Positions 1-64,000 of a stretch of 64,000 bases of DNA are shown one piece after another. Under the pieces are notes generated by a model that saw only the letters and a list, made by a program, of their open reading frames with translations, was not told the origin of the DNA and did not search any database. Where the stretch lies: the NCBI RefSeq assembly GCF_030409875.1, contig NZ_JAUFQR010000001.1:2666001-2730000 (forward strand), in the 5' to 3' direction. Made by a program: the position numbers and the translations under genes. Each line of letters starts with the position of its first letter. Position 1 is the stretch's first letter. Source of the stretch: Chryseobacterium tructae (GTDB lineage: Bacteria > Bacteroidota > Bacteroidia > Flavobacteriales > Weeksellaceae).

Positions 1-274
1 TCTGATCCGTATCAGCAAACATAATCATCAGCTTGATCTTTTCAGAATGGGAGTTGGTTTTATGAATAACATTGGATGGGATCCAGGCCGCATGATTCTG
101 GGGAAGAAGATAAATCCGCCCTTCAATGGTAATATATTGAAATCCACTTTCTACATAGACCAATTGCCCCTTTTGGTGCTTATGGAGAACATCATCATGG
201 ATCCAGTTTTCTTCAAACCAGACAAAATAAGGTTTATGAAGCTCATCTATTTTTATACTGTCATTGTCATTCAT
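1..274 (-). CDS. AraC-family regulator, N-terminal part (cut by window edge)
   Basis: The minus strand reads from an ATG at 272-274 to the window edge without a stop, giving 91 residues. They form a cupin-like sensor domain with a cluster of histidines (WIHDDVLHKHQKGQL), then LLPQNHAAWIPSNVIHK, the pattern of the N-terminal arm of AraC/XylS regulators. The same layout is seen in the complete AraC protein at 53706-54494 (WKHDDYEHVHNRAQL, then VPQHHVIWIPSGKAHK), so the missing 3' part very likely encodes a helix-turn-helix domain. The gene is divergent from the MFS transporter at 346, which makes it a candidate regulator of that transporter. Role and ligand are inferred only. Confidence 0.75.
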   Translation of the reverse strand, partial: MNDNDSIKIDELHKPYFVWFEENWIHDDVLHKHQKGQLVYVESGFQYITIEGRIYLLPQNHAAWIPSNVIHKTNSHSEKIKLMIMFADTDQ

Positions 275-287
275 GTCGTTTTAGGTT

Positions 288-340
288 AAAACTTTGGCAA
301 AATTAAACAAAATTACTATACTAATTTTGTGCAAAAGTTT
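288..340. promoter_or_regulatory. Divergent promoter/operator palindrome
   Basis: A perfect 9-bp inverted repeat, ACAAAATTA (307-315) and TAATTTTGT (322-330), lies between the divergent AraC and MFS genes. Each arm contains TAATTTTG, which fits the Bacteroidetes -7 box TAnnTTTG, one per strand. An outer pair, AAAACTTT (288-295) and AAAAGTTT (333-340), frames it. The palindrome could serve as back-to-back promoters and as an operator. Confidence 0.45.
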
Positions 341-345
341 TTAAT

Positions 346-1550
346 ATGATGAAGAACGAAGTCAAAAAGAATGCTTCTTATGTTTTAATGATTTTAAATG
401 TACTGGTTGTTATCTTGATCTCCAGTAACCTACGCTCTCCTATTGTTGCAGTATCTCCCGTATTGGGTGATGTGAGGGATGCTTTACAGCTGGATAATTT
501 CCAGGTAAGCCTCCTTACCTCTATTCCACTCTTTATGTTTGCCGTTTGCTCAGTTTGGTGAGTCGATTTTCTAATACCCTTGGAATCAGTAAACTATTGA
601 TGTATTCATTGGTTATTCTAAGTTTTGGATTATTTCTGAGGATCACAGGCTCTCTGTGGTTGTTGTTTGCTGGCTCAGTATTTATTGGTTTAGGAATTTG
701 TATAGGAAATGTAGTAACACCCGGATATGTTAAAAATAACTTTCCGAAACAAATTGGCTTGATGACGGGTATTTTCGCCGTTTCTATGAACCTTACTGCT
801 GCTCTGGCTTCCGGTTTCAGTGTAAGAATCGGAGAATGGACAGGTTTTGGATGGCGTGGTTCCCTGGGAATTTGGCTGGTGATCGCCGCTTTAGGATTTT
901 TGGTATTGATTCTTGAAATGATTTTTAATAAAAGGAACTCCGATCAGCCTAAGCCTGCTTTGGGAACTTCTGATTTTAATATGTTTAAATCGTCTCAGGC
1001 ATGGAATATCAGTATTTTCATGGGATTACAGTCTCTATTTTACTATTGTATGGTGGCCTGGCTGCCTTCTTTCCTGACAGATTATCATATGCCTGGTGAA
1101 AGTTCAGGTTGGGTACTTTTTGTTATTCAGATCACTATGATTCCTATAACATTCTGCTGCCCGATTATTGCCAGTAAAATGAAAGATCAGAGAATTATGA
1201 TCCTTTTTATATGTGCTTTGATGTTTGGAAGTACAATGATGTTTGTTTTTCTAAAATCTCAATGGATCTATGTGAATGCTGTTATCATCGGAATTTCCAA
1301 TGGATTGTCATTCAGTTTGTCTATCCTGTTTTTCTCTACAAGAACGAAAAGCAGTATCAATGCTGTGAAGATTTCCGGAATGGCACAGTCTGTGGGCTAT
1401 CTGATTGCAGCATTTGGACCACCGGTATTTGGAAAACTGCATGATTGGGATATTTCCTGGAACACTTCATTCTATTTTCTGAGTGCTGCAGTATTGATCA
1501 TGCTTTTCTTTGGATTAAGAGCTGCAAGAAATAAATATGTAGAAGATTAA
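346..1550 (+). CDS. MFS transporter, CynX/NimT type (frameshifted)
   Basis: This is a twelve-helix major facilitator of the cyanate/2-nitroimidazole transporter type. The N-terminal SSNLRSPIVAVSPVLG segment after the first helix is characteristic of the family. The reading frame breaks at 554-556: the first frame ends in FAVCSVW and the next resumes with LVSRFSNTLG. Adding one T to the TTT run gives FAVCSVLVSRF and one uninterrupted protein of 401 residues, the normal length for the family. The break is probably a sequence error. The gene is divergent from the partial AraC gene at 1-274, and a strong terminator follows at 1578. The substrate cannot be told from the sequence. Confidence 0.85.
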
Positions 1551-1577
1551 TACTACTGAGTTTTATTTTAAAATATA

Positions 1578-1614
1578 ATGAGGTCTTTTCTGATTGAAAA
1601 GGCCTCATTTTTTT
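1578..1614 (+). terminator. Rho-independent terminator of the MFS gene
   Basis: AATGAGG-T-CTTTTC and GAAAAG-G-CCTCATT form a stem with a TGATT loop, followed by TTTTTT. It lies 28 bases after the MFS stop codon. Confidence 0.8.
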
Positions 1615-1643
1615 GGAATGTAGCATATTGTATTAATGTGTAT

Positions 1644-1676
1644 AAACCTTGTAGGTTTTCGAAAGCTATAAGGTTT
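1644..1676. repeat. Imperfect palindrome of the CCTTATAGGTTT family
   Basis: AAACCTTGTAGGTTTTC is followed directly by GAAAGCTATAAGGTTT, an almost complete inverted repeat. It is related to the perfect hairpin at 3394-3426. Together with the terminator at 1578 it is the only structure I see in the 328-base gap 1551-1878. Confidence 0.6.
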
Positions 1677-1878
1677 AAGAGATTGAGAAATCTTGACCGA
1701 ATTCCCTGATATTTTAAGCAAAAGATAGATGCATCGTTTCTCCATCTTTTAGAGTGAAAACAGAACCCTAGCATTTCCTTGTTCTTTCAAAATTTTATCA
1801 TACATTTGGGAAAAATCTAAAACGCTTTTATATAGGGGGTTGCATAATATAACTTCAAATTTTTTAAAAAAACAAACA

Positions 1879-3282
1879 ATGAAAAAAAAATTATTACTTG
1901 TGTTCATTCTTGTAATGCAAACTTCTTTTGCACAAATTATCTCCAAAGATCCTACGTTTGCTTCAAACGGAATTTACAGCCTCCCAACAGGAAGCTCTTA
2001 TTTAGGAGAATTAACAGAAACAAACAATACCGTATTTTACCAATCCTTTGATTCCAACACTAATCAGATAATTGTTTCTAAAATGACAAGCTATAATGGC
2101 TCTTTGGATCCTACTTTTGGAACCAATGGTAAGGTTGCGTTGAATTATGGATCAGGCACTCTGGTTGGGTTTATAAGACATTCCAATGATCAATTGACTT
2201 TATTATTAAGGAGAGATGACACTCTCAATAACATCCATTATTTAGATGTAGTTCGGTTGCTTTCCAATGGACAATTAGACCCTTCATTTTCCAATGGTGG
2301 AATAAAGGCATTAGCCAATTTTTCTCAAGACAACTTCGATATAAAAAGCAACCTCATAGAACAAGGAAATAAAATGATTATTTCAGGAACAGGTATAGAT
2401 TCTGTAGGCTTTTTTGATGGGTACACGCATACATTCAGATTAAATTCTGATGGCACATCAGATAACAGCTTTGGAAATAGTGGAAAACTGTCAACATATG
2501 GAATTCCCCGCTTCATGTTAGATAACCAGTCCAATATTTTTTGTTGGGTACAAAATTCAATAAAAAAATATTCTCCTGACGGGCAGCCTATAACCAGTTT
2601 TGGTAACAATGGTCAGGCTTCATTAAATGAGGTAAATGTTACTGTTGTAAAAGTAGATTCGGGGAATAGAATTATATTCGCAAGATTTGGAGTATTAGAG
2701 CCTCCTGCCATAAAAAGACTGAATGTTGACGGTACGCAGGATACCACATTCAGTTATAATGGTGTTTCTGGCATTGAATTTTGGGATATCTACGAAAAAA
2801 ACGGTTCTTATTATATCGGAGGGGTTGCTGATTTTAATAATGCACCTAGTTATTATATCTCTAAACTTAATCAAAATGGAACTACTGATACTATATTTGG
2901 AGAATATATAGAAAACGATTCTAATTTATTATATCATAATGTTAGTAGGCTCAAGGTTTTTGATAATAGTATAATTGTTTACGGAGATGGAACCACAAAA
3001 GAAATTGTTAAATATCTTTTAAGTGCCCCAGCTACATTATCAACAACAGAAATTTCAAAAAATGATCCTAAAATTATTTTTGAAACCCCTGTAAAACAAA
3101 ATTTAATTTATCAATCGAAAGAAAAAATCGGTAAGATAGAGATCCATTCTGTTGATGGAAGGTTATTAAAAACCGTAAAAGAAAACAATTCTAATGTTTC
3201 TGAACTTTCTAATGGAATTTATTTTGTGAAAACAATTTTTGAAAATGGAAAAATTGTCACAAAAAAACTTATTAAGAAGTAA
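1879..3282 (+). CDS. T9SS-exported delta-60-repeat protein
   Basis: I start this gene at the ATG at 1879, not the in-frame ATG at 1840, because 1879 opens a clear signal peptide (MKKKLLLVFILVMQTSFA, cut before QIIS). The 467-residue protein carries repeated blocks of the DPTFGTNGKV type (also DPSFSNGGIK, DNSFGNSGKL, DTTFSYNGVS), the signature of delta-60 beta-propeller repeats. The last ~75 residues (IEIHSVDGRLLKTV, then LSNGIYFVKTIFENGK and a lysine-rich tail) are a type A Por-secretion C-terminal domain. The protein should therefore be exported by the type IX system and kept at or released from the cell surface. Its partner or ligand is unknown. It appears to be a single-gene unit. Confidence 0.85.
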   Translation: MKKKLLLVFILVMQTSFAQIISKDPTFASNGIYSLPTGSSYLGELTETNNTVFYQSFDSNTNQIIVSKMTSYNGSLDPTFGTNGKVALNYGSGTLVGFIRHSNDQLTLLLRRDDTLNNIHYLDVVRLLSNGQLDPSFSNGGIKALANFSQDNFDIKSNLIEQGNKMIISGTGIDSVGFFDGYTHTFRLNSDGTSDNSFGNSGKLSTYGIPRFMLDNQSNIFCWVQNSIKKYSPDGQPITSFGNNGQASLNEVNVTVVKVDSGNRIIFARFGVLEPPAIKRLNVDGTQDTTFSYNGVSGIEFWDIYEKNGSYYIGGVADFNNAPSYYISKLNQNGTTDTIFGEYIENDSNLLYHNVSRLKVFDNSIIVYGDGTTKEIVKYLLSAPATLSTTEISKNDPKIIFETPVKQNLIYQSKEKIGKIEIHSVDGRLLKTVKENNSNVSELSNGIYFVKTIFENGKIVTKKLIKK

Positions 3283-3393
3283 GAAATCTCTATTTAAAAA
3301 AATACTAATTTTTACAAATGAAAGAATCATTATTTTGATTTCCTATGCATGATTGCTCAAACGGCTTAAAAAACATCAATTAAATGAATATAG

Positions 3394-3426
3394 ATACCTT
3401 ATAGGTTCCTAAAACCTATAAGGTAT
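3394..3426. repeat. Perfect 14-bp palindrome (CCTTATAGG family)
   Basis: ATACCTTATAGGTT (3394-3407) and AACCTATAAGGTAT (3413-3426) are exact reverse complements around a CCTAA loop. It lies 28 bases past the 3' end of bioA, between two convergent genes, so it may also act as a bidirectional terminator. It is related to the element at 1644-1676. Confidence 0.75.
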
Positions 3427-3454
3427 ATTAAAAAATATTGTTTGAAAGAATCGT

Positions 3455-4743
3455 TTATCCGATAAACTCATCCAAAACTTCCAGAATATTCCGGTATACA
3501 AAATCCAATTCTTCGGATGTAACACAATATGGAGGAACCAAATACATTACATTTCCTAATGGCCTCATAATGATTCCTCTTTTTAAAAATTCATTGTAAA
3601 GCTGTTTTCCGATTTCATTGAAATACGAAGTACCATGTCCGGTTTTAAAATCAAAAGCCAGAATGGTTCCAATCTGGCGGGGATTTTCGACCTGAGGGTG
3701 TTCAGCTAAAGTTTTTAAAAACTCTGAGTGCTGTTGAGAAATACGTTTGATATTCATTTGGGTGTCTTCTTTAAGTAATAATTCCATACTTGCTAAAGCA
3801 GCAGTACAGGCTAAAGGATTGGCTGTAAAAGAATGTCCATGGAATAAAGTTTTATGCTTGTCATCAGACCAGAAAGCCTCATAAATTTCTTTAGAACAGG
3901 TGGTAACTCCCATAGGCATTGTTCCACCAGTTAACCCTTTAGAAAAACACATAATATCGGGCTGTTCGGTAAGATAATGGGCTGCAAAGAGCTTTCCAGT
4001 TCTTCCAAATCCTGTAAAAACCTCATCCTGAATCATAAGAATCCCCTGTTGCCTGCAGAATTCCATTAGATTATTTAAATCCTCGGCATTATACATTAAC
4101 ATTCCTGCGGCTCCCTGAACTAATGGCTCATAAATGAAACAAGCTACTTCATCTGCAATTTCTTCAATCTGCATTTGTATACTTGCCAAATTTCAGCATT
4201 AGGCGTATCGATGAAAATAACTTCAAACAACCTGCTTTCAAAAGGTTTAGTCCAATAACTTTTTCCGCTTACAGACATTGCCCCAAAGGTGTCACCATGG
4301 TATGCATTTTTAAAGGCAAGAATTTTTGTTTTTTCTTTTCCTTGATTGTGTGCATATTGAATACACATTTTCAAAGCTACCTCCACTGCTGTAGAACCAT
4401 TATCAGAATAGAAAACCTTATTTTGATTATTAGGTAAAAGTTTCAATAGATTTTCAGAAAGTTGGGTGGCTGGCTCATGGGTGAATCCGGCAAAAATAAC
4501 CTGTTCTAAAGTGTTGAGTTGCTCGAATATACGTTGAGCAATATAAGGATGAGAATGGCCATGCAGGGTTACCCACCAGGAAGATACGACATCCATATAT
4601 TGTTTATCTTCCGCATCATAAAGATAAAGTCCTTTACCTTTTACAATAGGAATAATGTTGTCTGCGGTTTTCATCTGGGTATAAGGATGCCAGTTAACGG
4701 CTTTATCCCTTTCTTGGAGGCTGGCTGGTGTTGTTGTATTCAT
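3455..4743 (-). CDS. bioA: Adenosylmethionine-8-amino-7-oxononanoate aminotransferase (frameshifted)
   Basis: BioA converts 8-amino-7-oxononanoate (KAPA) to 7,8-diaminononanoate using S-adenosylmethionine, the antepenultimate step of biotin synthesis. Family marks include WHPYTQM near the N-terminus, SSWWVTLHGHSHP, YHGDTFGAMSVSG, and the PLP-lysine segment MCFSKGLTGG with DEVFTGFGRTG before it. The frame breaks near 4188-4193: the first part ends after DTPNAE and the second begins at LASIQMQ. One extra base in the AAATTT run rejoins them into 429 residues, the usual BioA length. The gene lies downstream of bioB on the same strand but is separated from it by 520 bases of repeats, so co-transcription is likely but not certain. 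Confidence 0.93.
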
Positions 4744-4787
4744 GTATTGATATAAAATGTATTTATGACCTCTTGAAGTCAGGTGAA

Positions 4788-4972
4788 AGTTTTTGTTTTT
4801 AACGCAATGCTCGCTAAGGTTTTATAATCATATGGTATGATTTTTAAGATCGCAAAGGCGTTTCACTCAGCTAAGGCTAATTAATGTACTTTTCTCTGCT
4901 GAATGCAATGCCTTTGCGAACGAAACAATCTGCAGTTTTATAATGCTTCTCTTGCGATCTTGGCGTTTAAAT
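4788..4972. repeat. Tandem direct repeat, copy 1 (~185 bp)
   Basis: This stretch and 4985-5169 are near-identical over about 185 bases. Both contain TCGCTA-GG-TTTTATAATCAT, AAGATCGCAAAGGC, TTTCACTCAGCTAAGGCTAA, CTTTTCTCTGCTGAATGCAA and AACGAAACAATCTGCAG. The two copies fill most of the 520-base gap between bioA and bioB (4744-5263), and no gene is seen there. Confidence 0.85.
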
Positions 4973-4984
4973 TATAATAAGTAA

Positions 4985-5169
4985 GAGTTTCTTTTTTTAA
5001 CACAGTGTTCGCTAGGGTTTTATAATCATGCCGTATAATTTTTAAGATCGCAAAGGCATTTCACTCAGCTAAGGCTAATAATGTACTTTTCTCTGCTGAA
5101 TGCAACGCCCTTGCGAACGAAACAATCTGCAGTTTAATAATGCTTCTCTTGCAATCCTGGTGTTTAAAT
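4985..5169. repeat. Tandem direct repeat, copy 2 (~185 bp)
   Basis: Second copy of the element at 4788-4972, differing by scattered substitutions and small indels. Both copies carry the AAGATCGCAAAGGC / CTTTGCGA words that recur in the shorter elements at 38768 and 48242, so they may belong to one dispersed intergenic family. Confidence 0.85.
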
Positions 5170-5263
5170 CTATAAAAACTAAGACCCAAAGAACTCAATA
5201 AGTAATTCTTGAACAAAATTCAAAATATACATAATTACAATCCAGAAACTCATTATTCAATTT

Positions 5264-6249
5264 TTAGCAGCAGCTTTCCCTTTTCATCATAGGTTTTAAT
5301 CCAAGAGTTTGCAGCATTTGCATATCTTCAGAAACTCCGGGATTAGGAGTCACCAGTAATGTTTCTCTTTCTCCGGTGAAAATAGAATTGGCTCCTGCCA
5401 TAAAGCACCAGGCTTGTTCTGTTTCAGTCATTTCTATTCTTCCTGCACTTAATCTTACCATGGAAGAAGGCATAACAATTCTTGCTGTAGCGATCATTCT
5501 TACCATTTCCCAGGGATCAACTTTTTCATTATCTTCTAATGGAGTTCCCTCTACCCTTGCTAATGCATTGATAGGAACAGATTCAGGGTGTTTAGGCATC
5601 GTAGCTAATGTTAACAACATAGAGATTCTGTCTCTGTGGGTTTCTCCAAGTCCAATAATTCCACCGGAGCAGACTGTAATTCCTGCTTTTCGTACATTGT
5701 TGATGGTATTGATTCTATTATCAAACGTTCTGGTGGAAATGATCTCCTCATAATATTGTTCAGAAGTGTCAAGGTTATGATTATAAGCGTATAATCCTGC
5801 TTCCTGAAGTCTTATCGCTTGTTCTTCGGTAAGCATTCCTAAAGTACAGCATACTTCCAGTCCGAGTTCATTCACTCCTTTACCATGTCGATCACTCTGT
5901 CAAAATCTCGGTTGTTACGAACTTCACGCCATGCGGCAGCCATACAGAAACGGGAGGAACCGCTGTCTTTCGCTTTTTGTGCATGAGCAATAACGGTTTC
6001 TGTAGGGAGTAAAGCCTGTACTTTAATATTGGTGTGATATCGGGCTGCCTGTCCGCAATATGAACAGTCTTCAGGACAACCTCCGGTTTTAATGGATAAT
6101 AAAGTAGAGATTTGTACTTCTGAAGGATCATGCCATTCACGGTGTACGGTTGCCGCTTTGTAGATAAGCTCCATAAGAGGTAAGTGATAAATCTCTTCTA
6201 TTTCTTCTTTAGTCCAGTTGTTTCTGATTGTTGTTGTATCCATTATCAT
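5264..6249 (-). CDS. bioB: Biotin synthase (frameshifted)
   Basis: BioB is the radical-SAM enzyme that inserts sulfur into dethiobiotin to make biotin. The cluster motif CPEDCSYC places the three cysteines at residues 58, 62 and 65. Other family marks are [33 protein letters not shown] and [10 protein letters not shown]. The frame breaks at the TTT run 5879-5881: the first part ends DMVKE and the second continues with [13 protein letters not shown]. One more base gives DMVKGVNELG and a 328-residue enzyme of normal length. The start overlaps the end of bioD by four bases (6246-6249), so the two are translationally coupled. Confidence 0.95.
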
Positions 6250-6857
6250 AGTTTTGTTATCGTTAATTGTTTTGCAGTAGTTGTAATGTGTTCCTTAATC
6301 GTACTTTGTATTTCAGGAATTTTGATAATTTTTGTTTCTTTTGTGATGTAATTGGAAATCACTCTTTCTGTATCTTCAGGGAATTCTCCGTTGAGAATCA
6401 GATATTCCAATGTGATATTTCTTTGCTGTAGAGCTAAGATTGAGAGCAAGGTATGGTTGATACATCCTAAATAGTTTCGTATCACGAGAGCAGCAGGAAG
6501 GTTCAGTTTTTCAATCAGGTCAATCATAAAAATATGATCTGAAAGAGGTACCATGAGTCCTCCTGCTCCTTCTACAATCAAAGTGTTTTGAGTATCTGGG
6601 AGTTGAAAATCATCAAGATTGATCTGTATGTTTTCTGCTCTTGCGGATTGGTGTGGAGACGCTGCCAATTGAAGACGATACGTTTCGGGATGACACACCG
6701 TATGATCAGTCCAGCTCTCAATTTTATGGCTATCTGTAAAATGAAGGTCCCCCGATTGTACAGGTTTCCAGTAATCGGCTTTAAAATATTGTACTAAAAT
6801 GGCAGAACAAACGGTTTTTCCAATTTCTGTTCCTATGCCTGTTATAAATAGTTTCAT
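6246..6857 (-). CDS. bioD: Dethiobiotin synthetase
   Basis: BioD is the ATP-dependent enzyme that closes the ureido ring of dethiobiotin using CO2 and diaminononanoate. The 203-residue protein opens with the P-loop TGIGTEIGKT (residues 6-15). It has WKPVQSGD, the substrate-contact segment, and LIVEGAGGLMVPL, both diagnostic for BioD. It follows bioF by 75 bases with no terminator and overlaps bioB by four bases, so it belongs to the bio operon. The gene is intact and of normal length. Confidence 0.95.
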   Translation of the reverse strand: MKLFITGIGTEIGKTVCSAILVQYFKADYWKPVQSGDLHFTDSHKIESWTDHTVCHPETYRLQLAASPHQSARAENIQINLDDFQLPDTQNTLIVEGAGGLMVPLSDHIFMIDLIEKLNLPAALVIRNYLGCINHTLLSILALQQRNITLEYLILNGEFPEDTERVISNYITKETKIIKIPEIQSTIKEHITTTAKQLTITKL

Positions 6858-6932
6858 TCGGATTCTTGATTTATGTAATACAAAATGTAAAACAGTATGT
6901 GACGGATTTGGCTTTGGTTGTTTTGTCTTTTT

Positions 6933-8042
6933 CTAAATGAAATCTTTAATAATTTCTGTAAGCCTGATAATCTCCTCTTTTGTATTGAAGCTATGAAGGC
7001 AGATTCTAAGTCTTTCTGTTCCTTCTTTTATTGTAGGGCTGTAAATGGCATAGGTTAAAAATCCTTCTTTTGATAATGTATTTTGTAAAGATTTTAACTT
7101 TAGATTATCAGGAATAATAATAGCCTGAACCGGGCTTTCTTCAAAAGAGGGTGATAATAATCCCTGACTTCGGAATAGTTTGATATTTTCTTGAAGCTGT
7201 ATGGATAGTTCTTTATGTTTTTCTAAATAAATATATCCGGCTTGTATACTCACCCATTGAAAATCTTGTGCAGAAGTAGAATAAATAAAAGGTGAAGCAA
7301 AATTGACCAGATAAGACTTTACAATATCATTACAAAGAATGGCAGCACCATGAGCTCCCAATGCTTTTCCATAGGTGATTACATTGGCTGTAACCAGATC
7401 CTGCAAATCATACTCATCAACTAAACCTTTTCCAAAAACTCCAAACGCATGGGCTTCATCAACGATTAGGTCAGCTTCATATCGCTTTGCCAGTTCAGCA
7501 ATTTTTTTGATTGGAGCAAAATCTCCTTCCATGGAATAAAGACTTTCTATAGCAATATAACAATGTCCTTTCTGTCTTTTTAAAATGCTTTCCAGATGTT
7601 CAGTGTCATTATGTTTACATTTGACTTTTTTGGCATTTGACATTTGACACGCATCATGTACAGAGCGATGAATTTGTTCATCTACAATAATAGTATCATG
7701 ACGGTTGGGAAGCGTTGAAAATAAAGCTAAATTGGCATTATAACCGGATGGAAATAGCAAAGCAGCAGGAAACTGATGTTTTTCAGCAATAAAGTCTTCT
7801 GTAGAAGTTACTACGCTGCTGTTCCCACTGATCAGCCTGGAGCCTGTACTTCCTGAAATCAGTTGAGGATTCGCATTCATCGTCTTTAATAATATATTTT
7901 GAAGATCTTTATTTCTGGCAAGTCCCAAATAATCATTGGAGTAAAAATCTATTCCTTCGATTTTCGGCTTTAAAGTTCTTAATGTACCATCCTGCTTTCT
8001 TTTATGCAGGGCTTCCTGAAAATAGTTCATCCTTTTAAGCAT
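6933..8042 (-). CDS. bioF: 8-Amino-7-oxononanoate synthase
   Basis: BioF is a PLP-dependent alpha-oxoamine synthase that condenses pimeloyl-ACP/CoA with L-alanine to KAPA, the first step of ring assembly. Motifs seen are YSNDYLGLA, SGSTGSRLISGN, VDEAHAFGVFG and the PLP-lysine segment VITYGKALGAHGA. The ORF gives 369 residues from the ATG at 8042, which overlaps the stop of the upstream gene (8035-8037). An in-frame ATG at 8030 would give MNYFQEALHKRK and is equally plausible. The overlap implies coupling to the upstream di-iron protein. Confidence 0.94.
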   Translation of the reverse strand: MLKRMNYFQEALHKRKQDGTLRTLKPKIEGIDFYSNDYLGLARNKDLQNILLKTMNANPQLISGSTGSRLISGNSSVVTSTEDFIAEKHQFPAALLFPSGYNANLALFSTLPNRHDTIIVDEQIHRSVHDACQMSNAKKVKCKHNDTEHLESILKRQKGHCYIAIESLYSMEGDFAPIKKIAELAKRYEADLIVDEAHAFGVFGKGLVDEYDLQDLVTANVITYGKALGAHGAAILCNDIVKSYLVNFASPFIYSTSAQDFQWVSIQAGYIYLEKHKELSIQLQENIKLFRSQGLLSPSFEESPVQAIIIPDNLKLKSLQNTLSKEGFLTYAIYSPTIKEGTERLRICLHSFNTKEEIIRLTEIIKDFI

Positions 8043-8657
8043 AGTTCAGCTGCGCTACTTCTTCTGCAATGGCATTGATCCATTGTTCATGAAGTTCTTT
8101 CTCTATTTGCAGAATGTGATCTGCATGGAGTTGCCAGTTTTCAGAGAATTCATTGAGCTGATTAATCATTTCTTCCAGATGGCCTTCTTCTTCCAGGATA
8201 ATAGATTTTACCATGATTTTTGAAGATTCTTCTGTAAGGATCTGTTGATAAACAGGATAAAGCTCATCAGCACGAACCTCAATAGCATAGGTAACAAAGA
8301 GATAAGCAGCGTACTTAAGATCTTCTTTTGTCAATTCAAATACATCTTGAAGATATCTGCAGGCCTTAATATCCAATGAATGCAGATATTGCCTTGTTGC
8401 TATGGGAGCAAGGAGCTCTCTGTTTCATAAGTTTTACAAAGTTCCGGATCTATTTTTCCAATCTGTTTTTTAAGGTAATAAGCATGACGGTGTTCTTCGG
8501 CAGCATGTTTAAGCTGAATTTGGGTAACTAAAGCCGGATGCTCACACTTTGATATTTTTCTTGCCCCGGCATTTTCCATAAAAGAAAGGGTGTTCAGCCA
8601 TTTGGCATGTGTACTGCCATCTTTTACTATTTTTTCGAGCAGATGATGAAATTCCAT
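8035..8657 (-). CDS. Ferritin-like di-iron protein at the head of the biotin operon (frameshifted)
   Basis: I do not recognise a named family. The frame breaks at the GGG run 8404-8406; one more base joins SSLLP to IATRQYLHSLDIKACR and gives 207 residues. The joined, mostly helical protein has the spacing of a ferritin-like four-helix di-iron site: E28 in helix 1, E55-x-x-H58 (EEHRH), E127 (AIEVRADEL) and E157-x-x-H160 (EEEGH). It is the first gene of the bio operon and its stop overlaps the bioF start, so it is very likely co-translated with bioF. No bioC, bioH, bioG, bioI, bioW or bioZ gene is visible in the cluster. An oxygenase role in making the pimeloyl chain is therefore an attractive inference, but it is not shown by the sequence. 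A storage or general redox role is the alternative. Confidence 0.6.
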
Positions 8658-8675
8658 AGATTTTTATTTTGATGT

Positions 8676-8711
8676 CAAAAGTAGTATATTGCCGGATGGT
8701 TCTATGGTGCC
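8676..8711. promoter_or_regulatory. bio operon promoter and candidate MocR operator
   Basis: On the minus strand TACTTTTG (8683-8676) fits the TAnnTTTG -7 box, 18 bases upstream of the di-iron gene start. Directly next to it, ATGGTTCT and ATGGTGCC (8696-8711) form a head-to-tail repeat with an 8-base period, as expected for a dimeric GntR/MocR site. The gap also holds the start region of the divergent MocR gene. Confidence 0.4.
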
Positions 8712-8723
8712 AGTTTTTATATT

Positions 8724-10210
8724 ATGGATAGTCCGGTTAAGATTCCTTATGAAAGTTTCATTAAAATAGATAGAAAATCAGAGACTTCTATCTATTTGCA
8801 AATTGCTAATCAATTGGTGAATGCCATTCAAAGAGGATTTTTACCTTTTGGAACGAAGCTTCCCGGAACCAGAGCTTTTAGTGAAATACTGGAAGTGCAT
8901 CGAAATACAGCAGTAGCCGTTTATGACGAACTATCTGCTCAGGGTTGGGTGGAAAGCTTTCCGAATAAAGGAACTTTTGTTATTGGAAAGGATCAGGAAA
9001 AACCTCTTCAGGTAAGGGATTTCAAAGATAATAGTCTTCAAAACTATCCCAAAACAACAGGGTTTACTTTTAAAACCTCTAATATTCTGGATAATCCGTT
9101 TGAGCATTCGGATTGTGAATATGTTTTTAATGATGGAGTTCCGGATATCAGATTGACTCAAATCGGACAGCATTCCAGATTTTACAGTTCTATTCTTAAG
9201 CGGAAGTCCAATCAAAAAGGGCTCGGTCACTATAACCAGGACGGAAGTGAGTTTTTCAAAGAGCATTTATCCCAGTATCTTAATCTATCCCGTGGTTTAC
9301 CAATTTCCAAGAGCAATCTTTTGATTACCAGAAGTACGGAGATGAGTATTTATATTGTTTCCGAAATCCTTTTGTCTCCAGGAGATACCGTTCTGGTTGG
9401 GGATCTGAGTTATTTTTCTGTGAATATGATTTTCCAGAAAGCTGGAGTCAATATTGTAACTCTTCCCATTGATGAAGACGGAATTATTGTAGAAAGTGTC
9501 CGTGAAGCTTGTCAAAAGCAGAAAATAAGGATGCTTTATCTTACTCCGCACCATCACTACCCAACAACAGTGGCTTTAAGTGTCCAACGAAGAATGGAGC
9601 TACTGGAATTAGCCAATGAATATGGATTTGTCATTCTTGAAGACGACTATGATTATGAATTCCATTATGATAAAAGTCCTATTCTTCCTTTAGCCAGTGC
9701 TGATACCAATGGAATGGTGATCTATATCGGGTCTTTTGGAAAATCACTGGCACCGGGATTCAGAACCGGATTTATTGTAGCCCCTGAAAATCTGATGGTA
9801 GAAATGCGGAAGCATCTTGGAATTATTGATAGGCAAGGTGATATTTGATGGAAAGAACATTGGGAGAAATGATTGAGGAAGGAGAAATCAACCGTTATCT
9901 GAAAAAATCCTTAAAGGTATATCAGGAAAGACGGGATTATTTCAGCGTTTTGCTTAAAGAAAATCTTGGTGATGTGATCACTTTTGAAAAGCCTTCAGGA
10001 GGTCTTGCCATCTGGATGGAATGGAATATTCCTGTTAATCTGATGCAACTGAGCCGGAAATGTGCCCAGGATAATCTTTTTATTCCCAAAACCCTGCTCT
10101 ATCAGAATAAAAATCTTACCGCGATAAGACTGGGCTTTGGAGATCTGAGTTTTGATGAAATGGACAAAAGTATTGAGATTCTTTCCCAGAATATCCTGCA
10201 TTTTAAATAA
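8724..10210 (+). CDS. MocR-type regulator (GntR wHTH plus aminotransferase; frameshifted)
   Basis: The N-terminal ~75 residues are a GntR winged helix (IYLQIANQLVNAIQRGFL, then PGTRAFSEILEVHRNTA). The rest is a fold-type I aminotransferase-like domain that binds PLP, with LEDDYDYEFHY and the lysine segment GSFGKSLAPGFRTGF. Such MocR proteins sense PLP or amino compounds and repress or activate neighbouring genes. The frame breaks at TTT 9844-9846: RQGDI is followed in the next frame by LMERTLGEMIEEGE. One extra T restores 495 residues, the family length. The gene is divergent from the bio operon across 66 bases, so control of biotin synthesis is a reasonable inference, though self-regulation alone is possible. 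Confidence 0.88.
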
Positions 10211-10213
10211 AGA

Positions 10214-10242
10214 TAAAAAAAGCCTCTATGATGATAGAGGCT
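10214..10242 (-). terminator. Terminator of the PepSY gene
   Basis: AGCCTCTA (10221-10228) and TAGAGGCT (10235-10242) form a stem. On the minus strand it is followed by a T6-7 run, giving a good rho-independent terminator just past the PepSY stop. It also sits between two convergent genes. Confidence 0.75.
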
Positions 10243-10250
10243 AATGGTAT

Positions 10251-11425
10251 TTATTTGTTGCTGATCTGAAGTTTTTTCTTTGGCTTCTTCCTTTTTCGGT
10301 TTAAATAAATGATGAGCCCTGTAATAGGAAGTGAAGTCGCAATAATGCCTGCTAAAAGGTAAAGGATTCGCCCGGTGGCACCGAAAATACTTCCGGTATG
10401 CAGGTCGTAATTTCTTTCTCTTAACGCGGTACCATACCCTATCTTTCATCTTTATATACCTGGTGTTTTAAGATTTTTCCGGAATACTGGTCAAAATTAT
10501 ATTGTTCATTCTGATACTGCTTATTTCCATAGGTGAGTTCTGCATAGTAAGTCCCTTCATCCGTTCTTGGGAAATTAATAAGTGCTGATTTTTTATCAAT
10601 CAGATCTTTTTCCACTTTTTTACCAATGCTGTTCAAAATAATTTTGCGGTTTGTAAACTGCTCTAGAGGAATACTGCTTTTTACTTTTTGTTCAATTGGA
10701 GCGTTTCCATTCAAGGTATTTTTTATCCACTTATCGAAGTTTTCAAAATTCCAGATGAGTGCAGAATAAGAGATGAGAATCAAAGGAATTACAGCATAAA
10801 ATCCTAAGACATTGTGAAGATCATAATTCACTCTTTTCCAGCTGGCTGAAGTTTTAATGGAAAACATTCCTTTCAGCATGTTTTTATTCATCTTTTTCGG
10901 ATACCAGATGATCAGCCCGGAAAAAAGAATAATAACCAACATGAGTGTAGAATATCCTGTAATGGTTTTTCCTATTTTTTCTCCCAATAGCAACCTTCTG
11001 TGGAGATCCAGTACTATTTCAAAAAAGTCGTGTTTGGCATCTTCCACTTCATGAACTTTTCCCGTATATGGATCAATATAAACTCGATAATAATAAAGAT
11101 AAGTTCCCCAGTAGGTTAATGCATCATTATCCATTTTAAGAGTTCGGAACACATATGTACGGGATGGATCAGAAGAAATCTGAACTCTTTTGATTGTAAG
11201 CCCGTCAGGAAGAACCTTTTCAGCTTTTAATGAAAGCTCAGAAAGAGATAATTTTTTATTTCCTATGTTTTTTACAACATACCTGTCAGGATGTACGAGA
11301 TGTTTTAGTTCCTCTTCAAAAGCAAGAATACATCCGGTAGCTGCCATAATCACCACTACAAGCCCGGAGGTTAATCCGAGCCATAGATGTAATTGAAGGG
11401 CTGCTTTTCTCAATGTGAGCTTCAT
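10251..11425 (-). CDS. PepSY-associated TM protein, siderophore-iron reductase type (frameshifted)
   Basis: This inner-membrane protein has an N-terminal helix (LHLWLGLTSGLVVVIMAATG) and an HPDRYVV PepSY segment. The central helix TGYSTLMLVIILFSGLIIWYP is followed by WKRVNYDLHNVLGFYA, the usual conserved histidine region. The frame breaks at TTT 10444-10446. One extra base turns VYKDER-stop into VYKDEKIGYGTALRERNYDLH and continues to GSIFGATGRI and a last helix (LLAGIIATSLPITGLIIYL), for 391 residues. It starts two bases after the stop of the TonB receptor gene, so the two form an operon. Such pairs are known for ferrisiderophore uptake, where the PepSY protein is thought to help reduce or release iron at the inner membrane. 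Confidence 0.85.
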
Positions 11426-11427
11426 GA

Positions 11428-13843
11428 TTAAAATTTAAGACTTACCTCAGCAACAAAATTTCGAGGCATTTGGGCAACGATTACTCCCTGTCCTGCAAAA
11501 TATTGAACATTTCCAAGGTTATTCATTTTAAAACCAATTCTATATCTTTCTTTTTCAAGAGAAACAGACGCATTCACTAGAGTATAAGCTGGGAAAGTAA
11601 ATTTTCCCGTGTCTGTCTTATTTTCGCTGAGTTGATGACCTACACGATTCACTCCTACTCCAAAGCCTAGTCCTTGCAGCTTGCCAGACTGAAGCACATA
11701 ACTTGTCCAGGAATTAAATACACTGGCAGGTCCGGCAGAACCAGGACGAAGTCCGTCTACCGTAGGATCTGCTTTAACAAACTTACTGTCATTGTAAGTG
11801 TATCCGGCCATAATATTTAAGCCTTGAATAGGATTGGAAATAATTTCAACTTCAATTCCCTTGCTTCTCTGTTCCCCGTCCTGAATGGTAACTCTATATT
11901 TCACCATTTCGAGTTACTGCAATATCTCTTGATATATTATCTACCAGTATATCATAATATCCTACAGTGAAATTCAATCGGTTTTTCCAAAGATTTCCTT
12001 TAAAACCAACTTCCCATTGGTTGGCTTTTTGTGGTTTCATATCTCCACTGTAGTCCGGAAGCTCCTGATTCACCGGAGGAGTATAACTAAATCCGTTCAT
12101 ATAGTTACCATATACTGATAAACGATCTTTAAAGAGCTGATAGACAATTCCCACTTTGGGTGATAATGCTGTTTGGGTGAAATCTCCGGAACGGGTATTT
12201 TTATTTAGATCCAACTGTCCTTTGCTTTCATAATAATCAACACGCAAACTTAATAAAGTTATCAATCGGTCTGTAATGTAAAGGGCATCTGAAAAGTAAG
12301 CTCCATATATATTACTTGATGTGGTATTTCTGGTAAGAGCTGCTTTTGACGCCTGTATTTTTCTTAAAGCCAGATCATTCGAAATAAAACCATATTTAGC
12401 ACCGGGATTCTGCCCGTTGATCGTATCATACTTGATAATAGGTGAATGATTGTTATTCAGGGTTTGATTTAAATAATCCAATCCAATAAGAACTTTATTT
12501 TTGATTTTTCCGATATTGAATTGACCGTTAAAGTTTTGCTGAACACTTGTAGAAGAGGCTTCTGAATTCTGCCATTGTACATTACGTTCAAGAGAAACAT
12601 CACTGTCTTTTCCTCTGATAAACTGATACTGGTATAGACCTTCCGTTTTTCTGTAGTTCCTTGAAATAAGGGTTTGTGAAGTCCAGTGATCTGAGATTTT
12701 ATAGTTAACTTCAGCCTTTACATTGGTAGACGGAGCTTTTAAGATCATATCATTATTGGAATACGATCTTTTCCAGTCAAAACCGAGTTCATGAGGAGTA
12801 TGTGCAACAAATGCACGCCCTCTTGGAAGAAAAATAATAGGGGTATTTGTTGCTTCATAATTGTAAATTTGAGCACCTAAACTAAATTTCAGTTTATCAT
12901 TTACCTGATAGCTTAATGAGGGTGAAACAAAGAAAGATTTTCTAAATTCTGAATCCCTGAACCCATTTTGGTATTGATAAGCGGCATTCAAACGAAATAA
13001 TGTCTTTCTTGAATCTGTAACAGGTCCATAAACATCAACGGTAGCACGATTTAGGTTATAACTGCCCAACATATAAGAAACTTCACCACCAAAATAATCT
13101 TTAGGCTTTTTGGTAACGAGATTTATAAGCCCACCAAAAGAAGTAACAGCTCCGCCGTATAAAGTTCCGGATGGCCCTTTAATAACTTCAATACGTTCAA
13201 TATCCGAAGGATCAATTTCTCCGTTAGTAGTGGCAGGAACTCCGTCTACCATTGAAATTTTTGTTGGAAATCCTCTAAGACTATAATAAAAGCTTCCATC
13301 TCCGGAACCTCTCCCCGGACTTCCCTGCATTTTTACCATACCGGGAACATTTTTCACCACTTCTGAAACATCATATGTAAGTTGTTCTTTCAGAATTTGT
13401 TGATTGATACTTGTATAAGCTTGTGGATTCTCCAGATTTTTCAAAGGCATTTTTGAGACAGAAGTACTGTCTTTATTCAGGAATTTGTTTCTACTAAATG
13501 CATAAATCGTTATTCCTTCAATCTCATTATTTTGTATTGAGACATGAATCGTGGGAATTTCATAGACTTCTTTTTCAATGCTGATCTGTTTCCGCATGAG
13601 TTCCAAATCGTTTAAAACTACCTGAAGTGTATATTCACCCGGAATAACATTATCAAAGTAAAATTCTCCCTGATTATTGGTTTTGGCTTGATATGAGGTA
13701 TTAACAAGCCTTAGAATAGCATTTTTCACAGGAGTTTGTTCGGAAAGTAAGATTTTCCCATGAATACGTTCGCTTTGTGCCAAAAGAAGAGCAGGACAAT
13801 TGATGAGAATAAAAAATATAATAAGGGTTTTAAATGTTTTCAT
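11428..13843 (-). CDS. TonB-dependent siderophore receptor (frameshifted)
   Basis: This outer-membrane receptor has a signal peptide (LIIFFILINCPALLLAQ), a carboxypeptidase-regulatory-like beta domain (about residues 25-105, GEFYFDNVIPGEYTLQV), a plug domain (VVKNVPGMVKMQG, then DIERIEVIKGPSGTLYG) and a beta-barrel ending in the usual aromatic strand AEVSLKF. The plug pattern is that of ferrisiderophore receptors. The frame breaks at about 11899-11902: VTRNGE is followed by YRVTIQDGEQRSKGIEVE in another frame. Here one base must be removed, or two added, unlike the other breaks in the window. Joined length is 804-805 residues. It heads an operon with the PepSY gene and is probably iron-regulated. 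Confidence 0.9.
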
Positions 13844-14275
13844 GTTAGAGTTTTTGTAACAGTATAAAGTTTTTCATTTTTAGGTTGTAATTTCATAAAG
13901 ATCTTCCGTGTGTTTCTTTTTACATTTTTTTAATTATTATTTTTTAGGTTAACGAGTAAATGGCTCACAGACAGCAACGGCATAATCTTTCCTGCCGGTT
14001 GATGTGGTGGATTTAAGGAGTTATTCATAAAAGTTCTATAAAGTGTTTTAAAGTAAATCTGTGGAATTGATCTCTTGTTTATTGAAATGTAGATCAAGTA
14101 AAATCAATAGACTGGTATGTGTTTTTGGAAATAAAGTTTTCATTGGTCTTGATTTATTCTTATTTGGAATAATTAAAAACAAAGATAAAAATAAATAGTG
14201 ATTACTCTACTTTTTTAATTGAATTATAGAACTATTGTATGAGTTTTGAAAATACTACCCTCTGTTTACAATAAA
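13844..14275. other. Leader region upstream of the siderophore receptor
   Basis: No clear gene is visible in these 430 AT-rich bases. A 32-codon minus-strand frame at 13930-14028 (starting MNNSLNPPHQPAGKI and ending in NLKNNN) sits just upstream of the receptor and could be a small leader peptide, but nothing else supports it. TTATT-TGG-AATAA near 14158-14172 is a weak inverted repeat that could be a metal-regulator site. Confidence 0.25.
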
Positions 14276-14310
14276 AAACCCTTTCTAAGAACAATGCTTA
14301 GAAAGGGTTT
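14276..14310 (-). terminator. Terminator of the esterase gene
   Basis: AAACCCTTTCTAAG (14276-14289) and CTTAGAAAGGGTTT (14297-14310) are a perfect 14-bp stem. On the minus strand a T6 run follows, 24 bases after the esterase stop. Confidence 0.85.
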
Positions 14311-14333
14311 AATAAGATTTTTAATGATGTGTA

Positions 14334-15143
14334 TTATTTAAAATATTTATCAAATAAAGTAAGTTGTTCAGAAAGTGAACGGCTCCAATATTGAGTATCA
14401 TGAGCTCCTAAAGATTCTATATACAAATGTTGTATTTTTTGTTCAGTAAGTTTGGTGTGAAATTTTCTGTTTTGCCCGATCATCTGAACATCTTCCGTTC
14501 CGCAGTCAAAAATATAGCGTTGATCGGCGGTTGCCATTAACTTAATCTTACTGTCTGTAAGAAAATTAGGGTTTATGGTCTCTAAAGGGCCCAGTACTTT
14601 ATTGACCATGTATTTATGATACCCTTCTCCGAATGAATTAAAATCTAACGCTCCACAAGAACTTCCTACAATTCCGAATGTTTTATTATAAGTAATACCA
14701 ATATTTGTAGCTCCATAACCACCCATACTCCAGCCCAAAATTCCTCTGAATTTCTTTTCAGCTTTTACCGGATAGTTTTTATCAATAAAATCAACGAGTT
14801 CTTTTCCAATAAATGTCTGGTATTGAGAATCTTTTACGATTGGACTATCTACATACCATGAACTGTAATTTCCATCAGGCAGTACATAAATGGTTTTATA
14901 CTCCTGAGCTTTTTTAACGAGATCTGGAATATCTTCCTTTACTATTCTGTCCGGATTGCCACTGAAACCATGAAGAATATATACCGATGGATACGTTGTA
15001 TTGGCTTGTAGATTGGGAGTGATGATAATCGTTTTGATCTTTTTATTCATTTTGGGACTGAAAATTTCCTGATGAATGATCTTCTGTGCTGAGAACTGTG
15101 CAAAGGCAGTCAAGACAACAACAATGTTGATTAGCTTTTTCAT
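14334..15143 (-). CDS. Secreted alpha/beta-hydrolase, esterase-D family
   Basis: The 269-residue protein starts with a signal peptide (MKKLINIVVVLTAFAQFSAQ) and belongs to the putative esterase family that includes esterase D, mycolyltransferases and feruloyl esterases. YPSVYILHGFSGNP gives the oxyanion region, GWSMGGYGA holds the nucleophile serine, FDCGTEDV a likely acid residue, and LGAHDTQYWSRSL the histidine near the C-terminus. It should act in the periplasm or outside the cell on an ester substrate that cannot be deduced. It stands alone, with its own terminator at 14276. Confidence 0.82.
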   Translation of the reverse strand: MKKLINIVVVLTAFAQFSAQKIIHQEIFSPKMNKKIKTIIITPNLQANTTYPSVYILHGFSGNPDRIVKEDIPDLVKKAQEYKTIYVLPDGNYSSWYVDSPIVKDSQYQTFIGKELVDFIDKNYPVKAEKKFRGILGWSMGGYGATNIGITYNKTFGIVGSSCGALDFNSFGEGYHKYMVNKVLGPLETINPNFLTDSKIKLMATADQRYIFDCGTEDVQMIGQNRKFHTKLTEQKIQHLYIESLGAHDTQYWSRSLSEQLTLFDKYFK

Positions 15144-15272
15144 GCTTTAAAAATGTTTAATTAATACTGTATAATCATCGATACCTATTGTATAAATGTA
15201 AGATCTTTTGTTCAAATAATCTAAGAATACCAATGATCTTATAACAGAGCAAAATTGCACTGAAAAAAAAGG

Positions 15273-15300
15273 AAAAGCCTCAACAAATGTTGAAGCTTTT
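15273..15300 (-). terminator. Terminator of the KASIII-like gene
   Basis: AAAAGCcTCAAC and GTTGAaGCTTTT pair around AAAT. On the minus strand the stem is followed by CC and then T8. Confidence 0.75.
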
Positions 15301-15351
15301 GTTCATTTATTTTTTACATATTCTTATTGAATAATTAATATCTCCATAACA

Positions 15352-16308
15352 TCAATCCTGCCTGATAACCTGTCCCCAATGTCCATAACAAGATATATTC
15401 TCCTTGCTGAAGTTTCTTACATTCTTTTGATATTGATGCAAGGCGAGAAAAGGACTAGAAGAACCGGTATATCCTACTTCTCTTGAGTAGAACGGAACCT
15501 TTTCCGGAGATAAATTAAAATGCTCACAAATAATATTGATATTTTTTAATGAAAATTGAGAAAATAAAAACAGGTCGATTTGTTCAATGCTTAAATGATT
15601 ACGTTCTAAAAATCCCTGTATATCATTCAATGCAAAATTGACACTGCCACTTCCATCAAAACTGTTATCCCATAACATCACATCGCTGGAATTATAACAG
15701 GAATATCCTTTAGGGGGAAACAAAACGGTATTACAGATACTACTGTCTGTATGGTAAAGAACATCCATTAATCCTGAACTAGATTCATCTTTTTCTACAA
15801 TAAAGGCAAAAGATGAATCCGAAAAACAAAATGCTGTTACCGGGTTCTCGGAATCTAATATAACAGAAAATTTTTCGGAACATATTATCAATGCTTTTTG
15901 GGTAGTATCGGTTAATGATAGATATTTTGTAATCTGGTCTAAGGCAACAAAAGCACCAATACAATTGACATTGATGTCATAGCATAATGTATTTGCCTTT
16001 CCTTGTAATGCCTGATGAATTTTGATCGCATCACAAGGGATGAGATGTTCTGAAGTGCTGGTTACAAATACGATAATATCAATATCCAGAATGGAAATAT
16101 TGCTTTCTCTGAGCACTCCTCTTGCTGCATTTATTCCCATAGAAAGTGTTGTCTCTTCAGAACCTTCAGTTACAATAAAACGATTGCCGCGTCCTAATAC
16201 ATTCTGGATCTTTTGCATAGATACATTTTGCTGTTCAAATTGTTCAATAACAAATTCATTGCTTTCCGCATGTTCCGGATGATAAAAAAAAGTGTGATGA
16301 AGTTTCAT
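15352..16308 (-). CDS. KASIII-like condensing enzyme with altered active site
   Basis: The 318-residue protein follows the 3-oxoacyl-ACP synthase III fold: SMGINAARGVL, IDIIVFVTSTSEHLIPCDA, the nucleophile segment DINVNCIGAF (Cys116) and a C-terminal GYTGSSSPFLAL helix. The other two members of the usual Cys-His-Asn triad are missing. Where FabH has a PHQAN-type segment, this protein has FLFSQFSLKNI (serine near 250), and where FabH has GNT it has GYT (tyrosine 280). It therefore keeps the acyl-thioester cysteine but lacks the residues used for malonyl decarboxylation. An acyltransferase or non-decarboxylating condensation is possible. It is a lone gene downstream of a Crp/Fnr regulator, with no other lipid or polyketide genes nearby. 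Confidence 0.75.
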   Translation of the reverse strand: MKLHHTFFYHPEHAESNEFVIEQFEQQNVSMQKIQNVLGRGNRFIVTEGSEETTLSMGINAARGVLRESNISILDIDIIVFVTSTSEHLIPCDAIKIHQALQGKANTLCYDINVNCIGAFVALDQITKYLSLTDTTQKALIICSEKFSVILDSENPVTAFCFSDSSFAFIVEKDESSSGLMDVLYHTDSSICNTVLFPPKGYSCYNSSDVMLWDNSFDGSGSVNFALNDIQGFLERNHLSIEQIDLFLFSQFSLKNINIICEHFNLSPEKVPFYSREVGYTGSSSPFLALHQYQKNVRNFSKENISCYGHWGQVIRQD

Positions 16309-16522
16309 AATCGTCTAAATATTTAATTGAATTTTGGTTATAGTTTTTTATAATTCTCTTTAATGGGAATTATTGTAAATTTAGGAAAATATACTATACA
16401 AAAAATTGTATTGCAAAAAATTATTCTATACGGTATGTTATTTTGGAAGGTCTAAGTAAGAAATAGTGGAAATAAAAATCAAAAATATTATCTATTAAAG
16501 CTTTTTTAAAGTGCACAAAAGC

Positions 16523-17107
16523 TTAAACAGGCTTATTAATCTCTTTTCGTATACGGCTCAATTGCGTAGGTGTAATTCCCAAATAAGATGCAATGTGATG
16601 TTGTTTCAATCTTTCATAGAGAGACTTATTTTCCAGCAATAATAAATACCTTTGTTTTGCGGTCTCAAATTTTAAAGAAACTTCAAGAGGTTCTTTTTTT
16701 ACAACCCAGTTTGTCTCCAAATATTGAATATGAAAAAGAGCAAGATCGTGGTATTTTTCTAACAATGCGCGATAGGCTTTAACTGGATATTTAATCACTG
16801 TACAATCTTCCAGAGCAATAATATTGAAATCACTTGGTTCATTTTTGATGATAGCTGATGTAGAAGCCACAAAACTGTTTTCTTCAAAGAAAATTTTATA
16901 AATAGAACTCCCATCTTCAGCAATAGTATAATACCCTATCAGTCCGGATTTTACGAAATAGTAATACCTGGCCATACTCCCTGCTTCCAGAAGAAGCTCA
17001 TTCTTTTGGTATCGTTCTTCGCTGCAGATATCCAGTAATGCTTCGGTGGTCTCTGCTGATAGTGGATAATAGGTGTTGATTTGCTTTAAAAATTCGGAAT
17101 TGCTCAT
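16523..17107 (-). CDS. Crp/Fnr-family transcriptional regulator
   Basis: The 194-residue protein has a cyclic-nucleotide-binding-type beta-roll (NELLLEAGSMARYYYFVKSGLIGYY, then SSIYKIFFEENSFVAS). It ends in a short helix-turn-helix (IASYLGITPTQLSRIRKEI). The lack of a conserved PRR(R/T) phosphate cassette suggests that it does not bind cAMP, as is usual for Bacteroidetes members. It lies upstream of the KASIII-like gene on the same strand, with a 214-base gap. Its targets are unknown. The close relative in the window by HTH sequence is the protein at 59356. Confidence 0.85.
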   Translation of the reverse strand: MSNSEFLKQINTYYPLSAETTEALLDICSEERYQKNELLLEAGSMARYYYFVKSGLIGYYTIAEDGSSIYKIFFEENSFVASTSAIIKNEPSDFNIIALEDCTVIKYPVKAYRALLEKYHDLALFHIQYLETNWVVKKEPLEVSLKFETAKQRYLLLLENKSLYERLKQHHIASYLGITPTQLSRIRKEINKPV

Positions 17108-17232
17108 TGCTAGGATTGCTTGTGGACCGTATAGAGTTTTTAGACAGTTGTAAGATAAGCGGCTTTTAAATTTTCTGTATCTATTGCTAAAAATTAAGTT
17201 ATTTTTAAAAACTACATCGGCACATTAAGAGT

Positions 17233-17259
17233 ATTCGTGCATTTGTGGCGATTAAAAAT
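17233..17259. repeat. Dispersed TTYGTGCATYYGTGGC element, copy A
   Basis: ATTCGTGCATTTGTGGCGATTAAAAAT. The same core recurs at 21926, 34845 and, as an inverted pair, at 48119-48158, always between genes. Confidence 0.6.
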
Positions 17260-17280
17260 AACTTTTAGTAAAGATATGTT

Positions 17281-17862
17281 TTAAGAAAATAATATCTTTT
17301 TGAACGCTTCTGAAGCTAAATGTACCTGTTCGCTCCAGTCGTCAGCGGCATCGCTCCCGGCATCATCAGAGATGTATTTTAGGCATAGAAACGGGATGTT
17401 TTCTTGTTGTGCAATTAAAGCTAAAGGATAAGCTTCCATATCTACAATATTATAATCCGTTTCAGAATGATTCATTTCAAAACTATCGCCGCTTCCACAG
17501 ATTCCTTCTTTCAAAGTATCCATTTTCAAGCCGTATTCCAAAACAGGCGGTACTCCGGATAAGGGTGTTTCGTACATTTTAAACCCTAAGCCTCTTACAT
17601 CCATATCTCTCTGGATAAATTTTGTACAGCAAATCACTTCTCCTTTATGGAATCCTTTGCTTCCTGCAGACCCTAAATTGATAATTAGTTTCGGCTTTCT
17701 GGTGTGGATTTCTTTAGTCAGTTCTATGGCTGCATTCACCTTCCCGATCCCTGTGATCAATTTATTTTTATCATCAAATACTGTTCCTGCTTCAGAATCC
17801 AGTGCAAAAACAAAAAGTATATCTGCAATAGGATAATGAAAGTCATTATTAATTTTTATCAT
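17281..17862 (-). CDS. Nucleosidase / purine-phosphorylase family protein
   Basis: The 193-residue protein has the PNP/UDP family fold: ADILFVFALDSEAG at the N-terminus, TGIGKVNAAIELT, LIINLGSAGSKGFHKG, and the catalytic-site segment NIVDMEAYPLALIAQ with the conserved Glu. ISDDAGSDAADDW carries the usual aspartate near the end. Length and pattern fit 5'-methylthioadenosine/S-adenosylhomocysteine nucleosidase-like enzymes that cleave the N-glycosidic bond of purine nucleosides. I cannot tell MTA/SAH from other nucleosides. It is a single gene on the minus strand, with a small membrane protein upstream. Confidence 0.8.
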   Translation of the reverse strand: MIKINNDFHYPIADILFVFALDSEAGTVFDDKNKLITGIGKVNAAIELTKEIHTRKPKLIINLGSAGSKGFHKGEVICCTKFIQRDMDVRGLGFKMYETPLSGVPPVLEYGLKMDTLKEGICGSGDSFEMNHSETDYNIVDMEAYPLALIAQQENIPFLCLKYISDDAGSDAADDWSEQVHLASEAFKKILFS

Positions 17863-17924
17863 TGAAAAATATAGATTTATTCTGTATTACAAAGATACAA
17901 GAGTTTTGTTTTACTTCAGAAAGA

Positions 17925-18323
17925 TTATAAAACTTGTGATTTTCTATTTCTGACATTAAGAACAATGAATATAAGATACCCTGTAATGAAAATAAATAAA
18001 GGAACTTTAAATGCTGCATAATTAAACATTGTCAGAGGAATTTGAATCATTCGGCTAATTAAAGGTGAAAGCATTAGAAGATAACTTAAAATGGTTATTA
18101 AATTTCTGCTTTTCCATTTGGTAAAGTTCAGTATAATACCTAAAAGCCCAAGAATGGCAAAAGACTGTTCAATATTTCCGAAATCAAATGTTGTAAATAA
18201 CAACCAACCAATAAAAGGAATACCAATCATTTGTCCTGCTAAAATAATCAATGCATAAGAAAGGATTGAAAAATATCTCAGAAAGTTAATGCTTTTTATA
18301 TTCATACTTTTGCGTCGTACCAT
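17925..18323 (-). CDS. Small four-helix membrane protein, unknown function
   Basis: I do not recognise this 132-residue protein. It has about four hydrophobic segments: ILSYALIILAGQMIGIPFIG, FAILGLLGIILNF, ITILSYLLMLSPLIS and VPLFIFITGYLIFIVL. It ends in basic residues (VRNRKSQ), so it is likely a cytoplasmic-membrane protein. An in-frame ATG at 18305 (MNIKSINFLRYF) is an alternative start and would drop the leading MVRRKS. Nothing in the neighbours points to a function. Confidence 0.55.
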   Translation of the reverse strand: MVRRKSMNIKSINFLRYFSILSYALIILAGQMIGIPFIGWLLFTTFDFGNIEQSFAILGLLGIILNFTKWKSRNLITILSYLLMLSPLISRMIQIPLTMFNYAAFKVPLFIFITGYLIFIVLNVRNRKSQVL

Positions 18324-18417
18324 GAGTTTTCATTAATGGACTAGCTTTTAATAATTTGACATTTTTAAATATAAAACTATTTCCATTACTTTAAAAAAAC
18401 TTTTTTAAATCATTAAA

Positions 18418-18446
18418 AAACCCCAAACTAAAATAGCTTGGGGTTT
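18418..18446 (-). terminator. Terminator of the FrnE gene
   Basis: AAACCCCAA and TTGGGGTTT form the stem. On the minus strand T6 follows. It begins directly at the FrnE stop region. Confidence 0.8.
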
Positions 18447-18451
18447 AAATT

Positions 18452-19153
18452 TTAAATGCTGCATCCATCCGCATCACAGGAAGCTCCATTGTTTCCTGAA
18501 AGATCTTTAAAAGGACTCACTGTTTCTTTATAAGTCTGTTGCAGTGCATTTTCAAAAACTTCAACTGGTTGAGCACCTGAAACTGCATATTTACCGTTCA
18601 AGACAAAGAAAGGAACTCCGGAAACCCCATTGTTTCTTGCTTCCATAATATCCTGATTCACTTCATAATCCAATTGATCGGAAGTAACTGCTTCTCTCGC
18701 TTCTTCTTTATCAATCCCTAAGTTTTCAGCAAGGGAAATCAATACCTCAGTATCTCCTACATTTTTACCCTCAATAAAATGAGCGATAAACAATGCCTCT
18801 TCCATCTCATTCGATTTGTTGTGCTTTTTAGCTAAATGAAGCAATCTGTGAGCACTGAATGTATTGGTAATTAATGCTTTTTCAAAATTGAAATCAATTC
18901 CTGCACCTTTTCCCATCTGAGCAACCTGAGCAAGCATTTGTGTAGCCTGAGCTTCCTGTACCCCTTTTTTCTCTCTGAAATACTGAATGGTATTCTGAGT
19001 TCCTTTAGCATCTAAAGTTGGATCCAGCTGAAAACTCTTCCACTCTACTTCCACTTGATCTTTAAATGGCAGTTTTTCTAATGCCTGTTCAAAGTTATTT
19101 TTTCCAATATAGCAAAACGGACACATCACGTCCGACCAGATTTCTATTTTCAT
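18452..19153 (-). CDS. DsbA-family oxidoreductase, FrnE type
   Basis: The 233-residue protein has the cytoplasmic FrnE/DsbA layout. Its active site IWSDVMCPFCYIG puts the CPFC pair at residues 11-14, and an all-helical insert (FREKKGVQEAQATQMLAQV, HRLLHLAKKHN) is followed by NGVSGVPFFVLNGKYAVSGAQP, with the cis-proline. An extra Cys pair (SCDADGCSI) ends the chain. No signal peptide is seen. Such proteins act as thiol-disulfide isomerases or oxidoreductases in stress responses. It lies 73 bases after the MFS gene on the same strand and is probably part of the MFS-hydrolase set controlled by the HxlR regulator at 21478. Confidence 0.88.
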   Translation of the reverse strand: MKIEIWSDVMCPFCYIGKNNFEQALEKLPFKDQVEVEWKSFQLDPTLDAKGTQNTIQYFREKKGVQEAQATQMLAQVAQMGKGAGIDFNFEKALITNTFSAHRLLHLAKKHNKSNEMEEALFIAHFIEGKNVGDTEVLISLAENLGIDKEEAREAVTSDQLDYEVNQDIMEARNNGVSGVPFFVLNGKYAVSGAQPVEVFENALQQTYKETVSPFKDLSGNNGASCDADGCSI

Positions 19154-19226
19154 TCTATTTAATTTTAATTCGAATTAAGTATAGCAAAGATACGAATTTA
19201 TTTTAATGTAATAAAATTTGTTACAT

Positions 19227-20393
19227 TTATTCCGGACACTCTGGTAATAACTGGTTTCTTCTTTCAAACAGATATCTGAATATCATCATCAGGAAGGCCA
19301 GAATTCCAAAAACAAAGCCTATCCAAGGTGTATATTCTACTCCTTTTGTGATAATGATCCAGCCTCCGATGGTTGTTCCCAAAGTGACTCCTAAATTTCC
19401 GAACGAAGTAGCCAGACTGTTGGCAAACTCTAACGCATTAGGTGCCGCAGAGATCATATAGGTAGATGCATTCAGGAAACTTGGTGAATAAAGAAACCCC
19501 CAAACTCCTATGACGATGATTGTAGCAAGCAGGTTATCCTCTGAAAGGGATAATAATACCGGAATCAAAACCGTTCCGGAAAGAAAAAAGGCAAGAGTAA
19601 CTGTTACATTCTTATTGAGCATTTTACCTGCAATTCTATTAGCTATAATCCCTATGATCCCAAATAAAAATAGCATATAGCTTATCATTGAAGTATCCAT
19701 TCCTTTTGCTTTGCCCAGATAATCTGCAAAATAGCTATACGTGGAAAACCAGGCTGTAATCATAAAAAAATTAGTGAGAGTACTCAAAATGAATGACGGT
19801 TGCTTCAGGATTTTGACCTGACTTCCAAATGACTTTTTCTCATGTACAGGCATTGGTGGAAGAAGAAAATGAATAATCATCAGAGCAATTAAGCTTATGA
19901 AAGCCTGTATCATAAATGAGTATTCCCATGAATAAAGCCCTGAAATCCAGGTCGCAAACGGTACTGTAGTCACCATTGCAATGGCTACCCCACTGAAAAC
20001 AATACTCATCAACTCGTTTTTCTTAGTATGATCTGCCCCGGTTACTGCTACAGACAGCGCTGTCGCAATATATACGGGTTGTAAAAACGCTGGAAGAACT
20101 CTCACTATCATAAGCAGCCAGAAAGGAGGCGAAAATGAAGAGATAATTCCTGTGATCAGAAACATAATAATGGCGGCTGTCATTACTCTTTTACGGTCAA
20201 TACCTGACGTAAGCAACGTCATAAAAGGTCCTGTAAGCGCAATCACCAATGCAAAAGCACTTAAAAGATAACCAGCTTTGTCTATACTGATCTTATAATA
20301 CTCTGCCACTTGCGGAAGAATTCCAATGATTCCGAATTCTGTAGTAATAACCGCAATAAAACCTAAAGATCCAATGTAGGCATACTTTTTCAT
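19227..20393 (-). CDS. MFS transporter, DHA1/AraJ type
   Basis: The 388-residue, twelve-helix transporter opens with YIGSLGFIAVITTEFGIIGI, the usual first helix of the AraJ/YdhP drug-H+ antiporter group. The loop 2-3 motif is present as SGIDRKRVM, and GNLGVTLGTTIGGWII gives the antiporter-type motif in helix 11. It is preceded by the HSL-type hydrolase with a 15-base gap and followed by FrnE, so the three are probably co-transcribed. Export of a toxic compound handled by the same operon is the natural inference, but the substrate is unknown. Confidence 0.88.
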   Translation of the reverse strand: MKKYAYIGSLGFIAVITTEFGIIGILPQVAEYYKISIDKAGYLLSAFALVIALTGPFMTLLTSGIDRKRVMTAAIIMFLITGIISSFSPPFWLLMIVRVLPAFLQPVYIATALSVAVTGADHTKKNELMSIVFSGVAIAMVTTVPFATWISGLYSWEYSFMIQAFISLIALMIIHFLLPPMPVHEKKSFGSQVKILKQPSFILSTLTNFFMITAWFSTYSYFADYLGKAKGMDTSMISYMLFLFGIIGIIANRIAGKMLNKNVTVTLAFFLSGTVLIPVLLSLSEDNLLATIIVIGVWGFLYSPSFLNASTYMISAAPNALEFANSLATSFGNLGVTLGTTIGGWIIITKGVEYTPWIGFVFGILAFLMMIFRYLFERRNQLLPECPE

Positions 20394-20408
20394 GGTATTT
20401 CCTTTGGA

Positions 20409-21329
20409 TTATTTAAAATGATGCTGGGCAAAATCTGCCATTTCATTAACGGCCAATTGAGGTTCTTCCAAGATTTCTCCCATATGCATAAAGCCATGAA
20501 CGGTATCTTTATAAAAGCTTGTTGTAAGGGATACTCCGGCTGCTTTCATATTTTCAGCAAGGTTTCTCGCGTCATCAGCTAATGGGTCATGTTCAGCAAT
20601 AAGTATTAAAGTAGAGGGAGTATTTTTAAAATCTTTTATTAAAATCGGAATTGCCAATGGATTATTGGCTTCTTCTTTGGGAAGGTATCCGTCCCAGGCT
20701 TCTACCCCACCTTGTTTATTCAGTACTGGTCCGTTTTCATAGATTTCCCAGGTTTTTGTATTGAGCTGATTATCTACTGCAGGATAAATCAGAACCTGAA
20801 ACTTAAAGTGTTCTCCAATTTGAGTAGAAACGGCTGTTGATAAAGCTCCTCCGGCACTATCTCCTATGATCCCTATCTGATCTTTATCAATTCCTAATGA
20901 TTCCGAATTTTGAATGACCCATTGTACCGCATCAAGACAATCATTTAATCCGGCAGGGAAAGGATGTTCAGGAGCAAGACGATAATCGATAAAAATTACA
21001 GTAGCTTCTGTTTTATTAGCTAGTTTACGAACAACGGCATCATGGGTCTCATAACCACCGGCAATGAACCATCCGCCATGGATATAGATAATAGCGGGTG
21101 ATTTTTTGTCTGTTTTTCCTTTGGGACGATATATTCTGACTGGAATCTGATGATTTTCATTTGGAATATTCAGTTCTTCAATCATTGCAACAGTTTCTTT
21201 TTTTCCACTGAGTTGAAAAGACATTACTTCAAGATATTTACGGGCATCATCTAATGGATTTTGTGGATTAAAAGACTGTATTTTTTCTAAATGGGTTAAA
21301 ATCTGATTGATTTTAGGAGTCAACTGCAT
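20409..21329 (-). CDS. Alpha/beta-hydrolase, hormone-sensitive lipase family
   Basis: The 306-residue protein has the HSL-family marks IYIHGGWFIAGGYETHD (oxyanion hole), IDYRLAPEHPFPAGLND, the nucleophile GIIGDSAGGALS, the acid segment IAEHDPLADDA and the histidine in DTVHGFMHM. There is no signal peptide, so it is a cytoplasmic carboxylesterase acting on short-chain or aryl esters. It is the first gene of a likely three-gene unit (hydrolase, MFS, FrnE) and is divergent from the HxlR regulator, which suggests inducible detoxification of an ester or electrophile. Confidence 0.88.
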   Translation of the reverse strand: MQLTPKINQILTHLEKIQSFNPQNPLDDARKYLEVMSFQLSGKKETVAMIEELNIPNENHQIPVRIYRPKGKTDKKSPAIIYIHGGWFIAGGYETHDAVVRKLANKTEATVIFIDYRLAPEHPFPAGLNDCLDAVQWVIQNSESLGIDKDQIGIIGDSAGGALSTAVSTQIGEHFKFQVLIYPAVDNQLNTKTWEIYENGPVLNKQGGVEAWDGYLPKEEANNPLAIPILIKDFKNTPSTLILIAEHDPLADDARNLAENMKAAGVSLTTSFYKDTVHGFMHMGEILEEPQLAVNEMADFAQHHFK

Positions 21330-21404
21330 TTTGTTTTAATTTTAAGTTAATATTGTTTTGCAGTGAACAGTAGCGCTATTGTTATTTTATCTGCTTTTAT
21401 AGTG

Positions 21405-21433
21405 GCAAATTTAGTTTGCATCCCTTACATTTG
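21405..21433. promoter_or_regulatory. Candidate HxlR operator and -7 boxes
   Basis: GCAAA (21405-21409) and TTTGC (21415-21419) form an inverted repeat. On the minus strand it overlaps TAAATTTG, a good -7 box for the hydrolase operon, and on the plus strand TACATTTG follows about 45 bases before the HxlR start. A site placed this way would let HxlR block its neighbours. Confidence 0.35.
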
Positions 21434-21477
21434 CACTATACACAGGCCAATGTATGGTACTAACAAATTTGTAAGTA

Positions 21478-21870
21478 ATGGGAAAGATAAAAGAAAACTC
21501 AACAAATAATATCAATAAACAATATATCTATGAATGCGACCTGAGTTATGCCGTATGTAAAATTGGCGGAAGATGGAAGTTGTTTATTTTAAGCCAATTA
21601 AAGGAAGGTAAATTACGTTTCAGTGAACTCAAAAGATCAATTTCAGGAATTACAGAAAGGATGCTTACTCTTCAGCTTAGAGAGCTTGAAAAAGAAGGGT
21701 TGGTAAAAAGGACGGTATATGCAGAAGTTCCGCCAAGAGTAGATTATGAGCTTACAGAGATTGCCAGAGAACTGATTCCTATATGGGATGCATTGAACGA
21801 ATGGGGCGGAAAACACCGGAAGTTTATTGAAGTCCAAGAAGGCTGTGATGAGTTGTCAGGTAATGTGTAG
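21478..21870 (+). CDS. HxlR-family transcriptional regulator
   Basis: The 130-residue winged-helix protein carries the HxlR pattern: a cysteine near the N-terminus (YECDLSYAVCKIGGRWK), LRFSELKRSISGITERML for the recognition region, LQLRELEKEGLVKRTVYAEVP for helix 4, and PRVDYELTEIARELIPI for the wing. HxlR proteins often sense aldehydes or quinones through the N-terminal cysteine. It is divergent from the hydrolase-MFS-FrnE genes and is their likely regulator. Confidence 0.9.
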   Translation: MGKIKENSTNNINKQYIYECDLSYAVCKIGGRWKLFILSQLKEGKLRFSELKRSISGITERMLTLQLRELEKEGLVKRTVYAEVPPRVDYELTEIARELIPIWDALNEWGGKHRKFIEVQEGCDELSGNV

Positions 21871-21925
21871 CTAGAGTTAGAAAAGAAAGTCTTTATAATA
21901 TATAATACAACAACAAGCTTAAAAG

Positions 21926-21949
21926 TATTTGTGCATCCATGGCAAAATA
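21926..21949. repeat. Dispersed GTGCAT element, copy B
   Basis: TATTTGTGCATCCATGGCAAAATA, with the same core as the copies at 17233, 34845 and 48119-48158. Confidence 0.55.
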
Positions 21950-21954
21950 GAATG

Positions 21955-21985
21955 GACGCAGGAAAATCTTTGATTTTCCTGCGTC
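21955..21985. terminator. Perfect 14-bp hairpin between convergent genes
   Basis: GACGCAGGAAAATC (21955-21968) and GATTTTCCTGCGTC (21972-21985) pair perfectly around TTT. It lies between the ends of hxlR and the MFS gene at 22040. There is no long T-run on either side, so it may be a weak bidirectional terminator or simply an intergenic palindrome. Confidence 0.5.
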
Positions 21986-22039
21986 TTAAAAATATATAAT
22001 CATAATAACGTCTTGTACCTTTGCCCTGTCCAACAAAGT

Positions 22040-23223
22040 TTACGGCTTATTTACTTTATTACAAAACAAAACATGGGCAATAAGAGCAAGGATTCCAAAT
22101 GCAGTTCCCACCGCACAAACTCCAGTCCACTGTGCCTTTTGCCATGCGATAGAAGCCAGCCATGTTCCCAGTGAGCCTCCAATAAAATAGGAAACCATAT
22201 ACACTGTATTCAATCTGTTGACCGCATTGGACTTGATCAAAAAATAATTAGTTTGGTTCATAATGTGACTGGACTGAACCCCAAGGTCTACAAGAATTAC
22301 TCCTACAACCAATCCCCAGTAGGTTTCTCCTGCAAAGTAAGTGAATCCCCAACTTCCGATCAGGATCAGTAATGAATATAATATAATCCTGTTGATATCC
22401 AGATACTTTTGAAGTTTTCCTACTTTTGCAGCAGCCAGTGCGCCTACTGCTCCTGCCAATCCAAAACTCCCCACAACAGATGAACCCGCATTAAAAGGTG
22501 GTTTTTCCATGTGAAAAACTAAGGTTGTGAATAAAGCACACATAGATCCGAAAGCCATTGCTCCACGGAATGATGCCAATTGAAGAATAGGCTGTGTTTT
22601 TGCAAGATGAGCTACAGAACGCATCAACTCTTTATAAGTCCCTTTAAATTAGGATGTAGTTCCGGAAGCATTTTGTAAACAGCGAGCCATACTAAGATCA
22701 TTAATCCTGCAGCAATTCCGAACATGGCTCTCCATCCCCATACTTCCCCCACAATGCCTCCAATGAAACGAGAAAGTAAGATTCCTAATAAAAGACCTGA
22801 CATCACCAGACCGATATTAGCCGATTTTTCTTTATCCGATGAAAGTTCTGCGGCAATAGGAACAAACAGCTGCGGAATTACAGAAGTAGCTCCAATCAAT
22901 AAGCTGGCAGCATAGAGCATCCATAATTGATTGGCAAAAGTCATCCAAAGCAGAGACCCAAAAACCAAAAACAGATCCATCAGAATTAGTTTTTTGCGGT
23001 AAAATTTATCACCAAGTGGTACGATCAGTAATAATCCGAGTGCATAGCCAATCTGGGTAAGCACAGAAATCTTGCTGGCTGCTGCTTCAGAAACGTGAAG
23101 ATCCTCTGATATCAATGCCAGCAAAGGCTGGTTGTAATAATTGTTGGCCACTACAAGTCCTGAAATAATAGCCATTAACCAGACTACTGTTCTGGAAATA
23201 CCGTTGGTAGAATTCACCTGCAT
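22040..23223 (-). CDS. MFS transporter, YnfM/YdgK-like (frameshifted)
   Basis: The start is set at the ATG at 23223 (MQVNSTNGISRTVV), because the 29 residues upstream in the same frame do not look coding. The first half runs through NNYYNQPLLALISEDL, GDKFYRKKLILMD and ELHPNLKG. The second resumes with MRSVAHLAKTQPILQLASFRGAMAF in another frame. One extra base in the TTT run at 22643-22645 gives HPNLKGTYKELMRSV and a 394-residue, twelve-helix protein typical of this MFS group. It is divergent from the NrtR-like regulator at 23447, its probable controller. The substrate is unknown. Confidence 0.85.
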
Positions 23224-23446
23224 CTTAAAATTTTTATTGAATGGTAATATATCCTGATGATTACCTATTTTGGATATATTTTTAACGTCCCCAAAGGTAA
23301 GGATTTTCATAAAAAAGATATATTATTATGATAGATTTCACCTGTAGGTGTTATAGATTACTGACTCGCAGCCTGCTCCAATAAAGAGTTTTTTTAAGGA
23401 TTGTCCGATTTTATTTTTACATTTGTAATAACACACATTTTATTTT

Positions 23447-24205
23447 ATGGATTATATAGATTCCAAGGAACAGATCTTACAGAAATCTGCTGAAGCAAAA
23501 GAACTTTATCTTCCCCATATTTCAGTGGATCCGGTTGTTTTTGGCTTTGATCAAAATGAACTGAAGGTGCTGCTGGTAAGGATGAAGTACAGGAAACAAT
23601 GGTTGTTGCCGGGAGGTTATGTAAGGCGAGATGAAGATTTGGATGAAGCCGTTGTAAGAGTATTGGGAGACAGAGCTGGAGTTACCGATGTATTTCTGGA
23701 GGAATTTGGTGTTTTTGGAAGAAAAAACAGAAGTCAGCTTTATTTTGAGGAGTTTGATGAAACCCTTTTTCAAAAGCAGCGGTTTATTTCAGTGGGATAC
23801 TATGCACTTTATAATTCTTCTGAGATAGATCCTGTCGCTGATGATGTGAGCGAAGCCTGTGAATGGGTATATTTGCGCCAGCTGCCTGAAATTGATTTTG
23901 CGATGGATCATCGTGAGATTATTGAAAAGGCATTGCTGACTTTAAGAGAAAAAATATCTTCCAAACCCATCGGATATAATCTGATGCCTGAAAAATTTAC
24001 TCTTCCGGAATTACAGAAACTATATGAAGCCATCTTGGATAAATCGCTTAATCGTGGAAATTTCTATAGAAAGATTAAAAATCTGAATGTGTTAAAAAAA
24101 CTTGATGAGCAGAGACGTGTAGGAGCTCACAGATCTCCCGATCTTTATTCCTTTGATATAGAGAATTACGAGAAAGCATTGGATGATGGTCTGAACAATT
24201 GGTAG
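23447..24205 (+). CDS. NrtR-like regulator (NUDIX domain plus winged helix)
   Basis: The N-terminal ~150 residues form a NUDIX fold (VDPVVFGFDQNELKVLLVRM, QWLLPGGYVRRDEDLDEA). The NUDIX box is degenerate: where catalysis needs REXXEEXG, this protein has RVLGDRAG, so hydrolase activity is unlikely. The last ~80 residues (FTLPELQKLYEAIL, NFYRKIKNLNVLKKL, VGAHRSPDLYSFD) are the winged-helix domain of NrtR/AraR-type repressors, which bind ADP-ribose-like or sugar ligands in the NUDIX part. It is divergent from the MFS gene (223-base gap) and 80 bases ahead of the MBL hydrolase, and may control either. Confidence 0.85.
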   Translation: MDYIDSKEQILQKSAEAKELYLPHISVDPVVFGFDQNELKVLLVRMKYRKQWLLPGGYVRRDEDLDEAVVRVLGDRAGVTDVFLEEFGVFGRKNRSQLYFEEFDETLFQKQRFISVGYYALYNSSEIDPVADDVSEACEWVYLRQLPEIDFAMDHREIIEKALLTLREKISSKPIGYNLMPEKFTLPELQKLYEAILDKSLNRGNFYRKIKNLNVLKKLDEQRRVGAHRSPDLYSFDIENYEKALDDGLNNW

Positions 24206-24286
24206 CGGCTTTTCAATTGTTTTTGCCGATCATGAATATTGATGAAAAACCTTTTGGATATTGGAAATATTCAGGAAATTTGCAGC

Positions 24287-25018
24287 ATGAAAATCATTCC
24301 ACTCAAAGAAGGCAATTTCTCAGCAAGCAAAACCAAAGATTTTACCCTTTTAACAGAAGAGAACTTTGATACTGTTCCCGGGATCAAAATGTCTGTTCAG
24401 CCTTTTCTTATCATTACTGAAAACGATTATATCCTTTTAGATGCTGGAATTGGATGGGAAAATGAAGCTGGTAGAACTGTTATTTCCACAATTCTTGAGA
24501 AGGAAAATGTACGTTCTGAACAGATTACAAAACTTCTTCTCTCCCATCTCCATAAAGATCATATTGATGGTGCTCTACAACTTACAGACCGCGGGTACGA
24601 GGCAACCTTTCCAAATGCACAGATCTATATTCAGAAACGTGAATTGGATTTTGCCATGAAAAATAAAGGGAATCCCTCTTTTGATTTTGATATCCTTGAC
24701 CAACTAATCCAATTACCCAATATTGTTTGGATGAACGAAGATAAGGGACAGATCACTAATGAGATTTCGTATGAAGTGGTAGGTGGGCATACTCCATTTA
24801 TGCAGGTTTTCTGGATCAAGGAAAATGAAGATACTGTTTTCTACGGAGCAGATGATCTTCCACAGGCTTCCTATTTGAAATACCACCTTGCCTACAAAAG
24901 CGATTTTGATGGCAGAAAAGCGATGGAACTAAGACTTTTATGGGAAAAGGAAGCCAGGGAGAATAACTGGAAAATACTTCTTTATCATGATCTGGATAAA
25001 GCCATTATTAAAGCTTAA
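24287..25018 (+). CDS. MBL-fold metallo-hydrolase (lactonase-like)
   Basis: The 243-residue protein has the zinc-binding motif LLLSHLHKDHIDGAL and a later VVGGHTPFMQVFW histidine, FYGADDL and LYHDLDKA, in the order seen in quorum-quenching lactonases and related metallo-beta-lactamase-fold hydrolases. I chose the start at 24287 (MKIIPLKEGNFS), which has AGGAAA upstream and matches the usual first beta strand. An in-frame ATG at 24242 would add 15 residues. It follows the NrtR-like gene on the same strand. The substrate is not known. Confidence 0.82.
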   Translation: MKIIPLKEGNFSASKTKDFTLLTEENFDTVPGIKMSVQPFLIITENDYILLDAGIGWENEAGRTVISTILEKENVRSEQITKLLLSHLHKDHIDGALQLTDRGYEATFPNAQIYIQKRELDFAMKNKGNPSFDFDILDQLIQLPNIVWMNEDKGQITNEISYEVVGGHTPFMQVFWIKENEDTVFYGADDLPQASYLKYHLAYKSDFDGRKAMELRLLWEKEARENNWKILLYHDLDKAIIKA

Positions 25019-25026
25019 AAAATGGT

Positions 25027-25368
25027 TTAAATTTCATTAAACCATTTGTAGATATCAAATTCAGAAGGAATATTAAGTTTTTTTCTGATTCTGTTTTTCC
25101 GGTTTTGTATAGCTTTTGGGGTGACAAAGATACAGGTTGCTATTTCCTTTGTTGTCATATTGAGCTTAAGGTAAATACAAAAGATCACTTCAGAATTTTT
25201 AAGGCCAGGCTGTATGGCAGATAACTTTTCAAAAAAATCCGGATAGACCAATCTGAATTTGTTTAATAAACGGGGAGAATTTGTTTTGGCTAATGCCATA
25301 ATCTCATCTTGTACAAGAATCTTCTGATTCAAATCCTCTAAGTTCAGTTCAGGTTTTTTATTTTTCAT
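25027..25368 (-). CDS. LuxR-type helix-turn-helix protein, short
   Basis: The 113-residue protein ends in a LuxR/GerE-like helix-turn-helix (FCIYLKLNMTTKEIATCIFV, TPKAIQNRKNRIRKKLNI). The N-terminal half (LVQDEIMALAKTNSPRLLNKF) is helical and looks like the linker part of the longer TPR-LuxR regulators of this phylum. No receiver domain or TPR repeats are present, and there is a stop in frame upstream of the ATG, so it seems a true small protein. It is convergent with the MBL gene. Confidence 0.65.
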   Translation of the reverse strand: MKNKKPELNLEDLNQKILVQDEIMALAKTNSPRLLNKFRLVYPDFFEKLSAIQPGLKNSEVIFCIYLKLNMTTKEIATCIFVTPKAIQNRKNRIRKKLNIPSEFDIYKWFNEI

Positions 25369-25799
25369 AATACTTTCTCATCTCTACTCATTTCTTATAA
25401 TGATTAGGTTAAAACATTCACAAATCTGAATTTTTATTCATTTTTGTATAAGGCAAAGAAATAAAAAATGATTAAAATTCTATTAAAATAGAGTACCACA
25501 TACATACCACGTTATATTTTTAGATAAAATATCATAACAGCTTTTATCACACAGTTTATCTTCTTTTTTGCCAGGGATAAATGTAGGAGGTTATGGCTTC
25601 ACTTTTTATGATTATAATCAATAGTTTTAAAATGATTAAGTATGAAATATAACATTTTGTGGTATCTGAATGGTACCTTATTCTATGGTCAGTGATTGAA
25701 ATACGCGTTTCTTTATTCTTTGAAAATATTGCAACAAATCGATATTAAATGATGAAAAGAAATGTATCAATGTTTTAAGATGATAACAAAATCACAAAT
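25369..25799. other. 431-base AT-rich intergenic region
   Basis: It separates the LuxR-type gene from the Crp/Fnr gene at 25800 and should hold both promoters. I see no coding frame with homology, no strong hairpin and no repeat that occurs elsewhere in the window. Confidence 0.4.
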
Positions 25800-26392
25800 A
25801 TGATCACTGAAGATTTATTACTTTCATTTAACGCAGAAACAAAACATTATAAAGCAGGAGAAATCATTTTTCGGGAAGAAGATATTCCTCTGCATTATTA
25901 CCAGATAGAAAAAGGAAAAATTAAACTCAACAATTATACTGAGGATGGAAAGGAATTTATTCAAAATATATTCTCCGATGGCCATAGTTTTGGAGAGTCT
26001 CTTTTGTTCGTAGAACGTCCCTATCCTATGAACGCCGTATGTATAGAAGATTCTTCTGTTTTTAGATTGCCTAAATCCAGCTTTCTGGATCTGATACAAA
26101 GCAATCCTGAGATTTCTTTGAATATTTACCAATGCCTGGCAGAAAGAATGTATTATAAATATATTATGTTCTACAATCTTTCGTTTCAAATCCGGCATCC
26201 AAACTGAAATTGCTGCTAGATTATCTGAAAAGTTATCATGATGATAAAGCACCATACTCCTTCCTGATCCCACTTACCAGACAACAATTGGCATCATTGA
26301 TCGGGCTTCGTGTAGAAACTGTGATACGAACGATCAAACAAATGGAAAAAGATAAGATTGTCAAACTTGAGAAAAGGAAAATTTATTATTAA
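25800..26392 (+). CDS. Crp/Fnr-family regulator (frameshifted)
   Basis: The first part is a Crp-type sensor domain (GEIIFREEDIPLHYYQIEKGKIKLNN, GKEFIQNIFSDGHSFGESLLF, PYPMNAV). The second part is its helix-turn-helix (TRQQLASLIGLRVETVIRTIKQMEKD). The frame breaks at AAA 26188-26190. One more A turns SFQIRHPN-stop into SFQNPASKLKLLLDYLKSY and gives 197 residues. It closely resembles the tandem pair at 55238 and 55896, with the same PYPMNA and TRQQ(L/M)A motifs and the same ~200-residue length, so the three are paralogues. No cAMP-binding cassette is seen. It converges on the helicase operon. Confidence 0.85.
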
Positions 26393-26445
26393 ATCGCTAA
26401 ATTCCGGATATTTATAACTTTTTAAAGATAAATATCCGGAGTATT

Positions 26446-28598
26446 TTAATTGGATCGTTCCAACTTATTTTCTATGCATTTCAACTGCTGAATATAGGTA
26501 TAGCACCCTTCAAAATCAAAATATTTTTCTTTTAATAAGGCAGCCTGATATTGAATAGGCAGGTATTTCCCCCATTTCGAAAAGTCTATCATTTCAGGAG
26601 TGTTCTCCAGTAAATTGATAAGCTCCTGATCAATATTCTGATTCCTGTTAATATCATTCAAAATAGTGATAAACTTACTACCGTCAGAATTTTCTATTTC
26701 AAAAAGACTCTCTTCATCATGAAGGATACTTTTAACTTCCGATAGGTTTAGAATAAACTGTAAAGTTCTGTTGATTTTAGAACTGGTAAAGGAATAAAAA
26801 GTAAGATGCTCATTGCTAACCAATAAAGGCCTCTCCGTTTTAAAATCATTGAGAGTAAACACACAAAATTCTTTCCTTAAATCATTAAGAGCTTCCCTAC
26901 TCATATCATCCAAGAAGTCATATGTTTCTTTTGTAATAAGTATTTCAAGCATTTTTTCCCGGATTCGGTGAGCCGTATCAGCTGCATCTCCGAAGAATGT
27001 TGGCTTTTTCCCATCTTTGGCGGGTATTACCTCTATTTTTTTTGTTTTAAAATCAATATCAATAATGCTCCAGATCTTTGCTGACAAGTAGATATTTTCA
27101 TTTTCTCTTATTTGCGGAGATAAAGGCAATTCCCCTATCTTAACCCCATTACTGGAAACTTTGAAGAAAACCTGTGTTTCAAAAAGACTGTAAAAATCTC
27201 TGCTATTAACAACTTCTTCGCCTTCTATTCCGATGATTAGCTCATTTCCCAACTTTTCCAAAAAATCAAGCGTAATAAGATGAGTGATAATCTCTTCTGC
27301 CTCTTCTCTTTTTATCTTTATGAAAACAGAATTCGTTGTAATATCCTCCAACAGTTTAGACAAAGAGATTCCCGATGTACCTTTAACAATAGATAAAATC
27401 TGGTGGACTAAAACATCATAAGGCCTTTCATTGATGGAAATAGGCTCTATATATTGTTCCTGATACAGCAGCCAGCATGCTAATGATTGTAATAAACTCC
27501 ATTTATCAGTGGCATATAAAAATAAGTTACTGGCTTTACCTTCTCTTCTTCCACTCCTTCCTACCCTTTGGATCAGAGAGGCAATACTATGAGTAGCATC
27601 AATCTGTACAACTTCGTCTACATTTCCGATATCAATCCCCAACTCCAGGGTTGAAGTACAGGAGATGCAAAAATTTTCAAGAGTAGAATTTTTGGCAAAA
27701 AACTCTACATATTCTCTTACTTCCTTATCTACCGAAGAATGATGTGAAAAATAATTCTTATGCCCGCCTACTCTTTCTGATATTTGCTTTAATTTCACCG
27801 CAACTTCTTCTACTCGGCCTCTTGCATTAGGGAAATAAGAACTTTACTTTCTCTTGTTCTTACATATAAGTCCTTTAATAAAGCTAATGGTAATTCATTC
27901 GAAGAGCCTGTGAAGTATCTGAAAACAGCATTAATTGGCTTGGGAGTTGAATCCCGGATGATTGTGGTTTGATCGGGGTTTCCAAGAAAGTTTTTAAGTT
28001 CAATATATTGATTCGCATCACTTACTGTAGCAGAAAGCCCAACAATACTAAACTTTTTGGCATTTACTTTTTGAAGACGGTTCAGAAGAGATTGCAAATG
28101 CGTACCACGGTCTGATCCCAAAAATGAATGAATCTCATCAATCACAATATAATCGAGTGTTGAGAATAAATGTCTGATATTGTACGGTTTATTCACAAAC
28201 ATGGCCTCCAGAGATTCAGGAGTAATGAGAACTATACCTTCCGGATTTTTTAATAATCTGTCTTTAGCTCCTTTTGCCGCTTCTCCATGCCACTTGGTTA
28301 CCGGAACATCGAGATATTCACAAAGACCTTCAACACGAACAAACTGATCATTAATTAAAGCAATTAAAGGAGAAATATAGAGTACTTTCACCCCAGGTTC
28401 TTTGAAATTCACCTTAGATAAAATAGGCAGAAAAGCAGCCTCTGTCTTACCTGAAGCTGTTCTGGATATTAAAACATAATTGTTATCCGTTGTCATAATT
28501 CTTTGAATGGAAGCTTCCTGAATTCTCCTCAGACTCTCCCATTTTTTATCCCGGATATATTTTCTGATTGGTTCAGAAAGCAGGTCGAATGCTGTCAT
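26446..28598 (-). CDS. Lhr/BrxHI-like DEAD/DEAH helicase (frameshifted), third gene of the TerB-C operon
   Basis: The protein has superfamily-2 helicase motifs: SRTASGKTE (45-53, motif I), TPESLEAMF, DEIHSFLGSDRG (154 on, motif II) and GLSAT (motif III). After the break come CTSTLELGIDIGNVDEVVQ and SLIQRVGRSGRREG (motifs V and VI). A long C-terminal region follows, as in Lhr-type and BREX-linked BrxHI helicases. The frame breaks at AAA 27833-27835. One more base gives KVLIFPNARGRVEEVAVKL and an intact 717-residue enzyme. Its start overlaps the ATPase stop by four bases. Translocation on DNA or RNA as part of a complex with the two upstream products is inferred. Confidence 0.88.
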
Positions 28599-29911
28599 AG
28601 TTCTTCAATACTATCTAAAAGTATCAGATCATTGGGTCTTTCATCAGAAATTTCAATATCTCCGAAAAGTCTTCCTTTATCTACATCAGGATTTTGCCTG
28701 ATGATATTGAGAATATTCAGAAAGTCTCTGATCACTTCTCTTGGGGTAAGAAATTCTGCAGCTCCCGGTTTATTGAACATCTCTTCCATAAAAACAGAAA
28801 TCTCCTCATCTGTAATATTTAGTTCTATTTTGTAATTGAAATCAAAGATTAGTTTTAATTTTTTAAGCAAAACAAAGATCTCATTGTGGTTCAAAGGCAT
28901 CAGTTTAATAACCGGCTGTGCAAAATCTCGAAATTCAGAAGTTTCAAATTTATTCCCTTCCAATCTGGATTTTAAAGCCTGATAACTGAAAAGTCCTCTT
29001 CTTTCATTTTCCAAAAACTCTTTTGTTCCGGCAAAGTTGATGAAAAGATTAGATACTTTTCCTTGAAAACAGTCATTATAAATGGATAAGATCTTCTCAT
29101 AGTTTTTTTCACGGGAAGCAGAAACGGATATTTTGTAAAGATTGATCGCTTCATCCAGATTGATCATAAAACCACTGTATCCCATGCTTACAAAAAGCTT
29201 ACAGAAATTCTTCAGCATATCATAATAATTGGAGTCATTAATGATTTCTCTTATTCCCAGATCCTGTCGGGCTTCTGTTTTGGTCGTATATTCTCCTTTC
29301 AGCCATTTTAATGCATTACGACGCAATAATTCATCCCCTTTGATATAGCCTTCATAGTATTTTACGATGGCAGAACCAAAATCGAATCCGCCTACCTCAG
29401 TAATTTCATTGACCGTTTTCATAATGGAATTTTGAATCAAGCTTAAATATTGATCATTTCTTATTTCCATTAAAGAAATTTGGTTTTCTTCTGCTGTTTT
29501 TGAGATCACCTGCTCAATCCATTTTTCCAAAAGCGTTTGCAAAGCACCACCTTCCGGCTTGGTCTGGATGGCAATATTATCCATGATGGCAGAATAGAGA
29601 ATCACACTTTTTCCATCATTGGCATACAGCCTGTTATCCGGAGTAAAATCTGCATTGGCCACAACAAATTTTTGTTTTAAAGCTACTGTATTTAAGAGAT
29701 GAAGCATAAAAGATTTCCCACTTCCGAAATCCCCAATCCAGAATTTCACAAGACTAAGTCCATTTTTAACGTCTTCAAGGGAACCGATGAATGCATTTAC
29801 TTCATCAGATCTTCCTACTGTAATATGTTGTACTCCCATCTTTGGAACCACGCCGCTTACCAGTGAATTGATAATGGAGGTTGCTTCTTTGGGTTTGATA
29901 TTGTCAATCAT
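28595..29911 (-). CDS. BrxD-type ATP-binding protein (DUF2791)
   Basis: The 438-residue protein is a P-loop ATPase with Walker A GDFGSGKS at residues 60-67 and a Walker B-type YSGFMINLDEAINLY. The block FAGTKEFLENERRGLFSYQAL followed by KSRL is highly typical of the BREX BrxD/DUF2791 family, as is the N-terminal IINSLVSGVVPKMGVQHITVG. In type 2 BREX systems a protein of this family is paired with a BrxHI helicase, and the same order is seen here. No pglW, pglX, pglZ or brxC gene is present. It overlaps the TerB-C gene by eight bases and the helicase by four, so all three are translated together. Confidence 0.85.
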   Translation of the reverse strand: MIDNIKPKEATSIINSLVSGVVPKMGVQHITVGRSDEVNAFIGSLEDVKNGLSLVKFWIGDFGSGKSFMLHLLNTVALKQKFVVANADFTPDNRLYANDGKSVILYSAIMDNIAIQTKPEGGALQTLLEKWIEQVISKTAEENQISLMEIRNDQYLSLIQNSIMKTVNEITEVGGFDFGSAIVKYYEGYIKGDELLRRNALKWLKGEYTTKTEARQDLGIREIINDSNYYDMLKNFCKLFVSMGYSGFMINLDEAINLYKISVSASREKNYEKILSIYNDCFQGKVSNLFINFAGTKEFLENERRGLFSYQALKSRLEGNKFETSEFRDFAQPVIKLMPLNHNEIFVLLKKLKLIFDFNYKIELNITDEEISVFMEEMFNKPGAAEFLTPREVIRDFLNILNIIRQNPDVDKGRLFGDIEISDERPNDLILLDSIEEL

Positions 29912-31352
29912 TGTTTAAAAGTTTTTTATAGTAATCGGTGTTTATAATAAAATAGTCATCTTCTTCCTCAATGAGAATATCATCAAGAGTTTCATAGCAG
30001 CATTCATTGATAGCATCTATGGTAGATCCCATAAATAAGCCCTTGGTTTTGATAAAGTCTCCAAAATCAGCCTGAAGTATGTTAAAACTTTGTTTTTCAA
30101 ACAGATCCAGAATTTCCATTTGAATAGCTGATAAATTCAATAAGCCAAGATACTTTGAAATTTGAACTTCCTGAATTTGAGGAATAGTAATGGTTACCTG
30201 TTGTTGGTGAGAAACTTCATCTGCTTCTTTTACAAGAATTTCCTCATCTTCTTCATTCAGAATTTGGCCTAAAATATCTGCCGTTTCAGAATCTAAAGCC
30301 TGAATGCTTTTAATCGCCTCAGGATCAATGGTAATTCTTTTTCTTTTAGGAGTATAGAACAAATTCACTTTTTCAACAGCCTGTTCCAGGTTTCTGTCAG
30401 TGATAAACTCACTGAGGATCTTTTCAAAATCAGACAGTTGCTCCTTTGTAGAAAATAAGTTTTTTTGAACGGTCTTATTGAGTTGTCTTTGATCAAACTT
30501 CGGAGAATTCAAATTTTTATCAAGATAATGGATATAAAGTCTTAAGGAACAAGCTTTATCATGTTCTGCAATAAACTTTGAAGCTTCGAAAAATATAGCA
30601 TCAACAGATGGATTTTTGATATTTACTTCCGTAAGTCTGAAAATTTCTCTTTCAAAAGCCAATGGATTGGAATAATCTTCTTTGATCTCATCAAATTTGG
30701 TTTTCCAACGGTTCGTATTATTCTCATTAAGGATAATATTCGTTTTATAGTCGGCGTCCAGAACCTGATGTTGATTTTCTGTCAGAAAAATTTCCAATTT
30801 TGAAACCACTTTTCTATTATACTGATGAAGAATATCCGGATGGTTATAATTGAAATCAATATTGATCTTTCTTTTGATACCGTATACTTCACGAACAGTA
30901 TTCTCACATAATTTCAGAATATGATTGAAAATTTCTGTTTGTACAGAATCAAATGTATAATTGTAGTTTAAACTGTCTTTCCTATAATTGTAACGGAGGC
31001 AGACAATGATTTCCGAAAGTTCATCAATAACTGTAGCATAAGATTTATTGATAGGAATGCAATGCTGATACAAATATTCAATAGCTCTTGTAAACTGTTT
31101 GATTATTTGTATTTTACAGTATTCTATTTCGTTGAAAACATTGCCGGAAAAAGACATTTTATCCAGCATTTTGAGCTGATCTTCATTAAGAGATAGCTTA
31201 CGGACATACTTTTGCCCTATTTTCCACGAATTAGGATCATAAGCAGTAGGTTGATCGTTCGGAGCAGAAGACATACTTCCAAAATTAATCGGAGTTTCTG
31301 TATTTCCCGATACATCTATTATGGAATCATCAATAGTATTATCATTCAGCAT
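29904..31352 (-). CDS. TerB C-terminal domain protein, first gene of the operon
   Basis: The 482-residue protein ends in a TerB-C-like domain (about 395-480: LGLLNLSAIQMEILDLFEKQ, FGDFIKTKGLFMGSTIDAINE, then a run of acidic residues and DDYFIINTDYYKKLL). The middle part (NPSVDAIFFEASKFIAEHDK, CSLRLYIHYLDKNL) and the N-terminal WKIGQKYVRKLSLNEDQLKM segment also fit TerB-linked proteins. A separate TerB core domain is not obvious, so it is shorter than the full TerB-N/TerB/TerB-C proteins. From memory of the family, TerB-C proteins have been predicted to work with helicases and ATPases in DNA processing, and the operon here matches that. It has no visible nuclease motif. Confidence 0.72.
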   Translation of the reverse strand: MLNDNTIDDSIIDVSGNTETPINFGSMSSAPNDQPTAYDPNSWKIGQKYVRKLSLNEDQLKMLDKMSFSGNVFNEIEYCKIQIIKQFTRAIEYLYQHCIPINKSYATVIDELSEIIVCLRYNYRKDSLNYNYTFDSVQTEIFNHILKLCENTVREVYGIKRKINIDFNYNHPDILHQYNRKVVSKLEIFLTENQHQVLDADYKTNIILNENNTNRWKTKFDEIKEDYSNPLAFEREIFRLTEVNIKNPSVDAIFFEASKFIAEHDKACSLRLYIHYLDKNLNSPKFDQRQLNKTVQKNLFSTKEQLSDFEKILSEFITDRNLEQAVEKVNLFYTPKRKRITIDPEAIKSIQALDSETADILGQILNEEDEEILVKEADEVSHQQQVTITIPQIQEVQISKYLGLLNLSAIQMEILDLFEKQSFNILQADFGDFIKTKGLFMGSTIDAINECCYETLDDILIEEEDDYFIINTDYYKKLLNND

Positions 31353-31466
31353 GATGGCGACTTAGTAAAATTGAGTTATTGATTAATTAGTTTTCTTGAT
31401 TATCAAATCAATGGTCTAATATAGCAATATATTGCCTCAAACTTACTGAAGTTCTGAAAATATTCC

Positions 31467-31482
31467 TTACGGTTTTCCGTAA
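31467..31482. other. Short palindrome TTACGG-TTTT-CCGTAA
   Basis: A perfect 6-bp inverted repeat in the 170-base gap between the CAT-like gene and the TerB-C operon. It could be a weak terminator or an operator for the operon downstream. No T-run follows on the minus strand. Confidence 0.3.
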
Positions 31483-31522
31483 TACGAGCCTGTTTTTATG
31501 CTAAAACATCTCGGTTCATACA

Positions 31523-32149
31523 CTATAAGTCAAGCTGTTTTTGAAACTCTTTCAGATAGTTAGCAATATGAATACCATCTGCCAGCCCATGGTGCACTTC
31601 AATAGAAACCGGCAGATACTTTCTGCCATCACGAATACTGAATTTACCAAAAGAAATTTTGGGAATGGATTCTCCCGTATTAAGATCTGTAGGATGAAGA
31701 AGGGCGCTGAAAGAAAACCATGGAATTGTAGTATGTCTTATGTGATCTTTTCCTAACCTTTCATTGCTAAGTCTAAGTCCTGAAGATTCATGTACTCCTT
31801 TTATTTCATTTTGAAGAGCTGCATTGAACTCTTCAAATGCTTCTGAAAAATGAGTAAATGAAAAACCAAAAGTTCCGTCTGGTCTTCCAATAGTACTTCC
31901 TGCATGAACTGTATCAAATTGAACAACCTGCCCGTCAATGATTCTGAGCTTTAATTCATCAATTGTATTCACGGCAACCATAGACTTGTGATAATAATAG
32001 GCAAAAAAAGAATATCCTTTCTCTTTGGCAGTATCAAATGCTTTTGTACAGTCTACTTCTGTTGTAAAACCAAAATATGGGTTTGCCATTTTAGAGAAAA
32101 ATTCAAAATGTTCCTTTCTATTCCATTGCTCAAGGTCTATAATCTTCAT
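31523..32149 (-). CDS. Chloramphenicol acetyltransferase-like protein (CatA type)
   Basis: The 208-residue protein matches the trimeric CatA fold throughout. The catalytic motif HHGLADG lies at residues 186-192, TIPWFSFSALLHP holds the substrate-contact serines near 146-148, and YFGFTTEVDCTKAF is the N-terminal strand. O-acetylation of chloramphenicol with acetyl-CoA is the known activity of this family, but chromosomal CatA-like proteins may have other acyl acceptors. It lies upstream of the TerB-C operon on the same strand with a 170-base gap. No transposase or integron mark is close, and base composition looks like its neighbours. Confidence 0.82.
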   Translation of the reverse strand: MKIIDLEQWNRKEHFEFFSKMANPYFGFTTEVDCTKAFDTAKEKGYSFFAYYYHKSMVAVNTIDELKLRIIDGQVVQFDTVHAGSTIGRPDGTFGFSFTHFSEAFEEFNAALQNEIKGVHESSGLRLSNERLGKDHIRHTTIPWFSFSALLHPTDLNTGESIPKISFGKFSIRDGRKYLPVSIEVHHGLADGIHIANYLKEFQKQLDL

Positions 32150-32437
32150 TGACTTTTAATTTGCAGCAAATTTCTGTAAATTTTCCCGGTTTTAAGCAGT
32201 AAATAGCGTATTAATTTTCTATGAACAACATCTTTTTTTGTCTTAAAAGGACAAAGAAACATTGGGAAGCACGCTTATTGCATTCTGTTTTTATAGTCGG
32301 GAGACATTCGTGGTAAAAAAATACAGGCTTGCTGAAAATGTTTGATTCTATTATGTCTTTAAGACAATCTCATTCCAAATAAAAGCGTTGTGTCCTTGCG
32401 TTGTTTAATTCTATCAATCACTAAATAGTCATTTATC

Positions 32438-32893
32438 ATGGAAATACAAAATTTAAAAGGAAATCATTGGTCAGCAAAAAAAGTAGATCAGATTTATATA
32501 GTAAGTCTTAAAAGCCATTCCAATATTGTAGAGGCTTTAACTGATTTTGTTCAAAATCAGAATATCCAGGCTGGAGAAGTTACCGGAATAGGTGCTGTAA
32601 GTGAAGCAACGCTTAGATTCTTTAGTTTTGAAACAAAAAGCTATGTTGATAAAACCTTCCACGAACAAATGGAAGTCGCCAATATTTCAGGAAATGTTTC
32701 TGTAATTGAGGGGAAACCTGTACTTCACCTTCATATTACATTAGGGAGACAAGACTATACGGCTTTAGCAGGACATCTTTTAGAAGCAAAGATCAATGGT
32801 GCCGGTGAGTTTATATTGTATCCTTTGCACACCCGAGCTGTAAAAATTAAAGATTTAGAAACCGGAATTAACTTTTATGATTTTGAAAAATAA
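32438..32893 (+). CDS. PPC-domain (DUF296) protein
   Basis: The 151-residue protein is a single plants-and-prokaryotes-conserved domain. The markers are SHSNIVEALTDFVQNQNI, AGEVTGIGAVSEATLRFF, LHLHITLGRQDYTALAGHLLE and GAGEFILYPL. In plants this domain is fused to AT-hooks, while bacterial stand-alone forms make trimers of unclear function with conserved histidines that may bind metal. It is followed 48 bases later by a Crp/Fnr regulator on the same strand, possibly co-transcribed. The 288-base gap before it holds no recognisable gene. Confidence 0.85.
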   Translation: MEIQNLKGNHWSAKKVDQIYIVSLKSHSNIVEALTDFVQNQNIQAGEVTGIGAVSEATLRFFSFETKSYVDKTFHEQMEVANISGNVSVIEGKPVLHLHITLGRQDYTALAGHLLEAKINGAGEFILYPLHTRAVKIKDLETGINFYDFEK

Positions 32894-32941
32894 GGCTTCA
32901 ATTCTTTCTGAAAACAGTATTTTTGATGAAATATTTGTCAG

Positions 32942-33526
32942 ATGTTTGAGGTATTACTTTCCCATATTCAGAATAAGGTTGAGATCAATGATGAACAGAA
33001 AATTCTGATTCAGAATTTTTTCACAATAAAAAAACTGAAGAAAAAACAATATTTGTTACAGGAAGGAGATGTATGTAAATGTCTTTCATTTGTCAGTAAA
33101 GGATTGCTTAAATCTTATTTTCCTGACGAAAAGGGAAATGAGCACATCAATATGTTTGCTTTTGAAGGCTGGTGGATTTCTGACTTCAACAGCTTTATTC
33201 ATCAGGAAAAAGCGGTTTTAAATATTGATGCTGTAGAAGATACTGAAGTATTGTTGATTACTTTAGACGATTACGAGAAAATGATGCTGGAAGTTCCTGT
33301 AATGGATCGTTATTTCAGAATTCTATATCAAAATAGCCTTGTTACCAAAGATTACAGACTTCTTGTTTCAAATGGATATTCTGCTGAAGAAAAATACCTG
33401 CAACTGGCACAGAAAAACCCGGAAATGATGAAAAGGGTTCCTCATAATCTTATAGCCTCCTATCTTGGATTGGCTCCAGAAACCATCAGTAGGATTCGTA
33501 AAAAGAATTTGTTGAATAATACTTGA
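32942..33526 (+). CDS. Crp/Fnr-family transcriptional regulator
   Basis: This 194-residue protein has the cyclic-nucleotide-type sensor domain (KKQYLLQEGDVCKCLSFVSK, NEHINMFAFEGWWISDFNS). It ends in a compact helix-turn-helix (LIASYLGLAPETISRIRKK). The WWISD and SYLG.(T/A)PE(T/S)(I/L)SR(I/V)R features place it with the protein at 59356, not with the PYPMNA group. It sits between the PPC-domain gene and the PRISE-like reductase at 33613, and is a candidate regulator of that reductase. Confidence 0.87.
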   Translation: MFEVLLSHIQNKVEINDEQKILIQNFFTIKKLKKKQYLLQEGDVCKCLSFVSKGLLKSYFPDEKGNEHINMFAFEGWWISDFNSFIHQEKAVLNIDAVEDTEVLLITLDDYEKMMLEVPVMDRYFRILYQNSLVTKDYRLLVSNGYSAEEKYLQLAQKNPEMMKRVPHNLIASYLGLAPETISRIRKKNLLNNT

Positions 33527-33612
33527 TCCGGATCAATCCAAACGCATGATCTAAATCAAGCGTCTATGCCTGTATATCGCCATAATTTTGTCAGAGAAAT
33601 TTTACAATACTT

Positions 33613-34689
33613 ATGGAAAATACAAAAAAAATTGCACTGGTAGTAGGAGCTACCGGAATTACGGGAAGTAATCTTGCCGAAGAACTTATTGCACAAGGCT
33701 GGACAACATATGGGCTATCAAGAAATCCTGACAATAACATTGCTGGTCTTCATTCCGTTAAAGCAAATCTGCTGGATGAACAGAGCCTGATAGACGCATT
33801 AGCCAACATCTCTCCTACTCATGTTTATTTTACAACCTGGATGCGTAATGAGACAGAAGAAGAAAATATTAGAGTTAATAGTATGCTCGTAAGAAATCTG
33901 TTAAACGTTTTATCTCCTAAAAAATCAGTTCAGCATGTAGCTCTGGTGACTGGGTTGAAGCATTATCTGGGGCCATTTGAAGCCTATGTAAAAGAAGGGA
34001 AACTTCCTGAAACACCTGTCCGAGAAGAGCATCCAAGACTTTCTCTCCCCAATTTCTATTATGCGCAGGAAGATGAAGTATACAAAGCTTCAGAAAGAGA
34101 TGGCTTTACATGGAGTATCCATCGCCCACACACCGTTGTAGGATATGCTGTTGGGAACTTAATGAATATTGCGGCAACGTTAGCTGTTTATGCCAGTATC
34201 TGTAAAGAAACGGGAAGAAAATTTATCTGGCCTGGATCAGAAGCACAATGGAATGGCGTTTCCGACATCACTGATGCCGGAATACTGGCCAAACAGTTAG
34301 TCTGGGTCTCTACTACAGAATCCGCAAGAAACCAGGCTTTCAATATTACCAATGGAGATGTCTTCCGATGGAAGTGGCTTTGGAATAGACTAGCCGATTG
34401 GTTTGATATAGAAGCTGATGGCTTTAACGGAACCATAAGACCATTGGAAAAGGAAATGAAAAATGATCAGGAAATCTGGAATTCTATTGCCGAAAAATAT
34501 TCATTGAAAGAGAACAATTTAGATCGTTTATCATCAGCATGGCATACGGATCTGGATCTTGGGAGACCTCTTGAAGTAATGTGTGATATGTCAAAAAGCA
34601 GAAACTTAGGATTTACTTCTTATAAAAGTACAGAAACCTCTTTTATAGAAGTATTTGAAAGATTAAGAGCTGAAAATATAATTCCATAA
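33613..34689 (+). CDS. PRISE-like SDR enone reductase
   Basis: The 358-residue protein is an NAD(P)-dependent extended short-chain dehydrogenase with the dinucleotide motif VGATGITGSNLAEEL and the arginine segment YGLSRNP, favouring NADPH. FTTWMR, LVTGLKHYLGPFEAYV and NFYYAQEDEVY match the altered Lys/Tyr active site of progesterone 5-beta-reductase/iridoid synthase (PRISE) proteins, which reduce 1,4-enones. SIHRPHTVVGYAVGNLMN supports the family. It follows a Crp/Fnr gene by 86 bases on the same strand. The natural substrate is unknown. Confidence 0.85.
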   Translation: MENTKKIALVVGATGITGSNLAEELIAQGWTTYGLSRNPDNNIAGLHSVKANLLDEQSLIDALANISPTHVYFTTWMRNETEEENIRVNSMLVRNLLNVLSPKKSVQHVALVTGLKHYLGPFEAYVKEGKLPETPVREEHPRLSLPNFYYAQEDEVYKASERDGFTWSIHRPHTVVGYAVGNLMNIAATLAVYASICKETGRKFIWPGSEAQWNGVSDITDAGILAKQLVWVSTTESARNQAFNITNGDVFRWKWLWNRLADWFDIEADGFNGTIRPLEKEMKNDQEIWNSIAEKYSLKENNLDRLSSAWHTDLDLGRPLEVMCDMSKSRNLGFTSYKSTETSFIEVFERLRAENIIP

Positions 34690-34731
34690 GAAATAATCGC
34701 TACAAATGCAGGAATAATTTATTACAACATA

Positions 34732-34801
34732 TTTGTCATCCCGTAGGAATCTAACTTATTATATTTCAATAGCGAAATAGAGATTCCTACAAAATGACAA
34801 A
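34732..34801. repeat. Long imperfect palindrome (MITE-like)
   Basis: TTTGTCATCCCGTAGGAATCT (34732-34752, 21 bases with three mismatches) faces AGATTCCTAC-AAA-ATGACAAA (34781-34801). Its middle is short and AT-rich with no coding frame. Such elements are common between genes in this genus. It and the next repeat fill the 317-base gap 34690-35006. Confidence 0.65.
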
Positions 34802-34844
34802 CTGTACGTTAAACTTCAATCCTACAAGATAAAAGCTTTATAAA

Positions 34845-34873
34845 ATTATCTGTGCATTCGTGGCAAAAAATAA
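34845..34873. repeat. Dispersed GTGCAT element, copy C
   Basis: ATTATCTGTGCATTCGTGGC followed by AAAAAATAA, the same core as at 17233, 21926 and 48119-48158. Confidence 0.55.
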
Positions 34874-35006
34874 GAAACCTGTTTCTAGTAAATCTTGGAT
34901 TTCAAAAGTCTATATACCTATATGGCTTATCTTTTATCCCATATATCAATAAGTTTAAGACTATTCTAATATTCTTATTTCAGTGTATGTCCATTGTGTT
35001 TTTACC

Positions 35007-35810
35007 TTATATCTCTGTGGTTGTAACTCCGAATTTCTGTTTAAATGAAAAATAAAAATGAGACAGGTTTTCAAATCCCAGATCCAGATAAATATCAGAA
35101 GGTCGTTTATCCTTATTTTTAATCAAATAATAGGCTTCCTTCAATCTCCTTTCTTTCAGCCATTGCTTTGGGCTCGTATTAAATATCTTGTTAAAATCCC
35201 GCTTAAACCCTGAAAGACTGCGCCCTGTAAGCCTTGCAAAGGCTTCTATGGATACATTAAACATGAAATTTTTATTCATAAACTCCTTCAGATCAATTTT
35301 ATGCGGCTCTGAAAAGTCGAACAAAAGATTTTTAATATCAGGATGACTTTGGAGAAGAAGTTCTATAGCTTCCATTATTTTTAAGGCAGCCAGTCTTGGA
35401 GGAATATCTTTCGTTCTATCAACATAAGGAATGAGGGATGTAAAATACGTTTTAAAAAAATCATCCGGTTCAAAAAATAACTTTTGATGCTCAGGGAATG
35501 GTTGTTCTGCCGTTATCTTATTCTCCGCGGAGTACTGCCTGAGAGTTTCATCGTCCAATGTAATCGAAAGAAACTGATATTTTTCCTGTTTTGAAGGGTA
35601 TTTCATCGTTCTGATCAACTGATTTTTTCTGACCACAACTACTGTATTTTCTTTAATAACTGTTTTACCCTGCTCATGGAAAGCATGAGTTTCTCCAGAT
35701 AGCTGAAATCCTAAAAAATGATCAGGAATAAACTCTTCATGCCCTCTATACGATTCAAAAGCACACGAATAAACTAACTTATCAAATATGATTTCAGAAG
35801 TATTTTCCAT
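35007..35810 (-). CDS. AraC-family transcriptional regulator
   Basis: The 267-residue protein has a cupin-like N-terminal domain (FLGFQLSGETHAFHEQGKT) and a C-terminal double helix-turn-helix (SIEAFARLTGRSLSGFKRDFNK, SPKQWLKERRLKEAYYLI, DIYLDLGFENLSHFYFSFKQK). The HTH is complete. It is the last gene of a likely minus-strand unit (SDR 36235, HbpS-like 35829, AraC 35007), with 18 bases between it and the HbpS-like gene, so it may regulate its own operon. Confidence 0.87.
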   Translation of the reverse strand: MENTSEIIFDKLVYSCAFESYRGHEEFIPDHFLGFQLSGETHAFHEQGKTVIKENTVVVVRKNQLIRTMKYPSKQEKYQFLSITLDDETLRQYSAENKITAEQPFPEHQKLFFEPDDFFKTYFTSLIPYVDRTKDIPPRLAALKIMEAIELLLQSHPDIKNLLFDFSEPHKIDLKEFMNKNFMFNVSIEAFARLTGRSLSGFKRDFNKIFNTSPKQWLKERRLKEAYYLIKNKDKRPSDIYLDLGFENLSHFYFSFKQKFGVTTTEI

Positions 35811-35828
35811 GATACAAATATCTTAAAT

Positions 35829-36230
35829 TTAAGCAATAACAGAAGCTCCTGTTTCTGCAATTTCTTTATCCTGTTCAGGAGTTCCGCCAGATGAAGCAAT
35901 GGCACCTATAATTTTTCCTTCAGTATCTTTAATCACCACACCTCCGGCAATGGTTAGCAGTCCTTCATTTGAATTGAGCATACCATATCCATGTATTTCT
36001 GCTCCTGAAATAATAGTACCCATGATATCACTATCTACACCAAACATTGCCGCTGTACGGGCTTTTTTGATTGCCAATTCGATCACTCCATATACACTCT
36101 CAAGCCTTGCAAAAGAAAGCAGATGGCCACCCGAATCTACAATGGCAATACTTACGGGAATATTCAGTGATCTTGCTTTTTGTATAGCCGCTTGTAGTGC
36201 TTTTTCAGCTACATGATAACTTAATTCCAT
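35829..36230 (-). CDS. GlcG/HbpS-family protein
   Basis: The 133-residue protein is a typical GlcG/HbpS (DUF336) domain: AEKALQAAIQKARSLNIPV, SIAIVDSGGHLLSFARLE, a KKARTAAMFG helix and a C-terminal GAIASSGGTPEQDKEIAETG. Some members bind haem (HbpS), others are linked to glycolate use or have unknown cofactors. No signal peptide is seen. It lies four bases after the SDR gene, so the two are co-transcribed, and the AraC gene follows. Confidence 0.88.
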   Translation of the reverse strand: MELSYHVAEKALQAAIQKARSLNIPVSIAIVDSGGHLLSFARLESVYGVIELAIKKARTAAMFGVDSDIMGTIISGAEIHGYGMLNSNEGLLTIAGGVVIKDTEGKIIGAIASSGGTPEQDKEIAETGASVIA

Positions 36231-36234
36231 ATGA

Positions 36235-37026
36235 TTAGCTTTTTGCAGTCCAGGCTTCTGCCTGTAATTGTTTTACAAAATCTTCCGTTTCCTTTGGGTG
36301 TACATTTCTGAAATTAGAATTGTCGTCCAGAACTACCTTTACAATGCAATCCGCCATAGATTGAGGATCAAGCTGATGGGCCAATGAATCTGCAGCTCCA
36401 TCAAATGCAGACAAAGGGGTAAAATTATTTTCAGGATCATACCAACGGAAAATAGAATCTACTCCACGATCATTGAAACCTGTACCGAATATCCCCGGAT
36501 TACAGGTTGCTATTTTAATATCAAAAGGAGCCAGCTCTGTTCTTAGTCCTTCAGCAATAGATCCCATAGCATGTTTTGAAGCACAATAAGCGGCAACATA
36601 AGGAACCGTCCATAGTTCGCCCATGGAAGTTGTAAATACAATCTTTCCTGGTTTCTTCTGACTGATAAACTTTTTGATGAATCCTTGTGCTAACTCAAGT
36701 CCGCCGAATACATTCACATCAAACATTGATCGAATCAGATCAACAGGCTGTTCTGCAATAGGCCCGCCTTCCATTATTCCTGCATTGCTCACCAGGATAT
36801 CAATATCATACTTTTGGTGGATATAAGCCAGGTCTCTGGGATTGGTGACATCCATTTTATCAACGGTCAAATCTACTCCCTGCTCTTTCGCCTCACGAAT
36901 TAAATCACTCATTTGAGGATAAACCTGGGTAGTAGCGATTACCTGATGTCCTTTTTTAGCAAGATCAAATGCGGCAATCTTTCCGAATCCACTTGCTGCT
37001 CCTGTAATTAGAATTGTTTTACTCAT
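36235..37026 (-). CDS. Short-chain dehydrogenase/reductase
   Basis: I start at the ATG at 37026 (MSKTILITGAASGFGKIAA) because the 11 residues before it in frame lie outside the Rossmann fold. The 263-residue protein shows TGAASGFG for the cofactor loop, LVSNAGIMEGG, the catalytic YCASKHAMGS segment preceded by FTTSMGELWT, and CNPGIFGTGF. It is a classical SDR, probably NADP-dependent. It heads a unit with the GlcG/HbpS-like and AraC genes. The substrate is unknown. Confidence 0.88.
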   Translation of the reverse strand: MSKTILITGAASGFGKIAAFDLAKKGHQVIATTQVYPQMSDLIREAKEQGVDLTVDKMDVTNPRDLAYIHQKYDIDILVSNAGIMEGGPIAEQPVDLIRSMFDVNVFGGLELAQGFIKKFISQKKPGKIVFTTSMGELWTVPYVAAYCASKHAMGSIAEGLRTELAPFDIKIATCNPGIFGTGFNDRGVDSIFRWYDPENNFTPLSAFDGAADSLAHQLDPQSMADCIVKVVLDDNSNFRNVHPKETEDFVKQLQAEAWTAKS

Positions 37027-37204
37027 TGTATTTATTTTTAATGATGATACAAATTTCAAAGATTTTCAGCAGGCTGATATTGGTGATTAGTTCATTGTTG
37101 TATTGCTGATAAGTTCAGTTGTTGATGAAGTACAATAAGTATATAAGGCTCATTAAGGCTATTTTTATTATCTTTCGAAACTTTTTAAAGTAAAAACTAA
37201 TTCT

Positions 37205-38647
37205 ATGATTAAAATTAAAGTTCTCATTTTAATTTTTGCAACCTCTTCCACATGGGGTTTTGCCCAGAATTGCAGTTGTGAAAGCAATTATCAATGGGTA
37301 AAAAAAACATTCGAGGAAAATGATGCAGGATTTCAATATGCTATTGATAAAAAAGGGGCTGTTGCCTATCAAGCTCATAATAATGAATTTCTTCAAAAAA
37401 TACGAAATATAAAGTCTGAAACAGAATGTAATCAGACAATTTATGATTGGCTGAAATTTTTCAGATCCGGTCATTTTTCAGTTTCAAAAATTGGAAATAA
37501 TAATCAGGGAGTTAAAGTAGAGTCTGGTGAGAATATACAATCTGAACGGGTAAAAGTAAACCTTGAAAAATTTAAAAAAGAAATACAGTCTAACAAAGAA
37601 TCTGACCTTGAAGGAATCTGGGAATCTGACCCTTATACCATAGGGATCAAAAAATTTGGAGATGTTTACAAAGGTTTCATTATTAGATCAGGAGCAGAAA
37701 ACTGGAAACCTGAAGAATTAAAACTCACGATCAATGCTGATAAAACAAAAGGAGTTTTTTACTTAAGAAATAAAACCAGTCAGGAGTTCAAAAGTGTACA
37801 TTTTATAGGAAAAAATCATCTGGAGCTTGGAGATTTTACTTTAAAAAGAGTCTTGCCAAAATTTGAACGCGAAGAAGGAATTGAAACCTATTATGAAACG
37901 ATTCAGACACAAAAACCTTTCTTAAAGGTTGTAAATAATACGACACTTCTTTTGCGAATCCCTTCTTTTGATGGCGCTTTGAAAAAAGGAATAGACAGCT
38001 TGATTACAGCTAACAGATCTAAAATTGAAAGTACAGAAAACCTAATTATTGATATTCGGAATAATGGTGGCGGAAGTGATAGCAGCTTTGGGGAAATCCT
38101 TCCCTATCTTTATACGAATCCTATCAGAGGAATAAGAACACAATTTTATTCTACCAAATTGAATAATCAGAGAATGCTGTTTCTTTATGAAAATTACGAA
38201 AAATATGGAATCTCTCAGGAAGACAGAGAATTCCTAAAGAAATCGTATGACATATTAAATGCAAAACTAGGACAGTTTGTAACATTACAAGATGGCCCTG
38301 TAGGGATCACTAAATTTGATACCATATATCCTTATCCTAAAAATGTGGGAATTATTATCAATAAAGGAAATGGAAGTACCGCTGAAGAGTTTCTACTGGC
38401 AGCAAAACAAAGCAAGAAAGTAAAGCTTTTTGGAACAACAACTGCCGGAGTATTGGACATTTCAAATATGTACTTTGTTAATTCTCCCTGTAACGAAATT
38501 AAGTTAGGGTATAGCCTTTCAAAAAGTTTCCGTATTCCGGATATGGCCATTGATGAAAAAGGAATTCAACCGGATTACTTTATAGACAAAACCATTCCGG
38601 ATCATCAATGGATTGATTATGTGAATGAAGTATTGAATACAAAATAA
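37205..38647 (+). CDS. S41-family (C-terminal processing) peptidase
   Basis: The 480-residue protein has a signal peptide (MIKIKVLILIFATSSTWGFAQ) followed by a long N-terminal region. The S41 core is at the C-terminal half: LLLRIPSFDGALKKGIDSL, NLIIDIRNNGGGSDSSF, and the catalytic region NKGNGSTAEEFLLAAKQSKK followed by LFGTTTAGVLDI. No PDZ domain is obvious. It should act in the periplasm or outer-membrane face on unknown proteins or peptides. It is a single gene with its own terminator at 38654. Confidence 0.85.
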   Translation: MIKIKVLILIFATSSTWGFAQNCSCESNYQWVKKTFEENDAGFQYAIDKKGAVAYQAHNNEFLQKIRNIKSETECNQTIYDWLKFFRSGHFSVSKIGNNNQGVKVESGENIQSERVKVNLEKFKKEIQSNKESDLEGIWESDPYTIGIKKFGDVYKGFIIRSGAENWKPEELKLTINADKTKGVFYLRNKTSQEFKSVHFIGKNHLELGDFTLKRVLPKFEREEGIETYYETIQTQKPFLKVVNNTTLLLRIPSFDGALKKGIDSLITANRSKIESTENLIIDIRNNGGGSDSSFGEILPYLYTNPIRGIRTQFYSTKLNNQRMLFLYENYEKYGISQEDREFLKKSYDILNAKLGQFVTLQDGPVGITKFDTIYPYPKNVGIIINKGNGSTAEEFLLAAKQSKKVKLFGTTTAGVLDISNMYFVNSPCNEIKLGYSLSKSFRIPDMAIDEKGIQPDYFIDKTIPDHQWIDYVNEVLNTK

Positions 38648-38653
38648 TAACAC

Positions 38654-38683
38654 AAGCTGTTTCTCAACCGAAGCAGCTTTTTT
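38654..38683 (+). terminator. Terminator of the S41 peptidase gene
   Basis: AAGCTGTTTC and GAAGCAGCTT pair (one G-T) around TCAACC, followed by a T6 run. Confidence 0.75.
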
Positions 38684-38767
38684 CATCTATCTTTTACGAA
38701 TTAGACCTCGTAAATATTAAAAAAAAAATCAATAGAAATAGGCTGTAGCCCGTTTATCGGTAAACAA

Positions 38768-38853
38768 AACAGCATACAATTTTATCGCAGATAAAATCCT
38801 CGCGCCTTATCCCGTCATCCAAGAAAAATAATTGCGCCTTTGCGATTTCCAAC
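38768..38853. repeat. Dispersed ~86-bp element with TTGCGCCTTTGCG, copy 1
   Basis: From AACAGCAT through ATAAAATCCTCGCGCCTTA and AATTGCGCCTTTGCG to TTCCAAC, this matches 48242-48329 along its whole length. It lies in the 315-base gap before the ligase-associated exonuclease, where I see no gene. Confidence 0.7.
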
Positions 38854-38962
38854 TACAAAAACTCAGAACAATATAATTTATCCCTCATCAACTACAAAAA
38901 ATCAACACTTTATTGTAATTTGGTTAAGTTTTTGAAGCATTTTACCCAAACCAGTCACACCA

Positions 38963-39985
38963 TTGAAATTAATAACATTCACAAAAAAAGGGATTTATTG
39001 TCCGCAAGGGAAATTCTATATAGATCCCTGGAGGCCTGTAGATATGGCTGTCATCACTCATGGGCATGCCGATCATGCCCGCTGGGGAATGAAGAAATAC
39101 CTTTGTCATCATTTTACCAAACCTATTTTATACCAAAGAATTGGAGCTGATATAGAATGTCAGAGTGTAGAATATGGTGAAAAGATCAATATCAATGGAG
39201 TAACCGTTTCACTTCATCCCGCAGGCCATATCATTGGTTCTGCTCAAATAAGATTGGAATATAAAGGATTTGTTACCGTTGTCTCGGGGGATTATAAAGT
39301 TCAGAATGATGGGCTCAGTACACCTTTTGAATTGGTAAGATGCCATGAATTTGTTACGGAAAGTACCTTTGGATTGCCTATTTACAATTGGCTGGAAGTG
39401 GATGATTTAAATAAAAGACTTCAGAATTGGGTGCTAAAGAATCAGGAAAACAGGAAGACATCTGTCTTTATAGGATATTCTTTAGGCAAAGCTCAGCGCA
39501 TTATGAAAGCTATGGAAGGGCTTGGCAAAATATATGTTCACTACTCTATCGGGAAACTTAATCAAGCCTTTGAAGCGGTTGGAATTGATCTTCCAGAATA
39601 TACAATTGGGGATTTCAGGGAACACCCGAAAGAGATGGAACACGAAATTGTGATTGTTCCTCCTGCTTTGCTGGATAGTAATGTTATTAAAAAGATTCCT
39701 GATCCGGCTACAGCAATATGTTCAGGTTGGATGCAGGTTCGTGGGGCGAGAAGATGGCGGAGTGCAGATGCAGGATTTGCCATGAGTGATCATGCAGACT
39801 GGAAAGGCCTACTGCAAACGGTAAAAGCAACTGAAGCTGAATTTGTACATGTTACTCATGGACAAACAGAGATTTTTTCAAAATATCTCAATGAGCTTGG
39901 TATTAAAGCAGACGTTATAGAAACCTTATTTGGTGAAGATGAAGAAGTATCGGAAGAAGAAAATATCAAAAATCAGGAATTATGA
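38963..39985 (+). CDS. Ligase-associated DNA exonuclease (MBL/beta-CASP type)
   Basis: The 340-residue protein uses a TTG start (38963), needed because the conserved N-terminus LITFTKKGIYCPQGKFYIDP begins directly after it. It is a metallo-beta-lactamase-type nuclease with VITHGHADHARWG for metal binding, LHPAGHIIGSAQI, VSGDYKVQNDGL and FAMSDHADWKGLL. It belongs to the group of exonucleases found beside ATP-dependent DNA ligases in a DNA-repair cassette. Its stop overlaps the ligase start by four bases. Confidence 0.93.
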   Translation: MKLITFTKKGIYCPQGKFYIDPWRPVDMAVITHGHADHARWGMKKYLCHHFTKPILYQRIGADIECQSVEYGEKININGVTVSLHPAGHIIGSAQIRLEYKGFVTVVSGDYKVQNDGLSTPFELVRCHEFVTESTFGLPIYNWLEVDDLNKRLQNWVLKNQENRKTSVFIGYSLGKAQRIMKAMEGLGKIYVHYSIGKLNQAFEAVGIDLPEYTIGDFREHPKEMEHEIVIVPPALLDSNVIKKIPDPATAICSGWMQVRGARRWRSADAGFAMSDHADWKGLLQTVKATEAEFVHVTHGQTEIFSKYLNELGIKADVIETLFGEDEEVSEEENIKNQEL

Positions 39986-41562
39986 GGCATTTTGCAGATC
40001 TTATCAACGCTTTGGAAACGACCAATAAAACCAATGCTAAAATCGATGCGATTATTGATTATCTGGAACGTGCTCCGGATGAAGATAAAGTATGGTTTAT
40101 AGCTTTGTTCACAGGAAAAAGGCCTAAAAGAAATGTTAATACCAATCTGATGAAGGAATGGGCATTGGAAATTACAGGGCTTCCCTTATGGCTTTTTCAG
40201 GAAAGCTATTCTTCTGTTGGAGATCTTGGAGAAACACTTTCGTTGATTCTTCCACCCCCAGAAGAAAAGATTGAACAAAGCCTCTCTCAATGGATGAATG
40301 ATATTGTTAATTTAAAAGATAAAAAAGAAACAGAAAAGAAAGAATTTGTACTTCATTCCTGGAATGGTCTGGATTATACGGAACGTTTGATTTTCAACAA
40401 ATTAATAGGCGGTAGTTTTAGAATCGGAGTATCAGATAAGACATTGATTAATGCTCTTACCAAATTCTCCGGTGAGGAATCCAGTACACTGACACATAGT
40501 CTTATGGGAAAATGGCTGCCGGATGAAGTTTCCTTCAAAGAATTAATTTCAGCAGAAAATATCAATCCGGATAATTCCAAACCTTATCCGTTTTGTTTAG
40601 CTTATCCTTTAGAAAAAGATCTTGAAAATCTTGGAAAACCTGATGAATGGCTTGTTGAATATAAATGGGATGGCATCCGTGGGCAAATTATCCGGAGAAA
40701 TGATGAAGTATTTATTTGGTCAAGAGGTGAAGAGCTTGTTACTGAGCAATTTCCTGAGATTACAGAAGCTGTAAAAGCGATGAAAGGGAACTTTGTTTTA
40801 GATGGAGAAATACTTGCGGTAAAAGAAGGTAGGGTACTAAATTTTAACGAATTACAAAAAAGATTAAACAGAAAAACTTTAACAAAAAAAATGCTCTCAG
40901 AAATTCCAATTGAAGTATTTGCGTATGACTTATTGGAACTTGAAGGCTATGACCTAAGAGATAAACCTATTTCAGGAAGAAGAGCAATGCTGGAGGAGTT
41001 ATTATTAAATGAAAATCCAGAAAATATAAGACTTTCCCAAAGTATAGATTTTAAAAAATGGGAAGAACTGAACGAAATTCGGGAAAATTCCAGAAAGGTG
41101 AACAGTGAGGGACTGATGTTAAAACAAAAAAGCTCACCTTACCATGCCGGACGAAAAAAAGGCGATTGGTGGAAATGGAAAATAAATCCTTTTACCATTG
41201 ATGCTGTTCTCATTTATGCCCAAAAAGGAAGTGGCAGACGAAGTGCTTACTATACCGATTATACTTTTGCAGTAAAGAATGAAAACAAATTGGTAACCAT
41301 TGCTAAAGCGTATTCGGGGCTAACGGATAAGGAAATTATGGAGGTCAGTAAGTTTGTAACCAAAAACGCTATTGAAAAATTTGGCCCTGTACGAACAGTA
41401 AAAGCAGAACTTGTCTTTGAAATTGCTTTTGAAGGCATTGGTTTTAGTAATCGTCATAAAAGTGGTGTTGCCCTTCGGTTTCCAAGAATTGTAAGATGGC
41501 GGAAAGATAAAACGGTAGATGAGATTGACAATCTGGAAGAAATCAAAAAATTAATACAATAA
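39982..41562 (+). CDS. ATP-dependent DNA ligase (ligase-associated repair cassette)
   Basis: The 526-residue protein has an N-terminal helical DNA-binding domain, then the adenylation domain with the nucleotidyl-lysine motif LVEYKWDGIRGQ, LDGEILAVKEGRVLNF, SEGLMLKQKSSPYHAGRKKG and WWKWK, and an OB-fold end with GVALRFPRIVRWRKDK. These are the six ligase motifs in order. It seals DNA nicks using ATP and is an additional ligase beside the NAD-dependent LigA expected in the genome. It overlaps the exonuclease gene by four bases and is one base apart from the helicase gene. Confidence 0.94.
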   Translation: MRHFADLINALETTNKTNAKIDAIIDYLERAPDEDKVWFIALFTGKRPKRNVNTNLMKEWALEITGLPLWLFQESYSSVGDLGETLSLILPPPEEKIEQSLSQWMNDIVNLKDKKETEKKEFVLHSWNGLDYTERLIFNKLIGGSFRIGVSDKTLINALTKFSGEESSTLTHSLMGKWLPDEVSFKELISAENINPDNSKPYPFCLAYPLEKDLENLGKPDEWLVEYKWDGIRGQIIRRNDEVFIWSRGEELVTEQFPEITEAVKAMKGNFVLDGEILAVKEGRVLNFNELQKRLNRKTLTKKMLSEIPIEVFAYDLLELEGYDLRDKPISGRRAMLEELLLNENPENIRLSQSIDFKKWEELNEIRENSRKVNSEGLMLKQKSSPYHAGRKKGDWWKWKINPFTIDAVLIYAQKGSGRRSAYYTDYTFAVKNENKLVTIAKAYSGLTDKEIMEVSKFVTKNAIEKFGPVRTVKAELVFEIAFEGIGFSNRHKSGVALRFPRIVRWRKDKTVDEIDNLEEIKKLIQ

Positions 41563-41563
41563 T

Positions 41564-44005
41564 ATGACTGCCTTTGAACATACTCACGGATTTACCCTCA
41601 TTCAGCAATGGATGAAGGATAAAGGCATTTCGCCTTTTAAGTTTCAGACCGATACATGGCGGAAATTTGGAAGCGGATATAGCGGTATGGTAGTCGCTCC
41701 TACAGGATTTGGAAAGACTTTTTCTGTTTTTTTAGCATTGATATCAGATTTTTTAAACCATCCTGAAAACTATAAAAAAGGATTAAAAATGATCTGGATT
41801 ACCCCACTTCGGTCTTTGTCTAAAGATATTGCTAAAGCGATGCAGGAAGCCATGGATGAAATTGGACTAGATTGGGTGGTTGGCGTAAGAAATGGCGATA
41901 CAGATCCTAAAGTAAGACAACAACAGGTAAAAAAGATGCCCGAAATTCTTGTGGTAACTCCTGAAAGCCTTCATCTTCTTCTGGCTCAGAAAAATCATGA
42001 AACTTTTTTCCGGGATATGAAATGTGCGGTGGTGGATGAATGGCATGAATTATTAGGATCAAAACGTGGGGTCATGGTAGAATTGGGAATCTCACAACTC
42101 AGAAAATACGTTCCAAGATTACAAATTTGGGGAATTACCGCAACCATAGGAAATCTGGATGAGGCTTTGGATGTTTTGATTCCTTATGACATCAAAAAAA
42201 CTAAAATTACAGCCAAAGAACACAAAAAGATTGATATTATTCCGGTCATCCCAAATGAAATTGAAATACTACCCTGGGCAGGACATCTTGGACATAAGCT
42301 CGCAGATAAAGTAGTTCCTATTATTCTTGATTCAAAATCTACAATTGTCTTTACCAATACAAGAAGCCAAAGTGAGATGTGGTATCAGTTACTCTTAGAT
42401 GCTTACCCTGATTTTGCAGGCCAGATTGCAATCCATCACAGCTCCATTGATGCCCATTTAAGGATCTGGATTGAAGAAAATCTAAGCTCCGGAAAACTGA
42501 AAGCCGTTGTGTCCACATCATCGCTAGATCTTGGAATAGACTTCAAACCGGTTGATACAGTTATTCAGATTGGTTCTGCAAAAGGCGTTGCAAGATTTCT
42601 TCAAAGAGCCGGCCGTAGTGGACACTCCCCTTTTGAAACGTCTAAGATTTATTGCGTTCCTACACATTCTCTAGAATTAATAGAAGTTGCTGCTCTCAAA
42701 GAAGCGGTAAAACAAAAAGTGGTAGAACCCAGAGAACCACAGGTCTTGTGTTTTGATGTTTTGGTTCAGTTTCTAATGACTTTAGCTGTTGGTAACGGCT
42801 TTTATCCCGATGAAACTTACGAAAGAATTAAGAAAGTATATGCCTTCCGTGAAATCATGGATGAAGAGTGGAAAAGTATCCTTGAATTTCTTACCATTGG
42901 TGGCAGCGTTTTAAAAAGCTATGAAGAGTTCCATAAAATTGTAATTATGGATGATGGTCTGCACAAAGTAACTTCCCGGAAAATTGCGATGCTTCACCGA
43001 ATGAATATGGGAGTGATCGTAAGTGATGCGATGCTTAAAGTCAAGTTTATTTCCGGTGGCTATATAGGGATGATTGAAGAATATTTTATTTCCAAATTGA
43101 AAAAAGAAGAGAAATTTATTCTTGCAGGCCGAATCCTTGAAGTCGCTATGATTAAAGATATGACTGTTTATGTACGGTCTGCAAAAGGAAAAGCTTTAGT
43201 GCCGAGCTATCTTGGCGGAAGACTTCCTTTAAGTTCTAATTTGGGACATTTTTTAAGAGAAAAACTTTCACATGCTTTAAATCCGAAAGCTTCAGAAAAA
43301 GAACTTAAGTTTCTGCATCCATTGTTAGTCAATCAGGAAGAAAACTCTCATATTCCCAAAGAAGATGAATTTCTGGTAGAAATGATTAAAAACAGAGAAG
43401 GATACCATCTGTTTATGTACCCTTTTGAAGGTCGTTTGGTTCATGAAGTGATGGCCGCCTTAGTTGCCTATCGCATTTCTAAGCTAGCGCCAATTTCCTT
43501 TTCCATGGCAATGAATGACTACGGATTTGAATTGTTCAGTGATAAAGAAATCCCATTGAATGATGATAACCTTCATCAAATTTTAACCAGAGATAACCTG
43601 ATGAATGATGTGATTGCCAGTATCAATTCTGCTGAAATGGCAAGAAGAAAATTTAGGGATATTGCTGTGATCTCCGGTATGGTGATTCAGAATTATGCAG
43701 GACAGCAACGTTCCAATAAAGCATTGCAAAGTTCAGCAGGACTTATTTTTAAAGTATTGGAAGACTATGATCCCAATCACTTTTTAATCAGACAGGCCTA
43801 TACCGAGGTTTTCAATATGCAGCTTCAGGAACAACGCCTGGTGGAAGCTTTTAAAAGAATTGAAAAATCTAAAATTATTCTTAAACATTCACATTCCTTT
43901 ACTCCTTTAAGTTTCCCAATCAAGGTAGACAGTCTTAGACAGACCCTCTCCAGTGAGGGATTGGATGCAAGAATCAAAAGAATGCTGAACTTTGAATATA
44001 ATTGA
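41564..44005 (+). CDS. Ligase-associated DEXH-box helicase (Lhr-like)
   Basis: The 813-residue protein has superfamily-2 motifs VVAPTGFGKTFSVF (I), ITPLRSLSKDIAK (Ia), VVTPESLHLLL, VVDEWHELLGSKRG (II), WGITATIGNL (III), VVSTSSLDLGIDF (V) and FLQRAGRSGHSPF (VI). The DEWH form of motif II and the long C-terminal region mark it as the ligase-associated DNA damage response helicase. It probably unwinds or remodels damaged DNA for the nearby exonuclease and ligase. It is the third gene of the unit. Confidence 0.94.
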   Translation: MTAFEHTHGFTLIQQWMKDKGISPFKFQTDTWRKFGSGYSGMVVAPTGFGKTFSVFLALISDFLNHPENYKKGLKMIWITPLRSLSKDIAKAMQEAMDEIGLDWVVGVRNGDTDPKVRQQQVKKMPEILVVTPESLHLLLAQKNHETFFRDMKCAVVDEWHELLGSKRGVMVELGISQLRKYVPRLQIWGITATIGNLDEALDVLIPYDIKKTKITAKEHKKIDIIPVIPNEIEILPWAGHLGHKLADKVVPIILDSKSTIVFTNTRSQSEMWYQLLLDAYPDFAGQIAIHHSSIDAHLRIWIEENLSSGKLKAVVSTSSLDLGIDFKPVDTVIQIGSAKGVARFLQRAGRSGHSPFETSKIYCVPTHSLELIEVAALKEAVKQKVVEPREPQVLCFDVLVQFLMTLAVGNGFYPDETYERIKKVYAFREIMDEEWKSILEFLTIGGSVLKSYEEFHKIVIMDDGLHKVTSRKIAMLHRMNMGVIVSDAMLKVKFISGGYIGMIEEYFISKLKKEEKFILAGRILEVAMIKDMTVYVRSAKGKALVPSYLGGRLPLSSNLGHFLREKLSHALNPKASEKELKFLHPLLVNQEENSHIPKEDEFLVEMIKNREGYHLFMYPFEGRLVHEVMAALVAYRISKLAPISFSMAMNDYGFELFSDKEIPLNDDNLHQILTRDNLMNDVIASINSAEMARRKFRDIAVISGMVIQNYAGQQRSNKALQSSAGLIFKVLEDYDPNHFLIRQAYTEVFNMQLQEQRLVEAFKRIEKSKIILKHSHSFTPLSFPIKVDSLRQTLSSEGLDARIKRMLNFEYN

Positions 44006-44161
44006 CAGAAATAAAATGATTCTATGAGAGATAAAATTATAATGAAAGCTATAAATGATTTTCATTATAATCATAAAAAATATTACTTTTTTATAGCGAA
44101 AAATTTTTAACAAGTTCGTAACTTAGATCATCTTCTTTGAAGAATAAATAACATTCAAATA

Positions 44162-44764
44162 ATGGCAAAACTATTTTTAGTCCGTCATGGACAGTCACTC
44201 TGGAATTTGGAAAACAGGTTTACAGGATGGCAAGATATTGATATTACAGATGCAGGAATTGAAGAAGCAAAAAATGCGGGAATTGCCTTAAAAAAAGAAA
44301 AAATAGACATCGCCTTTACTTCCGTCTTGATCAGAGCGAAACATACCCTTTCTATTATACTTGATGAAATAGGAAACCCCAATATCCCTATTGTTATGGA
44401 TAAAGCTTTGAATGAACGCTCCTATGGAAATCTTGAAGGACTTAATAAAGCAGAAACGGCATTGAAATACGGTGAGGAGCAAGTTCATACCTGGCGCAGG
44501 TCTTATGATGTGGTTCCACCGGGGGGAGAAAGCCTTAAAGATACTTATAACAGAGTGATTCCTTATTTTGAAAAAGAAATAGCTCCCTTGTTGAAGAAAG
44601 GTGAGAATGTATTGATTGTTGCCCATGGAAATAGCCTCCGTGCTCTCATTATGTATCTGGAACACTTATCTCCGGAAGAAATTCTGGAAAGAGAAATTGC
44701 AACAGGAATCCCTATTATTTATATTTTTGATGAGCACTTTCATGTAAGCCGAAGAGAAGAATAA
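44162..44764 (+). CDS. gpmA: 2,3-Bisphosphoglycerate-dependent phosphoglycerate mutase
   Basis: The 200-residue protein has the histidine-phosphatase motif [20 protein letters not shown], then [34 protein letters not shown] and [20 protein letters not shown], the order and spacing of dPGM. It interconverts 2- and 3-phosphoglycerate in glycolysis. The chain is shorter than the ~230-250 residues of the common form, as in other Bacteroidetes. It sits between the ligase-associated helicase and the PdeM gene, 156 bases after the helicase, with no obvious functional link to them. Confidence 0.85.
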
Positions 44765-44838
44765 TGCCAACAAAATGGAATAAAAAATCTTATATACAGT
44801 ACCTTAAATTTTAAAATCAACATATTGAATTCTTACTT

Positions 44839-45483
44839 GTGTTTATAGCGACTAAAGAAATTACCATTCAAAATGAAGCTTTTACGTTGACCAATCAGCG
44901 TGCCCTATTTCTGAAAAAGGAAAAGGCTTTAATCCTTTCTGATCTTCATGTTGGAAAAACAGCTCACTTTCGTAAGAATGGGATTGCACTGGCCAACCAT
45001 ATTATGAAAAGTGATCTGGAAAGACTATCTGCATTAATTGAATATTTTCAGCCAGAAAAATTTATTGTAGTTGGTGACTTACTCCATGCTGGCGACAATT
45101 CTGATGTGGACGAATTTTGTAAATGGAGGAATCAATATCCCAGTTTACAATTTTATCTCATCGAAGGCAATCATGACCGAATTTCAGAAACGTTAGAGAA
45201 AAAACTTTGTCTGGATTTTAAAGCTTCTATATTGGAAATAGGAGAATTTACTTTCATTCATGATTTTGATAAGGCTAAAGGCGGTTTTCAGATTACCGGA
45301 CATATTCATCCCGGTATTGTATTAAATTCTGCCGTGAAAAGGATCAGGCTTCCCTGTTTTGCTTTAAGTGACGATCAATTATTGTTACCCGCTTTTAGTG
45401 AGTTTACAGGATTGGATACTAAAAACCTCCCCGTAAAAAGTAAGTTTTTTATATTTACAGACGCTGAGATTTATGAGGTTTAA
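44839..45483 (+). CDS. pdeM: Ligase-associated endonuclease PdeM (calcineurin-like)
   Basis: The 214-residue metallophosphoesterase carries ALILSDLHVGKTAHFRKNGI, FIVVGDLLHAGDNSD, LIEGNHDR and ITGHIHPGIVL, the full set of calcineurin-type metal ligands. The HVGKTAHFRKNG segment marks the ligase-associated PdeM group, which is usually encoded with the ligase, helicase and exonuclease found upstream here. I read the GTG at 44839 as start (FIATKEITIQNEAF follows). The gene is separated from the other three by gpmA. Confidence 0.9.
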   Translation: MFIATKEITIQNEAFTLTNQRALFLKKEKALILSDLHVGKTAHFRKNGIALANHIMKSDLERLSALIEYFQPEKFIVVGDLLHAGDNSDVDEFCKWRNQYPSLQFYLIEGNHDRISETLEKKLCLDFKASILEIGEFTFIHDFDKAKGGFQITGHIHPGIVLNSAVKRIRLPCFALSDDQLLLPAFSEFTGLDTKNLPVKSKFFIFTDAEIYEV

Positions 45484-45811
45484 TTTACAACACCAGCTCC
45501 AAAACCTTTTTTAGTACTTAGAGGAAAGAGTCATATTCGGGGAAAAATAATCAAGAATAAATACTTTTTTAACGTTGAAAATTTCGCAACAATTATGAGA
45601 ATGAAAATTAGACTATTATAGAATATGATAGTAAGCATTGGATTTACATGGAGAAAATAAATAACTATACAGAATTTTTGTGATTTCTTTTTTGCTTACA
45701 CAGGCACCTCTTTATTAATCTAAAAAATCAGAAATTCATAAAAATTTGAAATATATAGTAAAATATTACCTGTTAAGTCGTATTTTTAGCCCTTAATGTA
45801 AAAAAATTACC
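45484..45811. other. 328-base AT-rich intergenic region
   Basis: Nothing is recognised here apart from the probable promoter of the lipoprotein gene at 45812. I see no strong hairpin and no copy of the other repeats. Confidence 0.35.
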
Positions 45812-46060
45812 ATGAAAAAACTAGTTATTTTAGCGGCAAGTACGGCTCTCCTATTTACACTTAGCTCATGCTCTTCTGAACGAGATGAAAATGTTACTCC
45901 GAAAGATACCGCCATGAAAATTGATGCGAATTTAAGTAGACAAGAGCTAAAAATAGATTCCACTAAAATAGAATCATCCACTTCTAAACCTACACCACCC
46001 ATTCAAGGTGACAATCCAGACGAGACCATTGATCCAACAAAACCAGACAGACCAAGATAG
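45812..46060 (+). CDS. Small secreted lipoprotein, unknown function
   Basis: The 82-residue protein starts with a lipoprotein signal peptide (MKKLVILAASTALLFTLSSC), with the lipobox cysteine at residue 20. The mature part is polar and rich in Asp, Glu, Ser, Thr and Pro, ends in DPTKPDRPR and has no predicted fold. It is likely anchored in the outer membrane. No function is suggested by the neighbours. Confidence 0.7.
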   Translation: MKKLVILAASTALLFTLSSCSSERDENVTPKDTAMKIDANLSRQELKIDSTKIESSTSKPTPPIQGDNPDETIDPTKPDRPR

Positions 46061-46153
46061 TAAAGTTATATCATTAGCTTAGTCAAATCAACTTGTTGCT
46101 TCCTTAAAAATAAAGCAGCATAATCATAAAACTTTGCGTCAAATTAAAAAATA

Positions 46154-46179
46154 AAAGGGCAGATCAATAATCTGCCTTT
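46154..46179. terminator. Bidirectional terminator
   Basis: AAAGGGCAGAT and ATCTGCCTTT pair with one bulged G. T-rich tracts lie on both sides, so it can end both the lipoprotein gene and the nitrilase gene, which converge here. Confidence 0.7.
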
Positions 46180-46233
46180 ATATTTTTAATAATTGTCCTG
46201 CTAGTATATAAATTATCAACGTATAATTATAGG

Positions 46234-47187
46234 CTAATTGTCTTCCTCATTCAACCACACCACTTTCTGTACAGACGAATGTTCCTGGCCTATAATCTCA
46301 CGGTAAAGTTCCGGTCTTCTTGCTTTTAGATATCGGTATCCGCCAGCCTGAGTAAGCTTCTCTGGAGTAATAACAGCTGATTCAAAACGATCTTCAAACG
46401 AATGGCATTCTGCAATAATATCTCCGAAAGGATCAATAATCATAGAGCATCCATTTTTAAGCTGATCATCATCCATTCCGATGGGATTTGCAAAAACAAT
46501 ATAAGCACCATTATCATAAGCCCTTGCCGGAAGCCATTTCATCAGCCAGTCTCTACCTTTCATTCCATTAAATTCCAGGCGTAAAGAAGTAGGATCTTCT
46601 ACCCTTTTTTCCCATAGTTGAGAATCTACAAAACCAGCTCCAGGTCTTGTTGAAGGCGTACACATAGTAACATGAGGCATGAAAATAATATCAGCACCCA
46701 GAAGTTTGGTTGCTCTCACATTTTCAATAATATTGTTGTCATAGCAGATCAGAATTCCACATTTCCATCCCAGAATTTCAAATACACAGTATTCATTACC
46801 AGGCAGAAGATGAGGGTTGATAAAAGGATGCAGTTTTCTGTATTTAGCTTTTAAACCCGTGTGATCTACACATACATAAGCTTTGAATAGATTATTATTT
46901 TCATCTTTTTCAAAAAGGCCAGCCAAAATTACAATATCATGTTGTTTTGCAATGTTTTGTAGTCTTTTAATACTTTCGCCCTCGGGAATACGTTCTGCAA
47001 TGTCCAGAAGTTGATCCTTAGACAGATTTCGGGCAAAAGTATATCCTGTAATGGAGCATTCGTGAAAAGCGATAACATCAGAGCCTTGTGAAGAAGCCTG
47101 CTGAGCAAGCTTTTCTATTACAGAGAGATTATACTCTTTATCTCCACTTTTGTTTTCAAATTGTGCGGTTGAAATTTTAATATTCAT
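46234..47187 (-). CDS. Carbon-nitrogen hydrolase (nitrilase superfamily)
   Basis: I start at the ATG at 47187 (MNIKISTAQFENKSGDKEYN), since the five residues before it are outside the domain. The 317-residue protein shows the Glu-Lys-Cys triad: FHECSITGYTF (Glu), KYRKLHPFINPH (Lys) and KCGILICYDNNI (Cys). It hydrolyses a C-N bond of an amide or carbamoyl compound, but the substrate is not predictable. It stands alone on the minus strand and the AraC gene at 47251 is upstream in the same direction, 63 bases away, so co-regulation is possible. Confidence 0.88.
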   Translation of the reverse strand: MNIKISTAQFENKSGDKEYNLSVIEKLAQQASSQGSDVIAFHECSITGYTFARNLSKDQLLDIAERIPEGESIKRLQNIAKQHDIVILAGLFEKDENNNLFKAYVCVDHTGLKAKYRKLHPFINPHLLPGNEYCVFEILGWKCGILICYDNNIIENVRATKLLGADIIFMPHVTMCTPSTRPGAGFVDSQLWEKRVEDPTSLRLEFNGMKGRDWLMKWLPARAYDNGAYIVFANPIGMDDDQLKNGCSMIIDPFGDIIAECHSFEDRFESAVITPEKLTQAGGYRYLKARRPELYREIIGQEHSSVQKVVWLNEEDN

Positions 47188-47250
47188 TGTTTTTTTCAGC
47201 AAATCTATGACAGCCTGCTAAAGAAAAATTGTATAAAACCGACATGAAAA

Positions 47251-48075
47251 TTACAGTTCAATAAAGTTAACGGCCATTTTATTTTCTGTTTTTGCATATT
47301 GTCCAGGAGTAAGCCCTACATTTTTTTTGAATTCCCTGATCAGATGCGATTGATCGGAAAACCCTGCATGATAAGAAAGTAGAGTCATATTATCCTCCAT
47401 GATCCCTTTATTAATAAGGCTTAAAAAGTAATGAAGACGGATGATATTGCTATATTTTTTAGGAGAAATACCCATATAGTTTTCAAACTTCCTTTCCAGA
47501 TGCCTTTCAGAATATCCCGTAAACTTTTCCAGGTCTCTTGAAAGTACCGTTCCTTTATTTTGAAGAATATATTGCTGAACCGCTGCTATGAATTGATAAT
47601 CAGAACCAATTTCTTCAGAAAGAAACTGAGTGAAGAAAATATTCAAATCTTTAATTATGGTATGCGGATCTGATTGGTAAAAAAGTTTGTCCTGGAATGG
47701 AGTAAGCTTCTCTTTTAAGATATCTTCAGCAGAAATAATCTGATTTTTAGCCTCTTTCGCAGAAGTTTTCAGAAGAATATTTAAAAAGTAAGGCTGAAAA
47801 ACCACTGCTATAAAGGAAAACCTTCCCTTTGTATAAAAGTCTTTATAACTATTCAAAGTCCCATAAAAAAAAGAAGTTGGCATATTTGCCTCAGAAACAT
47901 GAGAATGTAAACTCATACTTGCAGATAAAATCAATCCGGTACTGCCATCAGTAAATAATCTGACATTCTTGATCTCTTCTGTATTGTTTTCCAAAAAGAT
48001 ATAATGCCGGATAAAAGGTGTCAGATGTTTAGGTGGTGAAATCTGCATATTCAAATGTACGGAATTTTTCCCCAC
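47251..48075 (-). CDS. AraC-family transcriptional regulator (DUF6597-type N-terminus)
   Basis: The 274-residue protein has an N-terminal domain (ISPPKHLTPFIRHYIFLENN, LFTDGSTGLILS) of the kind that precedes AraC HTH domains in this phylum. The C-terminal HTH is TGYSERHLERKFENYMGISP, KYSNIIRLHYFLSLI, LSYHAGFSDQSHLIREFKKN, ending in VGLTPGQY. It lies just upstream of the nitrilase gene on the same strand and is its probable regulator. The ligand is unknown. Confidence 0.87.
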   Translation of the reverse strand: MGKNSVHLNMQISPPKHLTPFIRHYIFLENNTEEIKNVRLFTDGSTGLILSASMSLHSHVSEANMPTSFFYGTLNSYKDFYTKGRFSFIAVVFQPYFLNILLKTSAKEAKNQIISAEDILKEKLTPFQDKLFYQSDPHTIIKDLNIFFTQFLSEEIGSDYQFIAAVQQYILQNKGTVLSRDLEKFTGYSERHLERKFENYMGISPKKYSNIIRLHYFLSLINKGIMEDNMTLLSYHAGFSDQSHLIREFKKNVGLTPGQYAKTENKMAVNFIEL

Positions 48076-48118
48076 AGATACCTCAGATTTTCACAGTTTT
48101 TCATCTGTTTCTTATTGG

Positions 48119-48158
48119 CCACGGATGCACGAATAAAAAATCATTTGTGCATCCGTGG
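48119..48158. repeat. Dispersed GTGCAT element, inverted pair (copy D)
   Basis: CCACGGATGCACGAAT (48119-48134) faces ATTTGTGCATCCGTGG (48143-48158), so two copies of the same core form a hairpin. Single copies are at 17233, 21926 and 34845. Confidence 0.7.
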
Positions 48159-48241
48159 TGATTAAAATAAGTGTAGACTTTAATAAATAGTTTCAGTAGT
48201 TTTTCATTATTCTTATTCTCTTAAAAATCTTAATGGTTCAA

Positions 48242-48329
48242 AACAGCATTCAATTTCATCTCTGATGAAATCCTTGCGCCTTACTAAGCATCATGCAGGA
48301 AAAAGACTTGCGCCTTTGCGTTTTCCAAC
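48242..48329. repeat. Dispersed ~86-bp element with TTGCGCCTTTGCG, copy 2
   Basis: AACAGCATTCAATTTCATC, TGAAATCCTTGCGCCTTA and ACTTGCGCCTTTGCG line up with 38768-38853. With the hairpin at 48119 it accounts for most of the 386-base gap 48076-48461, where I see no gene. Confidence 0.7.
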
Positions 48330-48461
48330 AAATTACATAAAAACTTAACGGAGGTACCACGTTTTCCGCCTATTTGGTCAGGTATTTGAATATTTTATTA
48401 CAATTCATTCTATTTCTGTAGAATTTTTTACTATTCAACCAACCACTTAAAATATAATAAT

Positions 48462-48968
48462 ATGTCAACACAAAACCTTACCCACCTGGAAGCGATCAAA
48501 AAGATCAAAGAATTATCTGAAAATGCCAAAATATGTATGTTCTGTACAGAATTGGAAACCGTTCCGGTCAATTCAAGACCGATGACTTTACAGGAAACTG
48601 ACGATAGCGGAAACCTTTGGTTTATCAGTAGTGGAACCAGCAACAAGAATTTTGAAATAAAAGAAGACCGAAGAGTACAGTTGTTTTTTATGAATAATAA
48701 AGAGGCTCAATATCTTTCAGTATATGGAAAAGCTTCTGTCTATAAAGATAAAGCCACTATAGAAGAAAAATGGTCTCCCCTTGCAAAAGCATGGTTCGAT
48801 GGAAAAGATGATCCCAATGTTACAATTATCCGTGTAGAACCAAAAGAAACTTATTACTGGGATACCAAAGCGGGAAAACTAGTGAGTCTCTTTAGCTTTG
48901 TTGCATCAGCAATAACCGGCCATAAAACTAATAATGCTGACGGTGTAGAAGGAAATGCTATCATTTAA
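48462..48968 (+). CDS. Pyridoxamine-5'-phosphate-oxidase-like flavoprotein (general stress 26 type)
   Basis: The 168-residue protein has the split-barrel flavin fold of the general stress protein 26 group: AKICMFCTELETVPVNSRPM, GNLWFISSGTSNKNFEIKED, VQLFFMNNKEAQYLSVYGKA and IIRVEPKETYYWDTKAGK. These proteins bind FMN or a deazaflavin and reduce or sequester unknown substrates. No signal peptide is seen. It is a single gene, with a terminator at 48979 that mainly serves the opposite strand. Confidence 0.85.
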   Translation: MSTQNLTHLEAIKKIKELSENAKICMFCTELETVPVNSRPMTLQETDDSGNLWFISSGTSNKNFEIKEDRRVQLFFMNNKEAQYLSVYGKASVYKDKATIEEKWSPLAKAWFDGKDDPNVTIIRVEPKETYYWDTKAGKLVSLFSFVASAITGHKTNNADGVEGNAII

Positions 48969-48978
48969 AAATTAAAAA

Positions 48979-49002
48979 AACGGCTCAAGAAATTGAGCCG
49001 TT
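48979..49002 (-). terminator. Terminator of the thioredoxin-like gene
   Basis: AACGGCTCAA and TTGAGCCGTT pair around GAAA. On the minus strand T7 follows. It separates two convergent genes. Confidence 0.78.
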
Positions 49003-49020
49003 GATACAAAATTTATAGTA

Positions 49021-49254
49021 CTAATTTTTCACATCTTCTATAGATGCTCCAAAGTTAATATGAAGAACGTTACCGTTAGGGGTTACTAAAGCAGGGACAG
49101 ATTTTACACCTGCTTCTTCTGCGTCTTTAATTTTACTTTTTTCATTACCCAGATGGATGATTTCAACATTTTCCAACCCTATAAGGCTGACGATATCATG
49201 TTCTGCACTGATGCATACAGGACATCCTGCATGATAAAAAATGGATTTTTTCAT
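49021..49254 (-). CDS. Small thioredoxin-fold protein
   Basis: The 77-residue protein is a short thioredoxin/glutaredoxin domain with the redox motif FYHAGCPVCISAE near the N-terminus and the cis-proline segment GVKSVPALVTPNG. It is too short for a full thioredoxin and is closer to glutaredoxin-like or redox-active disulfide proteins. It lies nine bases after the DHDPS-family gene on the same strand, so it is probably the last gene of the cupin-DHDPS unit. Confidence 0.8.
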   Translation of the reverse strand: MKKSIFYHAGCPVCISAEHDIVSLIGLENVEIIHLGNEKSKIKDAEEAGVKSVPALVTPNGNVLHINFGASIEDVKN

Positions 49255-49263
49255 AAGATGGTA

Positions 49264-50148
49264 TTAATTAATAAGGGTTTGAATAATATTTTTTAATTCT
49301 TCAGTTTCTTTTTCATGCAAAGGTTTTAAAGGACTTCTCAGATTTCCGCCATCTTCGCCCAGAATATTCAGACCTGATTTCACGGCTCTTGGTAATCCTT
49401 TGTTGACAATGAATTTTAAAAGATCAAACTGCTGATAGAAGATAGTTTTTGCTTTCTCTAAATTCCCTTCTTCAACTGCATTGTAAAGACTGATTGTAAG
49501 TTCAGGAATAAGATTGGGAGCTGCGGTACACCAGCCCCTTGCTCCGGCAGAAAATGCAGCCAAAGCCAAAGGGTTTGAACCATTATAAAAAGCTACCTCT
49601 TCTCCCAATTCTCTTCTCAGATAATGCATTCTCTGAATATCTCCTGTACTTTCTTTAATCATGGTTACATTAGGAATTTCAAGCAGCCTTTTCAAGAGAG
49701 ATGGTGACATATCTACTCCACTCGTTGCCGGATTATTGTAAGCCATAATCGGAATGGAAATTTTACGTGCTACAGCATCATAATGGGCCACAATTTCGTC
49801 ATCGGTAAGCTTCCAATAGCTCATAGGAATGATCATCACAGCATCTGCTCCTGCTTTCTCTGCAAATTGGGCATGATGAATCGTTTTCTCTGTGGTAAGA
49901 TTGGAAACCCCTACAAGAGTTGGGATTCTTCCTTTTACTTGTTGTAATGTAGCTTCAGTAACCTCTTCTTTTTCTTCATCAGACAGATAAGGCATTACCC
50001 CTGTACTTCCCAAAGGAGCAATACCGTGGCTTCCAGAAGTGATCAGCCTCTCTACCAAATGTTTGAAAAGAGGAATGTCTACTTTTTCATTCTCATCAAA
50101 AGGGGTTATGGGATAGGATATAATTCCTTTAAATGGTACATTTTTCAT
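49264..50148 (-). CDS. Dihydrodipicolinate synthase-family aldolase
   Basis: The start is the ATG at 50148 (MKNVPFKGIISYPITPF), since the longer upstream frame does not look coding. The 294-residue protein has the family marks GSTGVMPYLSDEEKEEV, PIMAYNNPATSGVD and VTMIKESTGDIQRM, with the Schiff-base lysine in MIKEST. The family covers DapA, N-acetylneuraminate lyase and several sugar-acid or hydroxyproline-pathway aldolases. It sits between the cupin gene and a thioredoxin-like gene and faces a MocR regulator, which points to a catabolic aldolase rather than to lysine synthesis. Confidence 0.85.
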   Translation of the reverse strand: MKNVPFKGIISYPITPFDENEKVDIPLFKHLVERLITSGSHGIAPLGSTGVMPYLSDEEKEEVTEATLQQVKGRIPTLVGVSNLTTEKTIHHAQFAEKAGADAVMIIPMSYWKLTDDEIVAHYDAVARKISIPIMAYNNPATSGVDMSPSLLKRLLEIPNVTMIKESTGDIQRMHYLRRELGEEVAFYNGSNPLALAAFSAGARGWCTAAPNLIPELTISLYNAVEEGNLEKAKTIFYQQFDLLKFIVNKGLPRAVKSGLNILGEDGGNLRSPLKPLHEKETEELKNIIQTLIN

Positions 50149-50303
50149 GTTTTGTTGGTTTAAAAATTTATAATAATTTTCAGCAAAATTGTAAACCATT
50201 AAGTGCGATTTAAATTGAAGTACAATTTCACTTTGAAAAAACAATCATATCCATGATCAATAAATCGTCAGAAATGGTCTCTTAATGGTTTACATTATTA
50301 GTA

Positions 50304-50759
50304 TTAAAGGTCTCTACCCTCTTCTTCTCTCAAGGCAACCCCTAAATTCTGTAACTGAGGAGCATTTTCACAGGCGATATATTTAGCGGATTCCGTATCA
50401 CTTAGATTTTGGTGTTTATGCCATGCCCATGATGGAATATAAACAGCATCTCCGGCTTCCCAATGCACTTTTTCTCCTTCTACTTCTGTCCATCCTTTTC
50501 CTTCAATGACGAATAAGACTGTTTCGTAGGTATGACGGTGTTTATTGGTTTGTTGGCCTGGCAGCAATCCGCCAATCGTCATGCTTACATTCTTGCTGGG
50601 AAGATCTACAAAGAAAACCGGATGCTTTCTCTCTGTTGAGAATTGATTGTGCTCACCCGCATTTTCTACATTTTTATGAAGCAAATGGCTTGGTCTTACA
50701 TACTTTGGTCTTGCATACGTTTCGTGAAAGTCTTTTGAACTGAACTGTGTTTTGTCCAT
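50304..50759 (-). CDS. Cupin-domain protein
   Basis: The 151-residue protein is a single cupin barrel: LPGQQTNKHRHTYETVLFVIEG gives the first metal-binding motif, with H, H and E, and HWEAGDAVYIPSWAWHKHQN the second, with the last histidines. It may be a dioxygenase, isomerase or sugar-binding protein. The gene faces the MocR regulator at 50861 and is upstream of the aldolase on the same strand, with a 155-base gap. The substrate is unknown. Confidence 0.85.
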   Translation of the reverse strand: MDKTQFSSKDFHETYARPKYVRPSHLLHKNVENAGEHNQFSTERKHPVFFVDLPSKNVSMTIGGLLPGQQTNKHRHTYETVLFVIEGKGWTEVEGEKVHWEAGDAVYIPSWAWHKHQNLSDTESAKYIACENAPQLQNLGVALREEEGRDL

Positions 50760-50860
50760 GATTTCTAAAATTTAATAGTTCTGTGCTTAATTGCATGACA
50801 AAATTATTTTATATTTGGACTGTTTAAATGATTCAGTTTTTATATAAATAGATAGTCCAG

Positions 50861-52293
50861 ATGCTAAGACCTTGGAAATTAGAATTCGAAATTGACAAAA
50901 AGCTTGATAAGGCAGTGTATTTACAAATAGCAGATACTATTATTACAGATGTCCGTTCAGGGAGATTAAAGCCTGGTGATGCCCTTCCCGGAAGCCGAAA
51001 CCTGGCAGCTATGCTGAAAATCAATAGAAATACGGTAGTAGAAGCTTATCAGGTACTTCTTAACGAAGAATGGGTAATTTCTAAGGAAAGAAAAGGGATT
51101 TTCGTATCGGATCAGCTTCCTACTTTGCACAAAAACAGAACGGATAAGATGTCAGATACTTTGAATCTCCCCGTGATGACTCGCGGTACTCTGATTAATT
51201 TTGATGATGGCCATCCAGACAGTAAAATAGCTCCTGTTAATGAGCTGGCAAGAGCCTACCGACAAATTTTCGGGATAAAAGCAAAGTGGCAAATGATGGG
51301 ATATGGTGATGAGCATGGAGATATAGAATTCCGAAAAATGATTTCTCAGATGCTAAACCACCAAAGAGGCATGCAGATCCATGAAAATGAAATTTCCATT
51401 ACAAGAGGAAGTCAGATGGCTATGTTTTTAACAGCTCAGAGTCTTTTAACCTCAGGAGATTGCATTATTGTTGAAGATCCCGGCTACCAACCAGCATGGC
51501 AGGCTTTTGAATATGCTGGAGCTCAGCTTCTCCCTGTTGCTGTGGATGAAGAAGGAATCAATATACAGGCTATTGAAGTACTTTTATCTGAACATACAAA
51601 TATCAAAGCGATTTACATTACTCCTCACAGGCAGTATCCAACGATGGTTACCTTAAGCTTATCAAGACGGTTAAGATTGATTGAGCTTGCGAATCAACAT
51701 GATATAACCATTATTGAAGATGATTATGATAATGAATTTCATTTGGTTACCGTCCTATTCTGCCCATTTCCAGCTTTCCGGAGCTTAACAATTATGTATA
51801 CATCGGAACACTGAGTAAAGTGGTTGCGCCAGCATTAAGAATTGGATATTTGGCCACTAAAAATCAGGATTTGTTACAAAAGATCGGCAGTTTAAGAAAG
51901 ATTATTGATGTACATGGTGACGTTATCATGGAACAGGCCGTGTTGCAGCTTATTAAAGAAGGAGCGGTGAAAAAACATATCAGAAAAGCGACAGCTCATT
52001 ATAAAAACAAAAGAGATTTTGTCTACAACCTTTTGAATCAATACATGAAAGAAATTGCTCATTTTACCTTACCTGAAGGAGGGTTAGCTTTTTGGATTGT
52101 TCCAAAAGTGACATTAGATTGGGATAAGGTAGCCTTAGCATTATTGGAGAAAAACATTAAGATCATTCACCCAAAGCAATACAGTCGGAAACATGTCAAC
52201 GGTTTTAGGCTAAGCTATGGTTCAGTCTCAGAAGAACAACTGGAACAAAGCATACAAATCATTGCTGCAGTTTTTCATCAACTTTCCGAATAA
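50861..52293 (+). CDS. MocR-type regulator (GntR wHTH plus aminotransferase; frameshifted)
   Basis: The N-terminal GntR domain is AVYLQIADTIITDVRSGRLK, then PGSRNLAAMLKINRNTVVEA. The rest is a PLP-binding aminotransferase-like domain with VEDPGYQPAWQAFE, IIEDDYDNEFH and, after the break, IGTLSKVVAPALRIGY as lysine segment. The frame breaks at TTT 51742-51744. One more T gives EFHFGYRPILPISSFPELNN and 477 residues. It faces the cupin-aldolase-thioredoxin genes across about 100 bases and is their likely regulator. TTGGACTGTTT (50816) and AGTCCAG (50855) just upstream form a possible operator. Confidence 0.88.
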
Positions 52294-52294
52294 A

Positions 52295-52390
52295 GTTCTC
52301 GCAGATTCCGCAAATAACGCAGATCTTACTGCTCCCTATCAGCAATAACCTGTTGAGAAGAATCTGCTAAATCAGCAAGATCTGCGAGAC
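52295..52390. repeat. Palindromic element ended by GTTCTCGCAGAT / ATCTGCGAGAC
   Basis: GTTCTCGCAGAT (52295-52306) faces ATCTGCGAGAC (52380-52390). The middle holds further AGCA/TGCT words and no coding frame. It looks like another intergenic family. Confidence 0.5.
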
Positions 52391-52425
52391 AAAAAAAATA
52401 GCGCAACATAATCTGTTTGCGCTAT
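52391..52425 (-). terminator. Terminator of the flavodoxin-RidA gene
   Basis: ATAGCGCAA (52398-52406) and TTGCGCTAT (52417-52425) form the stem. On the minus strand T8 follows. Confidence 0.75.
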
Positions 52426-52484
52426 AATTTATCTGCTAATTATCCACATAGTATGTGAAGTCCGTGAGATCTGTGGCAAAATAA

Positions 52485-53621
52485 CTACTCCACTTCAAAA
52501 ACAGCCTGAATTTCAACCGAAGAATTTACCGGAATAGAAGAAGCTCCAAATGTTGCTCTTGCATGTTTTCCTTTATCTCCAAAAACCTCAGCGGTAAGAT
52601 CAGAAGCTATATTCATCAGAGCTGCATGTTGGGTATAATCATCTTTTGTATTGAAAATCCCAGTAAGCTGCACACATTGTTTCACTTTCCCCAGATCACC
52701 ACCTACAGCTTCATTAAGTACAGATAAAACATTCAGCATGGTCACTTTGGTAGCATCCTTTACCTGTTGCTCATTAACATCTACTCCTAATTTTCCGGGA
52801 TTAAATATTTTCCCATCCTTTAAAGCAACCTGATTAATGAAAACAAGATTTCCGGAACGTACAAAAGGCTGATAATTTCCGGCTGGTTTAGGGACTTGCG
52901 GAAGGACAATATTCTTTTGTTTTAAAATTTCATTAAAATTCTGGCGATTTTCAACGACGGAAACTGTTTTTTTCGGACGGGTATCTTTCAATGCTAATGA
53001 TACTTTAGCAAAATTTCTTCCCTGAAGTTCAGCCAAAGATCTTTCCCCTTTTGTGGGACGTTCAACATCCTTTAGAGAAGCCATAGTGGTAATTCCCAGT
53101 ACAGTATTGCCCTGCGGAATCGCTTTGTTAAGTTCTTCAGTTCCGCGAATACCATTAGATACCAGAATCATCCCATGTACGGCAAGGCTATTCCAGAAAG
53201 CCTGAAGAGCCAATTCTTTTCCTGCGCCACTTCCTGCAGACATGAAAACCGTTGCAGGAACTCCTTCTAAACCATGATTCGTCCAAAGTTGAACCGTTTT
53301 AGATAAAAATTCACTCATCCCTGTACTAATATTTCCGAAGTAAACAGGAGACCCGAAAGCAATCCCATCATAATTCGTAAGTTCATCTACTGTCGCAACA
53401 GGCAGGTTTTTAAGGTTAGGATTTTGCGATGATTTAACTAATTTAATATAAGAAGTAGCATTGTTTTCACTCTCAATGCCTTTAGCAATTTCCTTGGCCA
53501 GTTCATAAGTTCCTCCATTATCTGAATGGATAAGAACCAGTATTTTAACTTTATTCTGTGCCATAATCTGTGTGGTGTTAAATAGTAAAATTAAAATAAA
53601 AAAAGAACATATTTTTTTCAT
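52485..53621 (-). CDS. Secreted flavodoxin/WrbA-like domain fused to a RidA-like domain
   Basis: I start at the ATG at 53621, which opens a signal peptide (MKKICSFFILILLFNTTQIMA) and leaves 378 residues. The frame continues upstream past the start, but that part overlaps the divergent AraC gene. Residues ~25-200 are an FMN-reductase/flavodoxin domain (ILVLIHSDNGGTYELAKEIA, FGSPVYFGNISTGMSEFL, FMSAGSGAGKEL). Residues ~245-378 are a RidA/YjgF domain (SGNLVFINQVALKDGKIF, KVTMLNVLSVLNEAVG, HARATFGASSIPVNSSVEI) with the catalytic-type arginine retained. Both families are usually cytoplasmic, so an exported fusion is unusual. It may work on an enamine, imine or quinone in the periplasm. Confidence 0.82.
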   Translation of the reverse strand: MKKICSFFILILLFNTTQIMAQNKVKILVLIHSDNGGTYELAKEIAKGIESENNATSYIKLVKSSQNPNLKNLPVATVDELTNYDGIAFGSPVYFGNISTGMSEFLSKTVQLWTNHGLEGVPATVFMSAGSGAGKELALQAFWNSLAVHGMILVSNGIRGTEELNKAIPQGNTVLGITTMASLKDVERPTKGERSLAELQGRNFAKVSLALKDTRPKKTVSVVENRQNFNEILKQKNIVLPQVPKPAGNYQPFVRSGNLVFINQVALKDGKIFNPGKLGVDVNEQQVKDATKVTMLNVLSVLNEAVGGDLGKVKQCVQLTGIFNTKDDYTQHAALMNIASDLTAEVFGDKGKHARATFGASSIPVNSSVEIQAVFEVE

Positions 53622-53705
53622 TCTGAACAGGATATAAATTAATAGTACAAAATTAATATTGGCGTTTTTATTAAATTTGCCAAAAAATATATTTAAAACG
53701 ACAAT

Positions 53706-54494
53706 ATGAAATGTGGACTGATAGAAAAAACACAAAGCCAATTTGTAGACTCCATTGAAAAAGAAGCCTATGTATGGTGTGAAAAAGACTGGAAGCATGA
53801 TGATTATGAGCATGTTCATAACCGGGCTCAACTTACTTTTGTGGAAGACGGTTATCAGTATTTTCATATTGATCAGAAAACTTATCTTGTCCCCCAGCAT
53901 CATGTCATTTGGATTCCTTCCGGAAAAGCACATAAAATTACCTCTGAAGCGAAAACAGTTAATCTGATGGTATTTTTATTTAAATCAGTATTCGAGGAAG
54001 ACTTTTATCAGAATGTTCATGTATTTGCCGTCCCTTCAGTTTTAAAAGAAATGCTCCTTTACGCTTCAAAATGGAATCAGTCTCTGGATGAGAATGAAGA
54101 ACAGGATATTTTCTTTAAAGCGATTCTGAAGAGTCTTCCCAACTTCTGTAAAGAGAGTAATGGCCTGGAGATTCCTATTCCTAAAGATATAAGACTAATT
54201 CCTGTCTGCAATGATATCAATTCCAATTTTAAATATAATCTGGATATTGATTCTTTAGCTGCTAAAGCACAGATGTCTGTACGCAGCCTTCAACGGAATT
54301 TTAAAAATGAAACAGGAATTACACTCCAAAAGTATTTACAGCTGACCAGAATCTTAAAAAGTATTGAGCTTATCGATATGAAGCAGTATACTTTGAGCGA
54401 AGTTGCTTACAAAGTTGGTTACCAGAGTTTATCCGCATTTACTTCGTCGTATTTTGCCGTGATGAAAGCAAAACCTAAAGTGTATAAAAATTAA
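53706..54494 (+). CDS. AraC-family transcriptional regulator
   Basis: The 262-residue protein has the cupin-type sensor (DDYEHVHNRAQLTFVEDGYQ, VPQHHVIWIPSGKAHKI) and a C-terminal HTH (NLDIDSLAAKAQMSVRSLQR, NFKNETGITLQKYLQLTRIL, TLSEVAYKVGYQSLSAF). It is divergent from the flavodoxin-RidA gene across about 85 bases, its likely target. It is a close relative of the partial regulator at 1-274. Confidence 0.88.
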   Translation: MKCGLIEKTQSQFVDSIEKEAYVWCEKDWKHDDYEHVHNRAQLTFVEDGYQYFHIDQKTYLVPQHHVIWIPSGKAHKITSEAKTVNLMVFLFKSVFEEDFYQNVHVFAVPSVLKEMLLYASKWNQSLDENEEQDIFFKAILKSLPNFCKESNGLEIPIPKDIRLIPVCNDINSNFKYNLDIDSLAAKAQMSVRSLQRNFKNETGITLQKYLQLTRILKSIELIDMKQYTLSEVAYKVGYQSLSAFTSSYFAVMKAKPKVYKN

Positions 54495-54504
54495 AGAATG
54501 ATTG

Positions 54505-55005
54505 CTATTTTAAGATTAAAAACTGGTTCAGCTCGCTTTTAAAACATCCTAAAATAAATTCTGTATAATAAAGTTGAGCATTTAAAGCTTGAGTTTTGGG
54601 GTGCAATTCCAATTTTTTGGTAAGAACAATTTCTCCTTTATATGAAAATGAAAAATAAGCAAATATTTTATAGGAAGAATTACGGATTGGGGTACAATAG
54701 CCTGTTGTGGAAATAGACCAGTCAGATTCAAAAAGATGAGCTACATGTAATGCCATGGTTTCTGCAATATTCTCTGAAACACTGTCATACTCCTCTGCTT
54801 CATGTATATTTACCTTTAATAATCTTACTTTTTCAGGTAAAGCATAGGTGGTTATTCCTCCTTTATAAAATAAAGAAGCATTGGGCATCTGTGAAAAAGC
54901 CAGTTGTAAGCATCCTGAGGTAACACTTTCGGCAACTGAAATTGTTTCACCTGTTGTTATCAGAGACTGGCTTATATACTCAAGAAGGTTTTGTTGAAAT
55001 TCCAT
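54505..55005 (-). CDS. CinA-family protein (nicotinamide-nucleotide amidase type)
   Basis: The 166-residue protein is a stand-alone CinA C-terminal domain: TTGETISVAESVTSGCLQLAFSQ, ASLFYKGGITTYALPEKVRLL, VSENIAETMALHVAHLFESD and STTGYC. The AESVTSG and GGI(T)TY motifs are those of NMN deamidases that recycle NMN to NaMN. The family is often linked to NAD salvage, as is pncA at 62891, though the two are far apart. It converges with the AraC gene at 53706 and is ~230 bases from the Crp/Fnr pair. Confidence 0.82.
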   Translation of the reverse strand: MEFQQNLLEYISQSLITTGETISVAESVTSGCLQLAFSQMPNASLFYKGGITTYALPEKVRLLKVNIHEAEEYDSVSENIAETMALHVAHLFESDWSISTTGYCTPIRNSSYKIFAYFSFSYKGEIVLTKKLELHPKTQALNAQLYYTEFILGCFKSELNQFLILK

Positions 55006-55237
55006 AACATTTTATTTTGAAGAAAATTAATTGATCATCCGTTATTCGGATAGTTTACAATGGTCAACATAAGCTTTCTCTATTTGTCTTTTATAAAATC
55101 GACTAGCAAAAATTTATAATTTCAAATTAACCAAAAGCCAAAGCATACTTTTATTCTTTATTTAATACTGTAGGGTTGACAGGTTAAATATACACTCAAA
55201 TAACTCACTTTCTTATGAGTTGAATCATATTTTAAGA

Positions 55238-55840
55238 TTAATATAAAATTTTTCGATCTTTAAAACTCACAGAACCTTCCTTCTCCATCTTTTTTAAGGT
55301 ACGAATTACTGTTTCTACACGTAATCCCGTAAGATTGGCAAGCTGTTGCCTTGTAAATTCTACCGTAAAGCATTGAGAGCAATCGCCATCATGATAGCTT
55401 TTAAGATAATTTAGCAGTCCTTTCAGACGCAGTATTGGATTTTGAGCAGATAAACTTTGCATCATGATCAATTTATAATAAACCTGTTGAGAAAAGCAGG
55501 CATTCATTTCCAGGGAAAGATCCGGATGTTTCTTAATCATTTCTATAAAATTACCTTTAGGCAGTCTTATAATTTCAGAAACCTCCAGACATACTGCATT
55601 CATCGGATAAGGATAATTATGATCCAAAAAAAGAAGCGGATCTCCGAAGCTTTGATTTTTACCCAAGATATTATGAATAAATTCTTTTCCGTCTTCATTA
55701 TAATTATTAAGCTTTACTTTTCCTTTAATGATTTGAAAATAATATTGTGCGTGATCTCCTTCTTTAAAAATCATCTCCCGTTTTTTATACATTTTAACTT
55801 CTCCTCCAAACGAGCGAAGAAGATGTTCATCAATATTCAT
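55238..55840 (-). CDS. Crp/Fnr-family regulator
   Basis: I prefer the ATG at 55840 (MNIDEHLLRSFGGE), which aligns with the starts of the paralogues at 55896 and 25800. The 200-residue protein has the sensor core KGKVKLNNYNEDGKEFIHNI, YPYPMNAVCLEVSEIIRLPK, then LLNYLKSYHDGDCSQCFTVE and FTRQQLANLTGLRVETVIRT. The CSQC segment before the HTH is not seen in the other two copies and could bind iron-sulfur or a thiol ligand. It is the downstream member of a tandem pair with the gene at 55896, 55 bases away. Confidence 0.87.
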   Translation of the reverse strand: MNIDEHLLRSFGGEVKMYKKREMIFKEGDHAQYYFQIIKGKVKLNNYNEDGKEFIHNILGKNQSFGDPLLFLDHNYPYPMNAVCLEVSEIIRLPKGNFIEMIKKHPDLSLEMNACFSQQVYYKLIMMQSLSAQNPILRLKGLLNYLKSYHDGDCSQCFTVEFTRQQLANLTGLRVETVIRTLKKMEKEGSVSFKDRKILY

Positions 55841-55895
55841 ACAGCTTATTGTTCTCATTTTCATCTAATTTTAATAAAAAAATATAACTCTTTTT

Positions 55896-56492
55896 TTAAT
55901 ACAAAATTTTACGATTTTCAATTTTTAGGATCTTATCTCTTTCCATATGTTTAATGGTTCTTATGGCAGTTTCTACACAAAGCCCTGTAAGACTGGCCAT
56001 CTGCTGCCTGGTCAATGGAATCATAAAAGAATATGGACTTTCATCATCCTGAAAACTTTTAAGATAGTCCATCAAGCCTTTTAATCTGATTGAAGGGTTT
56101 TGAGAGGAAATATTAAGCATCATAACAAATTTATAATAAAGACGTTGTGATAAAAAGCTAGTTACTTCCATACATAACTTGGGAGACTGATTTAACAATT
56201 TGAAAAAAGCAGACTTATGAAGCCGTAAAATACTGCAATCAGTAATGGCTTCTGCATTCATAGGGTATGGCTTCTCTATAAAAAGAATAGATTCTCCACA
56301 GCTCTGCCCTTTTGATAAAAAATTTTGAATAAATTCTTTTCCCTCTTCATTATAATTATTCAACTTTACTTCTCCTGAAATGATCTGATAATAATAATTA
56401 GGAGTATCGCCCTCACAGAAAATATTTTCTGTAGGTTTATAGTCTCTTATTTCGGCTCCCGCTGATTGTAAAATATTTTCGTCAATAACCAT
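55896..56492 (-). CDS. Crp/Fnr-family regulator, tandem paralogue
   Basis: The 198-residue protein has the sensor core ENIFCEGDTPNYYYQIISGE, NEEGKEFIQNFLSKGQSCGE, PYPMNAEAITDCSILRLHK and the HTH TRQQMASLTGLCVETAIRTI. It closely matches the neighbouring gene at 55238 and the one at 25800. The tandem arrangement suggests a recent duplication. The upstream 300 bases (56493-56792) hold a terminator and otherwise only AT-rich sequence. Confidence 0.87.
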   Translation of the reverse strand: MVIDENILQSAGAEIRDYKPTENIFCEGDTPNYYYQIISGEVKLNNYNEEGKEFIQNFLSKGQSCGESILFIEKPYPMNAEAITDCSILRLHKSAFFKLLNQSPKLCMEVTSFLSQRLYYKFVMMLNISSQNPSIRLKGLMDYLKSFQDDESPYSFMIPLTRQQMASLTGLCVETAIRTIKHMERDKILKIENRKILY

Positions 56493-56728
56493 AATAACTC
56501 TTTTTTAGATATTGTTTTTCTTCTTCTTAAGCCTTAGTAAAAAATAATTATTGGGAAAGCTGTAAACATATGCAAATACTAAGCCTTTGATATTGGATAA
56601 AATGTTAAATAAGGTTAATAATATTATTTAATATTTAAAACATTTATATTATTACTAAATATTTCTTATTTATTTAAATACTTTTTAATATAACGAAATT
56701 AAAATATGTTAAATCGTATAAAGACAAT

Positions 56729-56766
56729 AAAACCCGTTTTCTTATTTATGAAAACGGGTTTTTAAA
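56729..56766. terminator. Strong hairpin terminator
   Basis: AAAACCCGTTTTC (56729-56741) and GAAAACGGGTTTT (56750-56762) pair perfectly and T5 follows. On the minus strand it ends the EamA gene at 56793. Confidence 0.82.
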
Positions 56767-56792
56767 TCTATTATGAGAAGTTTGATTTTTGA

Positions 56793-57674
56793 CTATTTTG
56801 CAAACTTTTTAGTTCCTACGACACACAGAATGACTCCAACAGTTATTCCTAACATGCCCATACTTACCTGCTCGTGAAGAAGGTATGCTGCCAGAGCAAG
56901 TCCGAAAAACGGTTGCAACAGCTGAAGTTGTCCTACAGTGGTAATTCCGCCCTGCGCTAATCCTTTATACCAGAAAATAAATCCGATAAACATACTAAAC
57001 AAAGAAATATACCCTAACCCAAACCAGCCTTTAAAGCTTATCGCTTCCAAATTGGATGGGAAATAGACAAAAAATAGGGGAAGCATAACCGGTAAAGATA
57101 AAACAAGAGCCCATGAGATCACCTGCCATCCACCTAATGTTTTAGAAAGTTTTGCTCCCTCTGCATATCCCATTCCACACAGTATAATAGCCACAAGCAT
57201 CAGAACATCACCAATTGGAGAAGCAGAAATTCCCTGGGAAAAAGCATAGCCAATCACTAAGAGACTTCCAATCACTGAAAATATCCAGAATACAGGATGT
57301 GGCCTTTCTCCCCCACGAAATACTCCAAAAATAGCTGTAGCTAAAGGGAGCATTCCCAAAAATACAATAGAATGAGCAGAGGTAATATATTGCAATGCTA
57401 ATGATGAAAGTAAAGGGAAACCTATAACACAGCCTATAGCAACAAGAGCTAATGGAAATAACTGATTTTTAGCAGGTCGTTTTTCTTTATATATTAATAG
57501 AACTGAAAGAGCAAGAATTCCGGCAATTACAGCACGTGCAATGGTTGCAAATATGGGGTTCATTTCCATAACAGCAAGTTTGGTAGCAGGCATAGAACCA
57601 CTAAAAAGCAATACTCCTATGAAACCGTTGATCCAGCCATTTAGAGCCTGGTCTTTAGATATTGTTTCTGTCAT
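56793..57674 (-). CDS. EamA/DMT-family transporter
   Basis: The 293-residue protein has about ten hydrophobic helices in two EamA repeats (GWINGFIGVLLFSGSMPATKLA and the second half from GDVLMLVAIILCGMGYAEGAK). GFIFWYKGLAQGGITTVGQLQLLQP is the usual helix 9 pattern. It should export or import a small metabolite such as an amino acid or purine. I use the ATG at 57674; the start at 57677 would add one Met. It is divergent from a MocR regulator, its probable controller. Confidence 0.87.
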   Translation of the reverse strand: MTETISKDQALNGWINGFIGVLLFSGSMPATKLAVMEMNPIFATIARAVIAGILALSVLLIYKEKRPAKNQLFPLALVAIGCVIGFPLLSSLALQYITSAHSIVFLGMLPLATAIFGVFRGGERPHPVFWIFSVIGSLLVIGYAFSQGISASPIGDVLMLVAIILCGMGYAEGAKLSKTLGGWQVISWALVLSLPVMLPLFFVYFPSNLEAISFKGWFGLGYISLFSMFIGFIFWYKGLAQGGITTVGQLQLLQPFFGLALAAYLLHEQVSMGMLGITVGVILCVVGTKKFAK

Positions 57675-57772
57675 CATTTTGATAAGCTTTAATTATTATA
57701 GCAAATTTAAAAAGGATAATTCGACAAACACAGTATCAGTTTTGTATATTTGCATGAGCACAGTTTAAGAAA

Positions 57773-59194
57773 ATGAGTAAAGAATTTTTATATACAGAAA
57801 TAGCAGACGGTATTGCCACCCAGATCAAAAATGGAGTGTTAAAAGCAGGAGATAAACTGCCTTCCGTAAGAATGTTATGTAGTGAACATCAGGTGAGCAT
57901 GAATACTGCAAAGCGTGTTTTTCTTGAGTTAGAATCACAATCACTTGTAGAATCGAAGCCACAGTCCGGATATTTTGTAAGCCAGTTACTATCTGTAAAA
58001 CTTCCGTTGCCTGAGGTAAGCCGTCCTTCTTTGATTGCCAATAATGATGAACCTGATGAACTGATCAGTAAGGTGTATGAAAATATGGGAAAAAAAGATA
58101 TTACTTTTTTCTCAATTGGAATTCCATCCGGAGACCTTCTTCCACAGGCTAAACTGAAAAAAGAGATTGTAAATGCCATCAGAGAACTCAAAGAAGGAGG
58201 AACAGAATATGAAGAGCTGCAGGGAAACCTTAAGTTGAGAAGAATGATCGCGGTTCGTTCATTACAATGGGGCGGAAACCTTCACGAAAATGATGTAATT
58301 ACGACAAACGGAGGTATGAACGCCTTATCTTTCTGTTTAATGGCTTTAGGAAAACCCGGGGATACCATTGCCATTGAAAGCCCTTGTTATCCGGGAATTC
58401 TTCAGCTTGCCAACGGACTGGGACTAAAAGTCTTGGAACTTCCTACCCATCCTACTACCGGAATAGAGATTGATGCTCTCAAAAAATCAATTCCAAAGAT
58501 CGATATATGCCTGTTGATTCCTAATTTCAATTCACCTCTGGGAAGCTGTATGCCTGATGAGAATAAGAAAGAAATTGTACGAATCCTTTCAGAAAATAAT
58601 ATTCCTTTGATTGAAGATGATGTATATGGAGATCTTTATTTTGGTTCCGTTCGCCCAAAGTGTTGCAAGTCTTTTGATAAAGACGGAAGTGTACTGTATT
58701 GTAATTCTATTTCAAAAACACTGGCTCCCGGATATCGTGTAGGCTGGATTGCGCCTGGAAAATATAAAGATAAGATATTAAAACTTAAACTTTTACATTC
58801 AACCTCTTCTATTTCAATTGTGAATGAAGCTGTTGCTAATTTTCTAAAGTCAGGAAGGTATGAAAAACATCTTCAGCAGCTTAGAAAAACATTACAAAGC
58901 AATTATCAGAATTATGTACAAACCATCGCGGAATATTTTCCGGAAGGAACTAAAACCAGCCGTCCACAGGGTGGGTTATCATTATGGGTAGAATTTGATA
59001 AGAAAATCCGTACAACAGAACTTTATGATCTTGCGATTAAGCAGAATATAAGTATTGCCCCCGGAAGAATGTTTACTTTTCAAGAACAGTTTGAAAACTG
59101 TATGAGGCTTTGCTTTGGACTTCCATGGTCTGAAGATACACAGGCAAAACTTAGACAAGTAGGACAAATGGCCAAAAGAATTTATGTAAAGTAA
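57773..59194 (+). CDS. MocR-type regulator (GntR wHTH plus aminotransferase)
   Basis: The intact 473-residue protein has an N-terminal GntR winged helix (LYTEIADGIATQIKNGVLKA, LPSVRMLCSEHQVSMNTAKR) and a PLP-binding aminotransferase-like domain (IAIESPCYPGILQLANGL, IPLIEDDVYGDLYFG, CNSISKTLAPGYRVGWIAPG, with the lysine in ISKTLAPG). Length and motifs match full MocR proteins, so it is a useful standard for the two frameshifted MocR genes in the window. It is divergent from the EamA transporter across ~100 bases. TATATTTG at 57746 is a candidate -7 box for the gene. Confidence 0.9.
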   Translation: MSKEFLYTEIADGIATQIKNGVLKAGDKLPSVRMLCSEHQVSMNTAKRVFLELESQSLVESKPQSGYFVSQLLSVKLPLPEVSRPSLIANNDEPDELISKVYENMGKKDITFFSIGIPSGDLLPQAKLKKEIVNAIRELKEGGTEYEELQGNLKLRRMIAVRSLQWGGNLHENDVITTNGGMNALSFCLMALGKPGDTIAIESPCYPGILQLANGLGLKVLELPTHPTTGIEIDALKKSIPKIDICLLIPNFNSPLGSCMPDENKKEIVRILSENNIPLIEDDVYGDLYFGSVRPKCCKSFDKDGSVLYCNSISKTLAPGYRVGWIAPGKYKDKILKLKLLHSTSSISIVNEAVANFLKSGRYEKHLQQLRKTLQSNYQNYVQTIAEYFPEGTKTSRPQGGLSLWVEFDKKIRTTELYDLAIKQNISIAPGRMFTFQEQFENCMRLCFGLPWSEDTQAKLRQVGQMAKRIYVK

Positions 59195-59341
59195 GGAAGC
59201 GAGAAGCTGGAAGTTATTGAAGCGTGAAGGATATCTAAGTATATTCTCATTGATAATTATAATGAAAATACTACAACAATAGCTGTTAAGGTCATTTTAT
59301 ACTCAATATAACTTCCAGCCTCCGTCTTCCAGCTTCCAGCC
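59194..59341. repeat. Inverted CTTCCAG-rich repeats
   Basis: GGAAGCGAGAAGCTGGAAGTTAT (59194-59216) is the reverse complement, roughly, of ATAACTTCCAG...CTTCCAGCTTCC (59308-59337). A related CTTCCCGCC...CTTCCAG tract lies at 62764-62800. These CTTCCAG-type repeats lie between genes. Confidence 0.5.
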
Positions 59342-59355
59342 CTCTATTTATTTAT

Positions 59356-59952
59356 TTATTTATTATCCGGAACAAAGTTTTTTCTTGCCAGTTCTTTTCT
59401 TACACGGCTTAAACTTTCAGGAGTAATACCAAGATATGAAGCAATCATCCATTGAGGAACTCTGAGAAGCAAATCCGGATACATTTTAATAAACTTCATG
59501 TATCTTTCTTCTGCGGTCTCTCCTAATAAAGAATTGATCCTGTTTTGAAGACTTCTGATATGTTTCTGAAGAAGAAAATCACTACGCTCAATACTATTCG
59601 GAAACTGTTCTACCAGTTTATTGAAAAAATCAGGATGCAGAAACAGCACTTCGGAATCTTCTACCGCTTCTATGTAATAATTGGATTTTTCATTGAAATA
59701 AAGACTGCTTCGGTCGGAAATCAACCAGCTTTCAGGAGCAAACTGTATAATATGCTCTTTTCCATTCTTATCAATGGAATACATTTTCAAAAGTCCTTTC
59801 TCTACAAAGAATATATGTCTGCATATTTCACCATATTGAAGAAGAAACTGGTTTTTGGGAATCTTTTTTACTTCATAATGCAGGCTGCAGGTGTTTACAC
59901 TTTGAAGGGGAACGTTTAAAACTTTGGCTAAATAATTATTAATATTCTTCAT
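59356..59952 (-). CDS. Crp/Fnr-family regulator, last gene of the bacillithiol-type operon
   Basis: The 198-residue protein has the sensor core KNQFLLQYGEICRHIFFVEK, NGKEHIIQFAPESWLISDRS and the HTH MIASYLGITPESLSRVRKEL. Its start codon overlaps the ytxJ stop by one base (59952), so it is translated with it. It is the last of four genes, bstA-DUF1569-ytxJ-crp. Such a regulator at the end of a thiol-redox operon would be expected to sense redox or to autoregulate, but no such ligand is visible. Confidence 0.88.
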   Translation of the reverse strand: MKNINNYLAKVLNVPLQSVNTCSLHYEVKKIPKNQFLLQYGEICRHIFFVEKGLLKMYSIDKNGKEHIIQFAPESWLISDRSSLYFNEKSNYYIEAVEDSEVLFLHPDFFNKLVEQFPNSIERSDFLLQKHIRSLQNRINSLLGETAEERYMKFIKMYPDLLLRVPQWMIASYLGITPESLSRVRKELARKNFVPDNK

Positions 59953-60329
59953 TATACGATCTGGCTTAAAGAAATGTCCTGGTGCGAAGCACTGTTAACG
60001 GGCTTTCCGTTTTCTATAACAATCAGCTGCGGACTTTCATGTCTTATCCCAAAATCCTCAGCAATTTTATTTGAAAGAGGGCGGTGAGCCAACAGGTCAA
60101 GGTAATATACTTCTACCTCTTTATCTGCGCCTTCCACTTCCTTTTCAAAGTTTCTCAATACAGTCTTGCTGATAAAACAGCTCGTTGAATGCTTGAATAT
60201 CGCTATTCTATGCTGATAAGAAGCCTCAATGGCCTTTGCCAGGTCTTCCTCAGATGTTATTTTCTTCCAGAAAGGTTTTTGGTCAGAGGATTGATTACTT
60301 CCGCCGAATATTTTTTCAAAAAAACTCAT
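59952..60329 (-). CDS. ytxJ: Bacillithiol-system redox-active protein YtxJ
   Basis: The 125-residue protein has the thioredoxin-like YtxJ/BrxC core: IAIFKHSTSCFISKTVLRNF with the single active cysteine at residue 51, VYYLDLLAHRPLSNKIAEDF, and the cis-Pro segment RHESPQLIVIENGKPV. Family members reduce bacillithiolated proteins (bacilliredoxin-like). It overlaps the DUF1569 gene upstream by four bases and the crp gene by one. The assignment is strengthened by the bstA-like gene in the same operon. Confidence 0.9.
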   Translation of the reverse strand: MSFFEKIFGGSNQSSDQKPFWKKITSEEDLAKAIEASYQHRIAIFKHSTSCFISKTVLRNFEKEVEGADKEVEVYYLDLLAHRPLSNKIAEDFGIRHESPQLIVIENGKPVNSASHQDISLSQIV

Positions 60330-60787
60330 ACATTAAATTGTTTTAAATGATGATCAAGATGTTTGTATTCTAAAAATCCCCAATCTTTTTCAGTCATATT
60401 TCCGAATAATCTGTGGCTTTCCGGAAGTTTTTTGTTTGTACAAGCTTCCCGGAATTCAGCCAATGTTTTCAGAAGATTGGTTTTAGATTCATCAAAATCA
60501 CAATCAAAATTAACGATTAGTTTTTGAAAAGTAGGCATGTTTCTCGGAATTCCGTTATTGAAAACATACATTTCCAATTTTGTAATGGTTCCAATAGCCT
60601 CAAAAATAAAATTAATACGGGGAAGTTCTATTTTTCGCAAGGCAACCTGAAGAACTAGATCACAATGCGTTAGCATCTGGCAAACGTCCATTTTTCCCCA
60701 TTTTCTTTGGCTGTTTGCAGATAATCCGGAAATTCTGTCTATAATTTCCTGATAATATATTGAATTATTAAGGTGCTTTTTTACCAA
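60326..60787 (-). CDS. DUF1569 (DinB-like) protein
   Basis: The 153-residue protein is a DinB-superfamily four-helix bundle of the DUF1569 type: KWGKMDVCQMLTHCDLVLQV, a HRLFGNMTEKDWGFLEYKHL segment and LDHHLKQF with the C-terminal histidine pair. The histidines (H40-type in LTHCD and HLDHH) are those that bind a metal in DinB proteins. It overlaps bstA by seven bases and ytxJ by four. Its position between two bacillithiol-linked proteins hints at a thiol-transfer role, but this is inference. Confidence 0.85.
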   Translation of the reverse strand: MVKKHLNNSIYYQEIIDRISGLSANSQRKWGKMDVCQMLTHCDLVLQVALRKIELPRINFIFEAIGTITKLEMYVFNNGIPRNMPTFQKLIVNFDCDFDESKTNLLKTLAEFREACTNKKLPESHRLFGNMTEKDWGFLEYKHLDHHLKQFNV

Positions 60788-61316
60788 CCTTTTTCTTTCT
60801 TCAGGTTCTCAATATGGGCAAAATGATGATTACAATGCCAGGCGTATAAGGCAAGACTATCCCTTAAATTATAATCCTTATTGTGCTCAGGATGATGAAA
60901 AGTTCTTTCAAATTGTTTATTTGTAAGACTTTTCAGCAGTGTAGTCCAACGCTGGTGTGTTCCTTTAATCATTCTCATAGCTGGTTTTATAGGCATATGA
61001 ATGCTATCCTGAAGCTCAGCCCATTTGGCTTCATCATAAGGTTTAATCGTTGGGGTATCTTCAGTAAGTGTTAGTTTAAAACGAATAAAACTGTTGACAT
61101 GGCTGTCTGCAAGATGATTAACGAGCTGTCTAACCGTCCATCCCCCATCCCTGTAAAGGGTATCAAGCTGTTCATCCGTAAAATGTTCAATGAGGTTCTT
61201 AAGCCTACCAGGAAAGTCTTTAATCACTTTGATATAGGTATCCAAAGTTATATCACAGATATTCTCTGGTGCTTCAAACTGTCCTATCGGAAATTTTTAT
61301 TCTCAAGATCAATCAT
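60781..61316 (-). CDS. bstA: YfiT/BstA-family bacillithiol transferase (frameshifted N-terminus)
   Basis: DinB-fold metal-dependent thiol transferase of the YfiT/BstA group: LYRDGGWTVRQLVNHLADSH, NSFIRFKLTLTED, HHPEHNKDYNLRDSLALYAW and the histidine end HCNHHFAHI. The start frame (ATG 61314-61316) reads MIDLENKNF and then breaks at AAA 61291-61293. One more base gives KNFPIGQFEAPENICDITL and a 178-residue enzyme of normal length. Family members transfer bacillithiol to electrophiles. It heads the four-gene operon. Without the correction the protein would lack its conserved N-terminus. Confidence 0.88.
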
Positions 61317-61340
61317 TGTTCAGGGTTTTAACTTTTAATT

Positions 61341-61445
61341 ATTGTCGATTTGTCCGGTTATTGATTTTTTGGGCAAACCTTTATCTAGTTCTGTAAATTT
61401 ATCAAAAATCAAGAAATGTAAACATGAAAAAAATGTTAATTGTAA
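61341..61445. repeat. Imperfect direct copy of the pncA leader
   Basis: ATTGTCGATTTGTCCGG, TAGTT-TGTAAATTTATC and AAAAAT-AAGAAAT lead into an ATG (61424) that starts a 22-codon frame (MKKMLIVIMI). This is similar over ~100 bases to 62804-62913, the promoter and start of pncA (MKKALIIVDV). It may be a duplicated promoter or a decayed copy of the gene start. Confidence 0.55.
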
Positions 61446-61467
61446 TAATGATTAAGATGAAAAATAA

Positions 61468-61499
61468 AAACGCTTCAATTCTATACGATTGAAGCGTTT
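61468..61499 (-). terminator. Terminator of the DEAD-box helicase gene
   Basis: AAACGCTTCAAT and ATTGAAGCGTTT pair around TCTATACG. On the minus strand the T-rich TTTTTATTTTT follows. It is 20 bases beyond the helicase stop. Confidence 0.8.
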
Positions 61500-61518
61500 C
61501 TTTATTTAGATGTATATT

Positions 61519-62660
61519 CTAGTAACCATGCAGATCAATGCCTTCTGTTCTTTCTAAAGTTACTTTTTTACCCATTTTCTTTTGAATCACTCTGAAATGC
61601 TGCAGTTCATCATCCGTCAGAATGTTAATAGCAATCCCCTTTTCGTTGGCACGGCCTGTTCTACCAATACGGTGAATGTAATCTAAAGGAGAACGCGGCA
61701 ATTCGTAATTAATCACACAAGGTAAATAATCGATATGAATTCCACGGCCAATTAAATCTGTAGCCACCAAAATCTGAGCTCCATTGGATTTAAATTCTTC
61801 TAAATTATTTCTTCGGGCACCTTGGGATTTTTGACTGTGAATAGCAACCGCTTTGATTTTATTCTTTTTAAGTTTTTCAACTAAATTATCTGCAGCTCTC
61901 GTAGACGAAACAAATATCAATGCTTTTTCAACCTTCTTTTCTTTAATTAAATATCTTAAAAAGGGTCCTTTATCTTCCGGAGCAACGTGATACGCAAACT
62001 GTTCGATATTATCAATTTCAACTTCTTCTTTTTTAATTTCAACAATCGTAGGATTAATCGAAAGACGTTCTTTCATTTCAGCAACTTTATCATTCAGAGT
62101 CGCTGAGAATAAAATGGTTTGCTTTACTACAGGCATGAGAGCAAAAAGCTTATTCATTTCTTCGCCAAAGCCTAACTGAAACATCTTATCTGCTTCATCG
62201 ATGACCAAATGTTGAATTTCTGAAATACTCAGTGCATTATGATCAATCAAATCTAATAAACGTCCGGGAGTTGCTATAAGAACTTCTACTCCAAACATTC
62301 CTTTCATCTGGGGATTGATAGAAACCCCTCCATAAACAGCCATTGTACGAATTTCACGTTTAGATTTTCAGTAAAAGCTCTGAAAACTTCATCAATTTGA
62401 ATGGCTAATTCACGCGTAGGAACCAATATTAAAACCTGAATATTACGACCTTTCTTAGCTTCTGTATTTTGTAATTTTTCTAAAATTGGCATTACAAAAC
62501 AAGCTGTTTTTCCGGAACCTGTCTGTGCAATTCCCATCAGGTCTTTCCCTTGTAAAATAACAGGTACAGCCTGTTCCTGAATCGGAAAAGGTTTTAAATA
62601 CCCTAATTTCTTAACAGAACGAATAATATTGTGTGATAATCCTAGTGATTCAAATGACAT
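61519..62660 (-). CDS. DEAD-box RNA helicase (frameshifted)
   Basis: The Q motif and motif I (FESLGLSHNIIRSVKKLGYL, QTGSGKTACFVMPIL) and motif Ia (LILVPTRELAIQIDEVF) are in the first frame. GVEVLIATPGRLLDLIDHNA, VIDEADKMF (the DEAD motif), FSATLNDKVAEMKERL, VATDLIGRGIHIDYL and YIHRIGRTGRANE are in the second. The frame breaks at TTT 62352-62354. One more base gives NLNVKIRTMAVYGGV and 380 residues. It is a RhlE/CsdA-type cytoplasmic RNA helicase for RNA folding or ribosome assembly; its short C-terminus fits RhlE-like proteins. A single gene. Confidence 0.9.
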
Positions 62661-62803
62661 AAAAACTATTTATTTGCTGCAAAGATACGCTAAAAGGCTG
62701 GATGATGGGAGTCATAATACTCCTTTTAAAGGTGACAGTTAGTAGTTGTAGCACTAAAAGTAACTTCCCGCCTTCTTCTTCCAGATCCCTCCTTCAACTT
62801 TTT

Positions 62804-62913
62804 ATTGCCGATTTGTCCGAAAATTTGTTTTTGGAAAAGTTTTTGCCAATTAGTTTTTATAAATTTATCAAAAATTCGAGAAATCAAAATATGAAAAAAG
62901 CATTAATAATAGT
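62804..62913. repeat. pncA leader copy
   Basis: Second copy of the repeat at 61341-61445, containing GATTTGTCCG, TAAATTTATC, AAAAAT and the pncA start at 62891. The two copies flank the DEAD-box gene in direct orientation. Confidence 0.55.
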
Positions 62914-63496
62914 CGATGTACAGAATGATTTTTGTGAAGGCGGAGCATTGGCAGTACCGGGAGCTAATGAAATTATTCCTTATATCAACATTCTGATGGA
63001 GGAAAATGAATATGATCAAATCGTTTTAACACAAGACTGGCATCCGGCAGGACATAAAAGCTTTGCAAGCAGCAATGGACGTGAAGTGGGAGAAAGCATC
63101 ATTCTAAATGGCGTTCCTCAATTCATGTGGCCAGATCACTGTGTACAAGGAACTTTCGGTGCTGAATTCCATAAAGACTTAAATCAAAGTAAAGTAACCC
63201 ACATTATACAAAAAGGTAAAAATATTGAAATCGATAGCTATAGCGGCTTCCAAGACAACAACCATTTTATGAAAACTGGTTTAGACGATTTCTTGAAATA
63301 CCATGATATTCAATTGGTAGAGATTGTAGGATTGGCAATGGATTATTGTGTAAAATTCACAGCTCAGGATGCTGTAGCTAATGGATATATTACCTGTCTT
63401 CATTTCAACGGAACCCGCGCTGTAAATGTAAAACCGAATAATGGAAAGGATGCCATCTATGAGATGCTTGAAAAAGGAGTAACTGTATTGGGATAA
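62891..63496 (+). CDS. pncA: Nicotinamidase
   Basis: The 201-residue protein starts at 62891 (MKKALIIVDVQNDFCEGGAL). The upstream in-frame extension runs through AT-rich non-coding sequence and is dropped. Catalytic and metal-binding marks are DVQNDF (Asp), QDWHPAGHKSF, WPDHCVQGTFGAEF and VGLAMDYCVKFTAQDA, whose Cys is the nucleophile. PncA converts nicotinamide to nicotinic acid in NAD salvage. It has its own terminator at 63530. Confidence 0.94.
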   Translation: MKKALIIVDVQNDFCEGGALAVPGANEIIPYINILMEENEYDQIVLTQDWHPAGHKSFASSNGREVGESIILNGVPQFMWPDHCVQGTFGAEFHKDLNQSKVTHIIQKGKNIEIDSYSGFQDNNHFMKTGLDDFLKYHDIQLVEIVGLAMDYCVKFTAQDAVANGYITCLHFNGTRAVNVKPNNGKDAIYEMLEKGVTVLG

Positions 63497-63529
63497 CATA
63501 ATAATGATATACTAAAATGTATCAAAAAT

Positions 63530-63563
63530 AAAACAGTATCATCATTGGTACTGTTTTATTTTT
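63530..63563 (+). terminator. Terminator of pncA
   Basis: AAAACAGTA and TACTGTTTT pair, followed by ATTTTTTT. Confidence 0.8.
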
Positions 63564-63569
63564 TTAATA

Positions 63570-64000
63570 TTACTTTCCACTCAGTATAGTTAATTCTGAT
63601 AGAAAATCTTTAGGTTCAATATTTCCAATAGCAAATTCATGTTCCAACAATTTGATATTTTCTGTCTTGGTATAAGGTCGATTATAGATGGTTGTTAATA
63701 TACTTTCTTCATCATTATCGGGTTCAGGAAGATGCCTTAAATCCCGAAAGGTCTTATAATATCTAATCCCTAATACTCTTTGTGACAGCGCATTGAAATG
63801 TATGTTATCAGCATTAGCCGTCAGTCCTTTGGCAGTAACGAAATAACAATTTGAGTGAGTTTTGGCAAAGTCTTCCAATGCTTGATTCATTAAAGGAAAT
63901 GAGGTGAAATATTGTCCAAAGATCCCTTTGGAGAGAAAATCTCCTAGACCTCCTATAATAAGAGGAACTTTGGGAATATTTAATTCCTGGTGTAATGTTT
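63570..64000 (-). CDS. Sialate O-acetylesterase-like protein, C-terminal part (cut by window edge)
   Basis: The minus-strand frame is open from the stop at 63570 to the window end (about 143 residues visible). The C-terminus has GLTANADNIHFNALSQRVLG with the Asp-x-x-His pair of SGNH-type esterases, and IPKVPLIIGGLGDFLSKG upstream. This fits the SASA/sialate O-acetylesterase family. The nucleophile serine region lies outside the window. It converges with pncA. Confidence 0.7.
   Translation of the reverse strand, partial: TLHQELNIPKVPLIIGGLGDFLSKGIFGQYFTSFPLMNQALEDFAKTHSNCYFVTAKGLTANADNIHFNALSQRVLGIRYYKTFRDLRHLPEPDNDEESILTTIYNRPYTKTENIKLLEHEFAIGNIEPKDFLSELTILSGK

Follow-up and report, generated by a model that had tools for sequence, protein, structure and literature searches.

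A probable Shango defence system of a divergent type centred on Bacteroidota, at a fixed site in the Chryseobacterium chromosome

Which system is encoded by the compact operon at positions 26446..31352 of the 64,000-nt stretch of Chryseobacterium tructae DNA analysed here (hereafter 'the window')? The original prediction was of an undescribed module assembled from BrxD-type and BrxHI-type parts. According to the accessible part of PMC10250203, however, the triad of TerB-like protein, ATPase and helicase has already been named Shango and inhibits phages in Pseudomonas aeruginosa; as this makes Shango an established system, the operon can no longer count as undescribed. That the operon is the Shango defence system (SngA-SngB-SngC) already described in other bacteria is very probable. 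Our full reading, to which we assign a probability of roughly 0.75, is that it is a Shango of a divergent, Bacteroidota-centred type located at a fixed Chryseobacterium chromosomal site.

The three genes lie on the minus strand and overlap by exactly 8 and 4 bases, as originally described (Table 1). Pfam also bears out the three families predicted at the outset: TerB_C (PF15615, E 2e-21) in the sngA product, BrxC_BrxD (PF10923, E 4.8e-144) in the sngB product, and DEAD (E 1.3e-33) and Helicase_C (E 7.8e-11) in the helicase pieces, with an Lhr winged helix scoring under the Pfam cut-off in the second piece. SngB has a Walker A motif (GDFGSGKS at 60), a Walker B-type LDEA at 252 and, at residue 295, the GTKEFLENERRGLFSYQAL block that had been pointed out before. 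The long SF2 helicase with its core motifs stood up in part: motifs I-III and V-VI are all there, but only across a frame change in the assembly. The solved structures closest to SngC, using the intact protein of the relative L002 as the query, are the DNA helicases 5v9x (E 5e-29) and 7lhl (E 3e-28), both of which we take to be Lhr. For the helical core of SngA (predicted structure with a model pLDDT of 80) we found no fold match. The earlier observation that the operon has no recognisable nuclease holds for its four ORFs by Pfam, and any cutting would therefore be done by other enzymes.

Table 1. Coordinates of the operon, of its flanking genes and of the window's interrupted genes.
Feature	Position in window	Strand	Description
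sngA	29904-31352	-	482 aa; TerB_C at residues 334-478 (Pfam); helical core at about residues 44-330
sngB	28595-29911	-	438 aa; AAA+ ATPase; PF10923 (Pfam), SngB (PADLOC)
sngC, first open piece	27810-28598	-	262 aa; DEAD domain; motifs I, II and III
sngC, second open piece, other frame	26446-27798	-	450 aa; Helicase_C; motifs V and VI
Upstream flank, CAT-family acetyltransferase gene	31523-32149	-	Outside the system; PF00302, E 3.9e-28; insertion-site marker
Downstream flank, Crp/Fnr-family gene, first open piece	25800-26207	+	PF00027, E 2.2e-21; insertion-site marker
Interrupted gene	346-1547		One frame in c4a
Interrupted gene	3464-4743		One frame in c4a
Interrupted gene	5267-6249		One frame in c4a
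Interrupted gene	8038-8657		One frame in c4a
Interrupted gene	8724-10204		One frame in c4a
Interrupted gene	22040-23310		One frame in c4a
Interrupted gene	25800-26389		One frame in c4a
Interrupted gene	50861-52281		One frame in c4a

The assignment to Shango is carried by SngB and SngC. The PADLOC SngB model matches the ATPase with 545 bits (E 3e-164) as compared to 153 bits for the BrxD model, and with 155 bits it stays below the 350-bit cut-off of the NCBIfam equivalog BREX_BrxD. Both helicase pieces are likewise nearer to SngC than to BrxHI: 321 bits (E 5.1e-96, model positions 2-265) versus 198 for the first, and 347 bits (E 7.9e-104, model positions 279-718) versus 223 for the second, with the intact SngC of L002 scoring 697 versus 447. 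Contrary to the original proposal, the parts are thus not of BrxD and BrxHI type. Window SngA belongs to the SngA family, though weakly so, with 125 bits (E 1.3e-36) over model positions 189-525; the canonical proteins of Sulfitobacter faviae (345 bits) and Escherichia coli (349 bits) match nearly the whole model. As the canonical SngA of Cetobacterium reaches only 166 bits, the score alone does not divide Shango into types. We also aligned the proteins with those of the Shango described on S. faviae plasmid 4, using the coordinates given in the accessible part of PMC10221251. Identity is 38% over 432 columns for SngB (E 5e-114); for the two helicase pieces it is 47% (199 columns) and 32% (327 columns). 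SngA aligns at its TerB_C end only (24% over 126 columns, E 5e-7). Genes for a PD-(D/E)XK nuclease and a UvrD helicase directly follow the published S. faviae operon (L096:6015-8772).

To survey gene neighbourhoods, we used the window's SngB as the query and kept the best 80 of 113 related loci (coded L001 upward), a set that for this reason leans toward close kin. The triad sought by the original prediction recurs: among these best 80 of 113, 78 have the A-B-C gene order and a one-frame SngC of more than 650 aa, which argues that the three-gene grouping is beyond chance, and in the remaining two (L032 and L067) the contig ends after SngB. One of the 78, L044, has two genes between sngB and sngC (L044:7575-9591; DUF4062, and Schlafen AlbA_2 with HATPase_c_4).

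SngA of the window is not of the canonical TerB_N-TerB-TerB_C layout. We scanned 38 window-type SngAs (the window's own and 37 from the 80 loci, hand-picked for spread) and 15 canonical ones (the members we could reach on plasmids and in a set of 296 genomes from the phylum) with Pfam at E 0.01. TerB_C is found in all proteins of both sets (38/38 and 15/15); TerB_N is found in 0/38 window-type and 15/15 canonical proteins, and TerB in 0/38 and 12/15, respectively. By hhalign, the two kinds of SngA align over 116 C-terminal columns (93.7%), and nothing else aligns. In the SngB tree all 27 window-type rows fall on one side of a branch with support of 100/99, recovered in 100% of 200 bootstrap trees. 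Canonical rows of the same phylum fall on the opposite side, and the split is therefore not just host phylogeny. The window-type clade held both with and without the BrxD row; with this very long row included, the long canonical rows L097 and L147 were unplaced outside the canonical clade, and long canonical branches were flagged by the tree program. SngA domains were counted for 14 of the 14 canonical tree rows and 15 of the 27 window-type ones, a sixteenth (L069) being scanned separately. L142, at first labelled divergent by its PADLOC range, came out among the canonical tree rows and was treated as canonical in the tree without BrxD; its SngA has TerB_N and is one of the 15 canonical proteins. 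Taken together, we are confident that Shango splits into two types, with the window's type centred on Bacteroidota. Within the literature searched, the TerB_C-only type with its linked BRCT gene (see below) is a new variant, and the original prediction missed both the divergent SngA and the BRCT gene of sister operons.

Two Hymenobacter loci have a pair of SngA-like genes in tandem (L077:7147-10007 and L079:6979-10016), with TerB_C in both members of the L077 pair. Long forms include a 1211-aa SngA (L038:6369-10004) and two with N-terminal bacterial SH3 domains (L063:7704-10004 and L069:7404-10001).

The strongest rival reading is that this is not Shango at all but a sister system, in which the SngB-SngC motor was taken up by a different SngA-like protein with the TerB_C dock in common, so that sensing and effect may differ. 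Several observations fit such a system: window-type SngB sits on a long stem (1.53 and 1.84 changes per column), TerB_N and TerB are lacking in 38/38 SngAs, the alignment with canonical SngA is restricted to TerB_C and the helical core matches no fold. A strict reader may prefer the name, given that the published description has a TerB domain and this SngA has none by Pfam. Against it, the PADLOC SngA model still covers the window's protein, SngB, SngC and the gene order are kept, and SngB is distant from BrxD, sharing 20% identity with that of a BREX-2 system. We do not treat TerB_N and TerB as defining for Shango, because 3 of the 15 canonical SngAs have no TerB match and the PADLOC model accepts the window-type protein; overall, we consider a separate sister system unlikely and retain the reading of a divergent Shango.

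A second concern is whether this Shango copy works. The helicase spans two frames in the assembly, and if the split were real, the copy would be dead: a pseudogene in which the helicase is truly broken in the strain and the system is off. The interruption is, however, one of many. Compared with the close relative c4a, interruptions in the window affect 3 of 19 genes close to the operon and 7 of 29 at a greater distance (the sets have two genes in common, and in one of the seven there is only a stop near a start), and the Crp/Fnr-family flank gene is among those split. By Pfam, two of the interrupted genes encode MFS transporters and two more belong to the biotin pathway; the latter have Radical_SAM plus BATS and class III aminotransferase domains and, judging from these, probably encode biotin synthase and a biotin-pathway aminotransferase. 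A presumed PorX-like gene elsewhere in the genome looks split too, judging from the usual PorX architecture. Completeness of the genome is 97.3%, versus 99% or more for 33 of the 35 congeners compared. Since the helicase is whole in 78 of the best 80 of 113 loci and interrupted genes are found throughout the window, the split probably stems from an indel-rich assembly, with relatives holding intact copies. SngA and SngB, moreover, remain open, and a genuine pseudogene seems quite improbable. Programmed frameshifting is out: SngC is in one frame in 78 of the best 80 of 113 loci, the other two ending with the contig, and the frequency of interrupted genes in the window also speaks against it.

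The operon sits between a Crp-family and a CAT-family gene, and both flanks are retained in 18 loci of the best 80 of 113. To check for empty sites, we read 13 regions from 18 congeners without sngB. In 8 of the 13 the CAT-family gene comes immediately after a Crp-family gene; another 3 have the CAT gene but no Crp gene, and the last 2 show rearrangements. At two of the eight empty sites the Crp gene is closest to the window's own copy, and at the other six its best window match is the paralogue at 55896-56492 (55-58%). With the site empty in 8 of the 13 sngB-less congeners read, we regard the operon as a clean insertion. Within the genus, sngB is present in 45 of 173 genomes, the window's own included. 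On plasmids, sngB-like genes occur in 691 of 72,556 records, at least one of these genes being brxD, and among 50,697 phage records there are none, which excludes a phage-borne system. Pfam scans of ten flanking ORFs in the window revealed no integrase or transposase domain and no named defence gene. In C. defluvii, a 1403-aa protein, which judging from a motif probably starts like a Cas9, is encoded about 2.8 kb from the Shango operon (L010:16230-20441).

A fixed chromosomal site, flanks free of integrase and transposase domains in the ten ORFs scanned and the family name TerB could also be expected of a housekeeping module for DNA repair or tellurite stress rather than defence. Such a module is hard to reconcile with the patchy presence in the genus, the empty sites and the plasmid-borne relatives, and in the accessible part of PMC10250203 the Pseudomonas homologue inhibits phages; we thus rate it as highly improbable. 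Tellurite resistance as such is out, as PF05099 (TerB) has no match in SngA or elsewhere in the genome. Finally, a degenerate BREX type 2 remnant retaining brxD and brxHI, to which the naming of PF10923 for BrxC/D and the match of BrxHI models to the helicase might point, is very improbable given the PADLOC and NCBIfam scores and SngB being the single PF10923 protein of the genome. No BrxC was found in the genome, nor a BREX-like PglZ: the sole PglZ-domain match is far from the operon and, as it adjoins an ORF resembling a response regulator (which we presume it to be), we take it to be PorX-like. In placing the module outside BREX, the original prediction was right.

We return to the divergent Shango and to a fourth gene that accompanies some window-type operons and is absent from the window's own. 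Its product combines TerB-like helices with a ligase/RFC1-like BRCT domain. More than 1200 bases upstream of sngA were available in 76 of the best 80 of 113 loci. The gene was flagged in 22 loci; L063 has an exonuclease-BRCT protein instead and in L066 the gene lies downstream, leaving 20 loci of the best 80 of 113 with the gene upstream of sngA, at gaps of -41 to 102 bases. In the 173 genomes of the genus the full-length gene occurs 13 times, always near sngB, and once, in the same genus, the TerB-like/BRCT protein is fused in frame to SngA, giving a protein of 806 aa (L104:1658-4078, genome G177). Remnants were sought in the window and seven loci, in addition to the whole-genome search, and the two that were found point to loss of the gene. 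BRCT proteins with an RNase_T (DnaQ-like) exonuclease domain are encoded beside sngA in L063 (6674-7591) and about 0.9 kb downstream of sngC in L064 (14365-15237); they may hint at a DNA degradation route in some members. On a Hymenobacter plasmid, sngC is immediately followed by a BRCT-domain gene (L099:8565-9218).

How might such a system act? The literature searched offered no mechanism for Shango, which the accessible part of a 2026 review also gives as unknown. For BrxD, a role as loader of BrxHI on DNA has been put forward (PMC12839542, accessible part), and by analogy we tentatively suggest that SngB loads the SngC motor onto phage DNA. In this scheme SngB, an ORC/Cdc6-like AAA+ ATPase, would use ATP to drive loading of the Lhr/Ski2-like SF2 helicase SngC, which would then unwind or translocate along the phage DNA and so block replication or packaging. 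SngA would serve as the adaptor, docking on the motor through its TerB_C end and bringing target recognition through its variable helical region. TerB_C is the likely dock because it is the sole part of SngA that aligns between the types; a role in recognition is suggested by the divergence of SngA, whose similarity falls below the flank-gene median in 18 of 19 loci, with that of SngB at or above the median in 19 of 19 (a rough comparison with paralogues left in; 30 loci were looked at, 19 of which have at least four flank genes). In sister operons, the TerB-like/BRCT protein would add recognition of DNA ends or nicks.

The second type keeps SngB, SngC and the TerB_C end but swaps the remainder of SngA, a pattern that hints at what serves as engine and what as sensor. 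The BRCT protein linked to sister operons, which one species has as a fusion with SngA, makes 5'-phosphate DNA ends, gaps or nicks a candidate trigger. It is conceivable, at somewhat less than even odds, that SngA of the Bacteroidota type gave up its TerB sensing part, the TerB_C dock came to sit on a new helical body, and a TerB-like part resides in a separate, dispensable protein whose BRCT domain recognises 5'-phosphate DNA ends or nicks, making Shango a sensor of DNA ends or replication intermediates. If so, lineages without the BRCT protein, as in the window, would have a system with altered recognition. At the level of sequence comparison, our analysis establishes the membership of SngB and SngC, the gene order, the SngB clade, the TerB_C-only SngA and the presence or absence of the operon at one site. 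The defence role raised by the original prediction is likely by analogy with the phage inhibition by P. aeruginosa Shango. In the accessible part of PMC10250203, Shango of strain PA14 protects modestly (10-100-fold) on plates against many though not all phages, with protection in liquid culture being generally strong, and an E. coli Shango inhibits two phages about 10-fold.

How, then, does the operon compare with known systems? The PADLOC candidate PDC-S48 shares with the fourth gene its C-terminal part, which matches the BRCT end (E 1.7e-5); the match is limited to about 110 residues, and the window has no such gene. The fourth gene itself is present in 0 of the 15 canonical Shango loci retrieved, a set in which several loci offer little flanking sequence or none. 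With BREX type 2, the operon shares a homologous, adjacent ATPase-helicase pair equivalent to the BrxD-BrxHI dyad, but SngB is only 20% identical to a BREX-2 BrxD and misses the BrxD equivalog cut-off, and neither BrxC nor a BREX-like PglZ was found in the genome. From the canonical Shango of P. aeruginosa PA14, E. coli and S. faviae plasmid 4 it differs in that SngA is without TerB_N and TerB and SngB belongs to a separate clade, while the gene order, SngC, the TerB_C end of SngA and an SngB that is 36-42% identical are held in common.
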